This document shows, piece by piece, positions 1 through 64,000 of a stretch of DNA of 64,000 nucleotides. The DNA is from Gemmatimonadota bacterium. GTDB taxonomy: Bacteria; Gemmatimonadota; Gemmatimonadetes; Gemmatimonadales; Gemmatimonadaceae. The translations under genes were made by a program, and so were the position numbers. Below the pieces are notes generated by a model, which was given only the letters and a program-made list of their open reading frames with translations, searched no databases and was not told the DNA's origin. Numbering within the stretch: the first letter of the stretch is position 1; the number at the start of each line of letters is the position of its first letter. The stretch lies in assembly GCA_028287235.1 (NCBI GenBank), contig JAQBQB010000010.1, positions 1 through 64,000 of the forward strand, read 5' to 3'.

Positions 1-1
1 G

Positions 2-1009
<1,008 letters not shown>

Positions 1010-1018
1010 GGTGGCCGA

Positions 1019-1228
1019 ATGACGACTCGAGACATGGTTCGCTCGGCGCGCTCGAAGATCGAGCGCGTCGCATACGTGGTACGCCGCGTGATCGGCGTAC
1101 CCGACTACGATCGGTACGTGGCGCACCTGCACGCGCACCACGCAGGCGCCCGGCCGATGGACCGCGAGGAATTCATCCGCCAGCGGCTGGCCGATCGGTA
1201 CAACAAGCCGGGATCGCGCTGTTGCTAG
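1019..1228 (+). CDS. ybdD: YbdD/YjiX family small protein (DUF466)
   Basis: A 69-residue soluble protein of the YbdD/YjiX (DUF466) family. The signature is a short basic helical protein with GVPDYDRYVAHL, a central PMDREEFIRQR and a terminal Arg-Cys-Cys. In enterobacteria these proteins are encoded directly after cstA or btsT and are thought to assist the transporter. Here the gene begins 9 bp after the cstA stop and is surely co-transcribed with it. The full length of the family (about 65-70 residues) is present. The biochemical role is unknown. Confidence 0.9.
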   Translation: MTTRDMVRSARSKIERVAYVVRRVIGVPDYDRYVAHLHAHHAGARPMDREEFIRQRLADRYNKPGSRCC

Positions 1229-1311
1229 AATTCTCATCGTCAACACACGGGCCGACGACAGAGCGACACGTCCGTCGAACGAACAGTTAGGTCGGCCGTT
1301 GGGCCGCGGGT

Positions 1312-2541
1312 TCAGGTCGCCGGCGCGGCCCGCGGCAGGAAGAGCATTGCCACCGCGGCGAGCAGGGCGAGGCTGGCCCCGACGGAGAACGCGACCGGCG
1401 ATCCGAAGCGATCCCAGAGCACGCCGAAGAGCAACGACGCCGGGAGCGCGCCGACACCAAGGGCCAGATAGTACCAGCCGTACGCCGCGCCGCGCCGCTC
1501 CTTGGGCACCACGTCGGCGACGAGCGCCAGCTCCGTTCCTTCGGTGAGTCCGAAGAAAATTCCGTAGCCGGCGAACAGCGCCCAGGCGTGCCAGGACTGC
1601 GACGCGCGCGCGAACAGGAAATAGACCAGCGCGTACACGACCCATCCCGCGACGAGCACCGGACGGCGGCCGATCCGGTCGGACAGCGCGCCGCCCGGCA
1701 CGTTGGACAGACTCTTCACGCCGTTGAGCAACGCCCAGATGATCGGCGCGAGCGCCACCGGCACGCCCAACTGCTTCGCACGCAGCAACAGGAACGCGTC
1801 GGTGGAGTTGCCGAGCGTGAAGATGAAGATCACGGCGAGAAAGGCCCAGAAGCGCGCGCCCATGCCGCCGGCGAGCTCCGCTTTCTTTCCCGGCGCGGCC
1901 GACGTTCGTGCGACTTCGCGAATGCCGAAGATCGCAACGACGATCGCGATCGCCCCTGGAATGGCGGCGAGCCAAAACACGGCGCGCAGCGAGAGATGAA
2001 ACCAGGATAGGAGCGCGAACGCGATGACCGGGCCAAGCAACGCCCCGGCGTTGTCCGCCGCGTTTCGAACGCCGAACGCCTTGCCGCGCATGCTCGGATG
2101 CACGGAGTCGGCGATCAACGCGTCGCGCGGCGAGCTGCGGATGCCCTTCCCCACGCGATCGCTCACGCGGATCAGCAGTACCTGCGTGGCGTTCTGCGCG
2201 ATCGCGACGAGCGGCCGCACTACCGACGCGAGCACGTAACCGGCGACGACGAGCGGCTTGCGGCGCTGCACGCGATCGGACCACCACCCGCTCGCCAATT
2301 TGAGCAGCGCGGCGGTCGATTCGGCGGCGCCTTCGATCGTGCCGATGAACCCGGCGCTCGCGCCGAGCACGGTGGTCAAGAACACCGGGAGGAGTGGATA
2401 GATCATCTCGCTCGACACGTCGGTGAAGAAGCTGACCGCGCCGAGCGCATAGACGTTTCGCCCGAGCTTCGCGGGTGGCGCGCCTGCTCCACTCGCGTCC
2501 GGCGCGACGTCGTGCACGGGGCTGTTTCCGGGGACGTCCAT
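1312..2541 (-). CDS. Major facilitator superfamily transporter
   Basis: A 409-residue MFS transporter with about 12 predicted membrane helices and a roughly 30-residue Pro/Ala-rich cytoplasmic start. After the first helix comes SFFTDVSSEMIYPLLPVF, and around residues 130-150 the cytoplasmic loop RVGKGIRSSPRDALIADS, typical of one branch of prokaryotic MFS proteins annotated as multidrug or sugar-like exporters. The second half repeats the fold, with GALSDRIGRRPVLVAGW in the equivalent loop. The start is an ATG with only a weak ribosome site. It is divergent from the M20 peptidase gene (51 bp between starts) and convergent with ybdD. Substrate cannot be read from sequence. Confidence 0.85.
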   Translation of the reverse strand: MDVPGNSPVHDVAPDASGAGAPPAKLGRNVYALGAVSFFTDVSSEMIYPLLPVFLTTVLGASAGFIGTIEGAAESTAALLKLASGWWSDRVQRRKPLVVAGYVLASVVRPLVAIAQNATQVLLIRVSDRVGKGIRSSPRDALIADSVHPSMRGKAFGVRNAADNAGALLGPVIAFALLSWFHLSLRAVFWLAAIPGAIAIVVAIFGIREVARTSAAPGKKAELAGGMGARFWAFLAVIFIFTLGNSTDAFLLLRAKQLGVPVALAPIIWALLNGVKSLSNVPGGALSDRIGRRPVLVAGWVVYALVYFLFARASQSWHAWALFAGYGIFFGLTEGTELALVADVVPKERRGAAYGWYYLALGVGALPASLLFGVLWDRFGSPVAFSVGASLALLAAVAMLFLPRAAPAT

Positions 2542-2592
2542 CCGACGAATCTACCACTTGCGGCCAGCCCCCGGTCGGAGCGATTGATAGGG

Positions 2593-3798
2593 ATGCCACC
2601 GCGCGCGCCGGCGCTCGCCGACACCGCTCTCACACACCGTTCGCTCGCCGCCGCCCATGCGCGCTTGGCGGCGCACGACGACGCGATCATCCGTACGCAA
2701 ATCGCCGTGGCGCAGATCGCCGCGCCAACCGGCGAGGAGCACGAGCGCGCCGGCTGGGTGTCGCGCCGATTCCGCGACTGCGGCCTGTCGGCCGTTCACA
2801 CCGATGACGTCGGCAACGTCGTCGGCCGGCGCGACGGCACCGAAGATCTCGCGCCCGTCGTCATCTGCGCGCATCTCGACACCGTCTTTCCGCGCGAGAC
2901 GGACCTCTCCATTCGCCGCGACGGCCAGCGACTGGTCGGTCCCGGGATCAATGACAACGGTCGCGGGTTGGCGGTGATGCTCGCGCTCGCCGGTGAGATC
3001 GACGGCGTTCGGGTCAGGTCGCGGCGTCCGGTGGAGTTCGTCGCCACGACCGGTGAAGAAGGGATTGGAGACTTGCGCGGCGCAAAGCATTACTTCGCCG
3101 ACCGCGGTCGCACGGCGCACGCCATGCTCGCGCTCGACGGCGCCGGCGACGAGCGCATCATCCATCGTGCGCTCGGCTCGCGGCGCTTTCGCGTATCGTA
3201 TGCCGGCCCGGGTGGGCATTCCTGGGCTGCGTTCGGATCAGCCAATGCGGTGCACGCCGCGGCCGGCGCCGCCGCGCGGCTGGCCGCGTTGCCGCTGTCG
3301 TCGTCGCCGCGGACGACGCTTTCAGTAGGACGTATCGGCGGCGGGCTATCGGTCAACTCGATTCCCGACGCCGCATGGCTCGAGATCGATGCGCGCTCCA
3401 CGTCGGCGGCGCAGCTCGACGAGATCGAGCGCGCGATCAGACGAATCGCCCAGGCAGCCGCCGACGAAGAGAACGGCAGGCGCTCGATGGGTACGCGCGC
3501 ATTGACCGTGCGCATCGACTCGATCGGCTCGCGTCCATGCGGCGAGACCCCGGCCGAGCACGCGCTGGTGCAAACGGCGATCGAAGCGACGCGGCTCGTG
3601 GGTCGCCAACCCGACCTCGCTCTGGCGTCGACGGATGCGAACGTGCCAATCAGTCAGGGCATCCCGGCAATCGCGATCGGCGCCGGCGGCCGCGGCGGCG
3701 ATGCGCACACGCACGGCGAGTGGTTCGACAACTTGCAGGGCACGGTAGGTGTCGCGCGCGCGCTCACGATCGTGATGGCGGCGGCGCAGCTGGCGTAG
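2593..3798 (+). CDS. M20 family metallopeptidase
   Basis: A 401-residue zinc aminoacylase/dipeptidase-type enzyme of the M20 family, which hydrolyses small peptides or N-acyl amino acids. Metal-ligand motifs are in order: AHLDTVFP (His94, Asp96), GINDNGRG (Asp121, in place of the common DDKG) and TTGEEG (Glu155 catalytic base, Glu156 ligand). The internal lid domain begins near GGHSWAAF, and the late HTHGEWF supplies the last histidine. The open frame runs further upstream, but the ATG at 2593 is chosen because the protein homology starts there and the upstream part overlaps the divergent MFS gene. No signal peptide is seen, so the enzyme is probably cytoplasmic. Exact substrate is unknown. 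Confidence 0.88.
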   Translation: MPPRAPALADTALTHRSLAAAHARLAAHDDAIIRTQIAVAQIAAPTGEEHERAGWVSRRFRDCGLSAVHTDDVGNVVGRRDGTEDLAPVVICAHLDTVFPRETDLSIRRDGQRLVGPGINDNGRGLAVMLALAGEIDGVRVRSRRPVEFVATTGEEGIGDLRGAKHYFADRGRTAHAMLALDGAGDERIIHRALGSRRFRVSYAGPGGHSWAAFGSANAVHAAAGAAARLAALPLSSSPRTTLSVGRIGGGLSVNSIPDAAWLEIDARSTSAAQLDEIERAIRRIAQAAADEENGRRSMGTRALTVRIDSIGSRPCGETPAEHALVQTAIEATRLVGRQPDLALASTDANVPISQGIPAIAIGAGGRGGDAHTHGEWFDNLQGTVGVARALTIVMAAAQLA

Positions 3799-3814
3799 GC
3801 TCGGCGGTCGTCGC

Positions 3815-5512
3815 CTACTCCGTTTGCCCCGGCTCCGCGCGCGCCAGCGCGCCACCCAGAAAGCGCATCGCAGCGTACGTCTCCGCCGCCAGGATGATCG
3901 ATGCGAGAATGATCACGAGTGCCCATGCGACGCCGCGCGGCTCGTGCAACGCCGCCACGATTCCCCACGCGACCATGAGGGGGATCACGAGCCCCAACGC
4001 TAGCGAGAACAGGTTGGCGATCATCGCCAGGACGTTCTGCCCGAGCGCTTCAACTCCCGTGCTCACCACCGGACCGAGCCGAACCCACCCGGGAAAGAGC
4101 ACCGCCGTTCCATTCTGAATGGTGAGCAGCGCGCCGTTGAGCGCCGTGATGGCGAACGGCGCGGCGATGAGCAGCGCAAGCCGCACGTCGCCGCCGAGCG
4201 GATTGCTCGGCGAGGCGAAGACGGCGACGTAGGCGATCAGCACGAGCATCGTCTGCATGGCGGCCATCGGCAGCGCGGCGGACGCGACTTCGGCGAGCAC
4301 GATCTCGCCCGGCGGCAGGGGCAGCGTCTTGATCAACGGAAGATGCTGCATGTCGTGCCGCAGGTCGTTGCGAATCAGCCGTCCGCCAAAGAGGAGCAAC
4401 ATGCCCGCGAGCGCCAGCGCGCAGCTCGCGAAGATCTCGCCGCCGTCGGCGCCGCCGCTCGACGTCGCCGCCCCGAGCGCGATCGCCATCACCGTGGGGC
4501 CGATGAAGACGCGAAGCTGCGCGGTGCGCCGGAGGCACAGCATGTTCTTCCAGATGATCGCCAGCGCCGGGTGCCCGACGGCCGCGAGGGTGAGCGTTCC
4601 GGTGGCGCGCGGTGCGCCCATCGCCGCGACGGACCGGCGCGAGCGCGTGGCCTGTACGCGCCGCGCCCGCTCGGCCGACGCTTCGATCGCCGCATCCTCG
4701 AACGCGGCATCGGTGCGCAGCACCCACCACACATGGCCGAGCATGACGACGACGGCCGGCAGGATGGCGCGCGACCACGTGCCGACCGATCGCGCGAAGG
4801 TCGGCGCGACGACGATGTGGAAGGGCAAGAGTCCCCATGATGCCGGCGGCGCAGCCAGCGCACGCCCGAGCGCGCCGAAGAATTCGCCCGGCCCCTCCGC
4901 GGCGAGCAATGCCGCACGCGCCTCGATGATGCCGGCCGCGACGAGCACGCCCACGACCACGAACACCGCGATCGATACGCGCTGACGGCGCGCACCCGCT
5001 CGGCCGTGCTCTCTCCACGACGAGCGCACGAGCGCCGCGCCGAGGCGATGCATGTTGAGCGTCGAGAACAGCACCCACAGTCCGATTGCCCGGAGCGGCG
5101 ACGGCAGCAGTGTTCCGCCGCGGCGCAGGATGAACACCCAGACGAGCGCGTTGATCAGCACCGTGATCTGCGCGCGAAAGAGCTTGTAGCCGATCAGCGA
5201 CCGGCGCGACAGCGGCGCCGGAAAGAGCATCGACACCTCGGCCTGCGTGAACGCCAGAGCGGTGGCGTCGGAGCCGAAGATCCACGACCCCATCAACGTC
5301 AGCACCGCGAGGAGCGTGACGATCATCTCCGTGGGCTGTCCGAGCAGCAACGACGACGCACCGCGCGCCGCCGCCGGCCGGAAGAGGAACGAGTACAGAT
5401 AGAGTCCACCGACGATCAGCGCCGCGGCGTAGCGCGGGCTGCGCGCGCGCGCCACCACGAATCGAATTCGATTCCGGCCGCTCGTCCACACGAGGTAGAA
5501 AAAGGCGTTCAC
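3815..5512 (-). CDS. ABC exporter permease (ABC-2 like)
   Basis: A 565-residue polytopic membrane protein starting with GTG at 5512; this GTG shares bases with the TGA of the ATPase gene (GTGA), so the two are translationally coupled. It has about 12 hydrophobic helices in two halves, with a cytoplasmic basic stretch around residues 250-290 (ASAERARRVQATRSRRS). Internal motifs such as FTQAEVSMLFPAPLSRR and HDMQHLPLIKTLPLPPGE resemble permeases annotated as putative ABC exporters of the ABC-2 class. With the adjacent ATPase it should form a complete exporter. The cargo is unknown. Upstream sugar-nucleotide genes in the same operon make an envelope glycan-related role possible, but that is inference. 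Confidence 0.8.
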   Translation of the reverse strand: MNAFFYLVWTSGRNRIRFVVARARSPRYAAALIVGGLYLYSFLFRPAAARGASSLLLGQPTEMIVTLLAVLTLMGSWIFGSDATALAFTQAEVSMLFPAPLSRRSLIGYKLFRAQITVLINALVWVFILRRGGTLLPSPLRAIGLWVLFSTLNMHRLGAALVRSSWREHGRAGARRQRVSIAVFVVVGVLVAAGIIEARAALLAAEGPGEFFGALGRALAAPPASWGLLPFHIVVAPTFARSVGTWSRAILPAVVVMLGHVWWVLRTDAAFEDAAIEASAERARRVQATRSRRSVAAMGAPRATGTLTLAAVGHPALAIIWKNMLCLRRTAQLRVFIGPTVMAIALGAATSSGGADGGEIFASCALALAGMLLLFGGRLIRNDLRHDMQHLPLIKTLPLPPGEIVLAEVASAALPMAAMQTMLVLIAYVAVFASPSNPLGGDVRLALLIAAPFAITALNGALLTIQNGTAVLFPGWVRLGPVVSTGVEALGQNVLAMIANLFSLALGLVIPLMVAWGIVAALHEPRGVAWALVIILASIILAAETYAAMRFLGGALARAEPGQTE

Positions 5513-6309
5513 GCGTTCGTTTTCTGCTCGCCGGTGAGCGCCAGAAAGACGTCCTCGAGCGACCGCCCGGCGAGGTCGGGATGCGCCGCGATGATCTCGT
5601 CGATGGTGCCGTACGCCACGCACTCGCCGCGACGCACCACGAGCAGCTTGGTGCACAGCGCCTCGACGAGGTTCAACAGGTGCGAGCTGAGAATCACCGC
5701 GGCGCCGTCGGCCGCGCGGGCGGTGATGGTCTCGCGCATGCGGCGCATGCCGCCAGGATCGAGCCCAGTCAGCGGCTCGTCGAGGATCAACGCCGTGGGA
5801 TCGTGCAGCAGACCGCAGGCAATGGCGAGCTTCTGCCGCATGCCGCGCGACAGCTCGCCGGGCAGCGCGCTCCGCTTCTCGGTGAGCTCGAGCTCGCGGA
5901 GCAAACCGGGAATCCGCGTCTCGACGTCGGCGACGCCATAGAGTCGCGCGATGAAGCGCAGGTGCTCCTCGACCGAGAGATACTCGAACAGATGGGGCTC
6001 GTCGGGAATGAACGCGAGGGCGCGCTTGGCTGGTATGGCGTCGCGCTGGATGTCATGCCCGGCGATCGACACGGCGCCGCTCGATGGCGAGATGATTCCC
6101 GCGATGCAGCGCAGTGTCGTCGTCTTTCCCGCGCCGTTCGGTCCGACGAGGCCGAGCACTTCGCCCGGCGCCACGTCGAACGACATGGACTGTACGGCGG
6201 GGAAGGTGCCGTAGAGCTTCGTGAGTTGTCGGACAGCGATCGTCGAGACGTGAGAGGGGAGATTGGAGACGGGCGGACTATCGCTCCCCTCTCCGCTTTC
6301 AGCGCTCAT
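5509..6309 (-). CDS. ABC transporter ATP-binding protein
   Basis: A 266-residue ABC ATPase. Walker A is GPNGAGKT (residues 56-63), the signature is LSRGMRQK, and Walker B is ALILDEPLTGLDP, followed by the switch His in ILSSHLL. The N-terminal 20 residues (Ser/Pro-rich) precede the fold. This stretch is encoded by a C/T-rich repeated tract (about 6240-6275) similar in style to the repeats found before other start codons, so the true start could be later, but no better start codon follows. Its ATG at 6309 overlaps the end of the nucleotidyltransferase gene by 11 bp. It pairs with the permease encoded immediately downstream. Confidence 0.92.
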   Translation of the reverse strand: MSAESGEGSDSPPVSNLPSHVSTIAVRQLTKLYGTFPAVQSMSFDVAPGEVLGLVGPNGAGKTTTLRCIAGIISPSSGAVSIAGHDIQRDAIPAKRALAFIPDEPHLFEYLSVEEHLRFIARLYGVADVETRIPGLLRELELTEKRSALPGELSRGMRQKLAIACGLLHDPTALILDEPLTGLDPGGMRRMRETITARAADGAAVILSSHLLNLVEALCTKLLVVRRGECVAYGTIDEIIAAHPDLAGRSLEDVFLALTGEQKTNA

Positions 6310-7288
6310 TTCTGACCGTGGAATGATCGCTCACGTTGATCTGCCCCCGCACGCCGTCGACCACCGCGCCGTCGCCGATCATCGAGCCGGCGAGCTTGGA
6401 GCCCGTGACCGTGGACCCCGCGCCGACGATCGTGTCGCGCAGCTCGGAGCCTTCCACCCGGCTGCCCGCGCTGAGCGAGACGTTGGGCCCGATCGTCGAG
6501 GCGACGAGCGTCACGTCGTCCTCGATGTAGACGGGATCGACGATCGTGACACCGGCCGGCGTGGTGGCCGGCTTCCGCGCCCGTCCCTTCTCCAGCATGG
6601 TGCGGTTCGTCTCGAGCAGCGTGCCCTGCTCGCCGGCGTCGTACCACCCTTCGACGTCGATCACTTGGATCTTGGCGCCGTGGTCGATCATGTACTGGAA
6701 GGCGTCGGTGAGGTAGAACTCGCCCTTGTTCTTCGGCGACCGCAGCGTGTGGTCGATGCCCTCGTAGAGCAGTTTCCAGTTCTTTATATAGTAAAGTCCA
6801 ATGTTCGCCCGCTTGGAGATGGGGGTCGTCGGCTTCTCGACGATCTTCGTCATGTTGCCGTCGGCGTCCGTGACGACCACGCCGAAGCGCTGGTAGTCGT
6901 CGACCGTCTTCACCCAGATGATGCCGTCGGCGTCGCTGCGGTTCACGACCGAGAGGTCGGCGTCGAAGATGGTGTCGACGAAGATGATGAACACCGGCTG
7001 GTCGACGTACGGGCGGGCGAGCGCCACGGCGCCCGCCGTTCCGTCCTGTACCTGCTGCTCGACGAACACCGACTCGAACGGGTACTTGGCCCGCGCGTAC
7101 TGTTCGACCTTGTCCTTGAGATGGCCCGTGATGTAGATGACCTGCTCGACGTTGCCGAGTCGCTCGAGGTCTTCCATCACGTAATCGATCACCGGCTTGC
7201 CGGCGATCTTGAGCATTGGTTTCGGCGTGATGTGCGTGTGCGGACGAAGCCGGGTTCCCTTTCCGGCGAGGGGGATGATCACCTTCAT
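6299..7288 (-). CDS. NDP-sugar pyrophosphorylase / nucleotidyltransferase with beta-helix tail
   Basis: A 329-residue sugar-phosphate nucleotidyltransferase. The N-terminal Rossmann-like domain carries the nucleotide-binding GKGTRLRPHT (residues 9-18) and the metal/sugar loop TPKPMLKIAGKPVIDY. After residue about 240 a left-handed beta-helix follows, with hexapeptide-like repeats (VYIEDDVTLVASTIG, GSTVTGSKLAGSMIG). This layout fits glucose-1-phosphate thymidylyl- or uridylyl-transferases and mannose-1-phosphate guanylyltransferase-like enzymes; the exact nucleotide and sugar cannot be decided. The ATG overlaps the cupin gene stop (ATGA). Operon order is cupin isomerase, this enzyme, then the ABC exporter. 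Confidence 0.87.
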   Translation of the reverse strand: MKVIIPLAGKGTRLRPHTHITPKPMLKIAGKPVIDYVMEDLERLGNVEQVIYITGHLKDKVEQYARAKYPFESVFVEQQVQDGTAGAVALARPYVDQPVFIIFVDTIFDADLSVVNRSDADGIIWVKTVDDYQRFGVVVTDADGNMTKIVEKPTTPISKRANIGLYYIKNWKLLYEGIDHTLRSPKNKGEFYLTDAFQYMIDHGAKIQVIDVEGWYDAGEQGTLLETNRTMLEKGRARKPATTPAGVTIVDPVYIEDDVTLVASTIGPNVSLSAGSRVEGSELRDTIVGAGSTVTGSKLAGSMIGDGAVVDGVRGQINVSDHSTVRNER

Positions 7289-7656
7289 GGCGCGCTGGTT
7301 CCTTCCCGCCCGTAGCGGTCGTTGAGGCGAACGACGTCGTCGAGCTGCGGCGTCGAAACTTCGAGAATGTCGCAATCGGTGACGGCTTCCATCTGATGGA
7401 TCGTGCCCGGCGTGACATGGAACGCCTCGCCGACTTTCAGCGGAACCTCGCGCGGAGTGTCCTTCTCCCAGACGCGATAGATCAACTGGCCCGACAGCAG
7501 ATAGACCGTCTCGTCCTTCACGCGATGGTATTGCACGGAGAGGGCCTCGCCGGCAGTGATGTGCAGGATCTTGCCGACATAGCTCTCCGTGCGCGCCCAG
7601 ATGGTTTCGTGTCCCCACGGCTTCGGAACGTGGGTGATGGTCGAGCGTTCGCTCAT
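7285..7656 (-). CDS. Cupin phosphomannose isomerase-like protein (type II)
   Basis: A 123-residue single-domain cupin resembling the C-terminal mannose-6-phosphate isomerase domain of type II enzymes. Visible are PWGHETIW near the start, the first cupin motif around YHRVKDETVYLLSG and the second at FHVTPGTIHQME, whose His and Glu would bind the metal. In two-domain enzymes this domain is fused to a guanylyltransferase. Here the two activities would be split over two overlapping genes, because a nucleotidyltransferase follows at once. The ATG at 7656 is chosen because the cupin fold starts there. No Shine-Dalgarno precedes it; instead a C-rich repeat does. The sugar specificity is not proven. 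Confidence 0.82.
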   Translation of the reverse strand: MSERSTITHVPKPWGHETIWARTESYVGKILHITAGEALSVQYHRVKDETVYLLSGQLIYRVWEKDTPREVPLKVGEAFHVTPGTIHQMEAVTDCDILEVSTPQLDDVVRLNDRYGREGTSAP

Positions 7657-7694
7657 TTGCGTGGGGCGTTGGGCGTGGGACGTGGGGCGTGAAC
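7657..7694 (-). repeat. C-rich degenerate repeat directly before a start codon (CCCCACG type)
   Basis: Read on the minus strand, this tract consists of repeats of a CGCCCCACG-like unit (variants CGTCCCA, CGCCCAA) ending 2 bases before the cupin ATG. It occupies the position where a Shine-Dalgarno would lie. A closely similar tract stands directly before the ATG at 31064. Confidence 0.7.
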
Positions 7695-7804
7695 GCGGAA
7701 GGGAAATAAACGCGGTTGGGGGTTGCACTGGTAGGCGGGCGGAACGGTGCCACGGCTTCCGTCACCGTTCTGCCCGGCACGCTCCCTGCTCTTTGCCCCT
7801 TCAA

Positions 7805-9586
7805 ATGATCCTGGCACCCCGTCACCTACCCCGGCTCGCGGCCACGATCGGCCTGTTCACGCGCTACGGCCTGCGCGACTTCGCGAATAGCCAGGGGTTG
7901 GCCGGCCTGAATCACGAGCCTGAGCCGGGTGAGGACCACGGCGGCTCCCCTGAGAAAGCGGCGGCGTTCCGCAAGCGGCTCGTCGAGCTGGGGCCGGCGT
8001 ACATCAAGCTCGGGCAGGTGCTGTCGACCCGCCCTGACCTGTTGCCGCCGAGCTACATCGAGGAGCTCGAGAAGCTGCAGGACGACGTCCCGCCGATTCC
8101 GGTGGAAGCGGTCGAAGAGATCATCGAGGCGGAACTGGGCGGACGCCTGAGCAAGATGTTCGCGAGCTTCGACCGCGAGCCGCTCGGCACCGCAAGTCTG
8201 GGCCAGGTGCATGCGGCCGAGCTTCGCGACGGACGGCCCGTGGTGGTGAAGGTGCAGCGGCCGCACATCCGGAACCTGCTCGCCGACGACATCGCCTTCT
8301 TCCACGAGCTCGCGGTGTTCATGTCGGAGCATACGTCGGCGGGGTCGAAGATCGACATGATCGGCGTGGTGCAGCAGCTCGAGCAGGCGCTGGCCGACGA
8401 GCTGGATTACCGGATCGAGGCGCGCAACGCCGCAACGTTCCGCCGGTCGCTCGCTGAATTTCCGCGCATTCTCATACCGCGCGTGATCGAGGCATACACC
8501 ACGGAGCGCGTGCTCACCACGGAGCGCGTGCGCGGCACGAAGATCGACACGATCTCGCCGCTCACGCGGCTCGAGCACGATTTTCATCCGGTCGCCGACG
8601 ACCTCACGCGCGCGTACCTCAAGCAGATCACGATCGACGGGCACTTCCACGCCGACCCCCATCCGGGGAACGTGTTCGTGGTGTTCCCCGAGGCGGTGAA
8701 TCCGCCGACGCCGTCGGAGGTGAAGGACACCGACCGCCGCGCCGTCGTTCGGGACGCCGTCACGCCCTTGTCGAAGATCGAGAAACAGGCGCAGCAGCAA
8801 GCGGCGCCACAGCCTGCCGGAATCGACGTGAAGCTCGCGCTGATCGACTTCGGCATGACGGCGCGGCTGTCGGCCACGTTGAAGGAACACGTCATCCGCC
8901 TGCTGATGGACCTCGCCGACAATCGCGGCGACGACGCGGCGGAGATGCTGATCGAGATCGGCACGGAGCTCCCGGGCTTCGACCGCGAGGCATACGTCCG
9001 CGAGATCGCCGCGCTCATGGCACGCAACTACGACCTCACGATCGGCGAGCTGGACACGGGGAAATCGCTGTACGAGTTGATCAACATCTCCTACCAGCGC
9101 GGGCTACGCCTCCCGGCCGAGCTCACGTTGCTCGCCAAGACGTTGTTCAATCTCGACGCGGTGACGAAGTCGATCGACTCGACGTACAGTCCGATCCCCA
9201 CCATCCGGGAGTACGGCAACCAGATCGCGGCGGAGCGCGCGAAGCGCGACATGAACCCGCGGCGGTTGTATCAGCTCGCGACGGAGGGCAGCGACTTGCT
9301 CATGGCCCTTCCCCACCGCCTCGATCTGATCACAGCGCGGATGGCGAGCAACGAGTTCGAGACGAGGATCGACATTCCACAGCTCACGTTAGCGATCCAG
9401 GCGCTGCAGAAAGTCGCGAATCGCGTCTTCTCCGGCCTCGTGCTCGCCGGCCTGCTCGTCGCGAGCGCCATGTTGATCCAGTTCAGCCCTAGGCTCGGCA
9501 CCGGCGGCTTCGTGCTCGCCGGTGTGATCGGGATCTGGATGGTGCTGGCGATTCTCTGGTCCGACCGCATGCCGCCGTCGCGGTAG
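7805..9586 (+). CDS. ABC1/UbiB (AarF/ADCK) family kinase-like protein
   Basis: A 593-residue atypical kinase of the UbiB/ADCK family, linked to quinone biosynthesis or lipid handling in other bacteria. Seen in order are the family KxGQ motif (AYIKLGQVLSTRPDLLP), the alanine-rich nucleotide loop (GTASLGQVHAAEL), the lysine in VVVKVQRP, the ELDYRIEARN helix, the catalytic HADPHPGNVFVV and the DFGM metal loop. Two membrane helices at the very C-terminus are also typical. An unusual feature is about 45 Pro/Gln/Ala-rich residues between HPGN and DFG. The ATG at 7805 is used because homology begins there; the leader is pyrimidine-rich, with no clear ribosome site. No ubi genes are adjacent. Confidence 0.9.
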   Translation: MILAPRHLPRLAATIGLFTRYGLRDFANSQGLAGLNHEPEPGEDHGGSPEKAAAFRKRLVELGPAYIKLGQVLSTRPDLLPPSYIEELEKLQDDVPPIPVEAVEEIIEAELGGRLSKMFASFDREPLGTASLGQVHAAELRDGRPVVVKVQRPHIRNLLADDIAFFHELAVFMSEHTSAGSKIDMIGVVQQLEQALADELDYRIEARNAATFRRSLAEFPRILIPRVIEAYTTERVLTTERVRGTKIDTISPLTRLEHDFHPVADDLTRAYLKQITIDGHFHADPHPGNVFVVFPEAVNPPTPSEVKDTDRRAVVRDAVTPLSKIEKQAQQQAAPQPAGIDVKLALIDFGMTARLSATLKEHVIRLLMDLADNRGDDAAEMLIEIGTELPGFDREAYVREIAALMARNYDLTIGELDTGKSLYELINISYQRGLRLPAELTLLAKTLFNLDAVTKSIDSTYSPIPTIREYGNQIAAERAKRDMNPRRLYQLATEGSDLLMALPHRLDLITARMASNEFETRIDIPQLTLAIQALQKVANRVFSGLVLAGLLVASAMLIQFSPRLGTGGFVLAGVIGIWMVLAILWSDRMPPSR

Positions 9587-9649
9587 CGCGCCGTTCGCCA
9601 TGGGACGGTTGGAACGATGGAAAGTGCGATCTAGCTCCGTGCGGCGCCC

Positions 9650-12600
9650 CTACCACAAATCCCCGACCGTAATCGTCCACCGCGGCGCAATCGATCCGTT
9701 GCCGCCGAGGCCCTTGCCGCTCGCCAGGCTCGCGTGATTGACGAACACCGGCGCGTCGAGCCGCAGGTACACGTTGCGGTCGTACAGACGGCCGCGCGCG
9801 ATGAGACCCGCGCCGGCGTCGGACAGGAATGACCCTGGAAGCGCGATCTGGCTCGATGACGCGAACGCCGCGTCACCGAAGAAGCTCACCGAAAGCGTTC
9901 CCTGTCCCCATGCGCCCTTGATCGTCGTGAGGCGCTGCACGAGCTCGCCGTTCGCCGCGCCGACGCCATCGAGCGGCACGTCGAACCCGAAGCCGCGGAG
10001 TCCCGCGCCACCGAGAGGCAGATAGTTGACGCCATCCTGCTTCAATACCGCGCCGCGCGGGCGAAACAGGTCGTTATTGAAAGTCTCGAACGGATCCTGC
10101 GTCGACGCGTAGATCGCCCGCTGGCGTGGCGCGCCTCGCGCCACGCCGCCGAACAGACGGACATGCAGCTGTGTCACCGTTCCGACGACCGATCGCACCG
10201 CGCCCGCGGAACCCTCGGCGCGCATGTAAGCGCCCGACGTCCCATTCGCCGGAGCGTTGCTCGAGCTGTACCCCGCGCCCAGCGCGGCGCGCGCCGTGGT
10301 GTACTCACCGTCGGCCGACACCACGGACTTGAACGAGCCCGTACCGCCGACTTCGGCCACGTTCGCGTTGGACCACTGCTCGGGCAACAGCAGCGAGTCG
10401 CTGGGAATCGCGATCGTCGCGTACGCTTTCGCGCCGATCGTCGGCCCGGGCGTGAAAATGAACGGGCTCAGATCCCATTTGCGGAACAGGTCGAGCTTGA
10501 GCAGTCCGTCGAGATAGTTGAAGCCGCCGCCGTACCCCATGAGTGGGCGCTCGATGCCGGGCACGTACAGATTCTCGGCGCGAGCCCAAAGCTGCGCGCG
10601 CGACGCGAGGCTCGTGTGCTGTCCGTTCGGACCGGCCGCGTTTCGCGTGGCGAACGCCAATCCGCCATCGTGAATGTCGACCGTCGACAGATAGTTCGTC
10701 TTGGCGCGGATGCCCAGCACAGCGCCCTGCGGATCGCTGTACCACGCGGCCGGCGCGAGGGCCACGATCGTGTGCGTTCGGTCGGCCTGGTCGAGATACG
10801 GCCAGTTGAAGGTGATGCGCGGCTCGCGCACGCTGAGCAGCATGCCGCTCTGGATGTTGTTGCGGCGATCCCAGTCCCAGGTGACCTGATACGGATCGAG
10901 CTCGATGCGCTGCGGCCGCTCGGCGGTGAAGATGTGCACCACCTGCTGGTCGGCGAGCGCGTCGCCGCGGCCGATCGTCCATCCCGACGACGTGAGCACG
11001 CCCACAGGCATCGGATGCTTCAACTCGCCACGACGCTCCACGCGCGCGACCGTTTCGTACCGCGCGCCGTCGGCGTTCACCGTCGCCGATCCGAGCGCGT
11101 AGTCCATCAGACCGGTCTTGTGGACCCACTCATCGAAGAACCAGCCTAGCGGGCGGCCATACGCGCGCTCGGCGGAGCCGCGCATCGCCAGCTCGTCGAC
11201 ATGCTTCAGCGCCCAGCGGTCGTAGTAGTCGTGGAAGAACGCGAGAAACGCCGTGTCGCCCATCACGTCGCGCAGCTGACCGTACATCAGCTTGGCGCGA
11301 TTATAGATCATCTCATTATAGATTCCGAATTCCTTGAACTCGTACGCCGGCGCGCCGATTGGCTGCGTTCGCCCCAAGATCTCGAGCCGCCATTCCGAGA
11401 GGTAGAGGCTGTCCCACTTCGTCATCGTCACGGCATTGACGCGGTAGCCTTCGGGGAGGCGCGCGGGCTCACGCACCTGCCCGATGCGCTCCTGCGGCGT
11501 GAGCCTCTGCGCCCAGTCGGTTTGGTAGTCCGTCAGACCCTCGTCCATCCACCCCGAGCGCCACTCGTTGTTGCCGAGGATGCCGTAGGTGAAGACGTGC
11601 CCTCCCTCGTGCAGGATGAGTCCCTGCGACGCCGAGCCATCCATGATCATCATTGGGAACTCGGTGCCGCCCGGATCGATGCGATGGACGTTCGAGAGCT
11701 GCGGGTAGGCGTACGGTCCCCAGATCGACTCGAGCCAGCGAAGCGCGAAGATGGTGCGCTCCACGGCGATGCCTCCGCCCCACGTCGTGTCGTCGCCCGC
11801 CTTGTACAACACATGTACGCCTACGGTGTCCCACGTCTGGAAATGCCTGTGCGGCGCCGGCCGCGCGTAGACTCCACCCTCGTAGCGATAGTCGGGCGAC
11901 GCGCTCCAGGCGAAATGATGGACGTTCTCCGCGTAGAAGCGCACCGCGCGATAGCTCGCGGGCACGCTCGCGCTCGGAGCCGCCGGCAGTCGCGCGTAGG
12001 CGTTCGCGCCGAGATACGGCGCGCCGTTGCGCGACACGCGCGCCCATCCCGGATCGCCGCCGACCGGAACGCCGGTGGAGGCGAGCACCTGGTCGTCGCG
12101 CACGATCATCGTCACGTCGTACGTGCCGTATTCGCCGTACAGCTCACCCGCCGGTACGAACGGATTCGCCTCCCATCCGCCGCGATCGTAGACGGCGACC
12201 TTTGGATACCACTGCGCGAAGTCCCACGTGCGCCCGCGGCGGCCCTGCCGCCTCGGCACCGTGGACGGACGCGCGTCCCACTCGAACACGACGCGCAACG
12301 AATCGTGCGGCGCCAGCGCGGCGGGAAGACGGAAGTGCGCCACCGTGCTGTCCGGCGCTCCGGGATAGTCGACGACGACGGGCGATCCGTTGACCATCGG
12401 CGCCGCGGTGAAACGCTCATACCCGAAGTCCGGCTCGCGCAAATACTGGAAACGAACGCGGTTTTCCCGCTCGTCCGCCGCGCTCCACTTGGAGCCAGGG
12501 CGAAAGGCGTTGAGGTACTGATGCACGTACATCTCGCGCAGCGTGTCGGGCGAGTTGTTGACGTAGACGAGAGTGGCGCGCGCGTGAAGCTTGGTCTGCG

Positions 12601-12754
12601 ACTCGTCGAGTGTGGCGACGATCGTGTAGCCCACGTGCTGCTGCCAGTAACCAACCGTGTCGCCCGAAGGCGGCGTCGTGGCGCCCAGGTAGGTGCCCTG
12701 ACCAGCGCCCTGCTGCAGCAGGGCGAGCATGCCGAGAAGCGGAAGCGAGATCAT
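9650..12754 (-). CDS. Secreted M1 family metallopeptidase with outer-membrane barrel-like tail
   Basis: A 1034-residue exported zinc peptidase. A short signal peptide (MISLPLLGMLALLQQGAG) is followed by the M1 N-terminal beta domain and the catalytic HEGGH at residues 382-386, with the third ligand Glu405 exactly 18 residues later in WMDEGLTDYQ, matching HExxH-x18-E. The peptidase part ends near residue 640. The remaining 390 residues are rich in alternating hydrophobic and polar strands, with Gly and aromatic residues, and end in Trp, as outer-membrane barrels do. This suggests a peptidase anchored to or fused with an outer-membrane barrel. It is divergent from the zinc-ribbon gene at 12850. 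The catalytic domain is certain; the barrel reading is inference. Confidence 0.85.
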   Translation of the reverse strand: MISLPLLGMLALLQQGAGQGTYLGATTPPSGDTVGYWQQHVGYTIVATLDESQTKLHARATLVYVNNSPDTLREMYVHQYLNAFRPGSKWSAADERENRVRFQYLREPDFGYERFTAAPMVNGSPVVVDYPGAPDSTVAHFRLPAALAPHDSLRVVFEWDARPSTVPRRQGRRGRTWDFAQWYPKVAVYDRGGWEANPFVPAGELYGEYGTYDVTMIVRDDQVLASTGVPVGGDPGWARVSRNGAPYLGANAYARLPAAPSASVPASYRAVRFYAENVHHFAWSASPDYRYEGGVYARPAPHRHFQTWDTVGVHVLYKAGDDTTWGGGIAVERTIFALRWLESIWGPYAYPQLSNVHRIDPGGTEFPMMIMDGSASQGLILHEGGHVFTYGILGNNEWRSGWMDEGLTDYQTDWAQRLTPQERIGQVREPARLPEGYRVNAVTMTKWDSLYLSEWRLEILGRTQPIGAPAYEFKEFGIYNEMIYNRAKLMYGQLRDVMGDTAFLAFFHDYYDRWALKHVDELAMRGSAERAYGRPLGWFFDEWVHKTGLMDYALGSATVNADGARYETVARVERRGELKHPMPVGVLTSSGWTIGRGDALADQQVVHIFTAERPQRIELDPYQVTWDWDRRNNIQSGMLLSVREPRITFNWPYLDQADRTHTIVALAPAAWYSDPQGAVLGIRAKTNYLSTVDIHDGGLAFATRNAAGPNGQHTSLASRAQLWARAENLYVPGIERPLMGYGGGFNYLDGLLKLDLFRKWDLSPFIFTPGPTIGAKAYATIAIPSDSLLLPEQWSNANVAEVGGTGSFKSVVSADGEYTTARAALGAGYSSSNAPANGTSGAYMRAEGSAGAVRSVVGTVTQLHVRLFGGVARGAPRQRAIYASTQDPFETFNNDLFRPRGAVLKQDGVNYLPLGGAGLRGFGFDVPLDGVGAANGELVQRLTTIKGAWGQGTLSVSFFGDAAFASSSQIALPGSFLSDAGAGLIARGRLYDRNVYLRLDAPVFVNHASLASGKGLGGNGSIAPRWTITVGDLW

Positions 12755-12810
12755 CGGCGAAATGTAGCCAAGCGGCCTGTTGCCCCTCGCCTGGCGTCCG
12801 GTTCGGTTTT

Positions 12811-12840
12811 GCTATACCCTAAACCCTATACCCTATACCC
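12811..12840 (+). repeat. CCCTATACCCTA-type repeat before a start codon
   Basis: About 30 bases made of the 6-8 base unit CCCTATA/CCCTAAA, with three to four copies ending 9 bases before the ATG at 12850. It leaves no purine-rich ribosome site. A sibling tract lies at 39118-39152 before hslU on the other strand. Confidence 0.75.
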
Positions 12841-12849
12841 AGCCGCTAG

Positions 12850-13896
12850 ATGTACTCGACCTGCCTGTTCTGTAACCAAGCACTCGGCGCGAATGAGACG
12901 ATCGAACACTTTCCCGTCGGACGGCGTCTCGCGTTCGACGGCGTGAAAGGGCGGCTGTGGGTCGTGTGTCACCACTGCGGCCGCTGGAACCTCTCGCCGC
13001 TCGAGGAGCGGTGGGAGGCGAACGAGGAGTGCGAGCGCACGTTCCGCGGAACCACGGTGCGCGTGTCCACCGATCAGATCGGCTTGGCCAAGTTGCGTGA
13101 AGGACTCGAGCTGATCCGCATCGGCGAGCCGCTGCGGCCCGAGTTCGCGGCGTGGCGGTATGGGCGCCACTTCGGAACACGGAGGCGGCGCACGCACCTG
13201 GTCGCCGGCTCCGGAATCGCCGCGGCGGCCGTCGCCGGCATCGCGCTCGGCCCCACGCTCGTGCCGGCGCTCACGCTCGGAACCATTTCGATCATCGTCG
13301 TGCCGGGCATCACGACGGTGATGGGCGTCATTCCGATCATCGGCATGCTCGCGGCGCGCGACTACATCCAGCACGACCGCGTCGTAGCGCGACTGTCAAC
13401 GTCGAAGAAGGTCGTCACGGTGCGCGCGAAGCACGTCGACGCGGTGGAGCTCAGCGTGCACGGCCACGACGGTCCGGCCACGCTCGCCGTACCGCACGAC
13501 ACCGGATGGGCCGAGTTCTCGGGCACCGCGGCGATTCACGCGACGGGCGTGATCATCGCCGGAGCGAATCGTTTCGGCGCCAGCCGTTCGATGGTGCAAG
13601 ACGCCGTGCGCCAGATCGAGAACGCCGGCGACGCCGGCGGCTTCCTCTCGGCGGCGTCGACGCGCAACAGCTGGCGCGGCGGAAAGCTGCTGTCGCTCGT
13701 CAACAACTATCGCGGACTCGGCGCCATGCATCTGTCGCCGACCGAGCGCCTCGCGCTCGAGATGTCGGTGCACGAGGAAACCGAGCGTCGCGCCATGGAA
13801 GGCGAGCTCGCAACGCTCGAAGCGGCGTGGCGTGACGCCGAGCACATCGCCGCGATCTGCGACGACGACCTCACGCCGCCGAAGTTGTACGAGTAG
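12850..13896 (+). CDS. Uncharacterised membrane protein with N-terminal zinc ribbon
   Basis: A 348-residue protein not recognised as a named family. The N-terminus holds two CxxC knuckles (Cys5/Cys8 and Cys40/Cys43) that look like a four-cysteine zinc ribbon. Two adjacent hydrophobic helices lie around residues 115-160, followed by a soluble C-terminal part of about 190 residues containing NSWRGGKLLSLVNN, LSPTERLALEMSVHEETERRAMEGEL and acidic residues near the end. The arrangement suggests a membrane-anchored protein with both ends cytoplasmic. A perfect hairpin follows the stop. The neighbouring peptidases are on the opposite strand, so no operon context helps. Function unknown. Confidence 0.8.
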   Translation: MYSTCLFCNQALGANETIEHFPVGRRLAFDGVKGRLWVVCHHCGRWNLSPLEERWEANEECERTFRGTTVRVSTDQIGLAKLREGLELIRIGEPLRPEFAAWRYGRHFGTRRRRTHLVAGSGIAAAAVAGIALGPTLVPALTLGTISIIVVPGITTVMGVIPIIGMLAARDYIQHDRVVARLSTSKKVVTVRAKHVDAVELSVHGHDGPATLAVPHDTGWAEFSGTAAIHATGVIIAGANRFGASRSMVQDAVRQIENAGDAGGFLSAASTRNSWRGGKLLSLVNNYRGLGAMHLSPTERLALEMSVHEETERRAMEGELATLEAAWRDAEHIAAICDDDLTPPKLYE

Positions 13897-13927
13897 CGCC
13901 TAGCTCGACCGCGTGGTCGCATACAAC

Positions 13928-13957
13928 AGCGCGCCGGCAATGGTTTGCCGGCGCGCT
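13928..13957. terminator. Bidirectional hairpin between convergent genes
   Basis: A perfect 13-bp stem (AGCGCGCCGGCAA and its complement) with a TGGT loop, lying 31 bases after the zinc-ribbon gene stop and 23 bases from the S9 peptidase stop. There is no long U tract on either side, so termination efficiency is uncertain. Confidence 0.7.
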
Positions 13958-13980
13958 TGGTACTGCAGGGCACGCCCGCG

Positions 13981-16695
13981 TTACGGAACGAGTGCGTTCT
14001 TCGCGTCCTTCGACTGCGGGTTCTTCACGTAGATGTCGAACCACGCCACCCAGCGAGCCCACTGATCGAGATCGCTCTCGCGCGTAGCGGGACCGTGATC
14101 TTCGTACGGGTACATGTACAGCGACGCTGTCTTTCCCTGCCCCTGCAGCGCCTGCATCATGCGAATGGAGCTGATCGGATCGGTCCCGACGTTCTGATCC
14201 TCGAGCGAGTGATACATCAGCAGGGCGCCGCTCAAACGGTCGGCCGAGAGGAACGGCGACATGTCGAGGTAGGTGTCCTTCGCCTCCCACAGCGTGCGGC
14301 GTTCGTTCTGGAAGTTGAACGGCGTGAGCGTGCGGTTGTACATGCCGTCGCCCGCGATGCCCGCCTTGAAGTACGGCGTGTGCGTCATCGCGTTCACGGT
14401 GCTGAACGCGCCGTAGCTGTGACCGCCGATGCCCACGCGGTTCCGATCGAGATAGCCCGCTTTCTCCACCGCCTCGAGCGTGAGGTCCAGATCTTCGCGG
14501 AGCTCGTCGACGTAGTGGTCGTTCATGCGGCCGGTAGGACCGACGATCGGGATGTCGACCGGCTGGATGACGACGTAGCCCTGCGTCGCCCAGATCTCGG
14601 CGCTGCGCGGCCCGACGTTCGGGAACGCGTTGATGTTCGTGGTGCGCCGGCGCTGATCGTACTCGGCCTGCGTCGAGAACTCGGTCGGGTAGAACCAGAT
14701 GATGCCGGGCAGGCGTGTGCCTTCGCGGTAGTCCTTGGGCAGCGTGACGTCGATGTAGAACTTGTAATCGTCGCGCGGCCGCGTCACGAGAATGCGCTTG
14801 CGAATCGCCTGCGACACATCGGGCGCGAAGTCGACGTTCTTCGTGAGCTTCGTTTCCGTACCCGCCTTCATGTCGCGTAGGTATGAATCGGGCACCATGG
14901 TCGGCGACTCGCGGAGCACGATCGCCTTCGTGTAGTCGTCGTCGAGCGGCGCGACGACCGACTCGGCCACGCTGCCGTTGCCTTCGAACAGACGCGTCTT
15001 CTGGCCGGTTTCGAAATCCACCTTGTCGACGAAGTTGTGCGGCGCGCTCTTCGTCCAATCGGGGAAGTACTTCGTGCCTTCGAGGAAGACCGTCTTGTTG
15101 TCCGAGGCCACGAGCACCACCGGTTGGCCATTCGGCCCGCGGCGGGTCTGCAGCGCGCCCGGCGCATTAAAGAATGCTGAATCGCTCTGCACGGCGCCGC
15201 GGCCGCCGCCGCCCGCGCCGTTCGGCGCACCGCCACGTCCACCGCGACCGGCGACGGCGATCGTCGCACCCTTCGCGATCTCGTAGTGCTTGCTTGGGTC
15301 GGAGAGACGCACGGCGTACAAATCGGCGCCTTCATTCACGAACAACGTCTTGCCGTCAGGGCTGAACTCGGCCGACGTGATACGGCTGTTCGCCTCATAG
15401 AGCACCTTCGCGTCGGACGCGCCAAACGGCGCCGACCACTGGTAGACGCGGTCCTTGCGCGGAGCAGCACCCGCGGCGGGCGCGCCACCAGCCGCACCAC
15501 CGCGCGCGCCACGGCCACCGCGGCCGCCGGCTGCTCCAGCCGGAGCGACGTCGCCCTGCAGATACACGAGGCCCGCGCCGACCGGGTTCCACGCGAGGTT
15601 GCGCTTGCCGGTATCCGACTGCGCGCCGCGACCGCCACCGTATGCCTGAACCGTCGTGTCCGCCGCGCCAGGCGACCCTTCGACGAGCCCGCGCTTCGTG
15701 ATTTCGGCGAGCACTTTTCCGTTCGCGTCCCAGAGCTGCTCCACGGTGCCGAAGTTCGAGACCGGCACGAGGTACGAGTACGGCTTCGTCTGCAGCGTGA
15801 CGCGGAAGTATTGGCCGTCGGGCGACGCATCGACGTTCGTGATGAGCGCCGGGCTGCCGATCTTCTTGACGGTCTTGGCCTTCACGTCGATCAGCGCGAG
15901 CTGACCCATGGTGTAGTAGTCGAGCAGATCTTTCTCGAACTGGTCGCGAAGGAGGCTCGCGTAGTTGCGGTTCTGGAGCACCTTGCCGGCTTCGCTCGAG
16001 CGCACGATCGGTCCGGTCTCGACCGGCGGACGCTTGGGCTCCGCGGGGCGGTTGTCGGGAAGCAGCACGGCGATGACGTTCTTGCCGTCGGCCGTCCAGT
16101 CGAAGCTCGGGACGCGCACGGCGAGCAGCGGCGTCTTCGTGATCTGGACCGACTTTCCGCTCGCGACGTCGGCCACGAAGATGTGCGTGGCGGCATCGAA
16201 GTTGGCGAGGTAGCCGATGGACTTGCCGTCGGGCGACCATGCGGCGGCGCTCACGAGCGCGCCCTTCGGCGTCTCGATGGTGCGCGCCGCCCCGGTGTTC
16301 GGATCGAGCAGCGTGAGACCGATACCGCCGCGCGTGGTGAGCGCGCGCGCGCGATTGGCCTTGAAGTCGATCTCGACGCCGCCGAGACGATAATGCGGCT
16401 TACCAAAGGCGTCGATCGACGCGAGCCCTTCGCTCTCCGTCTTCAGGAAGTAGCGCTTGTCGGGGCTTGGATTCGTGAACGCCACGCTGTTGCGCGGCGC
16501 CGTCACGATTCGCTCGACGATCTCGGGCGGCTTGACGTACGTCTCCTTGGCCAGGACTTCCTTGGGATTCCACCCCTGCTGGACGACGTTCTGCGCCGCG
16601 AGTGGAAGAGCCATGACCACCAGACCGGCCGCGCCGATCGCGAAGCGCACGGCGAGGCGCCCTGGTGGGAAAAAACGGATGGGCGAGGGGGTCAT
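13981..16695 (-). CDS. Secreted S9 (prolyl oligopeptidase) family peptidase
   Basis: A 904-residue exported serine peptidase. The ATG at 16695 is preferred over the upstream GTG because GGAG sits at proper spacing before it. A signal peptide runs to about residue 35 (AAGLVVMALPLAAQ). A long beta-propeller-like N-terminal region is followed by an alpha/beta-hydrolase domain with the nucleophile Ser760 in GGHSYGAF, an acid in the SLEDQNVGTD region and a His in YEDHGPA. Two Gly/Arg/Ala-rich low-complexity insertions with RGG repeats interrupt the propeller region (roughly residues 365-400 and 485-515). Secreted dipeptidyl or acyl peptidases have this layout. Convergent with the zinc-ribbon gene and divergent from the gene at 16884. 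Confidence 0.9.
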   Translation of the reverse strand: MTPSPIRFFPPGRLAVRFAIGAAGLVVMALPLAAQNVVQQGWNPKEVLAKETYVKPPEIVERIVTAPRNSVAFTNPSPDKRYFLKTESEGLASIDAFGKPHYRLGGVEIDFKANRARALTTRGGIGLTLLDPNTGAARTIETPKGALVSAAAWSPDGKSIGYLANFDAATHIFVADVASGKSVQITKTPLLAVRVPSFDWTADGKNVIAVLLPDNRPAEPKRPPVETGPIVRSSEAGKVLQNRNYASLLRDQFEKDLLDYYTMGQLALIDVKAKTVKKIGSPALITNVDASPDGQYFRVTLQTKPYSYLVPVSNFGTVEQLWDANGKVLAEITKRGLVEGSPGAADTTVQAYGGGRGAQSDTGKRNLAWNPVGAGLVYLQGDVAPAGAAGGRGGRGARGGAAGGAPAAGAAPRKDRVYQWSAPFGASDAKVLYEANSRITSAEFSPDGKTLFVNEGADLYAVRLSDPSKHYEIAKGATIAVAGRGGRGGAPNGAGGGGRGAVQSDSAFFNAPGALQTRRGPNGQPVVLVASDNKTVFLEGTKYFPDWTKSAPHNFVDKVDFETGQKTRLFEGNGSVAESVVAPLDDDYTKAIVLRESPTMVPDSYLRDMKAGTETKLTKNVDFAPDVSQAIRKRILVTRPRDDYKFYIDVTLPKDYREGTRLPGIIWFYPTEFSTQAEYDQRRRTTNINAFPNVGPRSAEIWATQGYVVIQPVDIPIVGPTGRMNDHYVDELREDLDLTLEAVEKAGYLDRNRVGIGGHSYGAFSTVNAMTHTPYFKAGIAGDGMYNRTLTPFNFQNERRTLWEAKDTYLDMSPFLSADRLSGALLMYHSLEDQNVGTDPISSIRMMQALQGQGKTASLYMYPYEDHGPATRESDLDQWARWVAWFDIYVKNPQSKDAKNALVP

Positions 16696-16749
16696 TTCGG
16701 ACTCCACGGAATGGGCTACGGGGCTGCTGGTGGGGAAAGGCTCAACCTA

Positions 16750-16764
16750 TGTATACGATATACA
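16750..16764. promoter_or_regulatory. Candidate operator: inverted repeat TGTATA-CGA-TATACA
   Basis: A perfect 6-bp inverted repeat with a 3-bp centre, in the 188-bp space between the divergent S9 peptidase and the gene at 16884. It lies 55 bp upstream of the peptidase ATG and is the only strongly A/T-rich spot there. It may be a repressor site overlapping a -10 element. Confidence 0.4.
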
Positions 16765-16837
16765 GCGGCCTGGCGTTGATGGCCGCAACGATTCGATGAC
16801 GGCCCGGAGCGGCTCCCGACGCATCATCGCTTGTCCA

Positions 16838-16857
16838 CGTACACATCCGTACACATC
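16838..16857 (+). repeat. Two tandem copies of CGTACACATC
   Basis: A 10-bp unit occurs twice in perfect tandem, with a partial third match after it, 26 bp before the ATG at 16884. It may be a regulatory site or another pre-start repeat. Confidence 0.5.
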
Positions 16858-16883
16858 CACGCCGAGCCTCGCGGGGAGCCGCC

Positions 16884-17399
16884 ATGACTTACACCGTTTG
16901 GATGCAGGGGCAGCAGATCGGACAGAGCCGCTTCGAGTACACGCACGACGCCCGCAGGCGCGCCGGTAAATTCATCCCGACCGACTTCGGCCTCACGGTG
17001 CTGCCGCACATCACCGACATGTGTCCGGCGCTGATGGAGTTTGGCGACCTGTGCCGCCGCGAGGGTTTCGACATGGACGACAGGCGCGCCGAAACCGCGG
17101 CGGCCGCGCTCGACGCATTCGCCGACACGGCCGAAGGACGCCGCATGTTGGGGGCGGTGAAGCGGATCGCGCAGATCGAGGTGCTCGATCCGCTCGGTCA
17201 GGCCGTGATCTGGGAGTCGCTTGCGATCACCGACGTCGACGAGCTCGCTGCCATCGCCCACGCGCGGTCACCGGGGCTGCTCGACGAGCGGCTCAACGCC
17301 GAGGGCACGGTCAAGTTCATGATCTCGCTGACTCTGGCAAAGCGGTCGCGGGTCGCGAAGACGCTGTTCGGCGTGAGCGAGCCGCTGGTGGAGTGTTGA
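16884..17399 (+). CDS. Hypothetical protein, 171 residues
   Basis: A 171-residue protein of no recognised family. The start is well supported by GGGGAG six bases before the ATG. The first 30 residues (MTYTVWMQGQQIGQSRFEY) look like a short beta-rich module, followed by a largely helical body. There is no signal peptide or membrane helix, so it is expected to be cytoplasmic. It stands alone between the S9 peptidase (divergent) and the terminator of the ATP synthase operon (convergent). Codon use and GC match its neighbours, which argues for a real gene. Function unknown. Confidence 0.75.
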   Translation: MTYTVWMQGQQIGQSRFEYTHDARRRAGKFIPTDFGLTVLPHITDMCPALMEFGDLCRREGFDMDDRRAETAAAALDAFADTAEGRRMLGAVKRIAQIEVLDPLGQAVIWESLAITDVDELAAIAHARSPGLLDERLNAEGTVKFMISLTLAKRSRVAKTLFGVSEPLVEC

Positions 17400-17416
17400 G
17401 TCGATCGCGTTACCCG

Positions 17417-17446
17417 AAAAAAAACGGAGCCCGCCAAGGGCTCCGT
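17417..17446 (-). terminator. Intrinsic terminator of the atpZIBEFH operon
   Basis: On the minus strand a 9-bp stem ACGGAGCCC/GGGCTCCGT with a 5-base loop is followed directly by a run of eight T, 25 bases after the atpH stop. This is a classical rho-independent terminator and shows that the transcript ends after the delta subunit. Confidence 0.92.
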
Positions 17447-17470
17447 TCGCAACGATCGACGACCGACTGA

Positions 17471-18013
17471 CTACCGCGAGTTGAGCATCCGCGTGCGGAG
17501 GGTCGACAGCCGGCGACGCACCGAGCCATCGAGCACCGTATCGCCTACGCGCACGATCACGCCGCCGAGGAGGGCGGGGTCCACGCGGAAATGCGGCACG
17601 ACCTGTTTGCCGAGCGAGCGAGTGAGCTGGCTCGTCACGAGCGCGCGATCGCTGTCGTCGGGCTCGCGGGCGACGGTGACGGAGGCGTGGATGCGCCCCT
17701 CCACTTCGTCGACGAGATCGTCGTAGGTGCGCGCGATGACTGGGATCAGCATCTGCCGGCGATGCGTGATCAGCGCCTGGATGAAGCGCACGAAGTTGCG
17801 CGGCAGCTTGTCACCGTACGCCTTCTGGAAGATCTCGTTCTTACGCTGCGCGCTGACGCGCGGCGACTCGAGGAAGGTCTTGAGGCTGCGGTCGGTCTCC
17901 ATGGTGTCGGCGACCGTCTGCAGCATCTCGCCCCACCCCCGCAGATCGCCGTCCTTCTGCGCGAGCGTAAGCAGCGTCTCGGCGTAGTTCCGAGCGATCG
18001 TGGGCTCGCGCAT
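17471..18013 (-). CDS. atpH: ATP synthase F1 subunit delta
   Basis: A 180-residue delta subunit, which links the F1 head to the peripheral b stalk of ATP synthase. The N-terminal helical domain (REPTIARNYAETLLTLAQ) and the conserved C-terminal half (VTVAREPDDSDRALVTSQL, then PALLGGVIVRVGDTVLDGSVRRRL) match the family and its usual length. The ATG at 18013 overlaps the atpF stop by one base. It is the last gene of the operon, and a strong terminator follows, so alpha, gamma, beta and epsilon are not downstream here. Confidence 0.96.
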   Translation of the reverse strand: MREPTIARNYAETLLTLAQKDGDLRGWGEMLQTVADTMETDRSLKTFLESPRVSAQRKNEIFQKAYGDKLPRNFVRFIQALITHRRQMLIPVIARTYDDLVDEVEGRIHASVTVAREPDDSDRALVTSQLTRSLGKQVVPHFRVDPALLGGVIVRVGDTVLDGSVRRRLSTLRTRMLNSR

Positions 18014-18600
18014 TACTGCGTGACCTTGAGCGAGCCGATGGAGGCGAGGTAGCTCTCGACGAGCTGGCGGTTCTTGGCCGAGTCGAGATTCTGCTCGATG
18101 ACCTTGCTGGCGCCGGCGAGCGCGAGGTCGACCGCTTCCTTGCGAAGCTGGGCGATCGCCTTGTCCTTCTCGGCCTCGATGTCGCGGCGGGCGCGCTCGA
18201 GCATGTCCTGCTGCTCTTTGCGCGTGTGCTCGAGCAGATCGGCGCGCATCTTCTCGGCGACGGCGCGGCCTTCGGCAATGAGCTTCTGCGCGTCGGTGCG
18301 GGCGGCTTCGATCGCCGCCTGATGCTCCGCCAACAGCGCGGCGGCCGCGGCGCGGTCCGCGTTCGCGGCGTCGATCGCTTCCTGCAGCGACCGCTCTCGT
18401 GCCTGGACCGCGCGGGTGAGCGGGCCAAAGGCATAGCGCGACAGCACGAACAGCAGGATCACGAAGATGATGAGCGTCCACACCATGAGGCCCGTGTCGG
18501 GTCGCATGAACGGACGGGTCGAAGACGCCTCTTCCTGCGCGAGCAGCGCGGCGGGCGAGAGAGCGATGAGCGCGAACGAACGAAGCAACGAAGAGCGCAT
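18013..18600 (-). CDS. atpF: ATP synthase F0 subunit b
   Basis: A 195-residue b subunit forming the peripheral stalk. The membrane helix (LMVWTLIIFVILLFVLSRYAFGPL) is followed by a long charged coiled coil rich in Ala, Glu and Lys. Upstream of the membrane helix sits a second hydrophobic stretch, MRSSLLRSFALIALSPAALLAQ, which looks like a cleavable signal peptide. An in-frame ATG at 18654 exists, but that longer start would run through a stem-loop and add unlike sequence, so 18600 is preferred. It lies between atpE and atpH and overlaps atpH by one base. Confidence 0.93.
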   Translation of the reverse strand: MRSSLLRSFALIALSPAALLAQEEASSTRPFMRPDTGLMVWTLIIFVILLFVLSRYAFGPLTRAVQARERSLQEAIDAANADRAAAAALLAEHQAAIEAARTDAQKLIAEGRAVAEKMRADLLEHTRKEQQDMLERARRDIEAEKDKAIAQLRKEAVDLALAGASKVIEQNLDSAKNRQLVESYLASIGSLKVTQ

Positions 18601-18622
18601 GAGTGTCTCTGGTGGATGCCTG

Positions 18623-18650
18623 TCGGCGGCGATCCCGGGACCGCCGCCGA
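18623..18650 (-). other. Stem-loop between atpE and atpF
   Basis: A stem of 7-8 bp (CGGCGGC with GCCGCCG) around a 12-base loop occupies most of the 57-base gap between the atpE stop and the atpF ATG. No U tract follows. It may stabilise the atpE message or lower entry into atpF. Confidence 0.45.
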
Positions 18651-18657
18651 GCATGCC

Positions 18658-19113
<456 letters not shown>

Positions 19114-20136
19114 CTAGTGACCTTCGACCGTCCGAATCTGGCCGATGAACGACGAGACGAGCAGCGTGAAGACGTACGCCTGCAGGAACGCCACGAACAG
19201 CTCGAGCAGCATGATGCCGACGGCCATCGCCACCGGCGCGATGCCGATGAGGACCGAGCCGAAGGTGAACACGATCGAGATGAGGGCGAGCACCATCACG
19301 TGGCCTGCCGTCATGTTCGCGAACAGACGGATGCACAGCGCGAACGGCTTGGTGAACTTTCCGAGAATTTCCACCGGCGTCATGATCGTCGTCATGAGCA
19401 GCTTGCCGTAGAGCGGCATGTCGTGCGGCCAGTAGAACACGGTGCTGATGTAGTTCTTGCCCAGCGCCCGCATGCCCGCGATCTCGATGACGAAGAACGC
19501 GATGATCGCGAGCATCGCAGTGACGGAGATGTTGCCCGTCGCCGTCGAGCCGTAGGGGACGAGCCCGAGAAGATTCGCGAAGAGAATGAAGAAGAAGACG
19601 GTGAGCAAATACGGCACGAACCGTTCGCCGTGTGGGCCGACGGCCGGCAGGATGACTTCGTTGCGGATGTAGAGGACCATCGCCTCGATGGTACCCGAAA
19701 AGCCCTTGGGCGCCTTCCCCTGCGCCGTATGCCGGCCCTGCGCGCCCGCCGCGCTGATGAGAATCACGCAGCACAACAGCCCGGCGATGATCATCATGAC
19801 GACGTGCTTCGTGGGCGACATGTCGAGCGCGTAGCCGCCGATCATGATCGGCGCCCAATGCGGGAGGTGCACGACGCGGAACCCCTGCGCATTCGGCCAC
19901 GGGAGGTCCATCTCGTCCGAGTCGCTGATGTGCGGCAGGATGATGTCGACCTTCTTTGCTTCCTGACCCACCGCGTGATCGACGGCCTGCTGCGTCTGTG
20001 CGGGAGCGGGTATGGCGGCTGATGCGGTGGGCTGCGCGACAGCCGACGGTTCGGCCGGTGCGCCCTGCGCGAACAACGATGGAGCGGCGAGCAGCGACGC
20101 AAGGAGAAGCGAGCTGACGTGCCGTGACACTTTCAT
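19114..20136 (-). CDS. atpB: ATP synthase F0 subunit a
   Basis: A 340-residue a subunit, the stator half-channel of F0. The essential Arg lies in CIRLFANMTAGHVMV. Other conserved parts are the FILFANLLGLVPYGS helix and the last helix VFTLLVSSFIGQI. The protein begins with what looks like a signal peptide (LLLASLLAAPSLFAQ, residues 10-24) and an about 60-residue periplasmic Pro/Ala/Gln-rich segment before the first core helix, a longer layout than the 270-residue enterobacterial form. The ATG at 20136 overlaps the atpI-like stop (ATGA). Confidence 0.96.
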   Translation of the reverse strand: MKVSRHVSSLLLASLLAAPSLFAQGAPAEPSAVAQPTASAAIPAPAQTQQAVDHAVGQEAKKVDIILPHISDSDEMDLPWPNAQGFRVVHLPHWAPIMIGGYALDMSPTKHVVMMIIAGLLCCVILISAAGAQGRHTAQGKAPKGFSGTIEAMVLYIRNEVILPAVGPHGERFVPYLLTVFFFILFANLLGLVPYGSTATGNISVTAMLAIIAFFVIEIAGMRALGKNYISTVFYWPHDMPLYGKLLMTTIMTPVEILGKFTKPFALCIRLFANMTAGHVMVLALISIVFTFGSVLIGIAPVAMAVGIMLLELFVAFLQAYVFTLLVSSFIGQIRTVEGH

Positions 20137-20480
20137 AACGTCAGAAACTTGGGTTCGACCAACGTGGAAATGAAAAGGAACGTCACCAAACTGATCAACG
20201 CCGCAGGTGCCGGCATCGCGAGCAGCTTCACCGCAACCAACGCGTACACAATCAGCGTTACGAACCGCATTGCCGCGCCGGTGATCCACCCGGCCAAAAA
20301 GCTCCGCTGAGCCGCCAGCCGAGCGATGGCAAAAGCGAACAGCTGCACGATGATCGCGACGCCAGCACTCGCCTCGATCGCCCGCCGTTCGTCGCCCGAC
20401 GAAAACGGAATCGCCAACAGCAGCCCGCACACCAGCACGATCAGCACCACCGTCATACCGAACCACAGAATGGCTTTCAC
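20133..20480 (-). CDS. atpI: AtpI-like small membrane protein
   Basis: A 115-residue protein with four predicted membrane helices, in the place of AtpI, the assembly or magnesium-related protein encoded ahead of atpB in many bacteria. It starts with GTG at 20480, 7 bases after the atpZ-like stop, and ends overlapping atpB. Helices are AILWFGMTVVLIVLVCGLL, AGVAIIVQLFAFAIARL, FVTLIVYALVAVKLL and LISLVTFLFISTL. Sequence in this family is poorly conserved, so the name rests on position and topology. Confidence 0.7.
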   Translation of the reverse strand: MKAILWFGMTVVLIVLVCGLLLAIPFSSGDERRAIEASAGVAIIVQLFAFAIARLAAQRSFLAGWITGAAMRFVTLIVYALVAVKLLAMPAPAALISLVTFLFISTLVEPKFLTL

Positions 20481-20487
20481 GTCGCGC

Positions 20488-20787
20488 TCACGGCGATGGC
20501 GGCTTCGGCGCGGCCGGCGGTTTCGAATCGCCCGGCGGGAACGCCTTGCGGTACATCGCGTACGTGGAGGCACCGGCACCGACCAACACCCCGAGCAGCA
20601 GGAGCCACGGGGCGGTGCCCAAGCGCGCGTCGAGCCACTTCCCGATGAACAAGAACAGGAGGATCGCGATGACGAACTGCAGGCCCATTCCCGCCAGATT
20701 TGCAGAGCTCGGCGGCGAGTCTTGGCTCGTCGCAGGTCCACGCCTATCCTGTCCGGGCCCGCCGGAATCCTGCCCTGATCGGTCCAT
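20488..20787 (-). CDS. atpZ: AtpZ/AtpI family F0F1 ATPase accessory protein
   Basis: A 99-residue protein with a Gln/Gly/Pro-rich cytoplasmic start, two membrane helices (GLQFVIAILLFLFIGKWLDARL and PWLLLLGVLVGAGAS) and a Pro/Lys-rich tail. The GKWLDxxxGTxPW turn between the helices is characteristic of the AtpZ/AtpI family, which assists ATP synthase assembly and divalent cation supply. It is the first gene of the operon. The ATG at 20787 is preferred over an in-frame TTG at 20844, because the extra residues show no family likeness and a promoter-like element lies between the two. Confidence 0.83.
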   Translation of the reverse strand: MDRSGQDSGGPGQDRRGPATSQDSPPSSANLAGMGLQFVIAILLFLFIGKWLDARLGTAPWLLLLGVLVGAGASTYAMYRKAFPPGDSKPPAAPKPPSP

Positions 20788-20798
20788 CTTGAGGGCAA

Positions 20799-20827
20799 AA
20801 CTTATCGGCTTGTGAAATTTTTCGCAA
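20799..20827 (-). promoter_or_regulatory. Possible promoter of the atp operon
   Basis: On the minus strand TTGCGA, a 17-bp spacer and TAAGTT precede the atpZ ATG; a start point about 5 bases before the ATG would make the message nearly leaderless. Both hexamers match the usual consensus only in part. Confidence 0.3.
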
Positions 20828-20921
20828 GCGATCCGGAGGCCCAAAACCGAAGGCCTGCCGAAGATAACCGACTCAAGCGCAAGTACCTGATGTGCCGATA
20901 CTTTGGCTGTTACGGTTCATG

Positions 20922-20950
20922 TTGACTATTCGTCACAGGGTTGATAAGTT
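20922..20950 (+). promoter_or_regulatory. Possible promoter of the lipoprotein gene
   Basis: TTGACT, a 17-bp spacer and TAAGTT on the plus strand, about 70 bp before the ATG at 21020. The -35 is good and the -10 is weak, but it is the same hexamer as in the divergent atp promoter. Confidence 0.35.
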
Positions 20951-21019
20951 CGCGATCGCATGATTTGTGAGCGGTCGCGCCCCAACAATCCTGCTGACCC
21001 GACCCGCCCGAATCGGGAA

Positions 21020-21526
21020 ATGAACACTCGTCTGATCATCTCGCTGCTCTGTGCCGGTGCGCTCGCCTTCGCGTGCGGCCCCCGGTCGCGCTCGGAAGCG
21101 CCCTCCGCGCTCGCAACCGCGCAGCCCGTTCGCGTCGCCAGCGCCGCCGAACGCCCCCGCCGCCACGATAGTGCCAGCGCCCGCGCCGACGTCAAGCTCA
21201 CGTCGCAGCTCAAGGTCGACGTCGCACCGCGCGAAGTCCGCATCGCGCTCGACGTGAAGAACATCGGCGGCAAGCACGCCGAGATCGATTTCCCGAGCGG
21301 CCAGTCGTACGACATCGCGGTGGTCGATTCTGCGGGCCGCGAAGTGTGGCGCTGGGCCAAGGGCCGCATGTTCACGCAGAGCGTGCAGAACAAGCAGCTC
21401 GGCGGCGGCGAGTCGATGCAAGTCGCCGAGTCGTGGACGCCGAAGGCCGGGCGCTACGTCGCGATCGCGACGCTCACGAGCTCGAACTATCCGGTCGAAC
21501 AGCGCGCCGAGTTCGTCGTTCCGTAA
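21020..21526 (+). CDS. Lipoprotein with BsuPI-like domain
   Basis: A 168-residue predicted lipoprotein. The signal peptide ends in LAFAC (Cys at residue 20), a good lipobox. After an Ala/Arg-rich linker, residues about 60-168 form an immunoglobulin-like beta domain with VKNIGGKHAEIDFPSGQSYDI and VWRWAKGRMFTQ. These match the BsuPI family (intracellular proteinase inhibitor fold), often found in exported proteins of environmental bacteria. The role is unknown; protease inhibition is only a family-level suggestion. The ATG at 21020 is chosen because it begins the signal peptide; an upstream in-frame start adds a charged tail. Divergent from the atp operon. Confidence 0.82.
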   Translation: MNTRLIISLLCAGALAFACGPRSRSEAPSALATAQPVRVASAAERPRRHDSASARADVKLTSQLKVDVAPREVRIALDVKNIGGKHAEIDFPSGQSYDIAVVDSAGREVWRWAKGRMFTQSVQNKQLGGGESMQVAESWTPKAGRYVAIATLTSSNYPVEQRAEFVVP

Positions 21527-21559
21527 CGAACGCTTACACAAGAGCACACCGAACATCGC

Positions 21560-21590
21560 GAGCGGGCCATCTCAACGAGATGACCCGCTC
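21560..21590 (+). terminator. Hairpin after the lipoprotein gene
   Basis: A 13-bp stem with one mismatch (GAGCGGGCCATCT against AGATGACCCGCTC) and a 5-base loop, followed by TTACGTTT, 34 bp after the stop. It is a likely intrinsic terminator separating this gene from the MoxR gene. Confidence 0.75.
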
Positions 21591-21649
21591 TTACGTTTCA
21601 TGTTGGTTCGGTTAGGTTCCCCACACTTCCAGCCCCCGGAGCGCAACGA

Positions 21650-22654
21650 GTGGCAACGCGACAGCAGCCGAAGGACGACTCACGCGACGTCGAGCTACTC
21701 GATCAGTTGGCGCGCGCGCGGACCGCGCTCGTCGAGCAGATCGGGCGGCGCATCGTGGGCCAACACAAGATCGTCGACGATCTCGTGGCGGCGCTGCTCG
21801 CCGGTGGACACGTGTTGCTCGTGGGCGTGCCGGGTCTCGCCAAGACGCTGCTCGTGCAGACGGTGGCGCAAGCGCTCGACCTGCAGTTCTCGCGCGTGCA
21901 GTTCACCCCCGACCTGATGCCGAGCGACATCACCGGCACCGAGCTGCTCGAGGAAGACCACGCCACGGGCAAGCGCTTTTTCAAGTTTGCGAAAGGGCCG
22001 ATCTTCGGGAACATCGTGCTGGCCGACGAGATCAACCGCGCCCCGCCGAAGACGCAGGCGGCGCTGCTCCAGGCGATGCAGGAACACGCCGTCACGGCGG
22101 CGGGCACGACGCACCGCCTGCCCGAGCCGTTCTTCGTGCTCGCCACGCAGAACCCCATCGAACAGGAAGGCACGTACCCGCTTCCGGAGGCGCAGCTCGA
22201 CCGTTTCATGATGCAGCTCACCGTCGGCTACCCGACGCGCGAAGAGGAAGAGCGCATCGTGACCGCGACGACGAGCGACTTCGAGGTGGACATCAAGCCG
22301 GTGCTCGACGCACGGCAATTGATCGACCTGCAGCGTCTCGTGCGGCGCCTCCCTGCTCCGCCGAGCGTCGTGAGCTACGCGGTGAAGCTGGCACGGTCGA
22401 CGCGGCCGGGCACCGAAGAGGCGACGCCGCTCGTGAAGAAGTACGTGAGTTGGGGCGCCGGTCCCCGCGCGTCGCAGTATCTCATCCTCGGCGCCAAGGC
22501 GCGCGCGGCGATGGATGGCCGCGCGGTGCCGGATTTGGAGGATGTGAATGCGATGGCCGTGCCGGTGTTGAGCCATCGCGTCGTCGTGAACTTCCAGGCC
22601 GAGGCGGAAGGGATGTCGCCGGAGAAGCTGGTGACGGTGCCGAGCCGGCCGTAG
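21650..22654 (+). CDS. MoxR family AAA+ ATPase
   Basis: A 334-residue MoxR-type AAA+ ATPase, a chaperone class that usually works with von Willebrand A-domain proteins. Walker A is GVPGLAKT near residue 58, Walker B is IVLADEINRAPPKTQ, sensor 1 lies in FFVLATQNPIEQEGTYPLPEAQLDRF, and the lid domain follows. It starts with GTG at 21650, preceded by GGAG at 9 bases. MoxR genes are normally followed by DUF58 and VWA genes. Here the next 900 bp hold only small uncertain ORFs, so the gene is solitary or its partners are elsewhere. Confidence 0.93.
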   Translation: MATRQQPKDDSRDVELLDQLARARTALVEQIGRRIVGQHKIVDDLVAALLAGGHVLLVGVPGLAKTLLVQTVAQALDLQFSRVQFTPDLMPSDITGTELLEEDHATGKRFFKFAKGPIFGNIVLADEINRAPPKTQAALLQAMQEHAVTAAGTTHRLPEPFFVLATQNPIEQEGTYPLPEAQLDRFMMQLTVGYPTREEEERIVTATTSDFEVDIKPVLDARQLIDLQRLVRRLPAPPSVVSYAVKLARSTRPGTEEATPLVKKYVSWGAGPRASQYLILGAKARAAMDGRAVPDLEDVNAMAVPVLSHRVVVNFQAEAEGMSPEKLVTVPSRP

Positions 22655-22721
22655 GCTAGCGGAGCCGCGACAGACCGAGGTCGGCCATGGGCGTTTCGCC
22701 GGCCGGGCGTCCGTTGGCTAG

Positions 22722-22984
22722 TCAGAAGGACGGATGGGTCGACCGAAGGGCGCGAAACGCGGCGATTGCAAACAGCGCGCCGAACAGCGCGAGCCGGGCA
22801 CCGGTGAGCGTCAGGCCGAGCGACCGCCCTTCGGTGAACGGCGGCGCGACTGGCAGTGCGAATCCAATGACCGCGATGAGTACACTGGCGACCACGAACG
22901 CCCAGAATCGACGCCGCCATACACCGCGTTGCGCGCAGCGCGCCGTTCGACTGGGTCGACAGGAGGCAGGTCCGCGGCGGGCAT
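22722..22984 (-). pseudogene. Small membrane protein gene, apparently frameshifted
   Basis: The last 69 codons in one frame encode a convincing two-helix membrane protein (FWAFVVASVLIAVIGFALPV and LALFGALFAIAAFRAL) but lack a plausible start. The natural-looking N-terminus, MPAADLPPVDPVERRAARNA, starts at an ATG at 22984 in a different frame. Joining the two needs a single frame change near 22925. It could be a decayed gene, a sequencing error or a chance match. No family was recognised. Confidence 0.35.
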
Positions 22985-23020
22985 CGCCGTGCGCGGTGCC
23001 GTTCGGACGAGTCGGCGGAG

Positions 23021-23182
23021 CTAGACGCGACGCGCCACGAACGCCGCGACGACGCCAAGCACGGCGAACGCGGACCGCTTGGCAAGCAGAACACATATCG
23101 CGCTCGCGAGCAGGGCGTATACCCGCCGCGTCGACGACGACGCGCGGACCGAACGGCGTCGCGACGCGCCGGCCTGCATCAT
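23021..23182 (-). CDS. Possible small membrane protein, 53 residues
   Basis: A short ORF ending in two adjacent hydrophobic stretches (RVYALLASAICVLLAKRS and AFAVLGVVAAFVARRV). It sits just ahead of the frameshifted membrane ORF in the 966-bp gap after moxR. No ribosome site is clear and a longer start at 23260 is also possible. It may be a remnant. The rest of the gap, up to 23530, shows nothing else I can support. Confidence 0.25.
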   Translation of the reverse strand: MMQAGASRRRSVRASSSTRRVYALLASAICVLLAKRSAFAVLGVVAAFVARRV

Positions 23183-23533
23183 TGGTCCGGAAGAATTGCG
23201 TCTTGTAGGCGTCACACGGTGACATGCGAATATCCTCATCAAATGATAACGATCCGGCATCGGCCAGGACGGTCATCAGCGCGTGTTGTGGGGTGGAGGT
23301 GGGGGTGGCGCGCAGGGCCGACGCCGGATCATGCCTCGCGAATACGGCAGGCGCCAGCGGATGAGGACAGCGACCGGTGGAGACGGCCAGACAGACTCCA
23401 TTGGAGTCCATCTGAGTGAAAATCTATCCGCCGTGCCGTCGTCGTTTGCGCGGCGTGAGCGCCTTCATTAGCGCGCTCTAACGATGGACTGGCGAATCTG
23501 CGCCCGTGAGGCGATGCTCTCGATCGCGCCGCG

Positions 23534-23577
23534 ATGACGCAGGCATGACGCAGTGATGACGCGATCGCCGATATTGG
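23534..23577 (+). promoter_or_regulatory. SARP-type heptamer repeats plus -10-like element
   Basis: Three exact copies of ATGACGC start at 23534, 23545 and 23556, an 11-bp period with 4-bp spacers. The last copy ends 8 bp before ATATTGG (23571-23577), a plausible -10. Known SARP regulators bind direct heptamer repeats at 11-bp period placed 8 bp from the -10. The downstream gene encodes a protein with a SARP-like N-terminus, so autoregulation is likely. That link is inference. Confidence 0.6.
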
Positions 23578-23620
23578 CGAAGCGTTACTTGCCATCGGTC
23601 GACCGGGGGGGGCTGGTCCG

Positions 23621-26600
23621 ATGATCTTCGTGTACACTCTAGGTGCGGCGCTGATCGACGCAGGAGACATGCGCGTCACGCCGGCATCCAACCGAAAGTT
23701 TGCGATGCTGCTCCATCTGTCGGCCGAGCCAGGGCGACGGGTGTCGAGGACGGCACTGCAAGATCTGGTATTCCCGGATCAGACCGAGAAGAACGCGAAG
23801 CATTCGCTGCGGGAGCTGGTCTATCAGTTTCGGCAGGCGGGCGTGCGGATCGCGTCAGATCCGCACGGCATCGAACTGGTACCGGGCGAAGTCGGGAGCG
23901 ATTACGCGGCGATGATCGAGCGGGAGCGGCTGGATGCGGATCAGATCGCGGCGGCTGCGGCGGGGTTTCTGCCTGGCTACGCGCCGGAGCACTCGGAGGC
24001 GTTTACGGAGTGGTTCGACGCGTATCGGTCGCGAGTGGTGTTGGAATTGAGTAAGAAGCTGTTGCTGGAGGTCGTCCGAGCGCGCAGCGCCGGCGAATGG
24101 GCGATCACGGAGCGTGCCGCGCGCGCGTGTCTGGTGCTGGATCCGCTGAATGAGGACGCGACGCTGGCGCTGGCGGAAATGTTGGCGATTGGGGGAGCTA
24201 AGGTGCAGGCGGTGAAGTTGTTGGATGACTACATGCTGGAGTTGGGTCCTAAGGCGAGAGACATTCGACTCCCGGCATCCGTGCTGAAGCGCCGGATCGG
24301 CGAGAAGATGCCGGATCACTATCGGCCGAAGGGGGATCTTCCGTATATCGGGCGCGAAGATGAGATGCGGCGACTTCGGCAGATGTTCGACGCAGCACGT
24401 ATAGGCGAGAGTATTTGCGTCGTGCTCGCGGGCGAACCCGGAATCGGAAAGACGCGACTTGCCGCGGAGTTCAGCGTGTTAGCGGCTGTAGAAGGCGCGC
24501 ATGTGCTTCGCGTTGCCTTGCAGCCGGCGGACGTTCGTCGGCCGATGAGCGTCTTCCTGGAACTGGTGCCGATGTTGTTGGAACTTCCGGGGGCGCTGGG
24601 CTGTTCGCCGGGATCAATGGCGGCGCTGGCGCGAATTACCGGCCGCCAGTTGTCAGGAGAAACTTCACTCGAGGATCGTGAGCCCGAGTTCATCTCGTAC
24701 GCGATCGCAACATCGATTGCGGATCTGTTCGATGCGATCGGTTCGGAGTCCGCCGTAGTGGTTGTCGTCGAGGATGCGCACTGGCTCGATGAGCATTCAA
24801 CGCGCGCAATACTGGAACTCATTGCGTCCACTCGGCCACGACGTCTGATGATCATCGCGACAACTCGAGACGGTTCCCAACTTCAGCAGTTTGGCCGTCA
24901 TGTCGACCGGCTCGCTGCCATACCGATTGAAAGACTTCGATCGGCGGCGAGTCGTGAACTGTTGGCGGCCGCGATGGGCAGCGCACCAGGAGAGTCAGAC
25001 GTGATGTTGCGGAACTGGATTGCTGATACGGCCAATGGGAATCCGCTGTTTCTCGTGTCGCTTGTCGCGCACTATCGCACGACGCAGAAGAAATTTGAGG
25101 TTCCCGCCGGCCTTCGTGATTTGCTTGGCGCCCGATTGGGCAGTTTAAGCCGCAGGGCGACTATCGCGCTACAAACCTGCGTCGCACTCGGGCGGCGGTG
25201 TTCGGTCGATCGCCTGCGCACGTGTCTCGACATGGCGCACATTGATTTGCTGACATGCATCGCCGAATTGGATGCAGCGTACGTAATACTGTTTGAGCAG
25301 GATCAGGTCCTGCCGTCGCACCCATTGCTGGCGGAAGTTTTGTTGGATCGGTCTTCCGACGTCACCAGAAAACTCACGCACTTTCGAGTGGCGGAGATCC
25401 TCCAAGCGGAAGCTAGCACGACGCACGACTCGCTGCTGGCATGGGACTGCGCTGAGCATTGGGCAATCGCCGGCGAGGATGAGCGTGCGTTGACCGCGTT
25501 TCGCGTGTGCGCAGAGCAAGCAAAGGCAATCGGACGCACGCGCGCTGCCGCCGAAATTCTGCTTCGCGCCGCGAGCTTGAACATTTCGACGGACACTCGC
25601 CTACAGACGCTTCGCGACACGATGTACATGGCGGCGTCCGGCGGCGAGTACGATTTGGTCGTAGAAGCGGCAAATCTCGCTCGGCCGCTAACCATAGACT
25701 CCATCCACGATGATCTCGAACTCGCGGAATTGCGGGCGTCGGTTGCGATGCTTGACGATTCGAACGACGTGCAGCTTCGACTAGTCAAGTGCACAACCGA
25801 TCCTGGGACTTCGGCCGAGCACCGCGCACAAGCCGCCCTCATGCTTACCAAATATTCAGATGCCTATTGGTGCCCGGACGAGGCTGCCATCGCCGCGCAC
25901 GCAATGGGCACCCTCGACATGGGCGCCGTCAGCAGAACAGTTGCACTCGAATATACGATGGTTTACCACATCGCGTTCGGCGACGAGGATACTGCGGTTG
26001 AGGCGGCCCGATCCCTACGCGACCATTCGGCCAGCTTGGCTCCAGCCGCAGCCGCGAGCGCGCTCATTAACACGGCAATCTTGTTCTGGCGTGCTGGCCG
26101 CCCGGCGGAGTGTGTCGAGGCGTACATCGACGCCTATATGACGGCAGAAAGATCCGGGTCGTTTCGACTCACCAGCATAGCCGCACTCCGACTCGCCGGC
26201 CTCTACTACGATCTTGGTGACTTCGAATCGGCAAACACTTGGCACGCTCGAGACGAAGCGCTTTCCGCGAAATACCCAGATCATTCGGACCGGATTGAAA
26301 GCACAATACTCGCTATAAGCATAGCATTGAGCCAAGCAAACGCATCGCTGGCTGCTGCCCTAATAGCAGAAGGCGAAAGCCGCGGAGCATTTGGATCTGC
26401 TCATCGTCAACGATGGCTGCGTGTCTTCAAATTGCGGCTAAGCCATTTGACGCGGCGCGTTCCGCTTCCAGAATTTCAGATACGCGCACTGGTCGGCGAC
26501 GGCTGTCTCAAACTAATATCGGGAGTCGAGGATGAAGAGATCTCCGCGGCGAGCCTCGAACTCCTTGCTCAGAATCGACGAGACGAAGCGCAACGGATTC

Positions 26601-26728
26601 TCGCAGACTACGTCAACACTCGTCGCCGGTGCAAAGCTCCGTTGGGGTGGGCACTGCAGCTCGCGATGAAACGATGCGAGTTTGCGTATTCTATTCCTCT
26701 CGCGGACTATGGATACGCCGACCGATGA
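23621..26728 (+). CDS. BTAD/SARP-type regulator with AAA ATPase and TPR-like region
   Basis: A 1035-residue multidomain regulator. Residues 1-95 look like an OmpR/SARP winged helix (TPASNRKFAMLLHLSAEPGR, then AKHSLRELVYQFRQ). Residues 95-240 form the bacterial transcriptional activator (BTAD) helical domain. A linker leads to IGREDEMRRL and an ATPase with Walker A GEPGIGKT near residue 275 and Walker B VVVVVEDAHWLDEH. The last 450 residues are helical repeats of TPR type with no C-terminal LuxR helix-turn-helix. It should be a cytoplasmic signal-integrating activator (STAND-like). Codon use becomes more A/T-rich than in flanking operons. SARP-like heptamers lie upstream, and an HD-GYP gene is convergent 45 bp downstream. 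Confidence 0.87.
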   Translation: MIFVYTLGAALIDAGDMRVTPASNRKFAMLLHLSAEPGRRVSRTALQDLVFPDQTEKNAKHSLRELVYQFRQAGVRIASDPHGIELVPGEVGSDYAAMIERERLDADQIAAAAAGFLPGYAPEHSEAFTEWFDAYRSRVVLELSKKLLLEVVRARSAGEWAITERAARACLVLDPLNEDATLALAEMLAIGGAKVQAVKLLDDYMLELGPKARDIRLPASVLKRRIGEKMPDHYRPKGDLPYIGREDEMRRLRQMFDAARIGESICVVLAGEPGIGKTRLAAEFSVLAAVEGAHVLRVALQPADVRRPMSVFLELVPMLLELPGALGCSPGSMAALARITGRQLSGETSLEDREPEFISYAIATSIADLFDAIGSESAVVVVVEDAHWLDEHSTRAILELIASTRPRRLMIIATTRDGSQLQQFGRHVDRLAAIPIERLRSAASRELLAAAMGSAPGESDVMLRNWIADTANGNPLFLVSLVAHYRTTQKKFEVPAGLRDLLGARLGSLSRRATIALQTCVALGRRCSVDRLRTCLDMAHIDLLTCIAELDAAYVILFEQDQVLPSHPLLAEVLLDRSSDVTRKLTHFRVAEILQAEASTTHDSLLAWDCAEHWAIAGEDERALTAFRVCAEQAKAIGRTRAAAEILLRAASLNISTDTRLQTLRDTMYMAASGGEYDLVVEAANLARPLTIDSIHDDLELAELRASVAMLDDSNDVQLRLVKCTTDPGTSAEHRAQAALMLTKYSDAYWCPDEAAIAAHAMGTLDMGAVSRTVALEYTMVYHIAFGDEDTAVEAARSLRDHSASLAPAAAASALINTAILFWRAGRPAECVEAYIDAYMTAERSGSFRLTSIAALRLAGLYYDLGDFESANTWHARDEALSAKYPDHSDRIESTILAISIALSQANASLAAALIAEGESRGAFGSAHRQRWLRVFKLRLSHLTRRVPLPEFQIRALVGDGCLKLISGVEDEEISAASLELLAQNRRDEAQRILADYVNTRRRCKAPLGWALQLAMKRCEFAYSIPLADYGYADR

Positions 26729-26773
26729 ACTGAACGCTGACGCGGCACGCGAGTTCTGCGTTTTGGTGGGTGC

Positions 26774-28150
26774 CTACACACCGTTCGCTTTCCGAAGGAC
26801 CTCCGGAAATTCACTCTGTCGCCGCGAACCCACCACTGAGAACTTGGGGCGTTCCACAGGCTCGATCCCGATCGCGGGGGAGGCGAATAGCGATGACCAG
26901 AGTGGGCTCGACAAAAGCCGATCCGCGATCGTCGGGTCAAACTGAGACCCGCGACAGCGAACTACCTCGCCGCGCACTTCCGCTTCCGTCAGTGGCCGAC
27001 GGTATGGGCGCTCCGTTGTCATCGCGTCGATGGTATCCGCGAATCGAATGACGCGCGACGCCAGCGGGATCAGTTCTCCGGCAAGCGCGGTGGGGTATCC
27101 GGTCCCGTCCCAGTTTTCGTGATGATGGCGAATGGCCGGGACGATGTCGCGCAGGCGCGTCATAGTAGCAACGAGCTTGGCACCATCTTCCGGGTGATCC
27201 TGGATGATTGCCCACTCTTCAGGATTCAGCTTGTCCTGTTTTGCAAGTACGGCGGCGTACTTCTCGTAGATTTTTCCGACATCATGAAGTAGGGCCGCCC
27301 GACCTATCTCCTCAACCTGCCTGTCCGACAGGTCCAGCGCCCGAGCGATAATCGTCGAATAGCGCTGGACGCGACGAGAATGACCTGATGTATACGGGTC
27401 GCGAGCTTCAAGCGACTTGACCATCAGCTCGAGAAGCTCTTCGTTCGTTCTCTCAAGCTCGAGGTTGATGCGATGAACTTGGCGCAATCCCAAGATCGGG
27501 ACCCAGAGAGCCGCCGCCGCGATCGGCCCGAAAGCAGCATACACCCAAGCAAAAACAAAAATGAGAGGTGTGGTGATAAAGTCGAGAACTACCGTCGATC
27601 GACTCCCCTCGATTATTACCGTCTTGGGGGACCTCCCCGACGCAAGCGCTATCGCGACGAAAATGACCAGATTATTAACAAGGAAACCGATGACGAACGC
27701 AGCGACCGCAGGTGCACCGAATTCGGCGGTCACATGTGTGAGGCTCGTCTTCTGCGCCGCGTTGAACAGGCTCGCACCACCTAGACCCAGGTAGACGAGA
27801 ATCGCTGTTGCTTCCATCAGCACGTATGCTGCTGTGTTGAGCACCTTCTTAATCGCTTGTCGGCCTGACGAAGCCTCCATGACGACTCGAACAAGCGCGA
27901 CACCGAGGATGCTTGGCCACCCCGGCACCACCACTGCGGCGGCAAAGTACGGGATATACCCGATAGTTCCGACGGCTTTGAACGGTAAGACAAAGCTTAA
28001 GAGTTCGCCCGCCACCGCGAGCGCACAAAGCAACAACGCGTCCGCCACCCCCGATCCAGCGATCGGTGGTGCCAAAACTATTACTCCGGCCGTTGCAATC
28101 ACGGCCAGAATCGCAATGGCAGTTACGTAAATCTCGACGCGACGTTGCAT
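26774..28150 (-). CDS. Membrane-anchored HD-GYP domain phosphodiesterase
   Basis: A 458-residue protein with about eight N-terminal membrane helices (residues 1-230, sensor-like), a short coiled linker (NLELERTNEELLELMVKSLEARD) and an HD-GYP domain. Catalytic motifs are complete: HSRRVQRYS, HDVGKIYEKY, QDHPEDGAKL, HHHENWDGTGYP and FADTIDAMTTERPYR. HD-GYP enzymes hydrolyse cyclic di-GMP or related dinucleotides. The ATG at 28150 is chosen, with AGGGGG about 12 bases upstream; a GTG at 28168 is possible. It shares the A/T-richer composition of the convergent BTAD regulator and faces it, so the pair may be a transferred signalling module. Confidence 0.88.
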   Translation of the reverse strand: MQRRVEIYVTAIAILAVIATAGVIVLAPPIAGSGVADALLLCALAVAGELLSFVLPFKAVGTIGYIPYFAAAVVVPGWPSILGVALVRVVMEASSGRQAIKKVLNTAAYVLMEATAILVYLGLGGASLFNAAQKTSLTHVTAEFGAPAVAAFVIGFLVNNLVIFVAIALASGRSPKTVIIEGSRSTVVLDFITTPLIFVFAWVYAAFGPIAAAALWVPILGLRQVHRINLELERTNEELLELMVKSLEARDPYTSGHSRRVQRYSTIIARALDLSDRQVEEIGRAALLHDVGKIYEKYAAVLAKQDKLNPEEWAIIQDHPEDGAKLVATMTRLRDIVPAIRHHHENWDGTGYPTALAGELIPLASRVIRFADTIDAMTTERPYRRPLTEAEVRGEVVRCRGSQFDPTIADRLLSSPLWSSLFASPAIGIEPVERPKFSVVGSRRQSEFPEVLRKANGV

Positions 28151-28594
28151 AAGGAGGGACCCCCTCACTCGTCTATGCCCAGAGAATTAATCCGTTTCCG
28201 AAGACAGTCCTGGAAAGGGTTTTCATCTGCGTCACCCCCTTTGTACAGCAAGTCGCACGTCGCCGTGCGCTCCAAAGTGAGCTCCGCTCAACTACTGGAC
28301 GGAATTGTCCTCCGCTCGTCTTCGCTTGGCGAGGGAGGGGGTCTTATTTCGAGTTGTCTAAATAGGTGTGTGGGATGCTGTCGTTCCGTGAACGGATCCG
28401 GCTACCGGGACTCGCATTCACGCATTCACCACCCGCCACAGCATCGCGACTTCGCGGCCGTCAGACGGCACCACCAAACGGCTCCGATTCAACCCGAGCC
28501 ATTCACTGCAACTATGCCAACCAGTGCATCCATTCTATTCTCGGCGCGCTGGCCATTCCACCCGCGCCGCTCATCAATCCTGTAACAGTCCGTC
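28151..28594. other. 444-bp region without a recognised gene
   Basis: This stretch upstream of the HD-GYP gene is less GC-rich than the surroundings. An imperfect inverted repeat GATGCTGT/ACAGCATC sits at about 28374-28445. No convincing ORF, tRNA or riboswitch was found. It should contain the HD-GYP promoter. Confidence 0.5.
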
Positions 28595-29392
28595 TCAGGG
28601 ACCGCGGTCCAACCAACGATTCGTCGCGTCCAACACGGCCAACACGCTCGCCGTCTCGGGACTCTCCTTCACCTCGGCGCTGCCGGTCATGAGGGAGCTT
28701 TCCCTCCCCTGCCGCGCCGTCACGCCCACGAACACGAACTCGCGGTCGAATGCCTCGATCAGCTTGCACCCTTCCAGCGCCAACACCCGCTCCTCTCCTA
28801 CGGCCTGCCTGATGGCCGCCAGAGTGGCGCGGGCTGCGAGCTCGACGCGAAGCCGCTCGTTCTCCATCCCTTCCGCTTCGCCAATAAACGACTGGTCACC
28901 CTTCCTCAGGGTAACACGGCACGCCACGCCCTTCGTCCGGGACCGCCGAACCTCGACGTCCTCGAAGTAGATCCGCCGGCGAGGCGCACCGGGGGCGACC
29001 GGAAGGGAGATGTCCGCGGCCGGGCTCGGGCTGGGAGGCGCAGAGGGGGATCCCGCGGCGGCCATCGGGAGCTGCAAGCCGGAGTTCGACACGCGCTGCG
29101 GACGCTGGCCTTCGGTCGACGTCGCGACCGAAATCTTCTTGTGGCTCACGCGCATCCCGAGGTGCGCGATGAGCGCGCTCTCGACGTTGCGAACCGTCTG
29201 TTTAGCGGTGACCTCGGTCGTCGTCAGGATGTGGATCTCCTCGACGGCGCCATTTGTTCCCGCGACAATGCGCGCGGAAATCACCCCGGGAAGGGTGCCT
29301 AGTAGCTCTTCAGCTCGTTGGATCGGCAGAACGCTTCCCGCGATCACCGACGACTCGGAGGAAGGCGCAGCATTATTGACCGGCAGCGACAA
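28595..29392 (-). CDS. Uncharacterised two-domain protein, 265 residues
   Basis: A 265-residue protein not assigned to a named family. The N-terminal part (residues 25-100) has an ACT- or asp23-like alpha/beta pattern (LLGTLPGVISARIVAGTNG, then VRNVESALIAHLGM). A Pro/Ser/Ala linker follows at about 105-135. The C-terminal domain (140-260) starts with RRRIYFEDVEVRRSRTKGVACRV and has alternating strands and helices. The start is TTG at 29392: an in-frame stop lies 16 codons upstream, no ATG or GTG is available, and GGAG is correctly spaced. It follows the sigma-54 activator by 115 bp on the same strand and may be co-transcribed. Confidence 0.75.
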   Translation of the reverse strand: MSLPVNNAAPSSESSVIAGSVLPIQRAEELLGTLPGVISARIVAGTNGAVEEIHILTTTEVTAKQTVRNVESALIAHLGMRVSHKKISVATSTEGQRPQRVSNSGLQLPMAAAGSPSAPPSPSPAADISLPVAPGAPRRRIYFEDVEVRRSRTKGVACRVTLRKGDQSFIGEAEGMENERLRVELAARATLAAIRQAVGEERVLALEGCKLIEAFDREFVFVGVTARQGRESSLMTGSAEVKESPETASVLAVLDATNRWLDRGP

Positions 29393-29507
29393 CGCGTACT
29401 CCAGGTGTTCGAGGCAACGTCCGGGGTACGACGACGCTCAGTTCTCGGCGTCACGGTCGGCTTCGACCAGATGTGATTCGAGCGGGAATATGCGCGGCGC
29501 CGGCAGC

Positions 29508-31060
<1,553 letters not shown>

Positions 31061-31064
<4 letters not shown>

Positions 31065-31579
31065 GCGTGGGGCGCGGGACGTGGGGCGCGGGGCGAGTCG
31101 CCGTGGTCCAATGGCGCGCCGCGGAGCACCGCAATCGCGTGGTCCACGATCGCCTCGAGCGCGGTCAGGCCGTCCCTCACCCCGCTCAGCGAGCCAGGCA
31201 GATTGACTATGAGAGTTTTCTTACGAACGCCGCTGAGGCCGCGCGAGAGCGCAGCCCGCGGAAAGCTCTGCAGCGAGAGCAGGCGAATACGCTCGGCGAT
31301 GCCCGGTGCGTCGCGCTCGAGCACCGCGCGCGTCGCCTCCGGCGTGACGTCGCGCGAGCTGAGCCCCGTGCCGCCCGTCGTGAGCACGAGGTCGGCCGCG
31401 TCGCCGTCGCACCACGCGGCAAGCGTCGAGACGATCTGCACTGACTCGTCTGGCACCAGCGCGCGAACGGTTACCGCGTAGCCGCGCGCGTTCGCCCACT
31501 GCTCCGCGGCATCGCCCGACGTGTCGGCGCGCTCGCCGCGAGCGCCCGCGTCGCTGATCGTCAGAATTCCAACACGCAT
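31061..31579 (-). CDS. mogA: Molybdopterin adenylyltransferase (MogA/MoaB-like)
   Basis: A 172-residue MogA/MoaB-family protein that adenylylates molybdopterin in molybdenum cofactor synthesis. The motifs SDAGARGERADTSG near the N-terminus and TTGGTGLSSRDVTPEAT (residues about 67-83) are diagnostic, with NLPGSLSGVRDGLTAL near the end. The ATG at 31579, preceded by GGAG, is preferred over the adjacent GTG. The last dozen residues (SPRAPRPAPHA) come from a dispersed C-rich repeat and look like a neutral extension. No other moa or moe genes are present, and coupling to a sigma-54 activator is unusual. Confidence 0.9.
31065..31094 (-). repeat. C-rich repeat before the sigma-54 activator start (CCCCACG type)
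   Basis: On the minus strand a run of CGCCCC(A/G)CG units ends exactly at the activator ATG and is close to the tract at 7657-7694. Here it is also coding: it forms the Pro/Arg/Ala tail of MogA. Confidence 0.65.
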
Positions 31580-31624
31580 CACGTCTCCGCCGGTCGCGAC
31601 CCGCCTCCGCCAGCAGCGAGCAGC

Positions 31625-32737
31625 TTACAGATGCGACGCATCCTTGTAGAACGGCATTTTGACGACCGTGGCTGGCACGCGCTTGCCGCGAATCTCCACC
31701 TCGAAGGTGTTCCCTTCCTTGGCGAGCGGCGTCGGCAGATAGCAGGTGCCGATCGGAATGCCGAGCGTGGGGCTCATCGAGCCGCTGCACACCAGGCCGT
31801 TCGGCTGTCCGTCGGTAAAGACCTGGTAGCCGTGGCGCGGAATGTTGCGGTCCTCGAGGGTGAAGCCCACGAGCTTCATCGCGACGCCATTCGTCTTCTG
31901 GTTGTTCAGCACTTGGCTGCCGACGAAGTCCCCCTTCTTGAGCTTCACGAGCCACGCGAGGTTCGCCTCGAGCGGCGTGACCGTGTTGTCGATGTCGTTG
32001 CCGTAGAGCGCCATGCCCATCTCCAGGCGCAGCGTATCGCGGCAGCCGAGTCCCGCGGGCGTGACATCGCCGCCGGCCATCAACGCGTCCCACAGCGGCA
32101 CCGAGTACTTCACGTCGTGATACAGCTCGAAGCCGTCCTCGCCGGTGTATCCTGTGCGCGAGATGATCATCGGCATGCCCGCCACTTCGCCCTCCGCGAA
32201 GTGGTAGTACTTGATGGCCGACAGGTCGGTCTTCGTCAGCTTCTGGAGAATTTTTGCCGCTTCGGGACCTTGAAGCGCCAGGAGCCCCATGCGCTCGCTC
32301 GCGTCTTCGATGATGACGCCGAACTTGTGCGCGTGCCGCGCGATATGTGCGTAGTCCTTGTCGATGTTCGACGCGTTGACGACCATCATGATCTTGTCCG
32401 GGAAGCGATAGACCAGACAGTCGTCCTCGATGGTGCCACCCTCGTTCAAGATGGTCGAGTATTGCACCTGGCCGAGCGCGAGCGCCGAGACGTCGTTGGT
32501 GGTCACGTAGTTCACGAAGTCCACCGCACGCTCACCGCGCACGAAGAACTCGCCCATGTGCGAAACGTCGAACAGGCCGGCCCTTTCTCGCACGGCTTTG
32601 TGCTCCGCCAGCAGCCCCATGGGGTACGTGACGGGCATCTCGTAGCCGGCGAACGGAACCATCTTTGCGCCGAGGGCGACGTGCTTGGCGTGGAACGGAG
32701 TGCGCCGCAGGGCGCCCAAGTCGGTGACTGTTGTCAT
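31625..32737 (-). CDS. gcvT: Glycine cleavage system T protein (aminomethyltransferase)
   Basis: A 370-residue aminomethyltransferase that moves the methylene group from the H-protein-bound glycine remnant to tetrahydrofolate. Family landmarks are the N-terminal LRRTPFHAKHVALGAKMVPFAGYEMPV, the GLFDVSHMGEF loop, LLALQGPEAAKIL, and the folate-site Asp in ISRTGYTGEDGFELY. Length is standard. The gene stands alone; gcvH and gcvP are not in the window. A small hairpin (TGCCG-TTC-CGGCA) followed by TATTTTT lies 8 bases before the ATG on the coding strand and could affect initiation. No glycine riboswitch was recognised. Confidence 0.95.
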   Translation of the reverse strand: MTTVTDLGALRRTPFHAKHVALGAKMVPFAGYEMPVTYPMGLLAEHKAVRERAGLFDVSHMGEFFVRGERAVDFVNYVTTNDVSALALGQVQYSTILNEGGTIEDDCLVYRFPDKIMMVVNASNIDKDYAHIARHAHKFGVIIEDASERMGLLALQGPEAAKILQKLTKTDLSAIKYYHFAEGEVAGMPMIISRTGYTGEDGFELYHDVKYSVPLWDALMAGGDVTPAGLGCRDTLRLEMGMALYGNDIDNTVTPLEANLAWLVKLKKGDFVGSQVLNNQKTNGVAMKLVGFTLEDRNIPRHGYQVFTDGQPNGLVCSGSMSPTLGIPIGTCYLPTPLAKEGNTFEVEIRGKRVPATVVKMPFYKDASHL

Positions 32738-32883
32738 CCCAAAAATATGCCGGAACGGCAGTGGGAATGACAGGTGGAGCGTCGTGCTCGTGAAGGGGTG
32801 GTAAGGAAGCTGTCCGGAGTCCGGCCGTACGGCACCCGAACGCCAGATCGCGCGTTAGTGTCTAGCGATCACACCCCGAGCAA

Positions 32884-35586
32884 ATGCGCACGATCTCCGC
32901 CGCCCTTCTCTTCCTGCCCGCGATCGCTGCAGGCCAGGTGCCCGCGACCCTCGTTCACGGCCACGCAACGCCCGTCCCGAGCGTGACCGCCGCGCGGAGG
33001 GTGGGTGCCGTCACGCTCGACGCAAAGCTGGACGAGGAAGCGTGGAAGGCCGCACAGCCGATCACGGACTTCACGCAGGTCGATCCCAGCGAGGGCAAGC
33101 CGGCGACGCAGCGCGCCGAGGTGCGCTTCCTGTTCGATGACGACGCGCTTTACGTGGGCGCGAAAATGTACGACTCGAACGGTGCGAAGGGGGTAACGAC
33201 TCGGGTGGTGCGCCGCGACGCGTCGTTCGACTCCGACATGTTCGAGATCGTGATCGACGGCTACCACGACCATCTAAGCCGCGCCTTCTTCGACCTGAAT
33301 CCGTCGGGCTCGAAGAGCGACTACATCGGGATCGGCAACTCGTGCTGCGACCAGTCGTGGGATCCGATCTGGGAAGCGGCCACGCACATCGACGCCGACG
33401 GGTGGACGGCCGAGATTCGCATTCCCTACAGCCAGCTGCGCTTCTCGCGCGATTCCGTACAGGAGTGGGGACTCCAGGTGCGGCGCTTCATCCATCGCAA
33501 CCAGGAGCAGGATCAATGGTCGTTCTGGAAGAAGACGGAAGCGGGCGGGCCGTCGCGCTTCGGGCACCTGACCGGCCTGCGCATTCCCGCGGCCAAAACG
33601 GGCCTCGAGCTGTTGCCGTACGTAGTGAGCAAGTCGACGTCGTTGGCGGGCGCGGCGAACGACCCGTTCAGATCGCACGGGCGCCCGACGCTGCGGCTGG
33701 GCCTCGACCTCAAGGATCGGTTGACGTCGAACCTCACCTTCGACGCGACGATCAATCCCGACTTCGGTCAGGTGGAGGTCGATCCTGCGGTGCTCAACCT
33801 CTCGGCGTTCGAGTCCTTTTTTCCGGAAAAGCGGCCCTTCTTCATCGAGGGCTCGCAGGTATTCGGCTTCGGGAACTTCAGCTGCAACTTCTGCAGCAAC
33901 CAGGAAAGCATGAGCGGATTCTACTCGCGGCGCATCGGGCGCGCGCCGACGGGGGCCAGCCTCGCACTGAACAACTTCGCCTACGCCGACGTGCCCGATG
34001 CGACGACGATCCTCGGCGCGGGAAAGATCACCGGGCGTACGGCGAGCGGCTATACCGTCGGCTTACTGAACGCGGTGACGGGCCGGGCGACCGCGCGCGT
34101 CGAGGACATCGCGGGCGCGCGCACGTCGCAGGAGGTCGAGCCGCTGGCCGACTACTTCGTCGGTCGCCTGAAACGCGATTTCATGAGCGGCAATCTCGTC
34201 GTGGGCGGCATCGTCAGCGGTGTGGCGCGCAACATCGACAGCACCTTCGCGCCGCGGCTCGCGCGGCACGCCGAGATGTACGGGAGCGACGTCGTGTACA
34301 CGTGGCACGAACACATGTTCTCGTTCCGCGGGAACGCAGCGGTCACGAACGTGAGCGGCGACGCGCGGGAGATCGCCCTGCGCCAGCAGTCGAGCGCGCG
34401 CTACTTCCAGCGCCCCGACCGGGGCGCGGGATCGGGGGCGTTCCTTTCAAACCGCTACGACACGACGGCGACGTCGCTGCGCGGGGCGGGCGGATACGCT
34501 CGCATCGCGAAGGAAACGGGCGACTGGTTCGGCGAAACGGCGATCAATACGCGAAGCCCTGGGTACGAAACCAACGACTACGCGTTTCAGCAGCGAGCCG
34601 ACTACGTCTCGAGCTACTCGAACCTGGGTCGCACGTGGACGCAGCCGACGAGCTGGTACCGCCAGTTCCTCGTCATCGGCGGCGTCCAGACGCACTACAA
34701 CTTCGAGGGCGATCACACCCTGCTCGAGCTGCACGAGTACGCGAGCACGACGACGCCGCAATTCTGGAACGTGTCGGCCTTTCACATTGGCCGCGCCGCC
34801 GAGATCGACGACCGCCAGCTCCGCGGCGGGCCGGCGGTCATCGCGCCGGCCAATGATTACATCTCGGGGAACGTGTCGACGGACTCGCGCCGCCAGGTGG
34901 TGGGGAACGCAAACCTGTCGTACGGATGGGATCGAAAGGGTGGGAGCAGCCCGTCGTTCAGCATCGGTGCGGACTATCGGCCGGCATCGAACGTGGCCGT
35001 GTCGTTCAATCCTTCGTGGAGCACGGCCCTCAGCAACGCGCAGTACGTGAGCGCGATCGGCGACTCGAGCGCGACGGCCTTCTTCGGGACGCGCTACGTG
35101 ATGTCGTATCTCGACCAACACACGCTCGGTCTCGACACGCGCTTGAGCGTCACCTTCTCGCCGACCATGACTCTCGAGCTGTACGTGCAGCCGTTCTTCG
35201 CCTCCGGGCACTACTACAACTTCGAGGAATACGCCGCGCCGCGAACGGATCGCCTGAATGTCTATGGGCGGGACGTGGGCAGGATCGCGGCAGCGCGCGA
35301 CAAGGACGGCGTGGTGAGCCAGTACACGATCGACCCGGACGGGTCCGGTCCGGCGAAACAGTTCAGGATCGGCAACCCCGACTTCAGCCAGCAGTCGCTT
35401 CGAGGGAACACGGTCTTCCGCTGGGAGTACCGCCCGGGCTCGGTGCTCTACGTCGCGTGGACGCAATCGCGCGTGGGCGACTCGGCGTTCGGCGATCTCG
35501 ACCTCACGCGCGACCGGATCGCGCTGCTCGCCGCCCGGCCCGACAACATCTTCCTCGTCAAGGCGAGCTGGTGGCTACCGAAGTAG
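32884..35586 (+). CDS. Secreted DUF5916 outer-membrane protein with CBM9-like domain
   Basis: A 900-residue exported protein. The signal peptide is MRTISAALLFLPAIAAGQ. Residues about 35-235 resemble a carbohydrate-binding family 9-like domain (KLDEEAWKAAQPITDFTQV, then ADGWTAEIRIPYSQLRF). From about residue 250 to the end is the DUF5916 region, beginning with LTFDATINPDFGQVEVDP and FESFFPEKRPFFIEGSQ, and then many alternating strands predicted to form an outer-membrane barrel. Such proteins are common in Bacteroidota and Gemmatimonadota and are thought to handle surface glycans, but no function is established. It is convergent with the flavin-binding gene at 35594. Confidence 0.87.
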   Translation: MRTISAALLFLPAIAAGQVPATLVHGHATPVPSVTAARRVGAVTLDAKLDEEAWKAAQPITDFTQVDPSEGKPATQRAEVRFLFDDDALYVGAKMYDSNGAKGVTTRVVRRDASFDSDMFEIVIDGYHDHLSRAFFDLNPSGSKSDYIGIGNSCCDQSWDPIWEAATHIDADGWTAEIRIPYSQLRFSRDSVQEWGLQVRRFIHRNQEQDQWSFWKKTEAGGPSRFGHLTGLRIPAAKTGLELLPYVVSKSTSLAGAANDPFRSHGRPTLRLGLDLKDRLTSNLTFDATINPDFGQVEVDPAVLNLSAFESFFPEKRPFFIEGSQVFGFGNFSCNFCSNQESMSGFYSRRIGRAPTGASLALNNFAYADVPDATTILGAGKITGRTASGYTVGLLNAVTGRATARVEDIAGARTSQEVEPLADYFVGRLKRDFMSGNLVVGGIVSGVARNIDSTFAPRLARHAEMYGSDVVYTWHEHMFSFRGNAAVTNVSGDAREIALRQQSSARYFQRPDRGAGSGAFLSNRYDTTATSLRGAGGYARIAKETGDWFGETAINTRSPGYETNDYAFQQRADYVSSYSNLGRTWTQPTSWYRQFLVIGGVQTHYNFEGDHTLLELHEYASTTTPQFWNVSAFHIGRAAEIDDRQLRGGPAVIAPANDYISGNVSTDSRRQVVGNANLSYGWDRKGGSSPSFSIGADYRPASNVAVSFNPSWSTALSNAQYVSAIGDSSATAFFGTRYVMSYLDQHTLGLDTRLSVTFSPTMTLELYVQPFFASGHYYNFEEYAAPRTDRLNVYGRDVGRIAAARDKDGVVSQYTIDPDGSGPAKQFRIGNPDFSQQSLRGNTVFRWEYRPGSVLYVAWTQSRVGDSAFGDLDLTRDRIALLAARPDNIFLVKASWWLPK

Positions 35587-35593
35587 CTGGAGT

Positions 35594-36181
35594 CTATCGC
35601 AGATCGGCGCTTTTTCGCGGCGCGTGCAGCTCGTCGCGTCCGATCTCGCGCATGTCGGCGACCTTCGGCGGCTCGCCGGTGATCATCGACTTGGCCATCT
35701 GGAAGAGGACCATCGGTGTGGGACGATCCTTCTTCGAGTAGTGGACCGTGTCCGCCTCGACGAGAATGAGCCCGATGCGCGGATCGTGCGGGCCGCCGTC
35801 GCGTTTGCCGTCGCCTTCGTCGCCGAGCCAGAGCTTCCAGTCGGCGGCATAGAGCGAGTCGATGAGATCGCGGTCGCGCGACACGATGCCGCGTCCGCTC
35901 ACGCTCACCCATTCGCGCGTGCGATCCTTGTAGTACGAGACGTTGACGTGCGGATCGCGGGCGATCTCCTCGAACTTCTCGCTTTCGATGTTCGTCATGA
36001 ACCAGAGATCGGTACCCGACGTTCGCCGCTGCGTCTGCATGGCGCGGGCGACGAGATGCCCGTCGGCGCGGCGGGTGGTCACCATCGCCGTCTCGATCCC
36101 GTCGATGAGCTTGTAGAGGTCGTCGAGCTTCTTTTCCAGCGGCACGTCGTTGTCGCGATCCTTCTCGATGGCGCTTGTCAT
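35594..36181 (-). CDS. Pyridoxamine 5'-phosphate oxidase-like general stress protein
   Basis: A 195-residue protein with the FMN-binding split-barrel fold of the PNPOx-like superfamily, closest to the general stress protein 26 group. Motifs are the N-terminal helix LEKKLDDLYKLIDGIETAMVTT, the strand pair around ARAMQTQRRTSGTDLWFMTN, and VSYYKDRTREWVSVSGRG. A late WKLWLGDEGDGKRDGGPHDPRIGLI matches this subgroup. It probably binds a flavin and is not a true pyridoxine oxidase. The ATG at 36181 begins the family homology. It is the last gene of the long minus-strand block, 19 bp after bcp. Confidence 0.85.
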   Translation of the reverse strand: MTSAIEKDRDNDVPLEKKLDDLYKLIDGIETAMVTTRRADGHLVARAMQTQRRTSGTDLWFMTNIESEKFEEIARDPHVNVSYYKDRTREWVSVSGRGIVSRDRDLIDSLYAADWKLWLGDEGDGKRDGGPHDPRIGLILVEADTVHYSKKDRPTPMVLFQMAKSMITGEPPKVADMREIGRDELHAPRKSADLR

Positions 36182-36200
36182 GCGCGCTCGAGAGGCAGAA

Positions 36201-36692
36201 TCAATGCCGCGATGCGAGCCCGGCGACGGCTTCCGCCACCTCGGCGGCATGCTCTTCGGGCTTGACCTTCTCGAAGATCCTGGCGATGCGGCCCGACGCG
36301 TCGATGACGAAGGTGGTGCGCGCCACTCCCATGTATTTTCGGCCCCACATCGTTTTCTCCACCCAGAGGCCGTACTGCTCGGACACGGCGTGGCCTTCGT
36401 CCGACAGCAGCGCGTACGGCAGCTCGAACTTCTGCTTGAACTTGCGATGCGACTTGGGCGAGTCGGGGCTGATGCCGAGCACGACCGCGTCCAGGCCGGC
36501 GAATCGCGGGAGCGCGTCGCGGAAGGAGCAGGCTTCGACGGTGCAGCCGGGGGTGTCGTCTTTCGGGTAGAAGAACAGAATCACGGGCTTCCCGCGGAAA
36601 TCGGAGAGGGAAACGCGCTGGTCCTGATCGTTCAGGACGGTGAAATCCGGGGCCATTTCGCCGACTGTCACAGCGCTGCCTTCCGTACCCAT
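36201..36692 (-). CDS. bcp: Thioredoxin-dependent peroxiredoxin, BCP/PrxQ type
   Basis: A 163-residue peroxiredoxin that reduces hydroperoxides with electrons from thioredoxin. The active-site motif PKDDTPGCTVEACSFRD holds the peroxidatic Cys and a second Cys five residues later, the arrangement of resolving cysteines in PrxQ/BCP. GKPVILFFYP and ISPDSPKSHRKFKQKF are typical. The ATG shares one base with the argF stop (TGATG), so the two are coupled. The protein is cytoplasmic. Confidence 0.95.
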   Translation of the reverse strand: MGTEGSAVTVGEMAPDFTVLNDQDQRVSLSDFRGKPVILFFYPKDDTPGCTVEACSFRDALPRFAGLDAVVLGISPDSPKSHRKFKQKFELPYALLSDEGHAVSEQYGLWVEKTMWGRKYMGVARTTFVIDASGRIARIFEKVKPEEHAAEVAEAVAGLASRH

Positions 36693-37600
36693 CAGACTTT
36701 CTCGCCGCCCATGAGCGCAGCCATGATCGCCTTCTGAATGTGCAGGCGATTCTCCGCCTCGTCCCACACACAGCTCTGCGGTCCGTCGATGACCTCGGCG
36801 GCGACTTCTTCGCCGCGGTGCGCCGGTAGACAGTGGAGGAAGATCGCCTTCTTGTCGGCCGCGCCCATCAGCTTGGGGCTCACGGTGAAGCCGGCGAAGG
36901 CGCGCTCGCGATCCTTCTGCTCCTGCTCCTGGCCCATCGACGCCCAGACGTCGGTGCTGATGACGTGCGCGCCCTTCGCCGCTTCCATCGGGTCGCGAAC
37001 GACGCGCACCTTGGCGACTTTCTGCGCGCGCGCGAGCAGATGGTCGGCGGGCTCGTAGCCCTCCGGGCAGGCGAGGTCGAGATCGAAGCCGAAGCGATAC
37101 GCGGCGTTGATCCAGGAGTTTGCCATGTTGTTCCCGTCGCCGATCCACGCGTACTTCTTGTCGGTGACGCTGCCCAGATGCTGGCGCACGGTGAGCAGAT
37201 CGGCGAGCACCTGGCAGGGATGCAGCAGATCGGTGAGCCCATTGATCACCGGAACGTCCGCGTACTTCGCGAGCTCCTCGATGTCCTGGTGCGCAAATGT
37301 GCGAATCATGATGCCGTCGACGTAGCGCGAGAGCACGCGTGCCGTGTCGGCGATCGGCTCGCCGCGTCCGAGCTGCACGTCGCGCGGCGACAGGAACAAC
37401 GCGTGCCCGCCCAGCTGGTACGTCCCGACTTCGAACGACACGCGCGTTCGCGTGCTCGACTTCATGAAGATCATGGCGAGCGACTTGCCGGCCAGCGGCT
37501 TGGCGGTGTATTCGCCGCTGCGCATGCGTTCGGCGAGCACGAACAGTCCGTCGAGCTCTTCTCGGGTGAAGTCGGGGATGGCGAGGAAGTCGGTCGGCAT
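36692..37600 (-). CDS. argF: Ornithine carbamoyltransferase
   Basis: A 302-residue carbamoyltransferase making citrulline from ornithine and carbamoyl phosphate. The carbamoyl-phosphate loop SSTRTRV (residues 48-54), HPCQ near residue 127 and HCLPAHRG near residue 260 are all present. The last, with its Cys, marks ornithine over aspartate enzymes. Length is standard. It follows hslU by 40 bp on the same strand. Its leader is C-rich with GTTCACTGCTCACTCGCCCC directly before ATG and no clear ribosome site. No other arginine genes are nearby. Confidence 0.95.
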   Translation of the reverse strand: MPTDFLAIPDFTREELDGLFVLAERMRSGEYTAKPLAGKSLAMIFMKSSTRTRVSFEVGTYQLGGHALFLSPRDVQLGRGEPIADTARVLSRYVDGIMIRTFAHQDIEELAKYADVPVINGLTDLLHPCQVLADLLTVRQHLGSVTDKKYAWIGDGNNMANSWINAAYRFGFDLDLACPEGYEPADHLLARAQKVAKVRVVRDPMEAAKGAHVISTDVWASMGQEQEQKDRERAFAGFTVSPKLMGAADKKAIFLHCLPAHRGEEVAAEVIDGPQSCVWDEAENRLHIQKAIMAALMGGEKV

Positions 37601-37640
37601 GGGGCGAGTGAGCAGTGAACGGGGAGCGGCGGGTGGGCGG

Positions 37641-39110
37641 TTACAGAATGTATTTCCGCAGGTCTTCGTCTTCCATGATCGTCTTCAGGCGATCGCGGAC
37701 GACGTCGGCGTTCACCTTGATCGTCTCGGTGCCACGGTCGGGAAGGTCGAACATGACGTCTTCGAGCAGCGTCGTCATGACCGTATGCAGGCGGCGGGCG
37801 CCGATGTTCTCCATGCGCTCGTTGACGACGGCGGCCACGCGCGCGATCTCGGCGATGCCGTCCTCGGTGAACTCGAGCTTGGCCCCTTCGGACTCGATGA
37901 GCGCGCCGTACTGCTTGGTGAGCGCGTTCTCCGGCTCGGTCATGATACGCACGAAGTCCTGCTCGGTGAGCGACTTGAGCTCCACGCGAATCGGGAAGCG
38001 GCCCTGGAGCTCCGGAATCAAGTCGCTCGGCTTGGAGACGTGGAACGCGCCGGCGGCGATGAAGAGCACGTGGTCAGTCTTCACCATGCCGTACTTCGTC
38101 TGCACGTTGGAGCCTTCGACGATGGGCAGCAGGTCGCGCTGCACGCCTTCGCGCGACACGTCGGGGCCGCCCATCTGCGACCGCTCGCCGGCAATCTTGT
38201 CGATCTCGTCGAGGAAGATGATGCCCATCTTCTCGACGCGCTCGAGCGCGTCGGCAGTGACGTCATCGAGATCGATCAACTTTTCGAGCTCCTGCTCGAA
38301 CAGGATGCGCCGCGCCTCGGCCACTTTCACCGTGCGCTTCTTCTTCCGTTTGGGCATCATCTCCTTGAGCATGTCGGAGATGTTGTCCATGCCCTCGGGC
38401 GCGCCCTGCGACGCCATGATGTCGAACATTGGCGCGTTCTGCGGCACTTCGACCTCCACCTCGCGCTCCTCGAGCTTTCCGTCGAGCAGCAGTTGGCGAA
38501 GCTTGTCGCGCGTGCGCTTGTAGCGCTCCTGGCTGGGGTCGACGGTCTCCTTGCTCACCGAGCCCGTGGGCGACACGAGGAAGACGCCGAGCGCGTCGTC
38601 TGCCTGCTGGGCGGTGTTGACCGGCTGCTCGCTCGTGGTCGCCGGCTTTTCGGCGGCGGGCGGCGGCAGAAGAAGATCGAGCAGGCGTTCGTCGACGCGC
38701 TCGTGGGCGAGGTCTTCGACTTCGGTCTCGCGCTCGCTCCGCACCATGTCGATGGCGCTCTCGACGAGGTCGCGCACCATCGACTCCACGTCGCGGCCGA
38801 CGTAGCCCACCTCGGTGAACTTCGACGCTTCGACCTTGATGAACGGCGCGCCGGCGAGCTTCGCGAGACGGCGAGCGATCTCCGTCTTTCCCACGCCGGT
38901 AGGCCCGATGAGGATGATGTTGTTCGGCGAGATCTCTTCGCGGATGCTCTCGGGCGCGCGCTGCCGCCGCCACCGGTTGCGCAGAGCGATGGCGACAGCC
39001 TTCTTCGCCTCGGCCTGGCCGACGATGTAGCGATCGAGCTCCGCGGCGATCTGACGCGGCGTCAGGTCGGCGAGCTTCGCCAGAGCTTGTTGTGTGCGAT
39101 TAGAAGGCAT
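37641..39110 (-). CDS. hslU: HslU, ATPase subunit of the HslUV protease
   Basis: A 489-residue AAA+ unfoldase that feeds proteins to HslV. The start is typical (TPRQIAAELDRYIVGQAEAKKAVAIAL), Walker A is GPTGVGKTEIARRLAKLAG, the pore motif is VGYVGRDVES and Walker B is IIFLDEIDKIA. The intermediate I-domain spans roughly residues 115-240 and is longer and more charged than in E. coli. The end, DEDLRKYIL, gives the conserved C-terminal tail that docks into HslV. It lies downstream of hslV, separated by 110 bp that include a CCCTATACCC-type repeat. Confidence 0.97.
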   Translation of the reverse strand: MPSNRTQQALAKLADLTPRQIAAELDRYIVGQAEAKKAVAIALRNRWRRQRAPESIREEISPNNIILIGPTGVGKTEIARRLAKLAGAPFIKVEASKFTEVGYVGRDVESMVRDLVESAIDMVRSERETEVEDLAHERVDERLLDLLLPPPAAEKPATTSEQPVNTAQQADDALGVFLVSPTGSVSKETVDPSQERYKRTRDKLRQLLLDGKLEEREVEVEVPQNAPMFDIMASQGAPEGMDNISDMLKEMMPKRKKKRTVKVAEARRILFEQELEKLIDLDDVTADALERVEKMGIIFLDEIDKIAGERSQMGGPDVSREGVQRDLLPIVEGSNVQTKYGMVKTDHVLFIAAGAFHVSKPSDLIPELQGRFPIRVELKSLTEQDFVRIMTEPENALTKQYGALIESEGAKLEFTEDGIAEIARVAAVVNERMENIGARRLHTVMTTLLEDVMFDLPDRGTETIKVNADVVRDRLKTIMEDEDLRKYIL

Positions 39111-39117
39111 TTCAGAG

Positions 39118-39152
39118 GCAGGGTATAGGGTCCGGGGTCTAGGGTCCAGGGC
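39118..39152 (-). repeat. CCCTATACCC-type repeat before hslU
   Basis: On the minus strand the tract reads as four degenerate copies of GACCCTA/ACCCTATA and ends 7 bases before the hslU ATG. It belongs with 12811-12840. There is no ribosome site in the leader. Confidence 0.7.
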
Positions 39153-39220
39153 AGGTGTGCGGCGCGTAGCGCCGCGTACCGCCCTCGAACCCTATTTCCC
39201 ACCCCCTCAACCCTCGGTAT

Positions 39221-39769
39221 TTAGGACGTTTCGAGAATTGAAATATTGGTGTTGGTATAGATGCAGATCTCGCCCGCGATGTGCATCGCGCGCTGCACGA
39301 TCTCCTTCGCGTCGAGCTGCGTGTTGTCGACCAGGGCGCGGGCGGCGGAGAGGGCGTAGGAGCCGCCGGAGCCGATCGCGAGGATGCCGTCGTCGGGCTC
39401 GATCAGCTCACCGGTGCCGGAGATGATGAAGCCATGCTCCTTGTCGGCGACGATCAGCAAGGCCTCGAGCCGGCGCAGCACGCGGTCGCTGCGCCAATCC
39501 TTGGCCAGCTCGACCGAGGCGCGCGGCATGTTGCCCGGGAAGCGCTCGAGCTTCTCCTCGAACTTCTCGAAGAGCGTCATGGCGTCGGCCGCGGCGCCCG
39601 CGAAGCCCGCGACGATCTTGCCGCCGCGGATTACCCGGACCTTCTGGGCGTGGGACTTCATCACGGTCTCGCCGACCGTCACCTGCCCGTCGCCGCCGAT
39701 GGCGACCTTGCCGTCTCGGCGGACGGCAAGAATGGTCGTGGCCCGCATGCGCGGGAGTGGGTTGGACAT
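39221..39769 (-). CDS. hslV: HslV, proteolytic subunit of the HslUV protease
   Basis: A 182-residue Ntn-hydrolase protease subunit. Mature enzymes start at the Thr of [12 protein letters not shown], so residues before it are a propeptide; either ATG, at 39769 or 39748, would serve, and the longer is annotated. [34 protein letters not shown] and [18 protein letters not shown] are conserved. It assembles with HslU as a cytoplasmic heat-shock protease. It lies between a small membrane-protein gene and hslU, preserving the xerC-hslV-hslU order. Confidence 0.97.
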
Positions 39770-39825
39770 GCTGGAAGATAGTCGCCTGAAAGCGAAGCGG
39801 GGGGAGCGCCACGGCGCACCCGGGG

Positions 39826-40197
39826 TCAGTCGCGCAAATTCGCCTTGTCCGAGGCGGCTCGCTCAGCCTCGGGACGGCGACGCAGCGCACCGCGGTTGCT
39901 GATCGATTGGCCGAGGAATCGCGCGTTGCGCACGACTCCGTAGAGCATGAATACCGAGCCCGCGATCACGGTGACGACGGAATACCGCCACGTGTCGCGC
40001 CCGATGAACGCCGCGGCCATGCACAGCACGCCCAATCCGATGGCCGCTTCCCCGCCCCGCTGGCGCTCGATCCGCGGCCGCCGGCGGCGTTCGCGCTTGA
40101 CGATGATCTCGTCCGGCGTCCACGCATCGAAGATGAGCCCGAGTCCGATGAGGGCCAGGACCCCGCCGAGGATCAGGGGAACGATTTCAATGCGCAT
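39826..40197 (-). CDS. Small membrane protein, 123 residues
   Basis: A 123-residue protein with three hydrophobic stretches ([37 protein letters not shown] and [18 protein letters not shown]) and a basic cytoplasmic loop [15 protein letters not shown] between the first two. The C-terminus is hydrophilic and charged. No family recognised. Its position between xerC and hslV in an otherwise conserved order suggests a lineage-specific insertion in the operon. Confidence 0.75.
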
Positions 40198-40255
40198 GTC
40201 TCGTGTCGAGGCCGGTGGTACCCGCGCTACAAGCAGGTTCCAGGCCCGATGCCTT

Positions 40256-41179
40256 TCAGGCTCGCGGGTGCGACTTCTGGTACACCTGCTTGAGGCGCTC
40301 GACGCTCGTGTGGGTATAGATCTGCGTCGTCGAGATCGAGGCATGCCCCAGGAGCTCCTGCACGGCGCGAAGATCCGCGCCGGCATCGAGCAGATGTGTC
40401 GCGAACGTGTGGCGGAGCGAGTGGACGCTCAAGCCGGCGTCTTCGTCGATCAGATCGAGAAAGCTCCCCACGGCCTTTTGGATCGCGCGAACGCCGATGC
40501 GCTTGCCGGTGCGGCCGACGAACACCGCGTGCCGGTCGGCTTTCGGGCCGATGGCCTTGAGCAGATCGTCACGCTTGTCCTCGTACACACGAAGCGCGCG
40601 AAGCGCGTGATCGCCCACGGGCACGATCCGCTCTTTCCGTCCCTTTCCGCGCACCTTCGCCTGTGGCGACAGCATGTCGAGATCGCCGCGGCTCAGCCCC
40701 TGCAACTCGGACAAGCGCATGCCCGTGGAGTAGAACAGCTCGAGCATGGCCAGGTTGCGCACGGCCACGAAATTTCCATCGGACGCGCGGAGCGTGGCCG
40801 CCTCGAACAACAGATCGATCTGCGCGCGGTCGAGATATCCGGGAAGATATTTGTCGAGTCGCGGTGCGCCGACGGTGCGCGCCGGATTCGTGTCGACGAT
40901 CTCGTTCCGGTGCAGATATTTGTAGAAGCTGCGGATGGCCGACAGCGTGCGCGCCATGGAGCGCTTGCCGAGCCCGCGCTTGGAGAGATGGCCGAGGAAG
41001 CCGCGCATGGCGATGCGATCGACGCCCTGCCAGCCCCATTCCGCTCCACCGTAGTAGCGGCTCAGAAACGACGTGAACTCGCGCAAGTCGCGCTCGTACG
41101 CGCTGGCCGTGTTCGGCGAGACGTCGCGCTCCTTGGTGAGATGGTCGAGGTAGTCGGCCACCAGGCTGTCATTCACCAC
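40256..41179 (-). CDS. xerC: Tyrosine recombinase XerC/XerD
   Basis: A 307-residue tyrosine recombinase that resolves chromosome dimers at dif. The N-terminal SAM-like domain (LTKERDVSPNTASAYERDLREF) precedes the catalytic domain with Arg in STGMRLSEL, Lys in GKGRKERIVP, HSLRHTFATHLL (His and Arg), LGHAS and the nucleophilic Tyr in TTQIYTHTS. The start is GTG at 41179, 2 bases after the trmFO stop. The name follows the conserved trmFO-xerC-hslVU order; whether it works alone or with a second Xer cannot be told. No dif-like site was recognised in the window. Confidence 0.93.
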   Translation of the reverse strand: MVNDSLVADYLDHLTKERDVSPNTASAYERDLREFTSFLSRYYGGAEWGWQGVDRIAMRGFLGHLSKRGLGKRSMARTLSAIRSFYKYLHRNEIVDTNPARTVGAPRLDKYLPGYLDRAQIDLLFEAATLRASDGNFVAVRNLAMLELFYSTGMRLSELQGLSRGDLDMLSPQAKVRGKGRKERIVPVGDHALRALRVYEDKRDDLLKAIGPKADRHAVFVGRTGKRIGVRAIQKAVGSFLDLIDEDAGLSVHSLRHTFATHLLDAGADLRAVQELLGHASISTTQIYTHTSVERLKQVYQKSHPRA

Positions 41180-41180
41180 G

Positions 41181-41214
41181 CTCAGCGATCCTTTGCTGCG
41201 CTCAGGATGACATG
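41181..41214 (-). repeat. Interspersed repeat at the trmFO/xerC junction
   Basis: On the minus strand the element contains TGTCATCCTGAGCGCAGC followed by AAAGGATCGCTGAGCG. Near-identical CATCCTGAGCG...AAGGATC elements recur in many environmental bacterial genomes, and translated copies read VILSAAKD. Here it supplies the last codons of trmFO and the spacer before xerC. Confidence 0.7.
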
Positions 41215-42555
41215 GGTACTAGCCCATTCCGCCATGTCGGCCAACGCGCGTTCGGCGAGCTTCTCGCGCTTGACGCGCTTGTCCTTCACGCGGCCCGGGA
41301 GATCGTCGACCAGGCCGAAGTTCGCGTTCATCGGCTGGAAGTGCTTTGGATCGGCTTCGCGCAAATACCGATAGAGCGCGCCGAGCATCGTCGTCGTAGG
41401 CGGCACGACCGGCTCGTCGCCGCCGAGCATGCGCGACAGGTTGATGCCGGCCAGGAGGCCGGTCGCCGTGCTCTCGGTATAGCCTTCCACGCCGGTCAAC
41501 TGGCCGGCGAAGAGCGTCATTCGGTCGTCGCGGAGCGACAGGTGCGGCGACAGCGACGCCGGCGAGTTCACGTAGGAGTTCCGGTGGATCGACCCGTAGC
41601 GCAGGAATTCAGCGTTCTCTAATCCCGGGATGAGCCGAAAGACTTTTTGCTGCTCCGGAATGCGGAGCCGCGTCTGGAAGCCCACGATGTTCCACATCCG
41701 GCCGGCACGATCTTCCTGCCGCAGTTGAATGATTGCATGCGCGTCGCGGCCGGTGCGCGGGTCGCGCAGGCCCACCGGCTTCATCGGGCCGAAGCGCAAC
41801 GTTTCGCGGCCGCGCTTGGCCATCTCTTCGGCGGGCATGCACCCTTCGAAGTACGGCACCTCGTCGAACTCGTGGCCGTGGTGCTGGTCGGCCGCCGTGA
41901 GCGCATCGATGAACGCCTCGTACCCCTCACGGGTGAACGGACAGTTGAGGTAAGCTCCCTCCCCTTCGCTCACCTCGCTCGCATCAGGCTGACCGGGCAT
42001 GGTTTCTTTCCCATACCGCGACGCACGAAACACGACGTCGTCGTCGATCGACTCGCGCGACACGATCGGCGCGATGGCGTCGTAAAACGCGAGCGACGCA
42101 ACGCCTAACCGGGCACGGACCGCCTCGGCGAGTGCGTCCGACGTCAGCGGACCGGTGGCGATGATGCCAGGACTCGGAAGCGCCGTGACCTCTTCGCGCA
42201 CCACGGTGATGCGCGGATGCGACGTGACGCGATCGTGCACGCCCGCCGAGAACACGTCGCGGTCCACGGTGAGCGCGCTGCCGCCCGGCACGCGCGCCTC
42301 GTCGGCCGCCATCAGCACGACCGATCCGAGCACGCGCATCTCGGCTTTGAGCAGCCCGTGCGCGTTCGACGTCTCCGTGCTCTTGAACGTATTGGAGCAG
42401 ACGAGCTCCGCGAGCTTGTCGGTCTTGTGCGCCGGCGTACCGCGCACGCCGCGCATCTCGTGCAGCACGACGTCGTGCCCGCGTTCGGCCAGCTGCCAGG
42501 CGGCTTCACTTCCGGCGAGTCCGCCGCCGACGACGTGGACGGGAAGGGACGACAT
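41182..42555 (-). CDS. trmFO: Methylenetetrahydrofolate-tRNA uracil-54 methyltransferase TrmFO
   Basis: A 457-residue FAD- and folate-dependent enzyme that forms ribothymidine-54 in tRNA. The FAD-binding start VHVVGGGLAGSEAAWQLAERG, the substrate loop AELVCSNTFKS with its conserved Cys, and YLNCPFTREGYEAF are diagnostic. The ATG at 42555 starts the Rossmann fold. The last ten residues (HVILSAAKDR) are encoded by an interspersed repeat, so the C-terminus was probably altered by its insertion. The gene lies between a secreted-protein gene and xerC. Confidence 0.96.
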   Translation of the reverse strand: MSSLPVHVVGGGLAGSEAAWQLAERGHDVVLHEMRGVRGTPAHKTDKLAELVCSNTFKSTETSNAHGLLKAEMRVLGSVVLMAADEARVPGGSALTVDRDVFSAGVHDRVTSHPRITVVREEVTALPSPGIIATGPLTSDALAEAVRARLGVASLAFYDAIAPIVSRESIDDDVVFRASRYGKETMPGQPDASEVSEGEGAYLNCPFTREGYEAFIDALTAADQHHGHEFDEVPYFEGCMPAEEMAKRGRETLRFGPMKPVGLRDPRTGRDAHAIIQLRQEDRAGRMWNIVGFQTRLRIPEQQKVFRLIPGLENAEFLRYGSIHRNSYVNSPASLSPHLSLRDDRMTLFAGQLTGVEGYTESTATGLLAGINLSRMLGGDEPVVPPTTTMLGALYRYLREADPKHFQPMNANFGLVDDLPGRVKDKRVKREKLAERALADMAEWASTHVILSAAKDR

Positions 42556-42556
42556 G

Positions 42557-43726
42557 CTATCGCGACATGGTGATGACGTCGGCGTACGAGAGGAGCCTGC
42601 CGTCATTGAACGCCTTGAGCAGATCGGCGATCGACGACGTCACCGACGGGAGCCGTCCGCCGAGCCGCGCCTGTTGGGCGGCGGCGGCCGGAGGAACAGC
42701 GCCGAACCCGCGGCCGGCACCGATGGAACGGATGAACGAGCTCGTCGAATCGATCGGTAGCGTCGCCACGTTCTTGTAGTACTTGCTCCAGTCGTCGCCC
42801 TGCTGCCAGAGGTACTGCTCCACGTTCGACGTGTAGAAGGCCGACACGATCGCGTTGTGATCCTTGAGGTACTGACCCACGGCGCGAATCGCTCGGGGAC
42901 CGGCGAAGTCGCCGACGACGGGAACGAGCAGATTCTTCGTCTCGAAATCCTTGAGCCAGCGATAATTCGCTTCGGTGGCGAGAAACGCCCAGTTGGTCCC
43001 CGCGCTGTCGGTCGCCATCTGAAGCGACGCGTACGTCGGCATGCCGCCGCGACCGAAGCCGGCGCGGTTGAACCCGCCGCCGCCGTTCGGATAGTTGTAG
43101 TTGATCAGCGGGCCGCCGCCGTAGAACGCCGAGTACACGTAGTCGAGCGACTTGCTGTCGCTGTCGCTGAGCACGAAGCCATGATCTTTCGTGAGCCGTT
43201 CCTTGATCGCCGCGAGATTCCGGCGGTACAGCACCGAGTCCGGCTCGGCGGCGCCGTAGGCTTGGAAGAGCTGTTGCGGCGTCGACGACGCATCGAGCCC
43301 CGAAGGACGCGGGCGCGAGAAGAGCCGCGACAGAAAGTCCGCGCGGTCGGCGGACAACTCGAAGAGCGCCTTGTACATCAGGTGCTCGATCATGTTGCCG
43401 CGCCGGATGTCGAAGATGATCGCCAGCTTCGGCTGCAGCGCCACGATGTACGTGAAGTTCTGCTCGGGACCCACGCCGAGATACACGCCGCCCGGCTTGA
43501 TCAGCTGCTTGAGCGCGGGAACGACGTACTGATAGCCCGTCTCGTTCGACAGGAAATTATCCGAGCGGAAGTATCCCCCGGCTTCGGAGAAGTTGGCGTT
43601 GAGCTGCCAGAGCTCCTTGTCGGTGAGACGGGCGGGAAGTGTCGAGGAGCTCTGGGCTCGCGCCGCCGAGCCGGCAACGACGAACGCGGCGAATGAAACC
43701 GCGGTAAGCAGGCGGGCGTGTCGCAT
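42557..43726 (-). CDS. Exported protein with methyltransferase-like fold
   Basis: A 389-residue exported protein (signal peptide to about residue 24, VSFAAFVVAGSAARAQ). The mature start ELWQLNANFSEAGGYFRSDNFLSNE leads to a Rossmann-like core: GGVYLGVGPEQNFTYIVALQP followed by LAIIFDIRRGNMIEHLMYKALFE. This resembles SAM-dependent methyltransferase folds and, from memory, the LIC_10091-type family. A Gly/Asn/Pro-rich loop interrupts it near residue 215. Export is odd for a SAM-dependent enzyme, so the fold may be reused. It starts 62 bp after the topA stop and ends 1 base before trmFO. Confidence 0.65.
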   Translation of the reverse strand: MRHARLLTAVSFAAFVVAGSAARAQSSSTLPARLTDKELWQLNANFSEAGGYFRSDNFLSNETGYQYVVPALKQLIKPGGVYLGVGPEQNFTYIVALQPKLAIIFDIRRGNMIEHLMYKALFELSADRADFLSRLFSRPRPSGLDASSTPQQLFQAYGAAEPDSVLYRRNLAAIKERLTKDHGFVLSDSDSKSLDYVYSAFYGGGPLINYNYPNGGGGFNRAGFGRGGMPTYASLQMATDSAGTNWAFLATEANYRWLKDFETKNLLVPVVGDFAGPRAIRAVGQYLKDHNAIVSAFYTSNVEQYLWQQGDDWSKYYKNVATLPIDSTSSFIRSIGAGRGFGAVPPAAAAQQARLGGRLPSVTSSIADLLKAFNDGRLLSYADVITMSR

Positions 43727-43788
43727 GACGAATGATAGGAGCCGGACGCCGGCAAATCCAACCGCCGGCGCGGAGGCGCGCGCGGCGA

Positions 43789-46269
43789 CTACCCCGCGAG
43801 CGCCTCCGCGGTCTCCGTCTCGTCCGGCTGAGTGGGCACGTCCCACTCGTTGCCGCACTTGAGACACTTCCGGAAGTCGCCGCGCGCCTTGGTGAACTTC
43901 ATCTCGGCACCGACGTAGCTGCACTCCGGGCAGGTCTCCGACACCGGCTTGTTCCACGCGACGAAGTCGCACGTCTCGTTGGAACAGGCGTAGAACGCCG
44001 TGCCGCGCTTCTTCGAGCGACGCTCCACGAGCTCGCCGCCGTCTTTGGGACAGAACACGCCCGTGGGCATGGAGCGCGTGCCGCGGCATTTCGGGAACGT
44101 GCTGCAGCCGAGGAACTGGCCGCTGCGTCCGTTGCGAATGACCATCGGCTCCCCGCAGACCTGACACATGTGCTCCGTGAGCACGGGCTTCACCTTCTCG
44201 CCCTTGATCGGCCGCGTGTACTTGCACTCCTTCGGATGCTTCTCGCAGGCGAGGAACGGCCCGAAGAATCCGCCGCGTGCCTCGAGCTTGCCGCCGCAGT
44301 CGGGACAGCGCAGCGCGTGCACGCCCGAGAGGTCGTACGCCTCGGCGATGAGCGCCGGCGCGTCGACCTTGCTCAGGCTGATCGCGAACGGCGAGTAGAA
44401 ATCGCCGAGCACTTTCTGCCAGGCGAGCTCGCCCTCTTCGACCTTGTCGAGCTCCCCCTCCATGGCCGACGTGAAGTCCACGTTGAAGACGTCGGGGAAC
44501 TGCTTGACCATCACCTTCTCGACGCTCTCGCCGATCTCCGTGGGGAAGAAGCGCCGCTGGTTGAGCTCTACGTACCGGCGGTCGGCCAGCACGGAGATGA
44601 TCGACGCATAGGTCGACGGTCTACCGATACCCAGCCGCTCGAGCTCCTTCACGAGGCTCGCCTCGGAGAAGCGCGGCGGCGGCTCGGTGAAATGCTGGCT
44701 CGGCTCCACGTGCTTGACCGGCACCTTTTCGCCCACTTCGACGACGGGCAGTGCTTGCTCGTCCTCGAGCGCCTTGTGCTCCCCTTCCTCGCGCGCCTCG
44801 CGGTACAAGACCAGGAAGCCCTGGAACTTCACGATCGATCCAGTAGCACGGAAGAGATAGCTGCGACGGCCGATATCCGGCTGTGCCGTGGACGGAATGT
44901 CGAAGTCGACGGTCGTCGTGTCGAACACCGCGGGCGTCATCTGCGACGCCATGAAGCGCTGCCAGATGAGCTGATACAGCTTGAGCTGGTCGGCGCTCAG
45001 ATACTTGCGCAGCTCGTCGGGGCGCCGCGTGGGGTCCGTCGGCCGGACACCCTCGTGCGCCTCTTGAGCGTTCTTTGCTTTTCCGTCGCCGTACAGCTGC
45101 GGCGTCTTGCAGACGAACTCCTCGCCGAACAACGTGCGGAGATACTCGCGCGCCTGCTGCGCGGCGCTTTCGGCCACGCGCGTGGAGTCGGTACGCATGT
45201 AGGTGATGAGACCCACCGCGCCCTCGGCACCGATGTCGATGCCCTCGTACAGATCCTGCGCCACGCGCATCGTGCGCTTCGACCCGAACGACAGCTTCTT
45301 CGCGCCTTCCTGCTGCAGCGTTGACGTCGTGAACGGCGCCGACGGATTCTTGCGGCGCTCGCGGCGCTTCACTTCGGTGACGTCGAAGGTCTTGCGCCCC
45401 TTCACGTCGCTGATGATGCGCTCGGCTTCGGCCTGATTGTGGATCTCGGCTTTCTTGCCGTCGATGTGGTGCAGCTTGGCGGTGAACTCCGTCTTCGCCT
45501 TCTCGAGCAGCGCCTCGATGGTCCAATACTCCACCGGCTTGAATGCGCGGATCTCGCGCTCGCGCTCGACGATCAAGCGCAGCGCCACGGTTTGCACGCG
45601 GCCGGCGGAGAGTCCCTTCTTCACCGTCTTCCAAAGCACCGGGCTCGCCTTGTAGCCCACGAGGCGATCGAGGACGCGGCGCGCCTGCTGCGCCTCGACC
45701 TTCTTGGTGTCGATGACGCCGGCGTTGAGGATCGCCTTTTGGACGGCGTCCTTCGTGATCTCGTGAAAGAGCACGCGGCGAATGGGAATCCGCGGTGCGC
45801 CGCGCTTCGGCGCGATCTGCGTCGCGACGTGCTGCGCGATTGCCTCGCCCTCGCGGTCAGGATCGGTGGCGATCAGCACTTCGCGGCTGTCCCGCGCGTA
45901 GCTCTTGAGCTCCGCGATGGTCTTTTCCTTTCCGGGAATCGCCACGAGATCGGGTTGGAAGCCGTTCTCCACATCGATGCCGAGCTTCTTCTCCGGGAGG
46001 TCCATGATGTGACCCACCGTGGCCCGAACGCGGTAACCGCGGCCGAGGTACTTGCCGATCGTCTTCGCCTTGGCCGGCGACTCCACGATGACGAGCGTGC
46101 TCGAGCCGGGGGACGCGGCCAGCGCCGCGTCCTCCTCGAGCATCGCTTCGGCCATCGCGGCTTTCGTACCCGTGCCGCGCTTGGCCGTCGCCTTCGTGAC
46201 GGCCTTCTTCTTCACCGCCGCCTTTTTCGTCGACGCGCGCTTCTTGGTCGCGGCCTTTTTCGTAGCCAT
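43789..46269 (-). CDS. topA: DNA topoisomerase I
   Basis: An 826-residue type IA topoisomerase that removes negative supercoils. After a Lys/Ala-rich N-terminal tail of about 45 residues resembling histone H1-like proteins, the Toprim domain starts with STLVIVESPAKAKTIGKYLG. The catalytic Tyr lies in TYMRTDSTRVAESAA. At least three C-terminal zinc-ribbon modules carry CPDC, CEKHPKEC, CQVC, CSTFPKC and CPEC pairs, with a last CLKC knuckle. The ATG at 46269 lies 1 base after the smg-like stop, so the genes are coupled. Order smg-topA and topA-trmFO is as in other phyla. Confidence 0.97.
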   Translation of the reverse strand: MATKKAATKKRASTKKAAVKKKAVTKATAKRGTGTKAAMAEAMLEEDAALAASPGSSTLVIVESPAKAKTIGKYLGRGYRVRATVGHIMDLPEKKLGIDVENGFQPDLVAIPGKEKTIAELKSYARDSREVLIATDPDREGEAIAQHVATQIAPKRGAPRIPIRRVLFHEITKDAVQKAILNAGVIDTKKVEAQQARRVLDRLVGYKASPVLWKTVKKGLSAGRVQTVALRLIVEREREIRAFKPVEYWTIEALLEKAKTEFTAKLHHIDGKKAEIHNQAEAERIISDVKGRKTFDVTEVKRRERRKNPSAPFTTSTLQQEGAKKLSFGSKRTMRVAQDLYEGIDIGAEGAVGLITYMRTDSTRVAESAAQQAREYLRTLFGEEFVCKTPQLYGDGKAKNAQEAHEGVRPTDPTRRPDELRKYLSADQLKLYQLIWQRFMASQMTPAVFDTTTVDFDIPSTAQPDIGRRSYLFRATGSIVKFQGFLVLYREAREEGEHKALEDEQALPVVEVGEKVPVKHVEPSQHFTEPPPRFSEASLVKELERLGIGRPSTYASIISVLADRRYVELNQRRFFPTEIGESVEKVMVKQFPDVFNVDFTSAMEGELDKVEEGELAWQKVLGDFYSPFAISLSKVDAPALIAEAYDLSGVHALRCPDCGGKLEARGGFFGPFLACEKHPKECKYTRPIKGEKVKPVLTEHMCQVCGEPMVIRNGRSGQFLGCSTFPKCRGTRSMPTGVFCPKDGGELVERRSKKRGTAFYACSNETCDFVAWNKPVSETCPECSYVGAEMKFTKARGDFRKCLKCGNEWDVPTQPDETETAEALAG

Positions 46270-46270
46270 C

Positions 46271-46507
46271 TCAGTGTACCGTCGGGTGTTGGTCCGCGTC
46301 GCCCTGGTCGACGAACCCCGCGCCTTCCATGAGGGAGCGCAGGTCGTCCAGCGCGATGCGGCCGTCAATCTGTAATAGTGCGCGTTCTATGATGTGCTCG
46401 AGCTCGGCCGCATTCAGTGCGCCCGAGCCGCTCAATCCCAGCAAATGACCCCAGGCTTCCGGGGCAAAACGACCCCGCTCGTGGGGGCCCAACACGCGAA
46501 AAGTCAT
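46271..46507 (-). CDS. smg: Short Smg-like (DUF494) protein
   Basis: A 78-residue protein matching the C-terminal half of Smg: RVLGPHERGRFAPEAWGHLLGLSGSG aligns with the Smg YTPEECERL segment, and ELEHIIERALLQIDGRIALDDLRSLM with [24 protein letters not shown]. The N-terminal half of the 157-residue E. coli protein is missing. The start is supported by GGAG before the ATG at 46507. It lies directly before topA, as smg does in Gammaproteobacteria, which supports the call. Function unknown. Confidence 0.6.
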   Translation of the reverse strand: MTFRVLGPHERGRFAPEAWGHLLGLSGSGALNAAELEHIIERALLQIDGRIALDDLRSLMEGAGFVDQGDADQHPTVH

Positions 46508-46662
46508 GACTCCATTCCTTTGACGCTCGAATCGGTCCGAAAGCAAGAAGGGGAGGATTTGCGGTGCGTGCGGCACCAATCCTCTCCCTGTCGAACCCGC
46601 GTATTCCTGCTTTGAACCAAGCCTCCGAACCGATTGGAACTGGCCGGAGCGGTAACGTATGA

Positions 46663-47226
46663 CTACCCACCCGATGAGGCAAGCGCAATGACCTTATCTA
46701 TAACCCTTTGCAGATCATAGAGTTCCGTACTGACCACATGGTCGGCAGTCTCGTACGCCGCCTTCCGCGCCTCGAAAAGACGCTTGAGCTCGGCAAGCGG
46801 ATCGGGCCGCGTGAGCAGCGGACGCATCATTCGCATCGGGCCCAAACGCTTCAACGCCGTCTCCGGCGTGACTCTAAGGTATACGAGCTGACCAGGGGGG
46901 CGGAGCATGGCGACCACTTCCGGATCGGCGGCCCAACCCCCACCCGGCGCGACGATCATGTTGCCGACCAACGTCAGCTCCTCGGTGAGCTCGCGCTCCC
47001 GCTTCCGAAAGTAGCCTTCCCCTTTCTGGCCGAAGATCTGACTGACCGACATGCTCTCGCGCCGCTCGATCTCCTGGTCGAGATCGAGAAAGGTGCGTCC
47101 GGTCCGCTCGGCGACCGCCTGGCCCACCGTCGTCTTCCCCGACCCCGGGAGGCCGACGAGGATCAGGTGCGGCTTCGACGGATCAGCCGCCGAGCCGGGT
47201 CGCGACGTGCGAAAGGTAGGCGTCAT
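46663..47226 (-). CDS. aroK: Shikimate kinase
   Basis: A 187-residue kinase phosphorylating shikimate, in the pathway to aromatic amino acids. Walker A is GLPGSGKTTVG, the shikimate-binding FLDLDQEIERR and PGGGWAADPE are present, and the lid contains MRPLLTRPDPL. The ATG at 47226 lies inside the end of aroC (44-bp overlap), and no later start would keep the first strand. Together with aroC upstream it forms a shikimate pair following the pilus operon, reminiscent of pilQ-aroK in Proteobacteria. Confidence 0.95.
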   Translation of the reverse strand: MTPTFRTSRPGSAADPSKPHLILVGLPGSGKTTVGQAVAERTGRTFLDLDQEIERRESMSVSQIFGQKGEGYFRKRERELTEELTLVGNMIVAPGGGWAADPEVVAMLRPPGQLVYLRVTPETALKRLGPMRMMRPLLTRPDPLAELKRLFEARKAAYETADHVVSTELYDLQRVIDKVIALASSGG

Positions 47227-48373
47227 AGTTCCGTCTCGTTTCCCCAAGCGAGTCACCGCCGAACTTCTCGAGGAACGCGTCGGCGAGCACGATCGCGATC
47301 ATCCCCTCAGCAATGACTCCCATGGCGGGTACCGCGGTCACGTCGCTTCGTTCCGCGACGGCCGACGCGGACTCGCCCGTGGCGACGTCGACCGTCCCGA
47401 GCGGGCGCATCAACGTGCTGATCGGCTTCATGGCGACACGCACGACGAGCGGCTCACCCGTGGTCATGCCGCCCTCGAGGCCACCGGCACGGTTCGACGC
47501 GCGTCGAACGTTGCCTGTCCGCGGCGAGCCGGGCGACATATGAATTTCATCATGGACTTCGGCGCCCGTCACGCGCGTGGTGCCGAAACCCATGCCGATC
47601 TCGACGCCCTTCACCGCGGGGATCGACATGATGGCGGCGCCGATGCGCCCATCGAGCTTGCGATCCCACGACACGTGCGAGCCCAGTCCAACGGGTAGAC
47701 CGTCGACCACGACTTCGCAGACACCGCCGAGCGTGTTGCCGGCGCGCTTGATCTCGTCGATGTAGGCGATCATGCGCGCTTCGGCCGCGGGGTCGAGCGT
47801 GCGAAGCTGCGACGCGTCGGCCACGGCGTTGATGTCAGCGGGCATCTCCGCCGGACGCACGGCATCGATACCGCCGAGGTGCACGAGATGGCTCGCGACG
47901 CGTACGTCGAACTCGGCGAGGAAGCGCTTGCAAATCGCCGCGGCGGCGACGCGCGCCGTGGTCTCGCGCGCCGATGCGCGCTCCAGAATGTCGCGTGCAT
48001 CTTCGCGGTCGTACTTGAGGAGGCCCGTGAGATCGGCGTGGCCCGGGCGCACTCGCGTGACGGCGCGCTTTCGTGGCGCCTGCGTCTCGTCGGGTGCCGC
48101 GCTCATGATCTCCTGCCAATTCTTCCAGTCGCGATTCTGGATCGTCATCGCGATGGGAGAGCCGAGCGTTTCGCCGGCGCGGACACCGGAAAGAAACTCC
48201 ACGGTGTCCCGTTCGATCTGCATTCGGCGGCCCCGCCCGTAGCCCTGTTGGCGACGCGCGAGCTCGCCGTTCACATCGGCGGCAAGCAATGGGAGCCCGG
48301 CCGGCATTCCTTCGAGGATGCTGACGAGCGCCTGCCCATGAGATTCGCCTGCGGTGGTGAAGCGGAGAGGCAT
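47183..48373 (-). CDS. aroC: Chorismate synthase
   Basis: A 396-residue FMN-dependent lyase making chorismate from EPSP. Conserved signatures are FTTAGESHGQALVSILEGMPAG at the start, ARRQQGYGRGRRM, VRPGHADLTGLLKYDREDARDILERASARETTARVAA and NRAGGLEGGMTTGEPLVVRVAMKP. Length is standard for the bifunctional-flavin-independent bacterial enzyme. It follows the pilus-linked lipoprotein gene by 55 bp and overlaps aroK. Confidence 0.97.
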   Translation of the reverse strand: MPLRFTTAGESHGQALVSILEGMPAGLPLLAADVNGELARRQQGYGRGRRMQIERDTVEFLSGVRAGETLGSPIAMTIQNRDWKNWQEIMSAAPDETQAPRKRAVTRVRPGHADLTGLLKYDREDARDILERASARETTARVAAAAICKRFLAEFDVRVASHLVHLGGIDAVRPAEMPADINAVADASQLRTLDPAAEARMIAYIDEIKRAGNTLGGVCEVVVDGLPVGLGSHVSWDRKLDGRIGAAIMSIPAVKGVEIGMGFGTTRVTGAEVHDEIHMSPGSPRTGNVRRASNRAGGLEGGMTTGEPLVVRVAMKPISTLMRPLGTVDVATGESASAVAERSDVTAVPAMGVIAEGMIAIVLADAFLEKFGGDSLGETRRNYDAYLSHVATRLGG

Positions 48374-48428
48374 GGGCTAAGCGTAAGCACTCGGGAGCCG
48401 CTGGTGAAGCTCGCCGCGCTCACTGCGC

Positions 48429-50972
48429 TCACGGCGGTCCCGGCTTGATGTCGGCCGCCGTCAGGTCGATCACCACGAGTCCTTGCTGACTCACCGCGTA
48501 GAGCTTCATGACTACGCTCGGCGGATCGCCGGGCATGGGCAGGCTGGCGCGCAGTGGTCCGTAGATCGGATTCTTGAGCTGCAGCTTTCCGCGCCCGATG
48601 TAGTAGGCGATGTCGACGATCTCGATCTGCCCGCTCGCCGAGGCGATGAAGGCCAGGCGCTGCGCCTGCGGCGTGAGGACACCGTCGGCAAGCGGGTGGA
48701 AGGCGATGCCCGCGCCGTTGTCGGCCGAGTCGTACTTGCCCTGCAAGCGAAGGTGGAACGGATCGCTCACGGCGCTGAAGTACGACTGCAAGCCGTGCGC
48801 ACCCACGATGCCGCCCGTTCGGTCCATCGCCACGCCGAACACCGGTTCCGACGCGTTGTCGGTGAGATCGGAGATGGTGACCAGCGGCGAGAAGAACTGC
48901 GGCACGATGCCGACGGAGTCGGCCACCATGATCACGCGGCCGGCGCCGGTCTTATTGCCTTCGCCGAACGCGATCCAGTTCCGATTGCCGCTCGCCGCGG
49001 CGTACGTCGTATCCGTCAGCCCGAGCGTGGTCACGTCGAGGCGCAGCACCGCCTCGACGTCGCTTCCGCCGGCGACGGCCTGCGACACCGCGTTGAGCGG
49101 AATGGTGTCGCGCACGACGATCGTGCCGGTGCGCTGTCCGTACGGGTGATCGTAGATGAACAACGTATCGGACGCCGGCGACGACGGGAGCGTGGCGCCA
49201 ATGGCGATCGAGTCGGCGTTGAACAAGGCGTACGCGAACTCGGACGTCTTGGTGAACGAAGCGTACTGCCAGATCTGCCGCGGGTCGGGCACCGGCAGCT
49301 TGGGATCGAGCCAGCGAATCGTACCGGCGGGCGCGGTCGGAGTGGGCCGCGTCGAGTAGAAGATGCGGCCACCATGCGACTGCGCGATGTACTGCGGCCG
49401 GTCGGAATAGCTGATCGGGCCGGCGCCGGTGACGCGGATCTTTCCGGTGTTCTCGTCTTTTTGGACGGTGATCGTGAAGATGTAGGTGTTTCGCGTCAGG
49501 ATGCGCGCGTTGAGATCTTCCTTGAGCGTGCTGGCCTGGCTCGAGCCGATGAACACGCGGCTGATGTTCGTACCGCCCGAGTTGGCGACGAGCAGCGTGT
49601 CGGGGTTGTTCGAGATGAACAGGCCCCATGGGAGCGATCCCACTGGGACGCTCGTCGACGCGAATCCTTTCTGCGCGGCGCTCGACTGCCACACTTCGAG
49701 CAGGTTGAACGCGGTGTTGGACAGGAACACGTTGCCGCGCGCCTGGTCCACCGCGATGTCGCCCACGATGCCCTGATGCGGGAGCGCGAAGGTGCGGCCG
49801 TACACCACGAGCGTGGAGTCGACCAGACCGTTCGCGATGTTGCCTTCCGCGACGCCCTTGGTGAGTGGAACCGCATAGCCGACGCGGCCGGCCTGGTCGA
49901 CGGCGAATGCCGTGATGCCGAGCTTCTTCCCCTGTTGGGTCGGGGGAAGGTTGAGCGCGATTTTGGTCTGGACGTTGGCGTTGAACGGCGGCGCCAATGT
50001 CACCGAGTCCGTCTGGATGATCGCGTTGGTGCTGTCGCGAATGATCAGACCCACCGTGGTGATCCCCTCGCCGGTCGCGTTCACCGTGACCGAATCGGAG
50101 AACTCGCTCCGCGGCGCCACGCTCTGCGTCACGCGTGGCTGCGCGGCGCTCGGCGACCGCACGAACACTGTGACCGGCGCCGACGAGCCGGGCTGGCGGT
50201 CGACGTCTACGGCGGTGGCCGTGATCGTCAGCCGGCCGCGGAGCGGGGCGTTGATCGGAATGTGCGCGGTCGCCGAGAAGGTGATGTCGCGCGGACTGTT
50301 GGTGTACACCTGCGTGAAGGTCGTGTCGAGCTTCGTGGGCCAGTTGGCCTCGCCCTGCACGCGAATGTCGACGCGGCCCACGCCGTTCGGATGCGTGGCG
50401 CGCGCGGACACGTTCAGGCCGACGCCCGCGGGAATGCTGTCGCCGTTCGTCGGCGACACCACCTGTACCTTGGGGCCGGAAACGATGTTGATGCGCGTCT
50501 GCGCCGTGTCGGCCGCGCCGAGGCTATCCGTCGCGGTGACGATCACGATGAGACTGTCGAGCGTCGTATCGGTGGCGCTGATCGGCTGGAGATAGCGTCG
50601 GATGGTCGTGTCGCGCAGCCCCGGGCGGAAGAACCCCGACGCGGGAACCGTGGCCGTCTTGTAGCGCTGCGTCTGAGCGAACGTACCGAGATCGACGCTG
50701 CCCTTCTGCGTCACTCCGGTGATCGACGCCGTGGTCAACGACGATTTGGCGTCATGCAGCTTGACGGAGACGAACACCGAGTCGCCAACGTTGATCAACG
50801 TGCCGACGAGCGGCGAATCGATCACGATCGTGGGCTTGTTGGTGTTCGGCGTCTTGGTGGGGGACGTGGGCGTCGACCCCGTCGACACGCTCGTCGGAAG
50901 CCGCGTGTCGCAACTGGCGACGATCACCACACCCGCCGCGACCGCAGCGAGACGTACGATTACAGATCGCAT
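48429..50972 (-). CDS. Large lipoprotein with Ig-like and propeller-like regions, pilus operon
   Basis: An 847-residue predicted lipoprotein. The signal peptide ends in VVIVASC (lipobox Cys near residue 21). A Thr/Pro/Ser-rich linker follows, then several Ig-like beta modules (residues about 45-350, e.g. GPKVQVVSPTNGDSIPAG). From about residue 375, repeated VxGDIAVDQARGNVFLSNT-type blades suggest a beta-propeller to the C-terminus. The ATG at 50972 has GGAG 7 bases upstream; an adjacent ATG at 50975 is possible. It starts 21 bp after pilQ and is probably co-transcribed with it, so it may act in pilus anchoring or adhesion. No family name is certain. Confidence 0.8.
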   Translation of the reverse strand: MRSVIVRLAAVAAGVVIVASCDTRLPTSVSTGSTPTSPTKTPNTNKPTIVIDSPLVGTLINVGDSVFVSVKLHDAKSSLTTASITGVTQKGSVDLGTFAQTQRYKTATVPASGFFRPGLRDTTIRRYLQPISATDTTLDSLIVIVTATDSLGAADTAQTRINIVSGPKVQVVSPTNGDSIPAGVGLNVSARATHPNGVGRVDIRVQGEANWPTKLDTTFTQVYTNSPRDITFSATAHIPINAPLRGRLTITATAVDVDRQPGSSAPVTVFVRSPSAAQPRVTQSVAPRSEFSDSVTVNATGEGITTVGLIIRDSTNAIIQTDSVTLAPPFNANVQTKIALNLPPTQQGKKLGITAFAVDQAGRVGYAVPLTKGVAEGNIANGLVDSTLVVYGRTFALPHQGIVGDIAVDQARGNVFLSNTAFNLLEVWQSSAAQKGFASTSVPVGSLPWGLFISNNPDTLLVANSGGTNISRVFIGSSQASTLKEDLNARILTRNTYIFTITVQKDENTGKIRVTGAGPISYSDRPQYIAQSHGGRIFYSTRPTPTAPAGTIRWLDPKLPVPDPRQIWQYASFTKTSEFAYALFNADSIAIGATLPSSPASDTLFIYDHPYGQRTGTIVVRDTIPLNAVSQAVAGGSDVEAVLRLDVTTLGLTDTTYAAASGNRNWIAFGEGNKTGAGRVIMVADSVGIVPQFFSPLVTISDLTDNASEPVFGVAMDRTGGIVGAHGLQSYFSAVSDPFHLRLQGKYDSADNGAGIAFHPLADGVLTPQAQRLAFIASASGQIEIVDIAYYIGRGKLQLKNPIYGPLRASLPMPGDPPSVVMKLYAVSQQGLVVIDLTAADIKPGPP

Positions 50973-50993
50973 CATATCACTCCAGAGTCGCAC

Positions 50994-52985
50994 TTACGGC
51001 CGACCCGTCTGGGGCAAGGGCTGTTGACCTTCATCGATGATGTGCGGCGTGATCAGGATCAGCAGGTCGTTCTTGTGCTCGGTGCGGTTCGTGACGCCGA
51101 ACAGCCGGCCGATGATCGGCAGGTCGACGAGGATCGGAATGCCGGTCCGCGTCACGCTGATGTTGGTCTGGGTCAATCCGCCCATCACCGCGGTCTCGCC
51201 GTCGGCGACGAGCATCTCATTGTCGACGCTCTGCTTGGGGAACACGGCGCCGACGTCGTTGGTCTGGAAATCAACGGTCGAGTTCTCGACGTGTATTCGC
51301 ATCTGCACTTGCCGGTTGTTCGTGATCTGCGGCGTCACCGTGAGGATCACGCCCGTGGGGCGGAACGACACCGTGGCGCGCGGCGCGGTGGCGGCGTTTC
51401 CCGACGCCGACCCGGCGTCGATGATACGAATCGGGACGTCGGTGCCCGACGACAGGTTCGCCGTACGGTTGTTCAACACCGTCGTGCTCGGCTCGGCCTG
51501 CACGTCGGTGAGCGTGTTCGTCTGGAGCGCTTCGAGGAAGGTCGTGAAATCGAAGTTGCCCATCGCCGTGGAGAAGACGAGCTGCAGTGCAGTGTTCGGA
51601 ATGCGCGCCGTGGCGTTGGCGATCGCCGAGATGGTATTGCCGCCCAGCAAGATCTGGCCGGCGCTCGTGAGCGGATGGCCCAGCGAGTCGAGGCGCGGCA
51701 CGACATCGTTGAAGAACTGCTTCTGCGATCCGAGATCGTAGCGCAACCCGAGCCCTTCGAGCGTGGTGCGGTCGACGAGAATGATCTTCGCGCGGATGTT
51801 CACCTGCGGCTGGCGCAGATCGAGGCTTCGCGCGTAATCCTGGAGAATCGACATCGCCGACGGCACGTCGGTGATGCTGATGCTGTTCGTGAGCGTGTCC
51901 GCCGTAACGGTACCGCGCACGGGACAGTTCAAGCTCTGAATCATGGGCACGGCGGGCACCACCGGCGTCACGACCGGCACGCCGGGCGCGGGCTGTACGA
52001 TGCCGGCGGACGCGCTGTTCGCCGCCGAGCCGGAGCAGGTGCGCGTGAGCCGCTCGCGCACCATGGGGGCGACGGACGACGCGCGCGCGTAATTCAGCCG
52101 AATGTTCTGCGTGGTGAGCGGAATGGTCGACTGCCGCGCGGTGATCGCCTCGAAGGTATCGACGACGATGATGCCGTCGGGGTTGACGGTGACGTCATAC
52201 CCGTTGGCGTTCATGATCTCCTTGAGCGCCACGTCCCAGGGCTGGTTCACGATGTTCGCCGTGACCGTGCCCAAGACGTTGCGAGAGGCGAGGATCGTGC
52301 GGCCGGTGAACGCCGAGAAAGCGGCGATCACGTCGTTGATCGGCACGTTCTCGCCGGCCCACGTGATCCGCGGCTCCTGCGACTGCTGGCGCGTGGGCTT
52401 GGCGGCGAGCGCCGAGATGTACGGTTCGAGCCGCGTCGCGGCTACGGGCGACGCGGCTGGCGCGGCGCGCGCGGCGACGAGCGTGCGCTCCACCGGCTCG
52501 GCGCGTGCGAGTGTCGGTTCGGCGTCGGCCTTCATGTCTTCGGCGCCGATCTGCCACGGGTCGAACTGTGCCGCGGGGCTGACGACGCTGATGCGGACCT
52601 CGCCGTCCTTCTGCGACACGTCGTAGCTGTGCATGCCGTCGAGCGTGAGCACCACGCGCACCACCGTTTTGGTGAACTGCGAGTAGCGAATGCGCGTGAT
52701 GCCTCCGCGCGCCACGCCGTCGTAGGCGTCGCCCTGGGGAATGCCGAGCGTGGCGCCGCTCATGTCGACGACGATCTTGTCGGGCTTCGAGAGGGTGAAG
52801 TGCTTGAACGTGACCGCGCCGTCGACGCGGATCACGACGTCGGCCCGCCCCGTCGCGGGAACGACACTCAAAGAGACGACGGTCGCGTCGGTGTGGGTCG
52901 CAGGCGCCATGGCGGCCGCCGGAGATCCTCCGAACGCGCCGAGCGCACCGAGCATCACTGATGCAAGCGTCCGGGTTGAGATCAT
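50994..52985 (-). CDS. pilQ: Type IV pilus secretin PilQ
   Basis: A 663-residue outer-membrane secretin through which the pilus exits. A signal peptide is followed by an AMIN domain (residues about 35-135, VVRVVLTLDGMHSYDVSQ), a Pro/Ala linker, an STN/N0 domain (ITWAGENVPINDVIAAFSAFTGR), N1 and the C-terminal secretin domain with TSAGQILLGGN and AVMGGLTQTNISVTRTGIPILVDLPIIGRLF. A Cys-containing insert lies near residues 315-355. The ATG at 52985 has a strong GAGGAG site and overlaps the pilP stop. Confidence 0.95.
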   Translation of the reverse strand: MISTRTLASVMLGALGAFGGSPAAAMAPATHTDATVVSLSVVPATGRADVVIRVDGAVTFKHFTLSKPDKIVVDMSGATLGIPQGDAYDGVARGGITRIRYSQFTKTVVRVVLTLDGMHSYDVSQKDGEVRISVVSPAAQFDPWQIGAEDMKADAEPTLARAEPVERTLVAARAAPAASPVAATRLEPYISALAAKPTRQQSQEPRITWAGENVPINDVIAAFSAFTGRTILASRNVLGTVTANIVNQPWDVALKEIMNANGYDVTVNPDGIIVVDTFEAITARQSTIPLTTQNIRLNYARASSVAPMVRERLTRTCSGSAANSASAGIVQPAPGVPVVTPVVPAVPMIQSLNCPVRGTVTADTLTNSISITDVPSAMSILQDYARSLDLRQPQVNIRAKIILVDRTTLEGLGLRYDLGSQKQFFNDVVPRLDSLGHPLTSAGQILLGGNTISAIANATARIPNTALQLVFSTAMGNFDFTTFLEALQTNTLTDVQAEPSTTVLNNRTANLSSGTDVPIRIIDAGSASGNAATAPRATVSFRPTGVILTVTPQITNNRQVQMRIHVENSTVDFQTNDVGAVFPKQSVDNEMLVADGETAVMGGLTQTNISVTRTGIPILVDLPIIGRLFGVTNRTEHKNDLLILITPHIIDEGQQPLPQTGRP

Positions 52986-53590
52986 TTGCTCCTCGCTTTG
53001 GTGGAGTCGCCGAGGACGAGCGAGTCCCGACGCGTCGTGCCGAATTCATCGATCGTGAACACCACGGCTTTCAGCCGGATCGCGCTGACGCGCATGCGGC
53101 CGAGGGCCGAGCCCGTGGTGACGCGGTATTGAGCGTTCGTGAACAGGTCGCGGAGAATGGCGACCGAGTGCTGTCCGGTATGGTCGTACAGGATGTTGCT
53201 GAGCTTGAGATCGCTCATCGTAGGCCGCAGCTCGCTCGTGGTGAGCAGCGAGACGAAGGGATCGCGGCGTCCATCGCGCGAATATTCGTAGACCTCGCGC
53301 ATGATGGACGGAGGCGGGCCGGCGGTGTCGGTGGTCACGATGTTGAGCTTGACGTTCGGCTTCTGGCTGCCGGCCGCGGCCTTCTGACCGGGGGCTGCCG
53401 GCTTCTGGGCGCTCGGTGCGGGCGCCGCGGGCTTCGACTGCGCCTCGGGCTTCTGCTCGGCCTCGATGTGCGCGTTCGTCGCCGCGGCGGCCTTCTGGGC
53501 CTTCTGCTTCGCGTTGGTGAGCGGATCCTGCGCCGATGCGGAAGCGGCGGCGAAAACCAGCGCCGCGGCCGCGAGGAGCGATCGCGTCAT
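52982..53590 (-). CDS. pilP: Type IV pilus assembly protein PilP-like
   Basis: A 202-residue exported protein. A signal peptide (LLAAAALVFAAASASAQ) is followed by an Ala/Gln/Lys/Pro-rich linker and a C-terminal beta domain starting at YEYSRDGRRDPFVSLL, the PilP-type start, then LSNILYDHTGQHSVAILRD. Unlike many PilP proteins it has no lipobox Cys, so it may be a periplasmic or signal-anchored form. PilP links PilN/PilO in the inner membrane to PilQ. It overlaps pilO and pilQ by 4 bases each. Confidence 0.85.
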   Translation of the reverse strand: MTRSLLAAAALVFAAASASAQDPLTNAKQKAQKAAAATNAHIEAEQKPEAQSKPAAPAPSAQKPAAPGQKAAAGSQKPNVKLNIVTTDTAGPPPSIMREVYEYSRDGRRDPFVSLLTTSELRPTMSDLKLSNILYDHTGQHSVAILRDLFTNAQYRVTTGSALGRMRVSAIRLKAVVFTIDEFGTTRRDSLVLGDSTKARSK

Positions 53591-54204
53591 GGCGCCCCGG
53601 CCTTCGCGGAGGTTGGCGCCTTTGCCGCAACGTGCGCGACGTACGTCTGGATCTGAAAGCGTGCGTCGAGGAACTGCTCGTCCTTCTTCGGCCTGAGCTC
53701 GCCCGTGCGCGCTGTGGGCGCGAGGGTGAGGTTGATCGGCGCGACGATGCGCGGCAGCGTGCCCACGTTCGTCAGAAACGTCGCGACCTGATGGTACGCG
53801 CCGGTGACGCCAAGCTTGTAGCGATAGGTGTCGAACTGGTCGCCGTTCACGACGCCGTCGGGCTGCACGTCGGAGAGCTCGAGGCCCGCGCGGCGCGCGG
53901 CGCTCGACACCGACTCGAGCAGCGCGGGCACTTCGTTCTCGGTCGGAACGAGATGGCGCAGCACGCCGAGCTCGCGCGAATACGCTTCGGCTTCCGCCTT
54001 CATCTTGGTCGCCGTTCCCTTCGCGACCTCGAACTTGGCAAGCTTGTTGAGCGAGTCGAGCGTATCGAGGCGTACGGCGATCGCCGTCAGCTCCTGGTGC
54101 TTGGGCGTCCAGACGAGTTGCTGATATACCGCCGCGAGGCCGATGGCGAGCGCGGTGACGATCACCAATCTCTGATCGCGCGGATTCTGTGGAAGAAGTG
54201 CCAT
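53587..54204 (-). CDS. pilO: Type IV pilus assembly protein PilO
   Basis: A 205-residue bitopic inner-membrane protein. A short cytoplasmic start, one membrane helix (LVIVTALAIGLAAVYQQLVW), a periplasmic coiled coil (about residues 35-85) and a ferredoxin-like domain beginning at LRHLVPTENEVPALLESVSSAAR give the PilO layout. VNGDQFDTYRYKLGVTGAYHQVATFLTNVGTLPRIV is typical of the family. It pairs with PilN to align the pilus motor and secretin. The stop overlaps pilP (ATGA). Confidence 0.92.
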   Translation of the reverse strand: MALLPQNPRDQRLVIVTALAIGLAAVYQQLVWTPKHQELTAIAVRLDTLDSLNKLAKFEVAKGTATKMKAEAEAYSRELGVLRHLVPTENEVPALLESVSSAARRAGLELSDVQPDGVVNGDQFDTYRYKLGVTGAYHQVATFLTNVGTLPRIVAPINLTLAPTARTGELRPKKDEQFLDARFQIQTYVAHVAAKAPTSAKAGAP

Positions 54205-54206
54205 GG

Positions 54207-54962
54207 CTACTTCACCGACAGGCTGAGGGGCACGCGACGAAGCATCGACGTGTCCGGCCGGCTGTAGCCGAGCGTGAGTTGGAACTGCGTCACTTCCTTG
54301 CCCTGGTCCACGGCGAGCTCGGACTTGTCGAGCTGCACGTTGACGATGTAAGGCGACGCCTCGAGATCGGTCATGAAACGCGTGAGCGCCTGGATGTCCA
54401 CCGTGCGGCCCATGAGGCGCACCAAGATCGCATCCTTGGGGATGTCAGTATCGAGCCGTTTCGGCGGGCGGGCGCGCTTCTTCGCGGCGGCACTCGTGTC
54501 TTCGGCAACTTTCGGCGTGACGACGACGTTGTTCCCACCTTGGGGCACGCCCGCCGCGCCGACCAACGTCAGCCACGTGTACTGTGGCAGCGCGCGGCTG
54601 ATCTCGTCGAGGATGTGCGGCCACACGTAGCGGTCTTCGTCCAGACTGCGGATGATGTTCACCTGCCGCAGCAGCGTGTCGCGCACCGCCTCGGCGTGGT
54701 AGCGATCGCGGAGGAAGTTGGCGTAGCGGGCGGAGTCGCGAACGGCCTTGTCCTTTCGCACCTCGAGCGCGGCTTCCTGCCGGTCCTGGGTGTAATACAA
54801 TCCCGCGGTCGCGCCGACGCCCACGACCACGCCGACGACCGCGGCGATCATGAACTTGTCGCGCATCCGGCCGGACATGCCGGCCACGAGCGCGCCGAAA
54901 TCGACCGATTGGCGGCTGCTCTTCTTGCGCCCTGCGCCAGGCAGGAGGTTGATCTCGATCAT
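54207..54962 (-). CDS. pilN: Type IV pilus assembly protein PilN
   Basis: A 251-residue protein beginning with the PilN signature MIEINLLPGAGRKK, which binds PilM in the cytoplasm, followed by a membrane helix (FMIAAVVGVVVGVGATAGLYY), a coiled coil and a periplasmic domain with VWPHILDEISRALPQYTWLTLV. A Lys/Ala/Pro-rich insert near residues 155-180 is longer than usual. It overlaps pilM (ATGA), and pilO begins 2 bases after its stop. Confidence 0.93.
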   Translation of the reverse strand: MIEINLLPGAGRKKSSRQSVDFGALVAGMSGRMRDKFMIAAVVGVVVGVGATAGLYYTQDRQEAALEVRKDKAVRDSARYANFLRDRYHAEAVRDTLLRQVNIIRSLDEDRYVWPHILDEISRALPQYTWLTLVGAAGVPQGGNNVVVTPKVAEDTSAAAKKRARPPKRLDTDIPKDAILVRLMGRTVDIQALTRFMTDLEASPYIVNVQLDKSELAVDQGKEVTQFQLTLGYSRPDTSMLRRVPLSLSVK

Positions 54963-55999
54963 GCGACCTGACGAAGTGCGAGCCCGATGGGCAGCATGAG
55001 CAGGGGCGCGATCTCATCCGTGACGAGCGACGCGAGCGCCCCGTCGCGGACCTTGAGGTTGGCCAGCGGATTCGCTTGCTGCACGGTGACGCGCAGGCGG
55101 GCCGCGAGCATTTCGTTGAGCCCCGGAATGCGCGAGCCGCCGCCGCAGGTATAAATGGCGCGCATTTGGCCCGCGCGGGAATTCTGCGCGAGGAATGCCG
55201 ACGCGCGCTCGATGCCGACGGCAATCTCTTCGCCGCGGCTCTCGATGATTGCCTCGAGATGCGGCGAGCGATCGTAGCCCTGCACGAGCTGCTGCGCGGC
55301 TTCGGCCGAGAGACCGCGCTCGCGCTGCAGATCTTCGCGCACGCGACGCGTACCGACAGTGAGGTCGCGCGTGAGCAGCGGCACCCCGTCGTCCAGAATG
55401 TTGATGTTGGTCACGTCGTGGCCGATGTTGAGCAGACCCACCACACCGTTCATCGCGTCGGGATGGTTGACCTCGAACGCGTTGTGCAGCGCGAAGGCCT
55501 CGACGTCCACGATCGCCGGCTCGAGGCCGGCATCGGTGAGGACGCGGATCTTCGATTCGATCAGCTCGCGCTTGGCGGCAACGAGGAGCACGCTCATCTC
55601 GAGGCCGTCGCCGTCGGGATCGAGGATCTGGAAATCCAGCTCCACCGACTCCATGTCGAACGGCACGTGCTGCTCGGCTTCCCAGCGCATCAGCTCGCGC
55701 GCCTGTGCTTCGCGCACGCGCTCGATCTGGATTTTCTTGATGATGACGTCGCGCCCGCCCACGGCGGTCACGACTTCCTTGGTCTTGACGTCGGCGCTCG
55801 CCAGCGCGGCCTGAATCGCTTCGGCCACGATGCCGGGATCCATGACCTCGCCCTCGACGATCGCATCGGCGAGCAACGGCGTGACCGTCACGCGAACGAG
55901 CTCCGGCTCGCGCTTGGAGTGGTCGATGACCGCCACCTTGATCAAGCCCGAACCGATATCGAGACCTACCGTTGTCTTCTTTCGACCAAACAGGGCCAT
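54959..55999 (-). CDS. pilM: Type IV pilus assembly protein PilM
   Basis: A 346-residue actin-like cytoplasmic ATPase of the pilus platform. The phosphate-1 loop TVGLDIGSGLIKVAVIDHSK, the segment QFRA-like EAQARELMRWEAEQHVPFDM, the NIGHDVTNINILDDG loop and the adenosine-binding YTCGGGSRIPGL are in order. The ATG at 55999 fits the conserved MALFGRKK start. The leader carries a GACTGGT direct repeat. It opens the pilMNOPQ set, in which all genes overlap or nearly touch. Confidence 0.95.
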   Translation of the reverse strand: MALFGRKKTTVGLDIGSGLIKVAVIDHSKREPELVRVTVTPLLADAIVEGEVMDPGIVAEAIQAALASADVKTKEVVTAVGGRDVIIKKIQIERVREAQARELMRWEAEQHVPFDMESVELDFQILDPDGDGLEMSVLLVAAKRELIESKIRVLTDAGLEPAIVDVEAFALHNAFEVNHPDAMNGVVGLLNIGHDVTNINILDDGVPLLTRDLTVGTRRVREDLQRERGLSAEAAQQLVQGYDRSPHLEAIIESRGEEIAVGIERASAFLAQNSRAGQMRAIYTCGGGSRIPGLNEMLAARLRVTVQQANPLANLKVRDGALASLVTDEIAPLLMLPIGLALRQVA

Positions 56000-56012
56000 G
56001 AGAACCGCTGTG

Positions 56013-56027
56013 GACTGGTTGACTGGT
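56013..56027 (-). repeat. Direct repeat GACTGGT in the pilM leader
   Basis: Two copies of GACTGGT (plus-strand reading) one base apart, ending about 14 bases upstream of the pilM ATG. It is a third sequence type of short repeat next to a start codon in this window. Confidence 0.45.
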
Positions 56028-56168
56028 GGGATCCGTCCACCGTCGGCGAATGTCGCCGACCCCGACAGGGTGACCGTTCGTCCGATCGCCTTCCCTCCTG
56101 TCTCACCGAACACGACCGACTCGCCCGCAGGTAACAGCCAGCGCCACAAGTGACGGGCGTCACACAGC

Positions 56169-57125
56169 TTAGAAGAGTTCAGCCCAGCTGCGTTGATGCA
56201 CCGGACGCGGCGGAACCGCCGCTCGAAGCACGTGGCTGATGGTGCAACCCGAGTATCGGACGGTTGCGTCGGACAGATCGATGGCGGGCACGCCGGCGGG
56301 CGGCACGGCGAAGGAGAGAAGCGCTCCGGTCAGCACGAATCCGCCCGCCCGCGCGTCGACTCGCCCGCGCGCGATGACGAGTCCGTTGGCCACGAACGGG
56401 CCGGCGATCGTGAGGGACCCGTCGACGATGAGGATCCCGTCGAGCGTGCCGCCCGATATCGTGGTATCCCCACGTACATGGATCATATTCGCCGCCGGGG
56501 CGAGCGCGGTGATCTGGCGGCCGGTGAGGTAGTAGGTCGCCGAATCAGCCGCCACAGCGCTGTGAGCCACGCGAGCGGCTGCCGCTCCGCCCCCCGTCAT
56601 GTCGACCGCGAGAGGAAGCAAAAGGTCAGCGGCGGACGGCTGCCCGCAATCGGGCTCGGAGGCAGTGTCCGACGGGAAGGCCACGTTACGCCCGAGTGAG
56701 ACCGCGCCCCGGGAGACGACGCCAGATCCCGCCGGCGCTCCTACCATAGGAAAGCGCGCGACGAGGTTCACGCGGCGATGCCCCTGATCCGTTCCCGACA
56801 GCGAGGCGTCAGCGACGAGCCAGAGAGCTCCGGCGCGGAGGCGAGTGGCCGCAACGTCGACGTGGACGCCTGTGTCATCGGGGAACGGAAGCACGAACGC
56901 GCGCGCCACGCCGAGCGGGAGGTCGGCCAGTCCATAACCGCGCGCGTCGGCGAGGACGGAGTTGAGCGCAAAGTCGGCGGCGGCGGTGAGGAGCGCGTCG
57001 GTGTGCGACAGGCGCGAGGAACGCTGCGCCAACGTGGACGAGGCCAGAGCACCAACGACCAGCAGCGCCACGAGCGTCATCACGGCGAGCGCGGCGAGCA
57101 GCGCGATGCCATGCCGCCTTCGCAT
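56169..57125 (-). CDS. PilX-like pilus assembly protein
   Basis: A 318-residue protein with a basic start and a single N-terminal hydrophobic helix (GIALLAALAVMTLVALLVVGALASS), like the PilX/GspK class of minor pilin-like proteins. The body is beta-rich with a central DTTISGGTLDGILIVDGSLTIAG region resembling a beta-helix, and it has two or three Cys that may pair. It ends 170 bp before pilM. It sits in the minor-pilin run with the pilW- and pilV-like genes. Confidence 0.75.
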   Translation of the reverse strand: MRRRHGIALLAALAVMTLVALLVVGALASSTLAQRSSRLSHTDALLTAAADFALNSVLADARGYGLADLPLGVARAFVLPFPDDTGVHVDVAATRLRAGALWLVADASLSGTDQGHRRVNLVARFPMVGAPAGSGVVSRGAVSLGRNVAFPSDTASEPDCGQPSAADLLLPLAVDMTGGGAAAARVAHSAVAADSATYYLTGRQITALAPAANMIHVRGDTTISGGTLDGILIVDGSLTIAGPFVANGLVIARGRVDARAGGFVLTGALLSFAVPPAGVPAIDLSDATVRYSGCTISHVLRAAVPPRPVHQRSWAELF

Positions 57126-57133
57126 ACCCGCCG

Positions 57134-58033
57134 TCAGCGCCGGTTGCGAAGGAGAACGACGATGCCGGCGGAGTCGCCTCGTTTTCCATTCGCCGCCGCG
57201 GCGCCAAGCACGCGTGTGGACGTACGCGTCTGTCCCCGGAAATCCACACGCACGGTGGCGATCGATCGAGTGTCCGATACGGGCGCCGATAGCGCGCTCC
57301 CCGCGCTGTCCGCGTAGCCGAGCGTCAAGCCTCCGGCGGATGCGGATAGAAACGGCCCGCTGACCGGTTGGATCGTATTGAAGCGACGAGTGGCGTTATT
57401 CCAGTCTCGCTCCCCCAGATACCACGCGCCGTCGGACGCATGATAGAGGCTGTAGCGCAGCGGACGTGTGACGCGAAGCGGCTGACCCACTGAGAGGGCG
57501 AGCGACGGCGGAGACTCGAGCGCGAGCGCGACGCGCGCGAGCAGCCGGTCCGCGGCGGGCAGCTGCGGCGCCGACGCAACGCACGCACCCGGCGCGGCAG
57601 CGGAGACAGTGGCAACGCGAAACGGTTGCCACGCCTCGATCGAGTCCGGCATGGTGAGCAGCCACGCGGAATCGCCCGCTTCAATCGGCGCGGAGCTGCC
57701 GTTGAAGGTTGCGGCTCCCAAGCCCGCCGGTGCGAGCACGAAGGCCCCGCCGATCGTATCGCAGACGACCGCACTCGCAATCGTGGCGCGTAGCTCGATC
57801 GATGTGTCGCGCGCCTCGCGAATGTCCCCGGCGCCGCTCGACGCGCCACGAAGGTCGATGGGCAGGATGGCTTCGGCGTCGCGCAACTGTCCGGCGAGCG
57901 CGCTCGCGTCGGCGAGATCTCCGAACACGCGCTGTTGGCGCAGGCTGATCGACGCGATGAGTCCGAGCGCGCCGCCGCCGACCACGAGCACGACGACCAG
58001 CTCGAGAAGCGTGACGCCGCGGCGCGTCAACAC
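57134..58033 (-). CDS. PilW-like minor pilin (prepilin-type leader)
   Basis: A 299-residue pseudopilin. The class III signal MLTRRG, then VTLLELVVVLVVGGGALGL, includes Glu5 of the mature protein. The start is GTG at 58033 and overlaps the pilV-like stop by 7 bases. The globular part has paired Cys (AVVCDTIGG and APGACVA). Minor pilins of this class prime pilus assembly. Family name is by length and position. Confidence 0.82.
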   Translation of the reverse strand: MLTRRGVTLLELVVVLVVGGGALGLIASISLRQQRVFGDLADASALAGQLRDAEAILPIDLRGASSGAGDIREARDTSIELRATIASAVVCDTIGGAFVLAPAGLGAATFNGSSAPIEAGDSAWLLTMPDSIEAWQPFRVATVSAAAPGACVASAPQLPAADRLLARVALALESPPSLALSVGQPLRVTRPLRYSLYHASDGAWYLGERDWNNATRRFNTIQPVSGPFLSASAGGLTLGYADSAGSALSAPVSDTRSIATVRVDFRGQTRTSTRVLGAAAANGKRGDSAGIVVLLRNRR

Positions 58034-58374
58034 GGAAGGCGCGTGCGCAGCACCACCGCGCGCGTGTCGCCGCCCGCCGTGAACGTGACGCGGTCGAGTA
58101 CTTCGCGGACGTCGTTTGCCTGTAACACAACGGACCAGTCCTCGCGCAGACCGCGCGACGGGCCGGTGCTACCGGCCGCGGCGGCACACGGTTGCGCGCC
58201 GAGCAGTTGAATACGATTCGTGGCGGCACGCAGCGCCGTGGATCGCGCGCGAACCTCCGCGGCACGGCGCACGAGCACCGCACTGCCGGCGACGAGCGCA
58301 AGAAGCCCCACGTCGATCAGGACGACGGCGACGAGCACCTCGATGAGCGTGAAGCCGGACCGGTTGAATCGCAT
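58027..58374 (-). CDS. PilV-like minor pilin
   Basis: A 115-residue pseudopilin with leader MRFNRSG followed by FTLIEVLVAVVLIDVGLLAL, a standard prepilin cleavage site with Glu5. A small globular domain contains two Cys (AQPCAAA and the C-terminal LPC) likely to pair. It is the first of three minor-pilin genes ahead of pilM and is separated from pilA by a strong terminator. Confidence 0.85.
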   Translation of the reverse strand: MRFNRSGFTLIEVLVAVVLIDVGLLALVAGSAVLVRRAAEVRARSTALRAATNRIQLLGAQPCAAAAGSTGPSRGLREDWSVVLQANDVREVLDRVTFTAGGDTRAVVLRTRLPC

Positions 58375-58501
58375 GGGCCGAAGCTACCGATCGATGCCGC
58401 GGCCGCGTCATCGTACCATCGCGGCGCGGATCGGAAGCGCGCCAACCAAGAATTCTCGAGCGGCATGGACAGCTGTGTCGGATGCCGGGAATCGCGCCAG
58501 C

Positions 58502-58546
58502 AAAAAAAACGCGGACCTCGGCGCAATGCCGAGGTCCGCGTTTTTC
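58502..58546. terminator. Strong bidirectional terminator after pilA
   Basis: A 14-bp perfect stem (ACGCGGACCTCGGC and its complement) with a 5-base loop is flanked by A8 on the left and T5 on the right. On the minus strand it lies 22 bases after the pilA stop, so pilA is probably transcribed alone. Confidence 0.93.
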
Positions 58547-58567
58547 GTTCGATGGGTGAAACCGAAG

Positions 58568-58954
58568 CTACTTACAGGCGGGCTCGCCTTCGGCAGCGGA
58601 CGTACCAACCGTGGGGTTCGTGGTGTTGATGCCGATACCGCAGGTCATGCCGGCGAGCTGCGTGTGGTCGTTGGTCGCGTACCAGTAGCCGGCGCCCGTC
58701 GTGATGGTCGGGGCATTCGTGCCGGACGAGTTCTGGTACTTGAGCTGCGAGATCGTCGCGGTGTACTTCGAGCTGTCGGAGAAGAACGCTTCTTCGGCGG
58801 TGACGAGGTTACGGAGATCGGACTTCATCGCCGTGATGTACGCCTTCGACTTGGTGTTCGCGAACTTCGGGATCGCGATGGCGGCAAGGATGCCGATGAT
58901 CACGACCACGATGAGCAACTCGATCAGCGTAAAGCCCTTGCGGAGTTTGAGCAT
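58568..58954 (-). CDS. pilA: Major type IV pilin PilA
   Basis: A 128-residue prepilin. A 7-residue leader ending in Gly is followed by FTLIELLIVVVIIGILAAIA, with Glu5 and the usual long N-terminal helix. The globular domain is rich in Thr and Asn and has two Cys near the end (MTCG and PACK) forming a probable D-loop. Size and composition are those of a major pilin. It is monocistronic, with a sigma-54-type promoter upstream and a strong terminator downstream. Confidence 0.95.
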   Translation of the reverse strand: MLKLRKGFTLIELLIVVVIIGILAAIAIPKFANTKSKAYITAMKSDLRNLVTAEEAFFSDSSKYTATISQLKYQNSSGTNAPTITTGAGYWYATNDHTQLAGMTCGIGINTTNPTVGTSAAEGEPACK

Positions 58955-59007
58955 ATTTTGATTCCGGAAATGGAGGTGGCTGCGCGGTGGGATTTCGACC
59001 TGCTCAA

Positions 59008-59024
59008 TGCAACCTGCGGACCCA
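59008..59024 (-). promoter_or_regulatory. Sigma-54-type promoter of pilA
   Basis: On the minus strand GGTCCGCAGGTTGCA has GG at -24 and TTGCA at -12 with correct 12-base register, and CG after the -24 core as in the consensus. Transcription would start near 58997, giving a leader of about 43 bases. The -24 side is only partly matched. Confidence 0.55.
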
Positions 59025-59070
59025 AAAGGGTAAAGATTCTTATCGCCTACAATCACAACGACTTACAGCG

Positions 59071-60822
59071 CTATCGAGGCAACGGCATCGCTCCGCGCCG
59101 TCCCGTGTTTTGCACGGAGTCTGGCACTTTACTACTGGGTCGCGCCCTCACCATCGCCTCGGTGCCGCGATGAGTCTCGGCAGCTTTCACGGAGTCCGCG
59201 ATGAAGAGGATCCGGTGCATGAGCGTCAGGTTCCCCCCGCGGCGTATCGCGATCAGCGCCTGAACCCTCGCCTCGTCGTAGTGATCCTCGTTCAACAAAC
59301 ACCACGCGTACGCCGCATGGCCGAGAGGGAAGTTCGGGTCGAGCGTGTGCGTCCACTGATAGAGTGGAATCGCCGGTCCGCACAAATTGAGCGATCGATA
59401 CTGTTCGGCGAGGTTGTACGAGAGATAGGGGTCGTACGGGAAAAGCCGTAGCGCCGTCTTGTACTCCTCTTCGCCGATTCGCAAACGTTTGTGCTCGAAG
59501 TTCCACGCGCCGAGCATGTAGTGCGCGCGATAGGTCTGCGGCGCGTCGGCGATCATGTGGTCGAACAAGGTCTGGTTGTCGTGCCAAACCGTCGTACGCT
59601 CGGAGCTCCTGACGGCGCCGGTGAGCAGCACGATCGCGAGCAACACGCCTGCCAACTGCACCACGTGCGGCGAGAGCTGGCCGCGCGCGCGCAGACGCGG
59701 AGCGATCGACGTGAGCAGCCCGCCCACGATCAACATGGCGCCCACGCTCGGAAGGAACAGTGTGCGCTCGGCGAGCACGATGCCCGCGGGGATCAGAAAA
59801 TTGCTCGACGGAGCCAGCGTGATGCACACAATCGCGATGCCGAAGCTGATCACCCGCTGCCGGCGCCAGAGTGCGACTCCGAGCGTGATGATGGCGGCAA
59901 GGAGCAGAAAGCCCGGGAGCTGCCAGAGCCCCACGCCCTGCGCGATCTGAATGTCCGGCGGTCCGTACTCCGCCGAGAGGTGCGCCGGCCAATAGAGCAA
60001 GCGAACCCATTCCGGCACGACACCGAGCGCCGTGAGCGCGCGATTCACGTTGCTGATGTGCAGCGTGCTGAATGGCGTGAAGGGGGCGAAACCGCCAATG
60101 CCATGGTCGGAGAGCACGAGCGACCGCACGCCGACAAACCCCACCGCGACCATCACCAGTCCGAGATACAACGGACGTAGCCGGCGAATCCGATCGCGGA
60201 GCGGTGTGGGATCGTCGATCACCAGCAGCTCGGCGGCGGCGAGCAGCGCAGGCAGCACAATGGCGTGTTCCTTCGAGAAGCAGGACACGGCGTAGAGGAG
60301 GGCGATGCCAACCCCCGTGCGCGGCTGCAACGCGCCGGTCATGCGATCTCGCAAGTACAGCAATAATGCGAGCAGCAGCGTCACGGCGACTAGCTGCTCC
60401 GAGAGACCCACCACTCCCGCCACCGCTTCGACGTGCACCGGATGCACGGCGAACAGCGCCGCGCAGACCCACGCCGCCCACTGCGGCAGCAGACGGCGGG
60501 CGATGAAGTAGACGAGCACCGCCGAGGCGGCGTAGAGCAGAATGTTCGTCGCGTGAAAGATCCACGGCTTGCCGCCGCCCATGGCCCACTCGATCCGGTA
60601 CAGGAGCATCGTGAGCGGACGGTAGCCGTCGCCGCCGAGCTTGCGCGGCCAGTACGGTGTGGTGAACGCGTTCCACCAGTGGCGTAGGTCGGGCGTCGCC
60701 GGATTCTGCTCCACGATGTACCGGTCGTCGTAGGCGAAGCGATTGAACACGCCACTCGCCGACGACGCGATCGCCAACAGCGCGACGATGACCGTATCCC
60801 ACCGACGCCAACGCCCGCTCAT
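59071..60822 (-). CDS. TMTC-like membrane glycosyltransferase with TPR tail
   Basis: A 583-residue polytopic protein with about 11-13 membrane helices followed by a soluble tail of TPR type (residues about 455-560, AHYMLGAWNFEHKRLRIGEEEYKTALRLFPYDP). The luminal motif FNRFAYDDRYIVEQNP with Asp-Asp, and the Arg in GDGYRPLTMLLYRIEW, follow the GT-C/TMTC plan of dolichol- or polyprenyl-sugar-dependent enzymes. It probably glycosylates a protein or glycan outside the membrane, pilin being an obvious candidate. Its ATG overlaps the GT2 gene stop (ATGA). Confidence 0.8.
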   Translation of the reverse strand: MSGRWRRWDTVIVALLAIASSASGVFNRFAYDDRYIVEQNPATPDLRHWWNAFTTPYWPRKLGGDGYRPLTMLLYRIEWAMGGGKPWIFHATNILLYAASAVLVYFIARRLLPQWAAWVCAALFAVHPVHVEAVAGVVGLSEQLVAVTLLLALLLYLRDRMTGALQPRTGVGIALLYAVSCFSKEHAIVLPALLAAAELLVIDDPTPLRDRIRRLRPLYLGLVMVAVGFVGVRSLVLSDHGIGGFAPFTPFSTLHISNVNRALTALGVVPEWVRLLYWPAHLSAEYGPPDIQIAQGVGLWQLPGFLLLAAIITLGVALWRRQRVISFGIAIVCITLAPSSNFLIPAGIVLAERTLFLPSVGAMLIVGGLLTSIAPRLRARGQLSPHVVQLAGVLLAIVLLTGAVRSSERTTVWHDNQTLFDHMIADAPQTYRAHYMLGAWNFEHKRLRIGEEEYKTALRLFPYDPYLSYNLAEQYRSLNLCGPAIPLYQWTHTLDPNFPLGHAAYAWCLLNEDHYDEARVQALIAIRRGGNLTLMHRILFIADSVKAAETHRGTEAMVRARPSSKVPDSVQNTGRRGAMPLPR

Positions 60823-61628
60823 CGGAAGAGGTTGTACTTGGTGATGTGCCAGAACGCCGCGACGCCGTCGCGCCAGTTGATCTTCTTGCCTTCGGCGTAG
60901 GTGCGCCCCGAGTAGCTGATCGGCACCTCGAAGATGCGCGCGTCGGCGTGCGCGAGGCGCGCGGTGATCTCCGGCTCGAAGCCGAAGCGCTGCGCCGTGA
61001 GCTTGGGCAGGAGGGAACGCGCGAGCTCGCCGCGCATCGCCTTGTAGCAGGTCTCCATGTCGGTGAGGTTGAGATTCGTCAGCATGTTGCTGTACATCGT
61101 CAACAGGGAGTTGCCCACGGAGTGCCAGTAGTAGAGCACGCGGTGCGGCCCGCCGAGGAAGCGCGAGCCGAAGCAGGCGTCGGCCCGGCCGCTGAGAATG
61201 GGCTCGAGCAGCGTCGGCCAATCGGCGGGGTCGTACTCGAGATCGGCGTCCTGCACGATCACGATGTCGCCGGTGCTCATCGACAGCGCGTGACGGATCG
61301 CCGCGCCCTTGCCCTGGTTGCGCGGCTGCCGAAAGAGCTGATGGATGCGTCCCTGCGCGAGCAGCGTCTCGAGAATCTCCTGCGTGCCGTCGGTGGAGCA
61401 GTCGTCGACGCAGATGATCTCGAGCGGAAGCGGCGTCGCACGGACTTGCTCGACGATGAGGTCGATGGTGTCGCGCTCGTTGTAGACGGGAATGAGCACG
61501 GACAGGCGCACGGTGCTGGGGTCGACCGGCGTGCGCGGACGCATCTTCGCGGCGTATTTCTCGGCGCGAACAGGCGTGAGGGTGGCGCGGGCGGCTTGGC
61601 CGTTGGAGCCGGAGGCGACGTGTGTCAT
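60819..61628 (-). CDS. Family 2 glycosyltransferase (dolichyl-phosphate-mannose synthase-like)
   Basis: A 269-residue cytoplasmic GT2 enzyme. LSVLIPVYNERDTIDLIVEQ, ICVDDCSTDGTQE and the metal motif QDADLEY mark the fold. FGSRFLGG and DMETCYKAMR are typical of polyprenyl-phosphate sugar transferases. It lacks membrane helices. It is expected to load a lipid carrier with sugar for the adjacent GT-C enzymes. The ATG at 61628 overlaps the neighbour's stop. Confidence 0.9.
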   Translation of the reverse strand: MTHVASGSNGQAARATLTPVRAEKYAAKMRPRTPVDPSTVRLSVLIPVYNERDTIDLIVEQVRATPLPLEIICVDDCSTDGTQEILETLLAQGRIHQLFRQPRNQGKGAAIRHALSMSTGDIVIVQDADLEYDPADWPTLLEPILSGRADACFGSRFLGGPHRVLYYWHSVGNSLLTMYSNMLTNLNLTDMETCYKAMRGELARSLLPKLTAQRFGFEPEITARLAHADARIFEVPISYSGRTYAEGKKINWRDGVAAFWHITKYNLFR

Positions 61629-63174
61629 CGGATCATGGACGTGAAAATGAGACCGTTCGAGATGCTGTCGCGTAACACCAGCTCGGGTGGATGCAGGCCC
61701 GCCATGGAACGCGCGGCCGACGTGAGCGAGTCGTTGGCGACGATCGCGACCGCGTCGACGCGGTACGAGCGGAGGATGGACCGCAGTGCATCGCCTCGGG
61801 CCGCGCTCGACTGCGGCGCGAAGTAGTCGTCGACGGAAAAACTCGTCGCGGGCACGGACGTGCGGCCCGTGTACAGGTACAACAGCAGCTCGGAGTTCGA
61901 GGCGATGACCGCGTCGGGCCGGGTGTTCTGCGTCGTCCAGATGATGAGCGGACGCACCGCGGTTGCCGTTTGGCGTGGAATGCTCGACCACCAATGCCCG
62001 CGATAGCCACGAAAGGTGTACACGGAGTAGCCGGCGAGACTCGCGGCAATTCCAACCGCGACCACGGCGCGCGTGATCCGCGAGCCGCTCGACGCCGGAC
62101 GCCAGTCGCGCAGCTCGAGCGCGCCGAGCACGGCGAGCATCACGATGAGCGGCCAGATGCCCCAGATGAATCGCGCCGGTGTGAAGGGCCAGAGCAGCAC
62201 GATGCCGACGTAAGCGACGAGGAACAGTGCCGTCACCAGGGCCGTGCGGCGCAGGCGCACGAGTCCCGCGCACAACACGCCGACGACGAGCAGCGTGACC
62301 GCCCAGCGCGTGGCCGAGGGCAGACCGGCTGTCGACATGCTCATGATGGTGCCGAGCAGCTCGAGACCCGTACGTTCGACCGTGCGCGCACCGAGCGCGA
62401 GTCCGCCGGACTGAACGCCGCGCGCCAGCCAACCGCCGTACGATTCGTATGCGCCGCGCATGACCAGCGGCACCGCGTCGCGATGGAGAACTTTCCACAC
62501 TTGCCAGGGCGCCACGACGGCGAGCGCCGTGGGCACGAACGCGGCAAGCGCGCGCCGCCGCCGCCGAAGGAGCAGCGCAACGGCCACGGCAAGCGAGAAC
62601 GCGACGCCGTGCGTGCGTACGAGAATCAGGGCACCGGCGAGCGCGCCGAGGGCGATCACGGTGATCGCGTTCTCTTCCCCGTCCGCCACTCGTTCGGCCA
62701 AGAGCAGCGAGGGGATGAGCAGCGCGAGGAACAGCATCTCCGACATCACCAGGGTGCTCAACACGAGGGTCGGCACGGAGAGGCATCCCGCGATGGCCAG
62801 CGCGCAGGCGCCGAACGCCGGCAGGTTGAGCCGGCGGTAGGCGAAGAACACGATCCCCACCGCCACGGCCGTGAGCAAACAGGCATTCAAACCCTTGAAT
62901 GCGAGCACATTCCCAGGGAACACGGGAAACAGCCGCCAGATCAGGGAGAGGAGCGCCGGATAGCCGGGTGGAAAGTGCGTGGCTGCCGGCGTGCCGGGCA
63001 GGTGCAGCCAGCTGTATCCATGTCCGGTCGCCAGCGACTTCGCGAGCACGACGTACATGCCGTCGTCGAACACCACGCCCGCGGGGAGCGTGTCGATCGA
63101 CGAGATTGCCACCGGAAGCACGACGACGGCCGCGAGCGCCGCCGCGGATCCGATGCGCGACGGCGGCGCGTCGA

Positions 63175-63178
<4 letters not shown>
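61625..63178 (-). CDS. GT-C type membrane glycosyltransferase
   Basis: A 517-residue protein with about 11 membrane helices. The first external loop [21 protein letters not shown] carries the Asp-Asp pair typical of GT39/PMT- and ArnT-like enzymes, followed by [18 protein letters not shown]. The C-terminal 150 residues form a soluble domain. It starts with GTG at 63178, overlapping the activator gene's stop. It likely transfers a sugar from a lipid carrier. Acceptor unknown. Confidence 0.82.

Positions 63179-64000
<822 letters not shown>

Follow-up and report, generated by a model that had tools for sequence, protein, structure and literature searches.

The window, by which we mean the whole 64-kb stretch of DNA that was analyzed, carries a gene for a SARP-STAND regulator, preceded on the same strand by an array of three exact heptamers in the order ATGACGC-AGGC-ATGACGC-AGTG-ATGACGC (11-bp period, 23534-23562; Table 1). 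Nowhere else in the 64 kb does a heptamer recur three times exactly at period 11, and 60 simulated sequences matched to the window in dinucleotide composition contained no such array; allowing up to three mismatches, 0.03 occurrences of the pattern would be expected per window. The three copies, their period and their 4-bp spacers are as described in the first-pass annotation of this DNA, which had also placed a -10-like element, ATATTGG, just 3' of the last heptamer; such an element is present there, although the overlapping GATATT, 7 bp away, is the better fit. No -35 hexamer is evident, and the repeats occupy the -35 region. Directly before the start codon lies a run of eight G (23605-23612), a possible ribosome-binding or slippage element, and L041, L042 and L043, orthologues from the same genus, likewise have G-runs ahead of the start codon. 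The regulator gene is flanked upstream by BsuPI and MoxR ATPase genes (20960-22654, + strand) and downstream by a convergent HD-domain (HD_5) gene (26774-28168, - strand); parts of this neighbourhood seem, by eye, to be kept around several orthologues (for example, L041, L044, L046 and L056).

Table 1. Repeat array, regulator domains and related genes. Positions refer to the window unless residues, a genome (G) or a contig (C) are given; G000 is the window's own genome.
Feature	Position	Strand	Remarks
Degenerate fourth unit, ATCGCGC	23523-23529	+	5/7 match; precedes the exact units in the same 11-bp register
Repeat unit 1, ATGACGC	23534-23540	+	Exact; followed by spacer AGGC
Repeat unit 2, ATGACGC	23545-23551	+	Exact; followed by spacer AGTG; first TGACG of the family-conserved pair
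Repeat unit 3, ATGACGC	23556-23562	+	Exact; second, promoter-proximal TGACG of the family-conserved pair
-10-like element, GATATT	23570-23575	+	4/6 match to TATAAT; 7 bp past the last heptamer; homologues A/T/T-enriched at matching columns
SARP-STAND regulator gene	23621-26728	+	1035 aa; start codon at 23621
Predicted SARP domain	23621-24310	+	AlphaFold2 model, structure comparison, Pfam BTAD in orthologues
Predicted OmpR-type winged helix	residues 1-93		Within SARP domain; recognition helix 56-72, NAKHSLRELVYQF
Predicted helical BTAD	residues about 94-230		Within SARP domain
AAA_16/STAND-type ATPase domain	24347-24856 (residues 243-412)	+	Pfam AAA_16, E 1.7e-17
TPR-like stretch	26054-26245 (residues 812-875)	+	Pfam TPR_12, E 9e-4, under the curated cut-off (weak)
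AraC-like regulator gene (L311)	G000:C9:50166-51050		Box at C9:51124-51139; HTH_18 C-terminus; receiver-like N-terminus by eye
Paralogue L250	G000:C30		RLRW helix; heptamer CGTGAGC, period 11
Paralogue L254	G003		RLRW helix; heptamer GTTAGCG, period 11
Paralogue L255	G003		RLRW helix; heptamer TGAGCGA, period 11
Paralogue L256	G003		RLRW helix; heptamer TGAGCGC, period 11

The Pfam BTAD profile gave no match to the 1035-aa protein at E ≤ 1 and matched the N-termini of 10 of 22 orthologues. A PDB sequence search with a profile of the N-terminal region returned designed TPRs and weak winged helices only; this search being uninformative, fold comparison was needed for the N-terminus. The AlphaFold2 model of residues 1-235, obtained from the orthologue alignment (mean pLDDT 92), consists of strands, a winged helix and TPR-like helices, in that order. 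The solved structure closest to the model is the SARP domain of AfsR (8k60; Z 13.3, 221 residues, 15% identity), followed by another AfsR SARP domain structure (8hvr; Z 12.9, 218 residues) and EmbR (2fez; Z 11.9, 221 residues), each aligning over residues 1 to about 231; the remaining high-scoring structures cover mainly the TPR-like half. EmbR of Mycobacterium tuberculosis has the same winged helix and BTAD fold, but carries an FHA domain where the window protein has the ATPase and TPR-like parts. Together with the AAA_16 match, all parts of a large SARP are represented, namely, the winged helix and BTA domain, the NOD/STAND ATPase and, weakly, the TPR, and on the structural model the regulator has the architecture of a large SARP. 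The earlier proposal that the gene next to the array encodes a SARP/BTAD-type winged helix joined to an ATPase and TPR-like repeats is supported. A scan of named genomes for relatives of the regulator added few orthologues, most of its matches being to ATPases of Actinobacteria.

Conservation ahead of orthologues had been named beforehand as a test that could refute the proposed operator, and the repeats survived it. Among the 124 homologues from genomes of Gemmatimonadaceae for which the 260 bp upstream were analyzed, 86 have TGACG-N6-TGACG and 105 (about 85%) have the relaxed core TGAC-N7-TGAC, in which the fifth base is free; the regions were cut from predicted match starts, so that a box could escape detection where the start of the gene was called wrongly. 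The strict pattern is absent from the opposite strand of all 124 upstream regions, and a TGACG pair at any other gap from 0 to 19 occurs in only 0-3 of them. In a count of repeated 5-mers made without a prior motif, TGACG at gap 6 ranked first, the next entries being its own overlaps. Most boxes lie 50-125 nt ahead of the modelled start, and the box is absent from eight homologues with a normal recognition helix. The alignment of the family has TGACG at positions 0 and 11 and a -10-like TAnnTT at 25-30 (A at 25-26 and TT at 29-30), at a fixed distance of about 9-10 bp past the second TGACG, with no evident -35 in the box-bearing promoters. The spacers between the conserved cores vary freely across homologues. 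Both repeats have the same flank preferences, T just before TGACG being nearly excluded in each (1% and 0%), which is what two copies of one module, bound as a tandem dimer, would produce. Two units are the rule in the family, and the three exact units of the window are unusual.

In the AfsR box of Streptomyces coelicolor, two 11-bp repeats are centred at -29.5, with the upstream one overlapping the -35 element, and in SARP boxes generally the 3' repeat lies 8 bp from the -10 (PMC10936776). In the PimR operator of Streptomyces natalensis, heptamers and 4-nt spacers alternate as they do in the window, with three heptamers in all (PMC5930380). The family alignment matches the arrangement of the AfsR and PimR sites, but with a different core; an 11- or 22-bp period and a 3' repeat about 8 bp from the -10, the features by which SARP target promoters are recognized, were found in both the window and the family, so that the likeness to Streptomyces SARP sites claimed at first reading holds for the 7+4 repeats as well as for their distance to the -10. 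AfsR has, like the window protein, a SARP domain, a nucleotide-binding domain and TPR, but it belongs to another phylum and is about 15-17% identical, and here the box has a TGACG core and is found ahead of the gene for the regulator itself and of an AraC-like gene. PimR, a SARP-LAL protein, differs in that its heptamer is CGGCAAG, its site lies upstream of the pimM -35 rather than overlapping it, and it acts on another gene, one belonging to an antibiotic cluster. Large SARPs usually, though not by definition, control antibiotic biosynthesis; the annotated genes around the window's regulator are those for BsuPI, the MoxR ATPase and the HD domain.

The recognition helix and the box appear to vary together. 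All box-bearing homologues have R followed by Q, E, D or H at helix positions 64-65. Paralogues with an RLRW helix lack TGACG, and four of the six have other exact heptamers, of the TGAGCG/TTAGCG type, at the same period (Table 1). On the tree, this covariation comes down to roughly three independent changes of the helix, and it does not reach significance once phylogeny is corrected for, a correction that used a stricter residue rule by which a box-bearing clade was flagged as well; we regard the association, read from sequences, as suggestive. Among 78 more distant BTAD paralogues, an exact 7-mer repeat at period 11 precedes 15 genes, whereas control periods average 1.8 (Poisson 7e-10) and random pieces of the window give 0.28; period 22 is the second highest among non-multiples of three. 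The heptamers differ between these paralogues (for example, three copies of GCGTGAA in L451 and three of TCTCGCC in L361). These observations support the view that BTAD paralogue genes may, as a rule, carry operators of SARP geometry, each with its own sequence. Some distant paralogues (L370 and L350) have repeats of the GTCA type spaced at 11 bp (GGTCAGA and AGTCAGA), which correspond to the TGAC core in reverse complement, and TGAC-N7-TGAC was seen on the opposite strand in 7 of the 78.

The box is not confined to SARP-STAND genes. A search for the box with a required -10 gave 19 sites in eight genomes (the reversed pattern gave none), six of which stand ahead of one conserved AraC-like gene. 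This gene is present in 177 of the 179 genomes of the family. Of 70 orthologues tested, 40 have the exact TGACG-N6-TGACG, 23 match it at 9 of 10 positions and 7 at 8 of 10, and the boxes of the 63 orthologues with at least 9 matches are mostly followed by a -10. At the fifth base of the repeat, the choice between G and A in the SARP boxes is independent of that in the AraC boxes of the same genome, and it gave no pointer to the binder. The same box ahead of the AraC-like gene means that it is not specific to the SARP-STAND gene. Furthermore, the AraC-like gene keeps the box in G112, G122 and G117, where no SARP-type winged helix was found (several genomes are incomplete; G112 is given as 97% and G122 as 95% complete). 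A second reader of TGACG-N6-TGACG must therefore exist, and the SARP protein was rejected as the sole reader of every TGACG box. The direct autoregulation suggested by the first-pass annotation is the likeliest reading, held with reservation: the box tracks the recognition helix through some three independent changes, but the same box occurs before the AraC-like gene in SARP-less genomes.

We lean towards the view that the SARP-STAND protein acts directly on its own gene. The three heptamers would be a SARP-type operator that, with the -10 at 23570, forms an activator-dependent promoter, and the most likely binder is the product of the gene itself. Two SARP domains, or up to three in the window, would line one face of the DNA, head to tail and one helical turn apart, covering the -35 region to within about 8 bp of the -10, and would recruit RNA polymerase. 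The regulator would thereby boost its own transcription once the ATPase/TPR part permits, the ATPase presumably acting as the gate. It is the position of the box that points to activation rather than repression. The same SARP protein probably also controls a few further promoters that carry this box, including that of the AraC-like gene. As a tentative generalization, which we hold to be possible though doubtful, the AfsR-like SARP-STAND paralogues of Gemmatimonadota may be a large group of self-activating switches, each reading a period-11 heptamer of its own ahead of its own gene; the TGACG member would be linked with the nearly universal AraC-like regulator by a common box, an operator then read by two unrelated families of DNA-binding proteins.

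The box might instead be the operator of the AraC-like regulator, which would control its own gene as well as the SARP-STAND gene in genomes that have one; with its pair of helix-turn-helix motifs, it would touch the two TGACG units, one turn apart. The wide occurrence of this gene with its box, and the persistence of the box where SARP proteins are absent, speak for such an arrangement, as do the TGAC-type box at all three AraC-like copies in G180, the lack of the box at a paralogue with a changed helix, SSPQSFGRMV (G009/G203), and the slightly greater similarity of SARP and AraC boxes from the same genome than in within-genus shuffles (p 0.02). However, the equal flank preferences of the half-sites fit two copies of one module more readily than two different helix-turn-helix motifs, and the other heptamers at exactly 11 bp in SARP paralogues with other helices would be left unexplained, so we judge this explanation rather unlikely. 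Less likely still is that another OmpR-type winged-helix regulator reads TGACG-N6-TGACG in all of these genomes, with the SARP-STAND and AraC-like genes both among its targets. Sites of OmpR and PhoB are direct repeats at an 11-bp period read by tandem winged helices, and a reader of this kind would fit the boxes in genomes lacking SARP proteins; nevertheless, the OmpR-type regulators of G112 number just two, one PhoB-like and one CusR-like in sequence, and the box is missing from the promoters of both. A PhoB-type box was considered specifically and rejected on these grounds and because no phosphate genes were recognized behind the intergenic sites inspected in G000, G112 and G122; the box core also differs from that of PhoB/OmpR sites, and the window protein has no receiver domain.

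Two further explanations concern the array itself. The SARP protein could bind the box and repress its own gene, in negative autoregulation, and the site does overlap the -35 region and come near the -10, as a repressor site could; we consider this very improbable, given the lack of an evident -35 and the fixed distance between box and -10, as at SARP-activated promoters (PMC10936776). The array could also be a chance tandem duplication without function. Short exact repeats can originate by slippage, but a core common to 86 of the 124 homologues, in one spacing and one orientation and with freely varying spacers, is hardly what this would leave behind, and we rejected chance duplication on this conservation together with the window and simulation statistics, rating its probability as next to nil.

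The kind of protein and the repeat geometry were already known; new to us are the sequence of the core, the phylum, the presence of the box across the family and its connection with the AraC-like gene. In the open-access literature (subscription papers were outside the search), no paper was found linking Gemmatimonadota to SARP or BTAD regulators; the few papers naming both "Gemmatimonadota" and "BTAD" are, by title, ecological or methodological, and neither a transcription start map nor described operators of the phylum were found. HilA of Salmonella is a BTAD-like precedent outside Actinobacteria. The proposal that SARP-like recognition exists outside Actinobacteria is supported by the 7+4 geometry, the SARP-type regulator and the conservation in the family; the 7+4 repeat code of SARP activators would, then, not be confined to Actinobacteria, the 11-base code being found in a different phylum as well. 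For Gemmatimonadota, the analysis yields a family-wide cis-element of defined geometry and a handful of predicted target genes. The box common to SARP-STAND and AraC-like genes outlines a small, testable network, and the differing helices and heptamers among paralogues are a natural data set on DNA choice by OmpR/SARP winged helices.

Among the other candidate targets in the window's genome are two uncharacterized genes, L076 (G000:C6:84233) and L085 (G000:C22:24679), whose products are 45% identical and fall into no Pfam family; an ATGACGC-N4-ATGACGC box lies immediately upstream of both genes. A further box lies 1.2 kb beyond the L076 site, at C6:85406. The putative targets L073 and L077 were also considered as one protein family, which their comparison did not support. 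Another box, at G000:C4:470487-470517 (L074/L304), has TTACACT as the -10, and the next called ORF, approximately 300 bp downstream, encodes a SpoIIM-family membrane protein (Pfam E 3e-13). The sequence TGACGCCGCCCTGACC is identical in two genomes (L439, G112:C3:177636, and G122:C27:55649); the copy in G112 lies about 100 bp ahead of a rimP-looking ORF, with TATCAT downstream, and might mark a further target.
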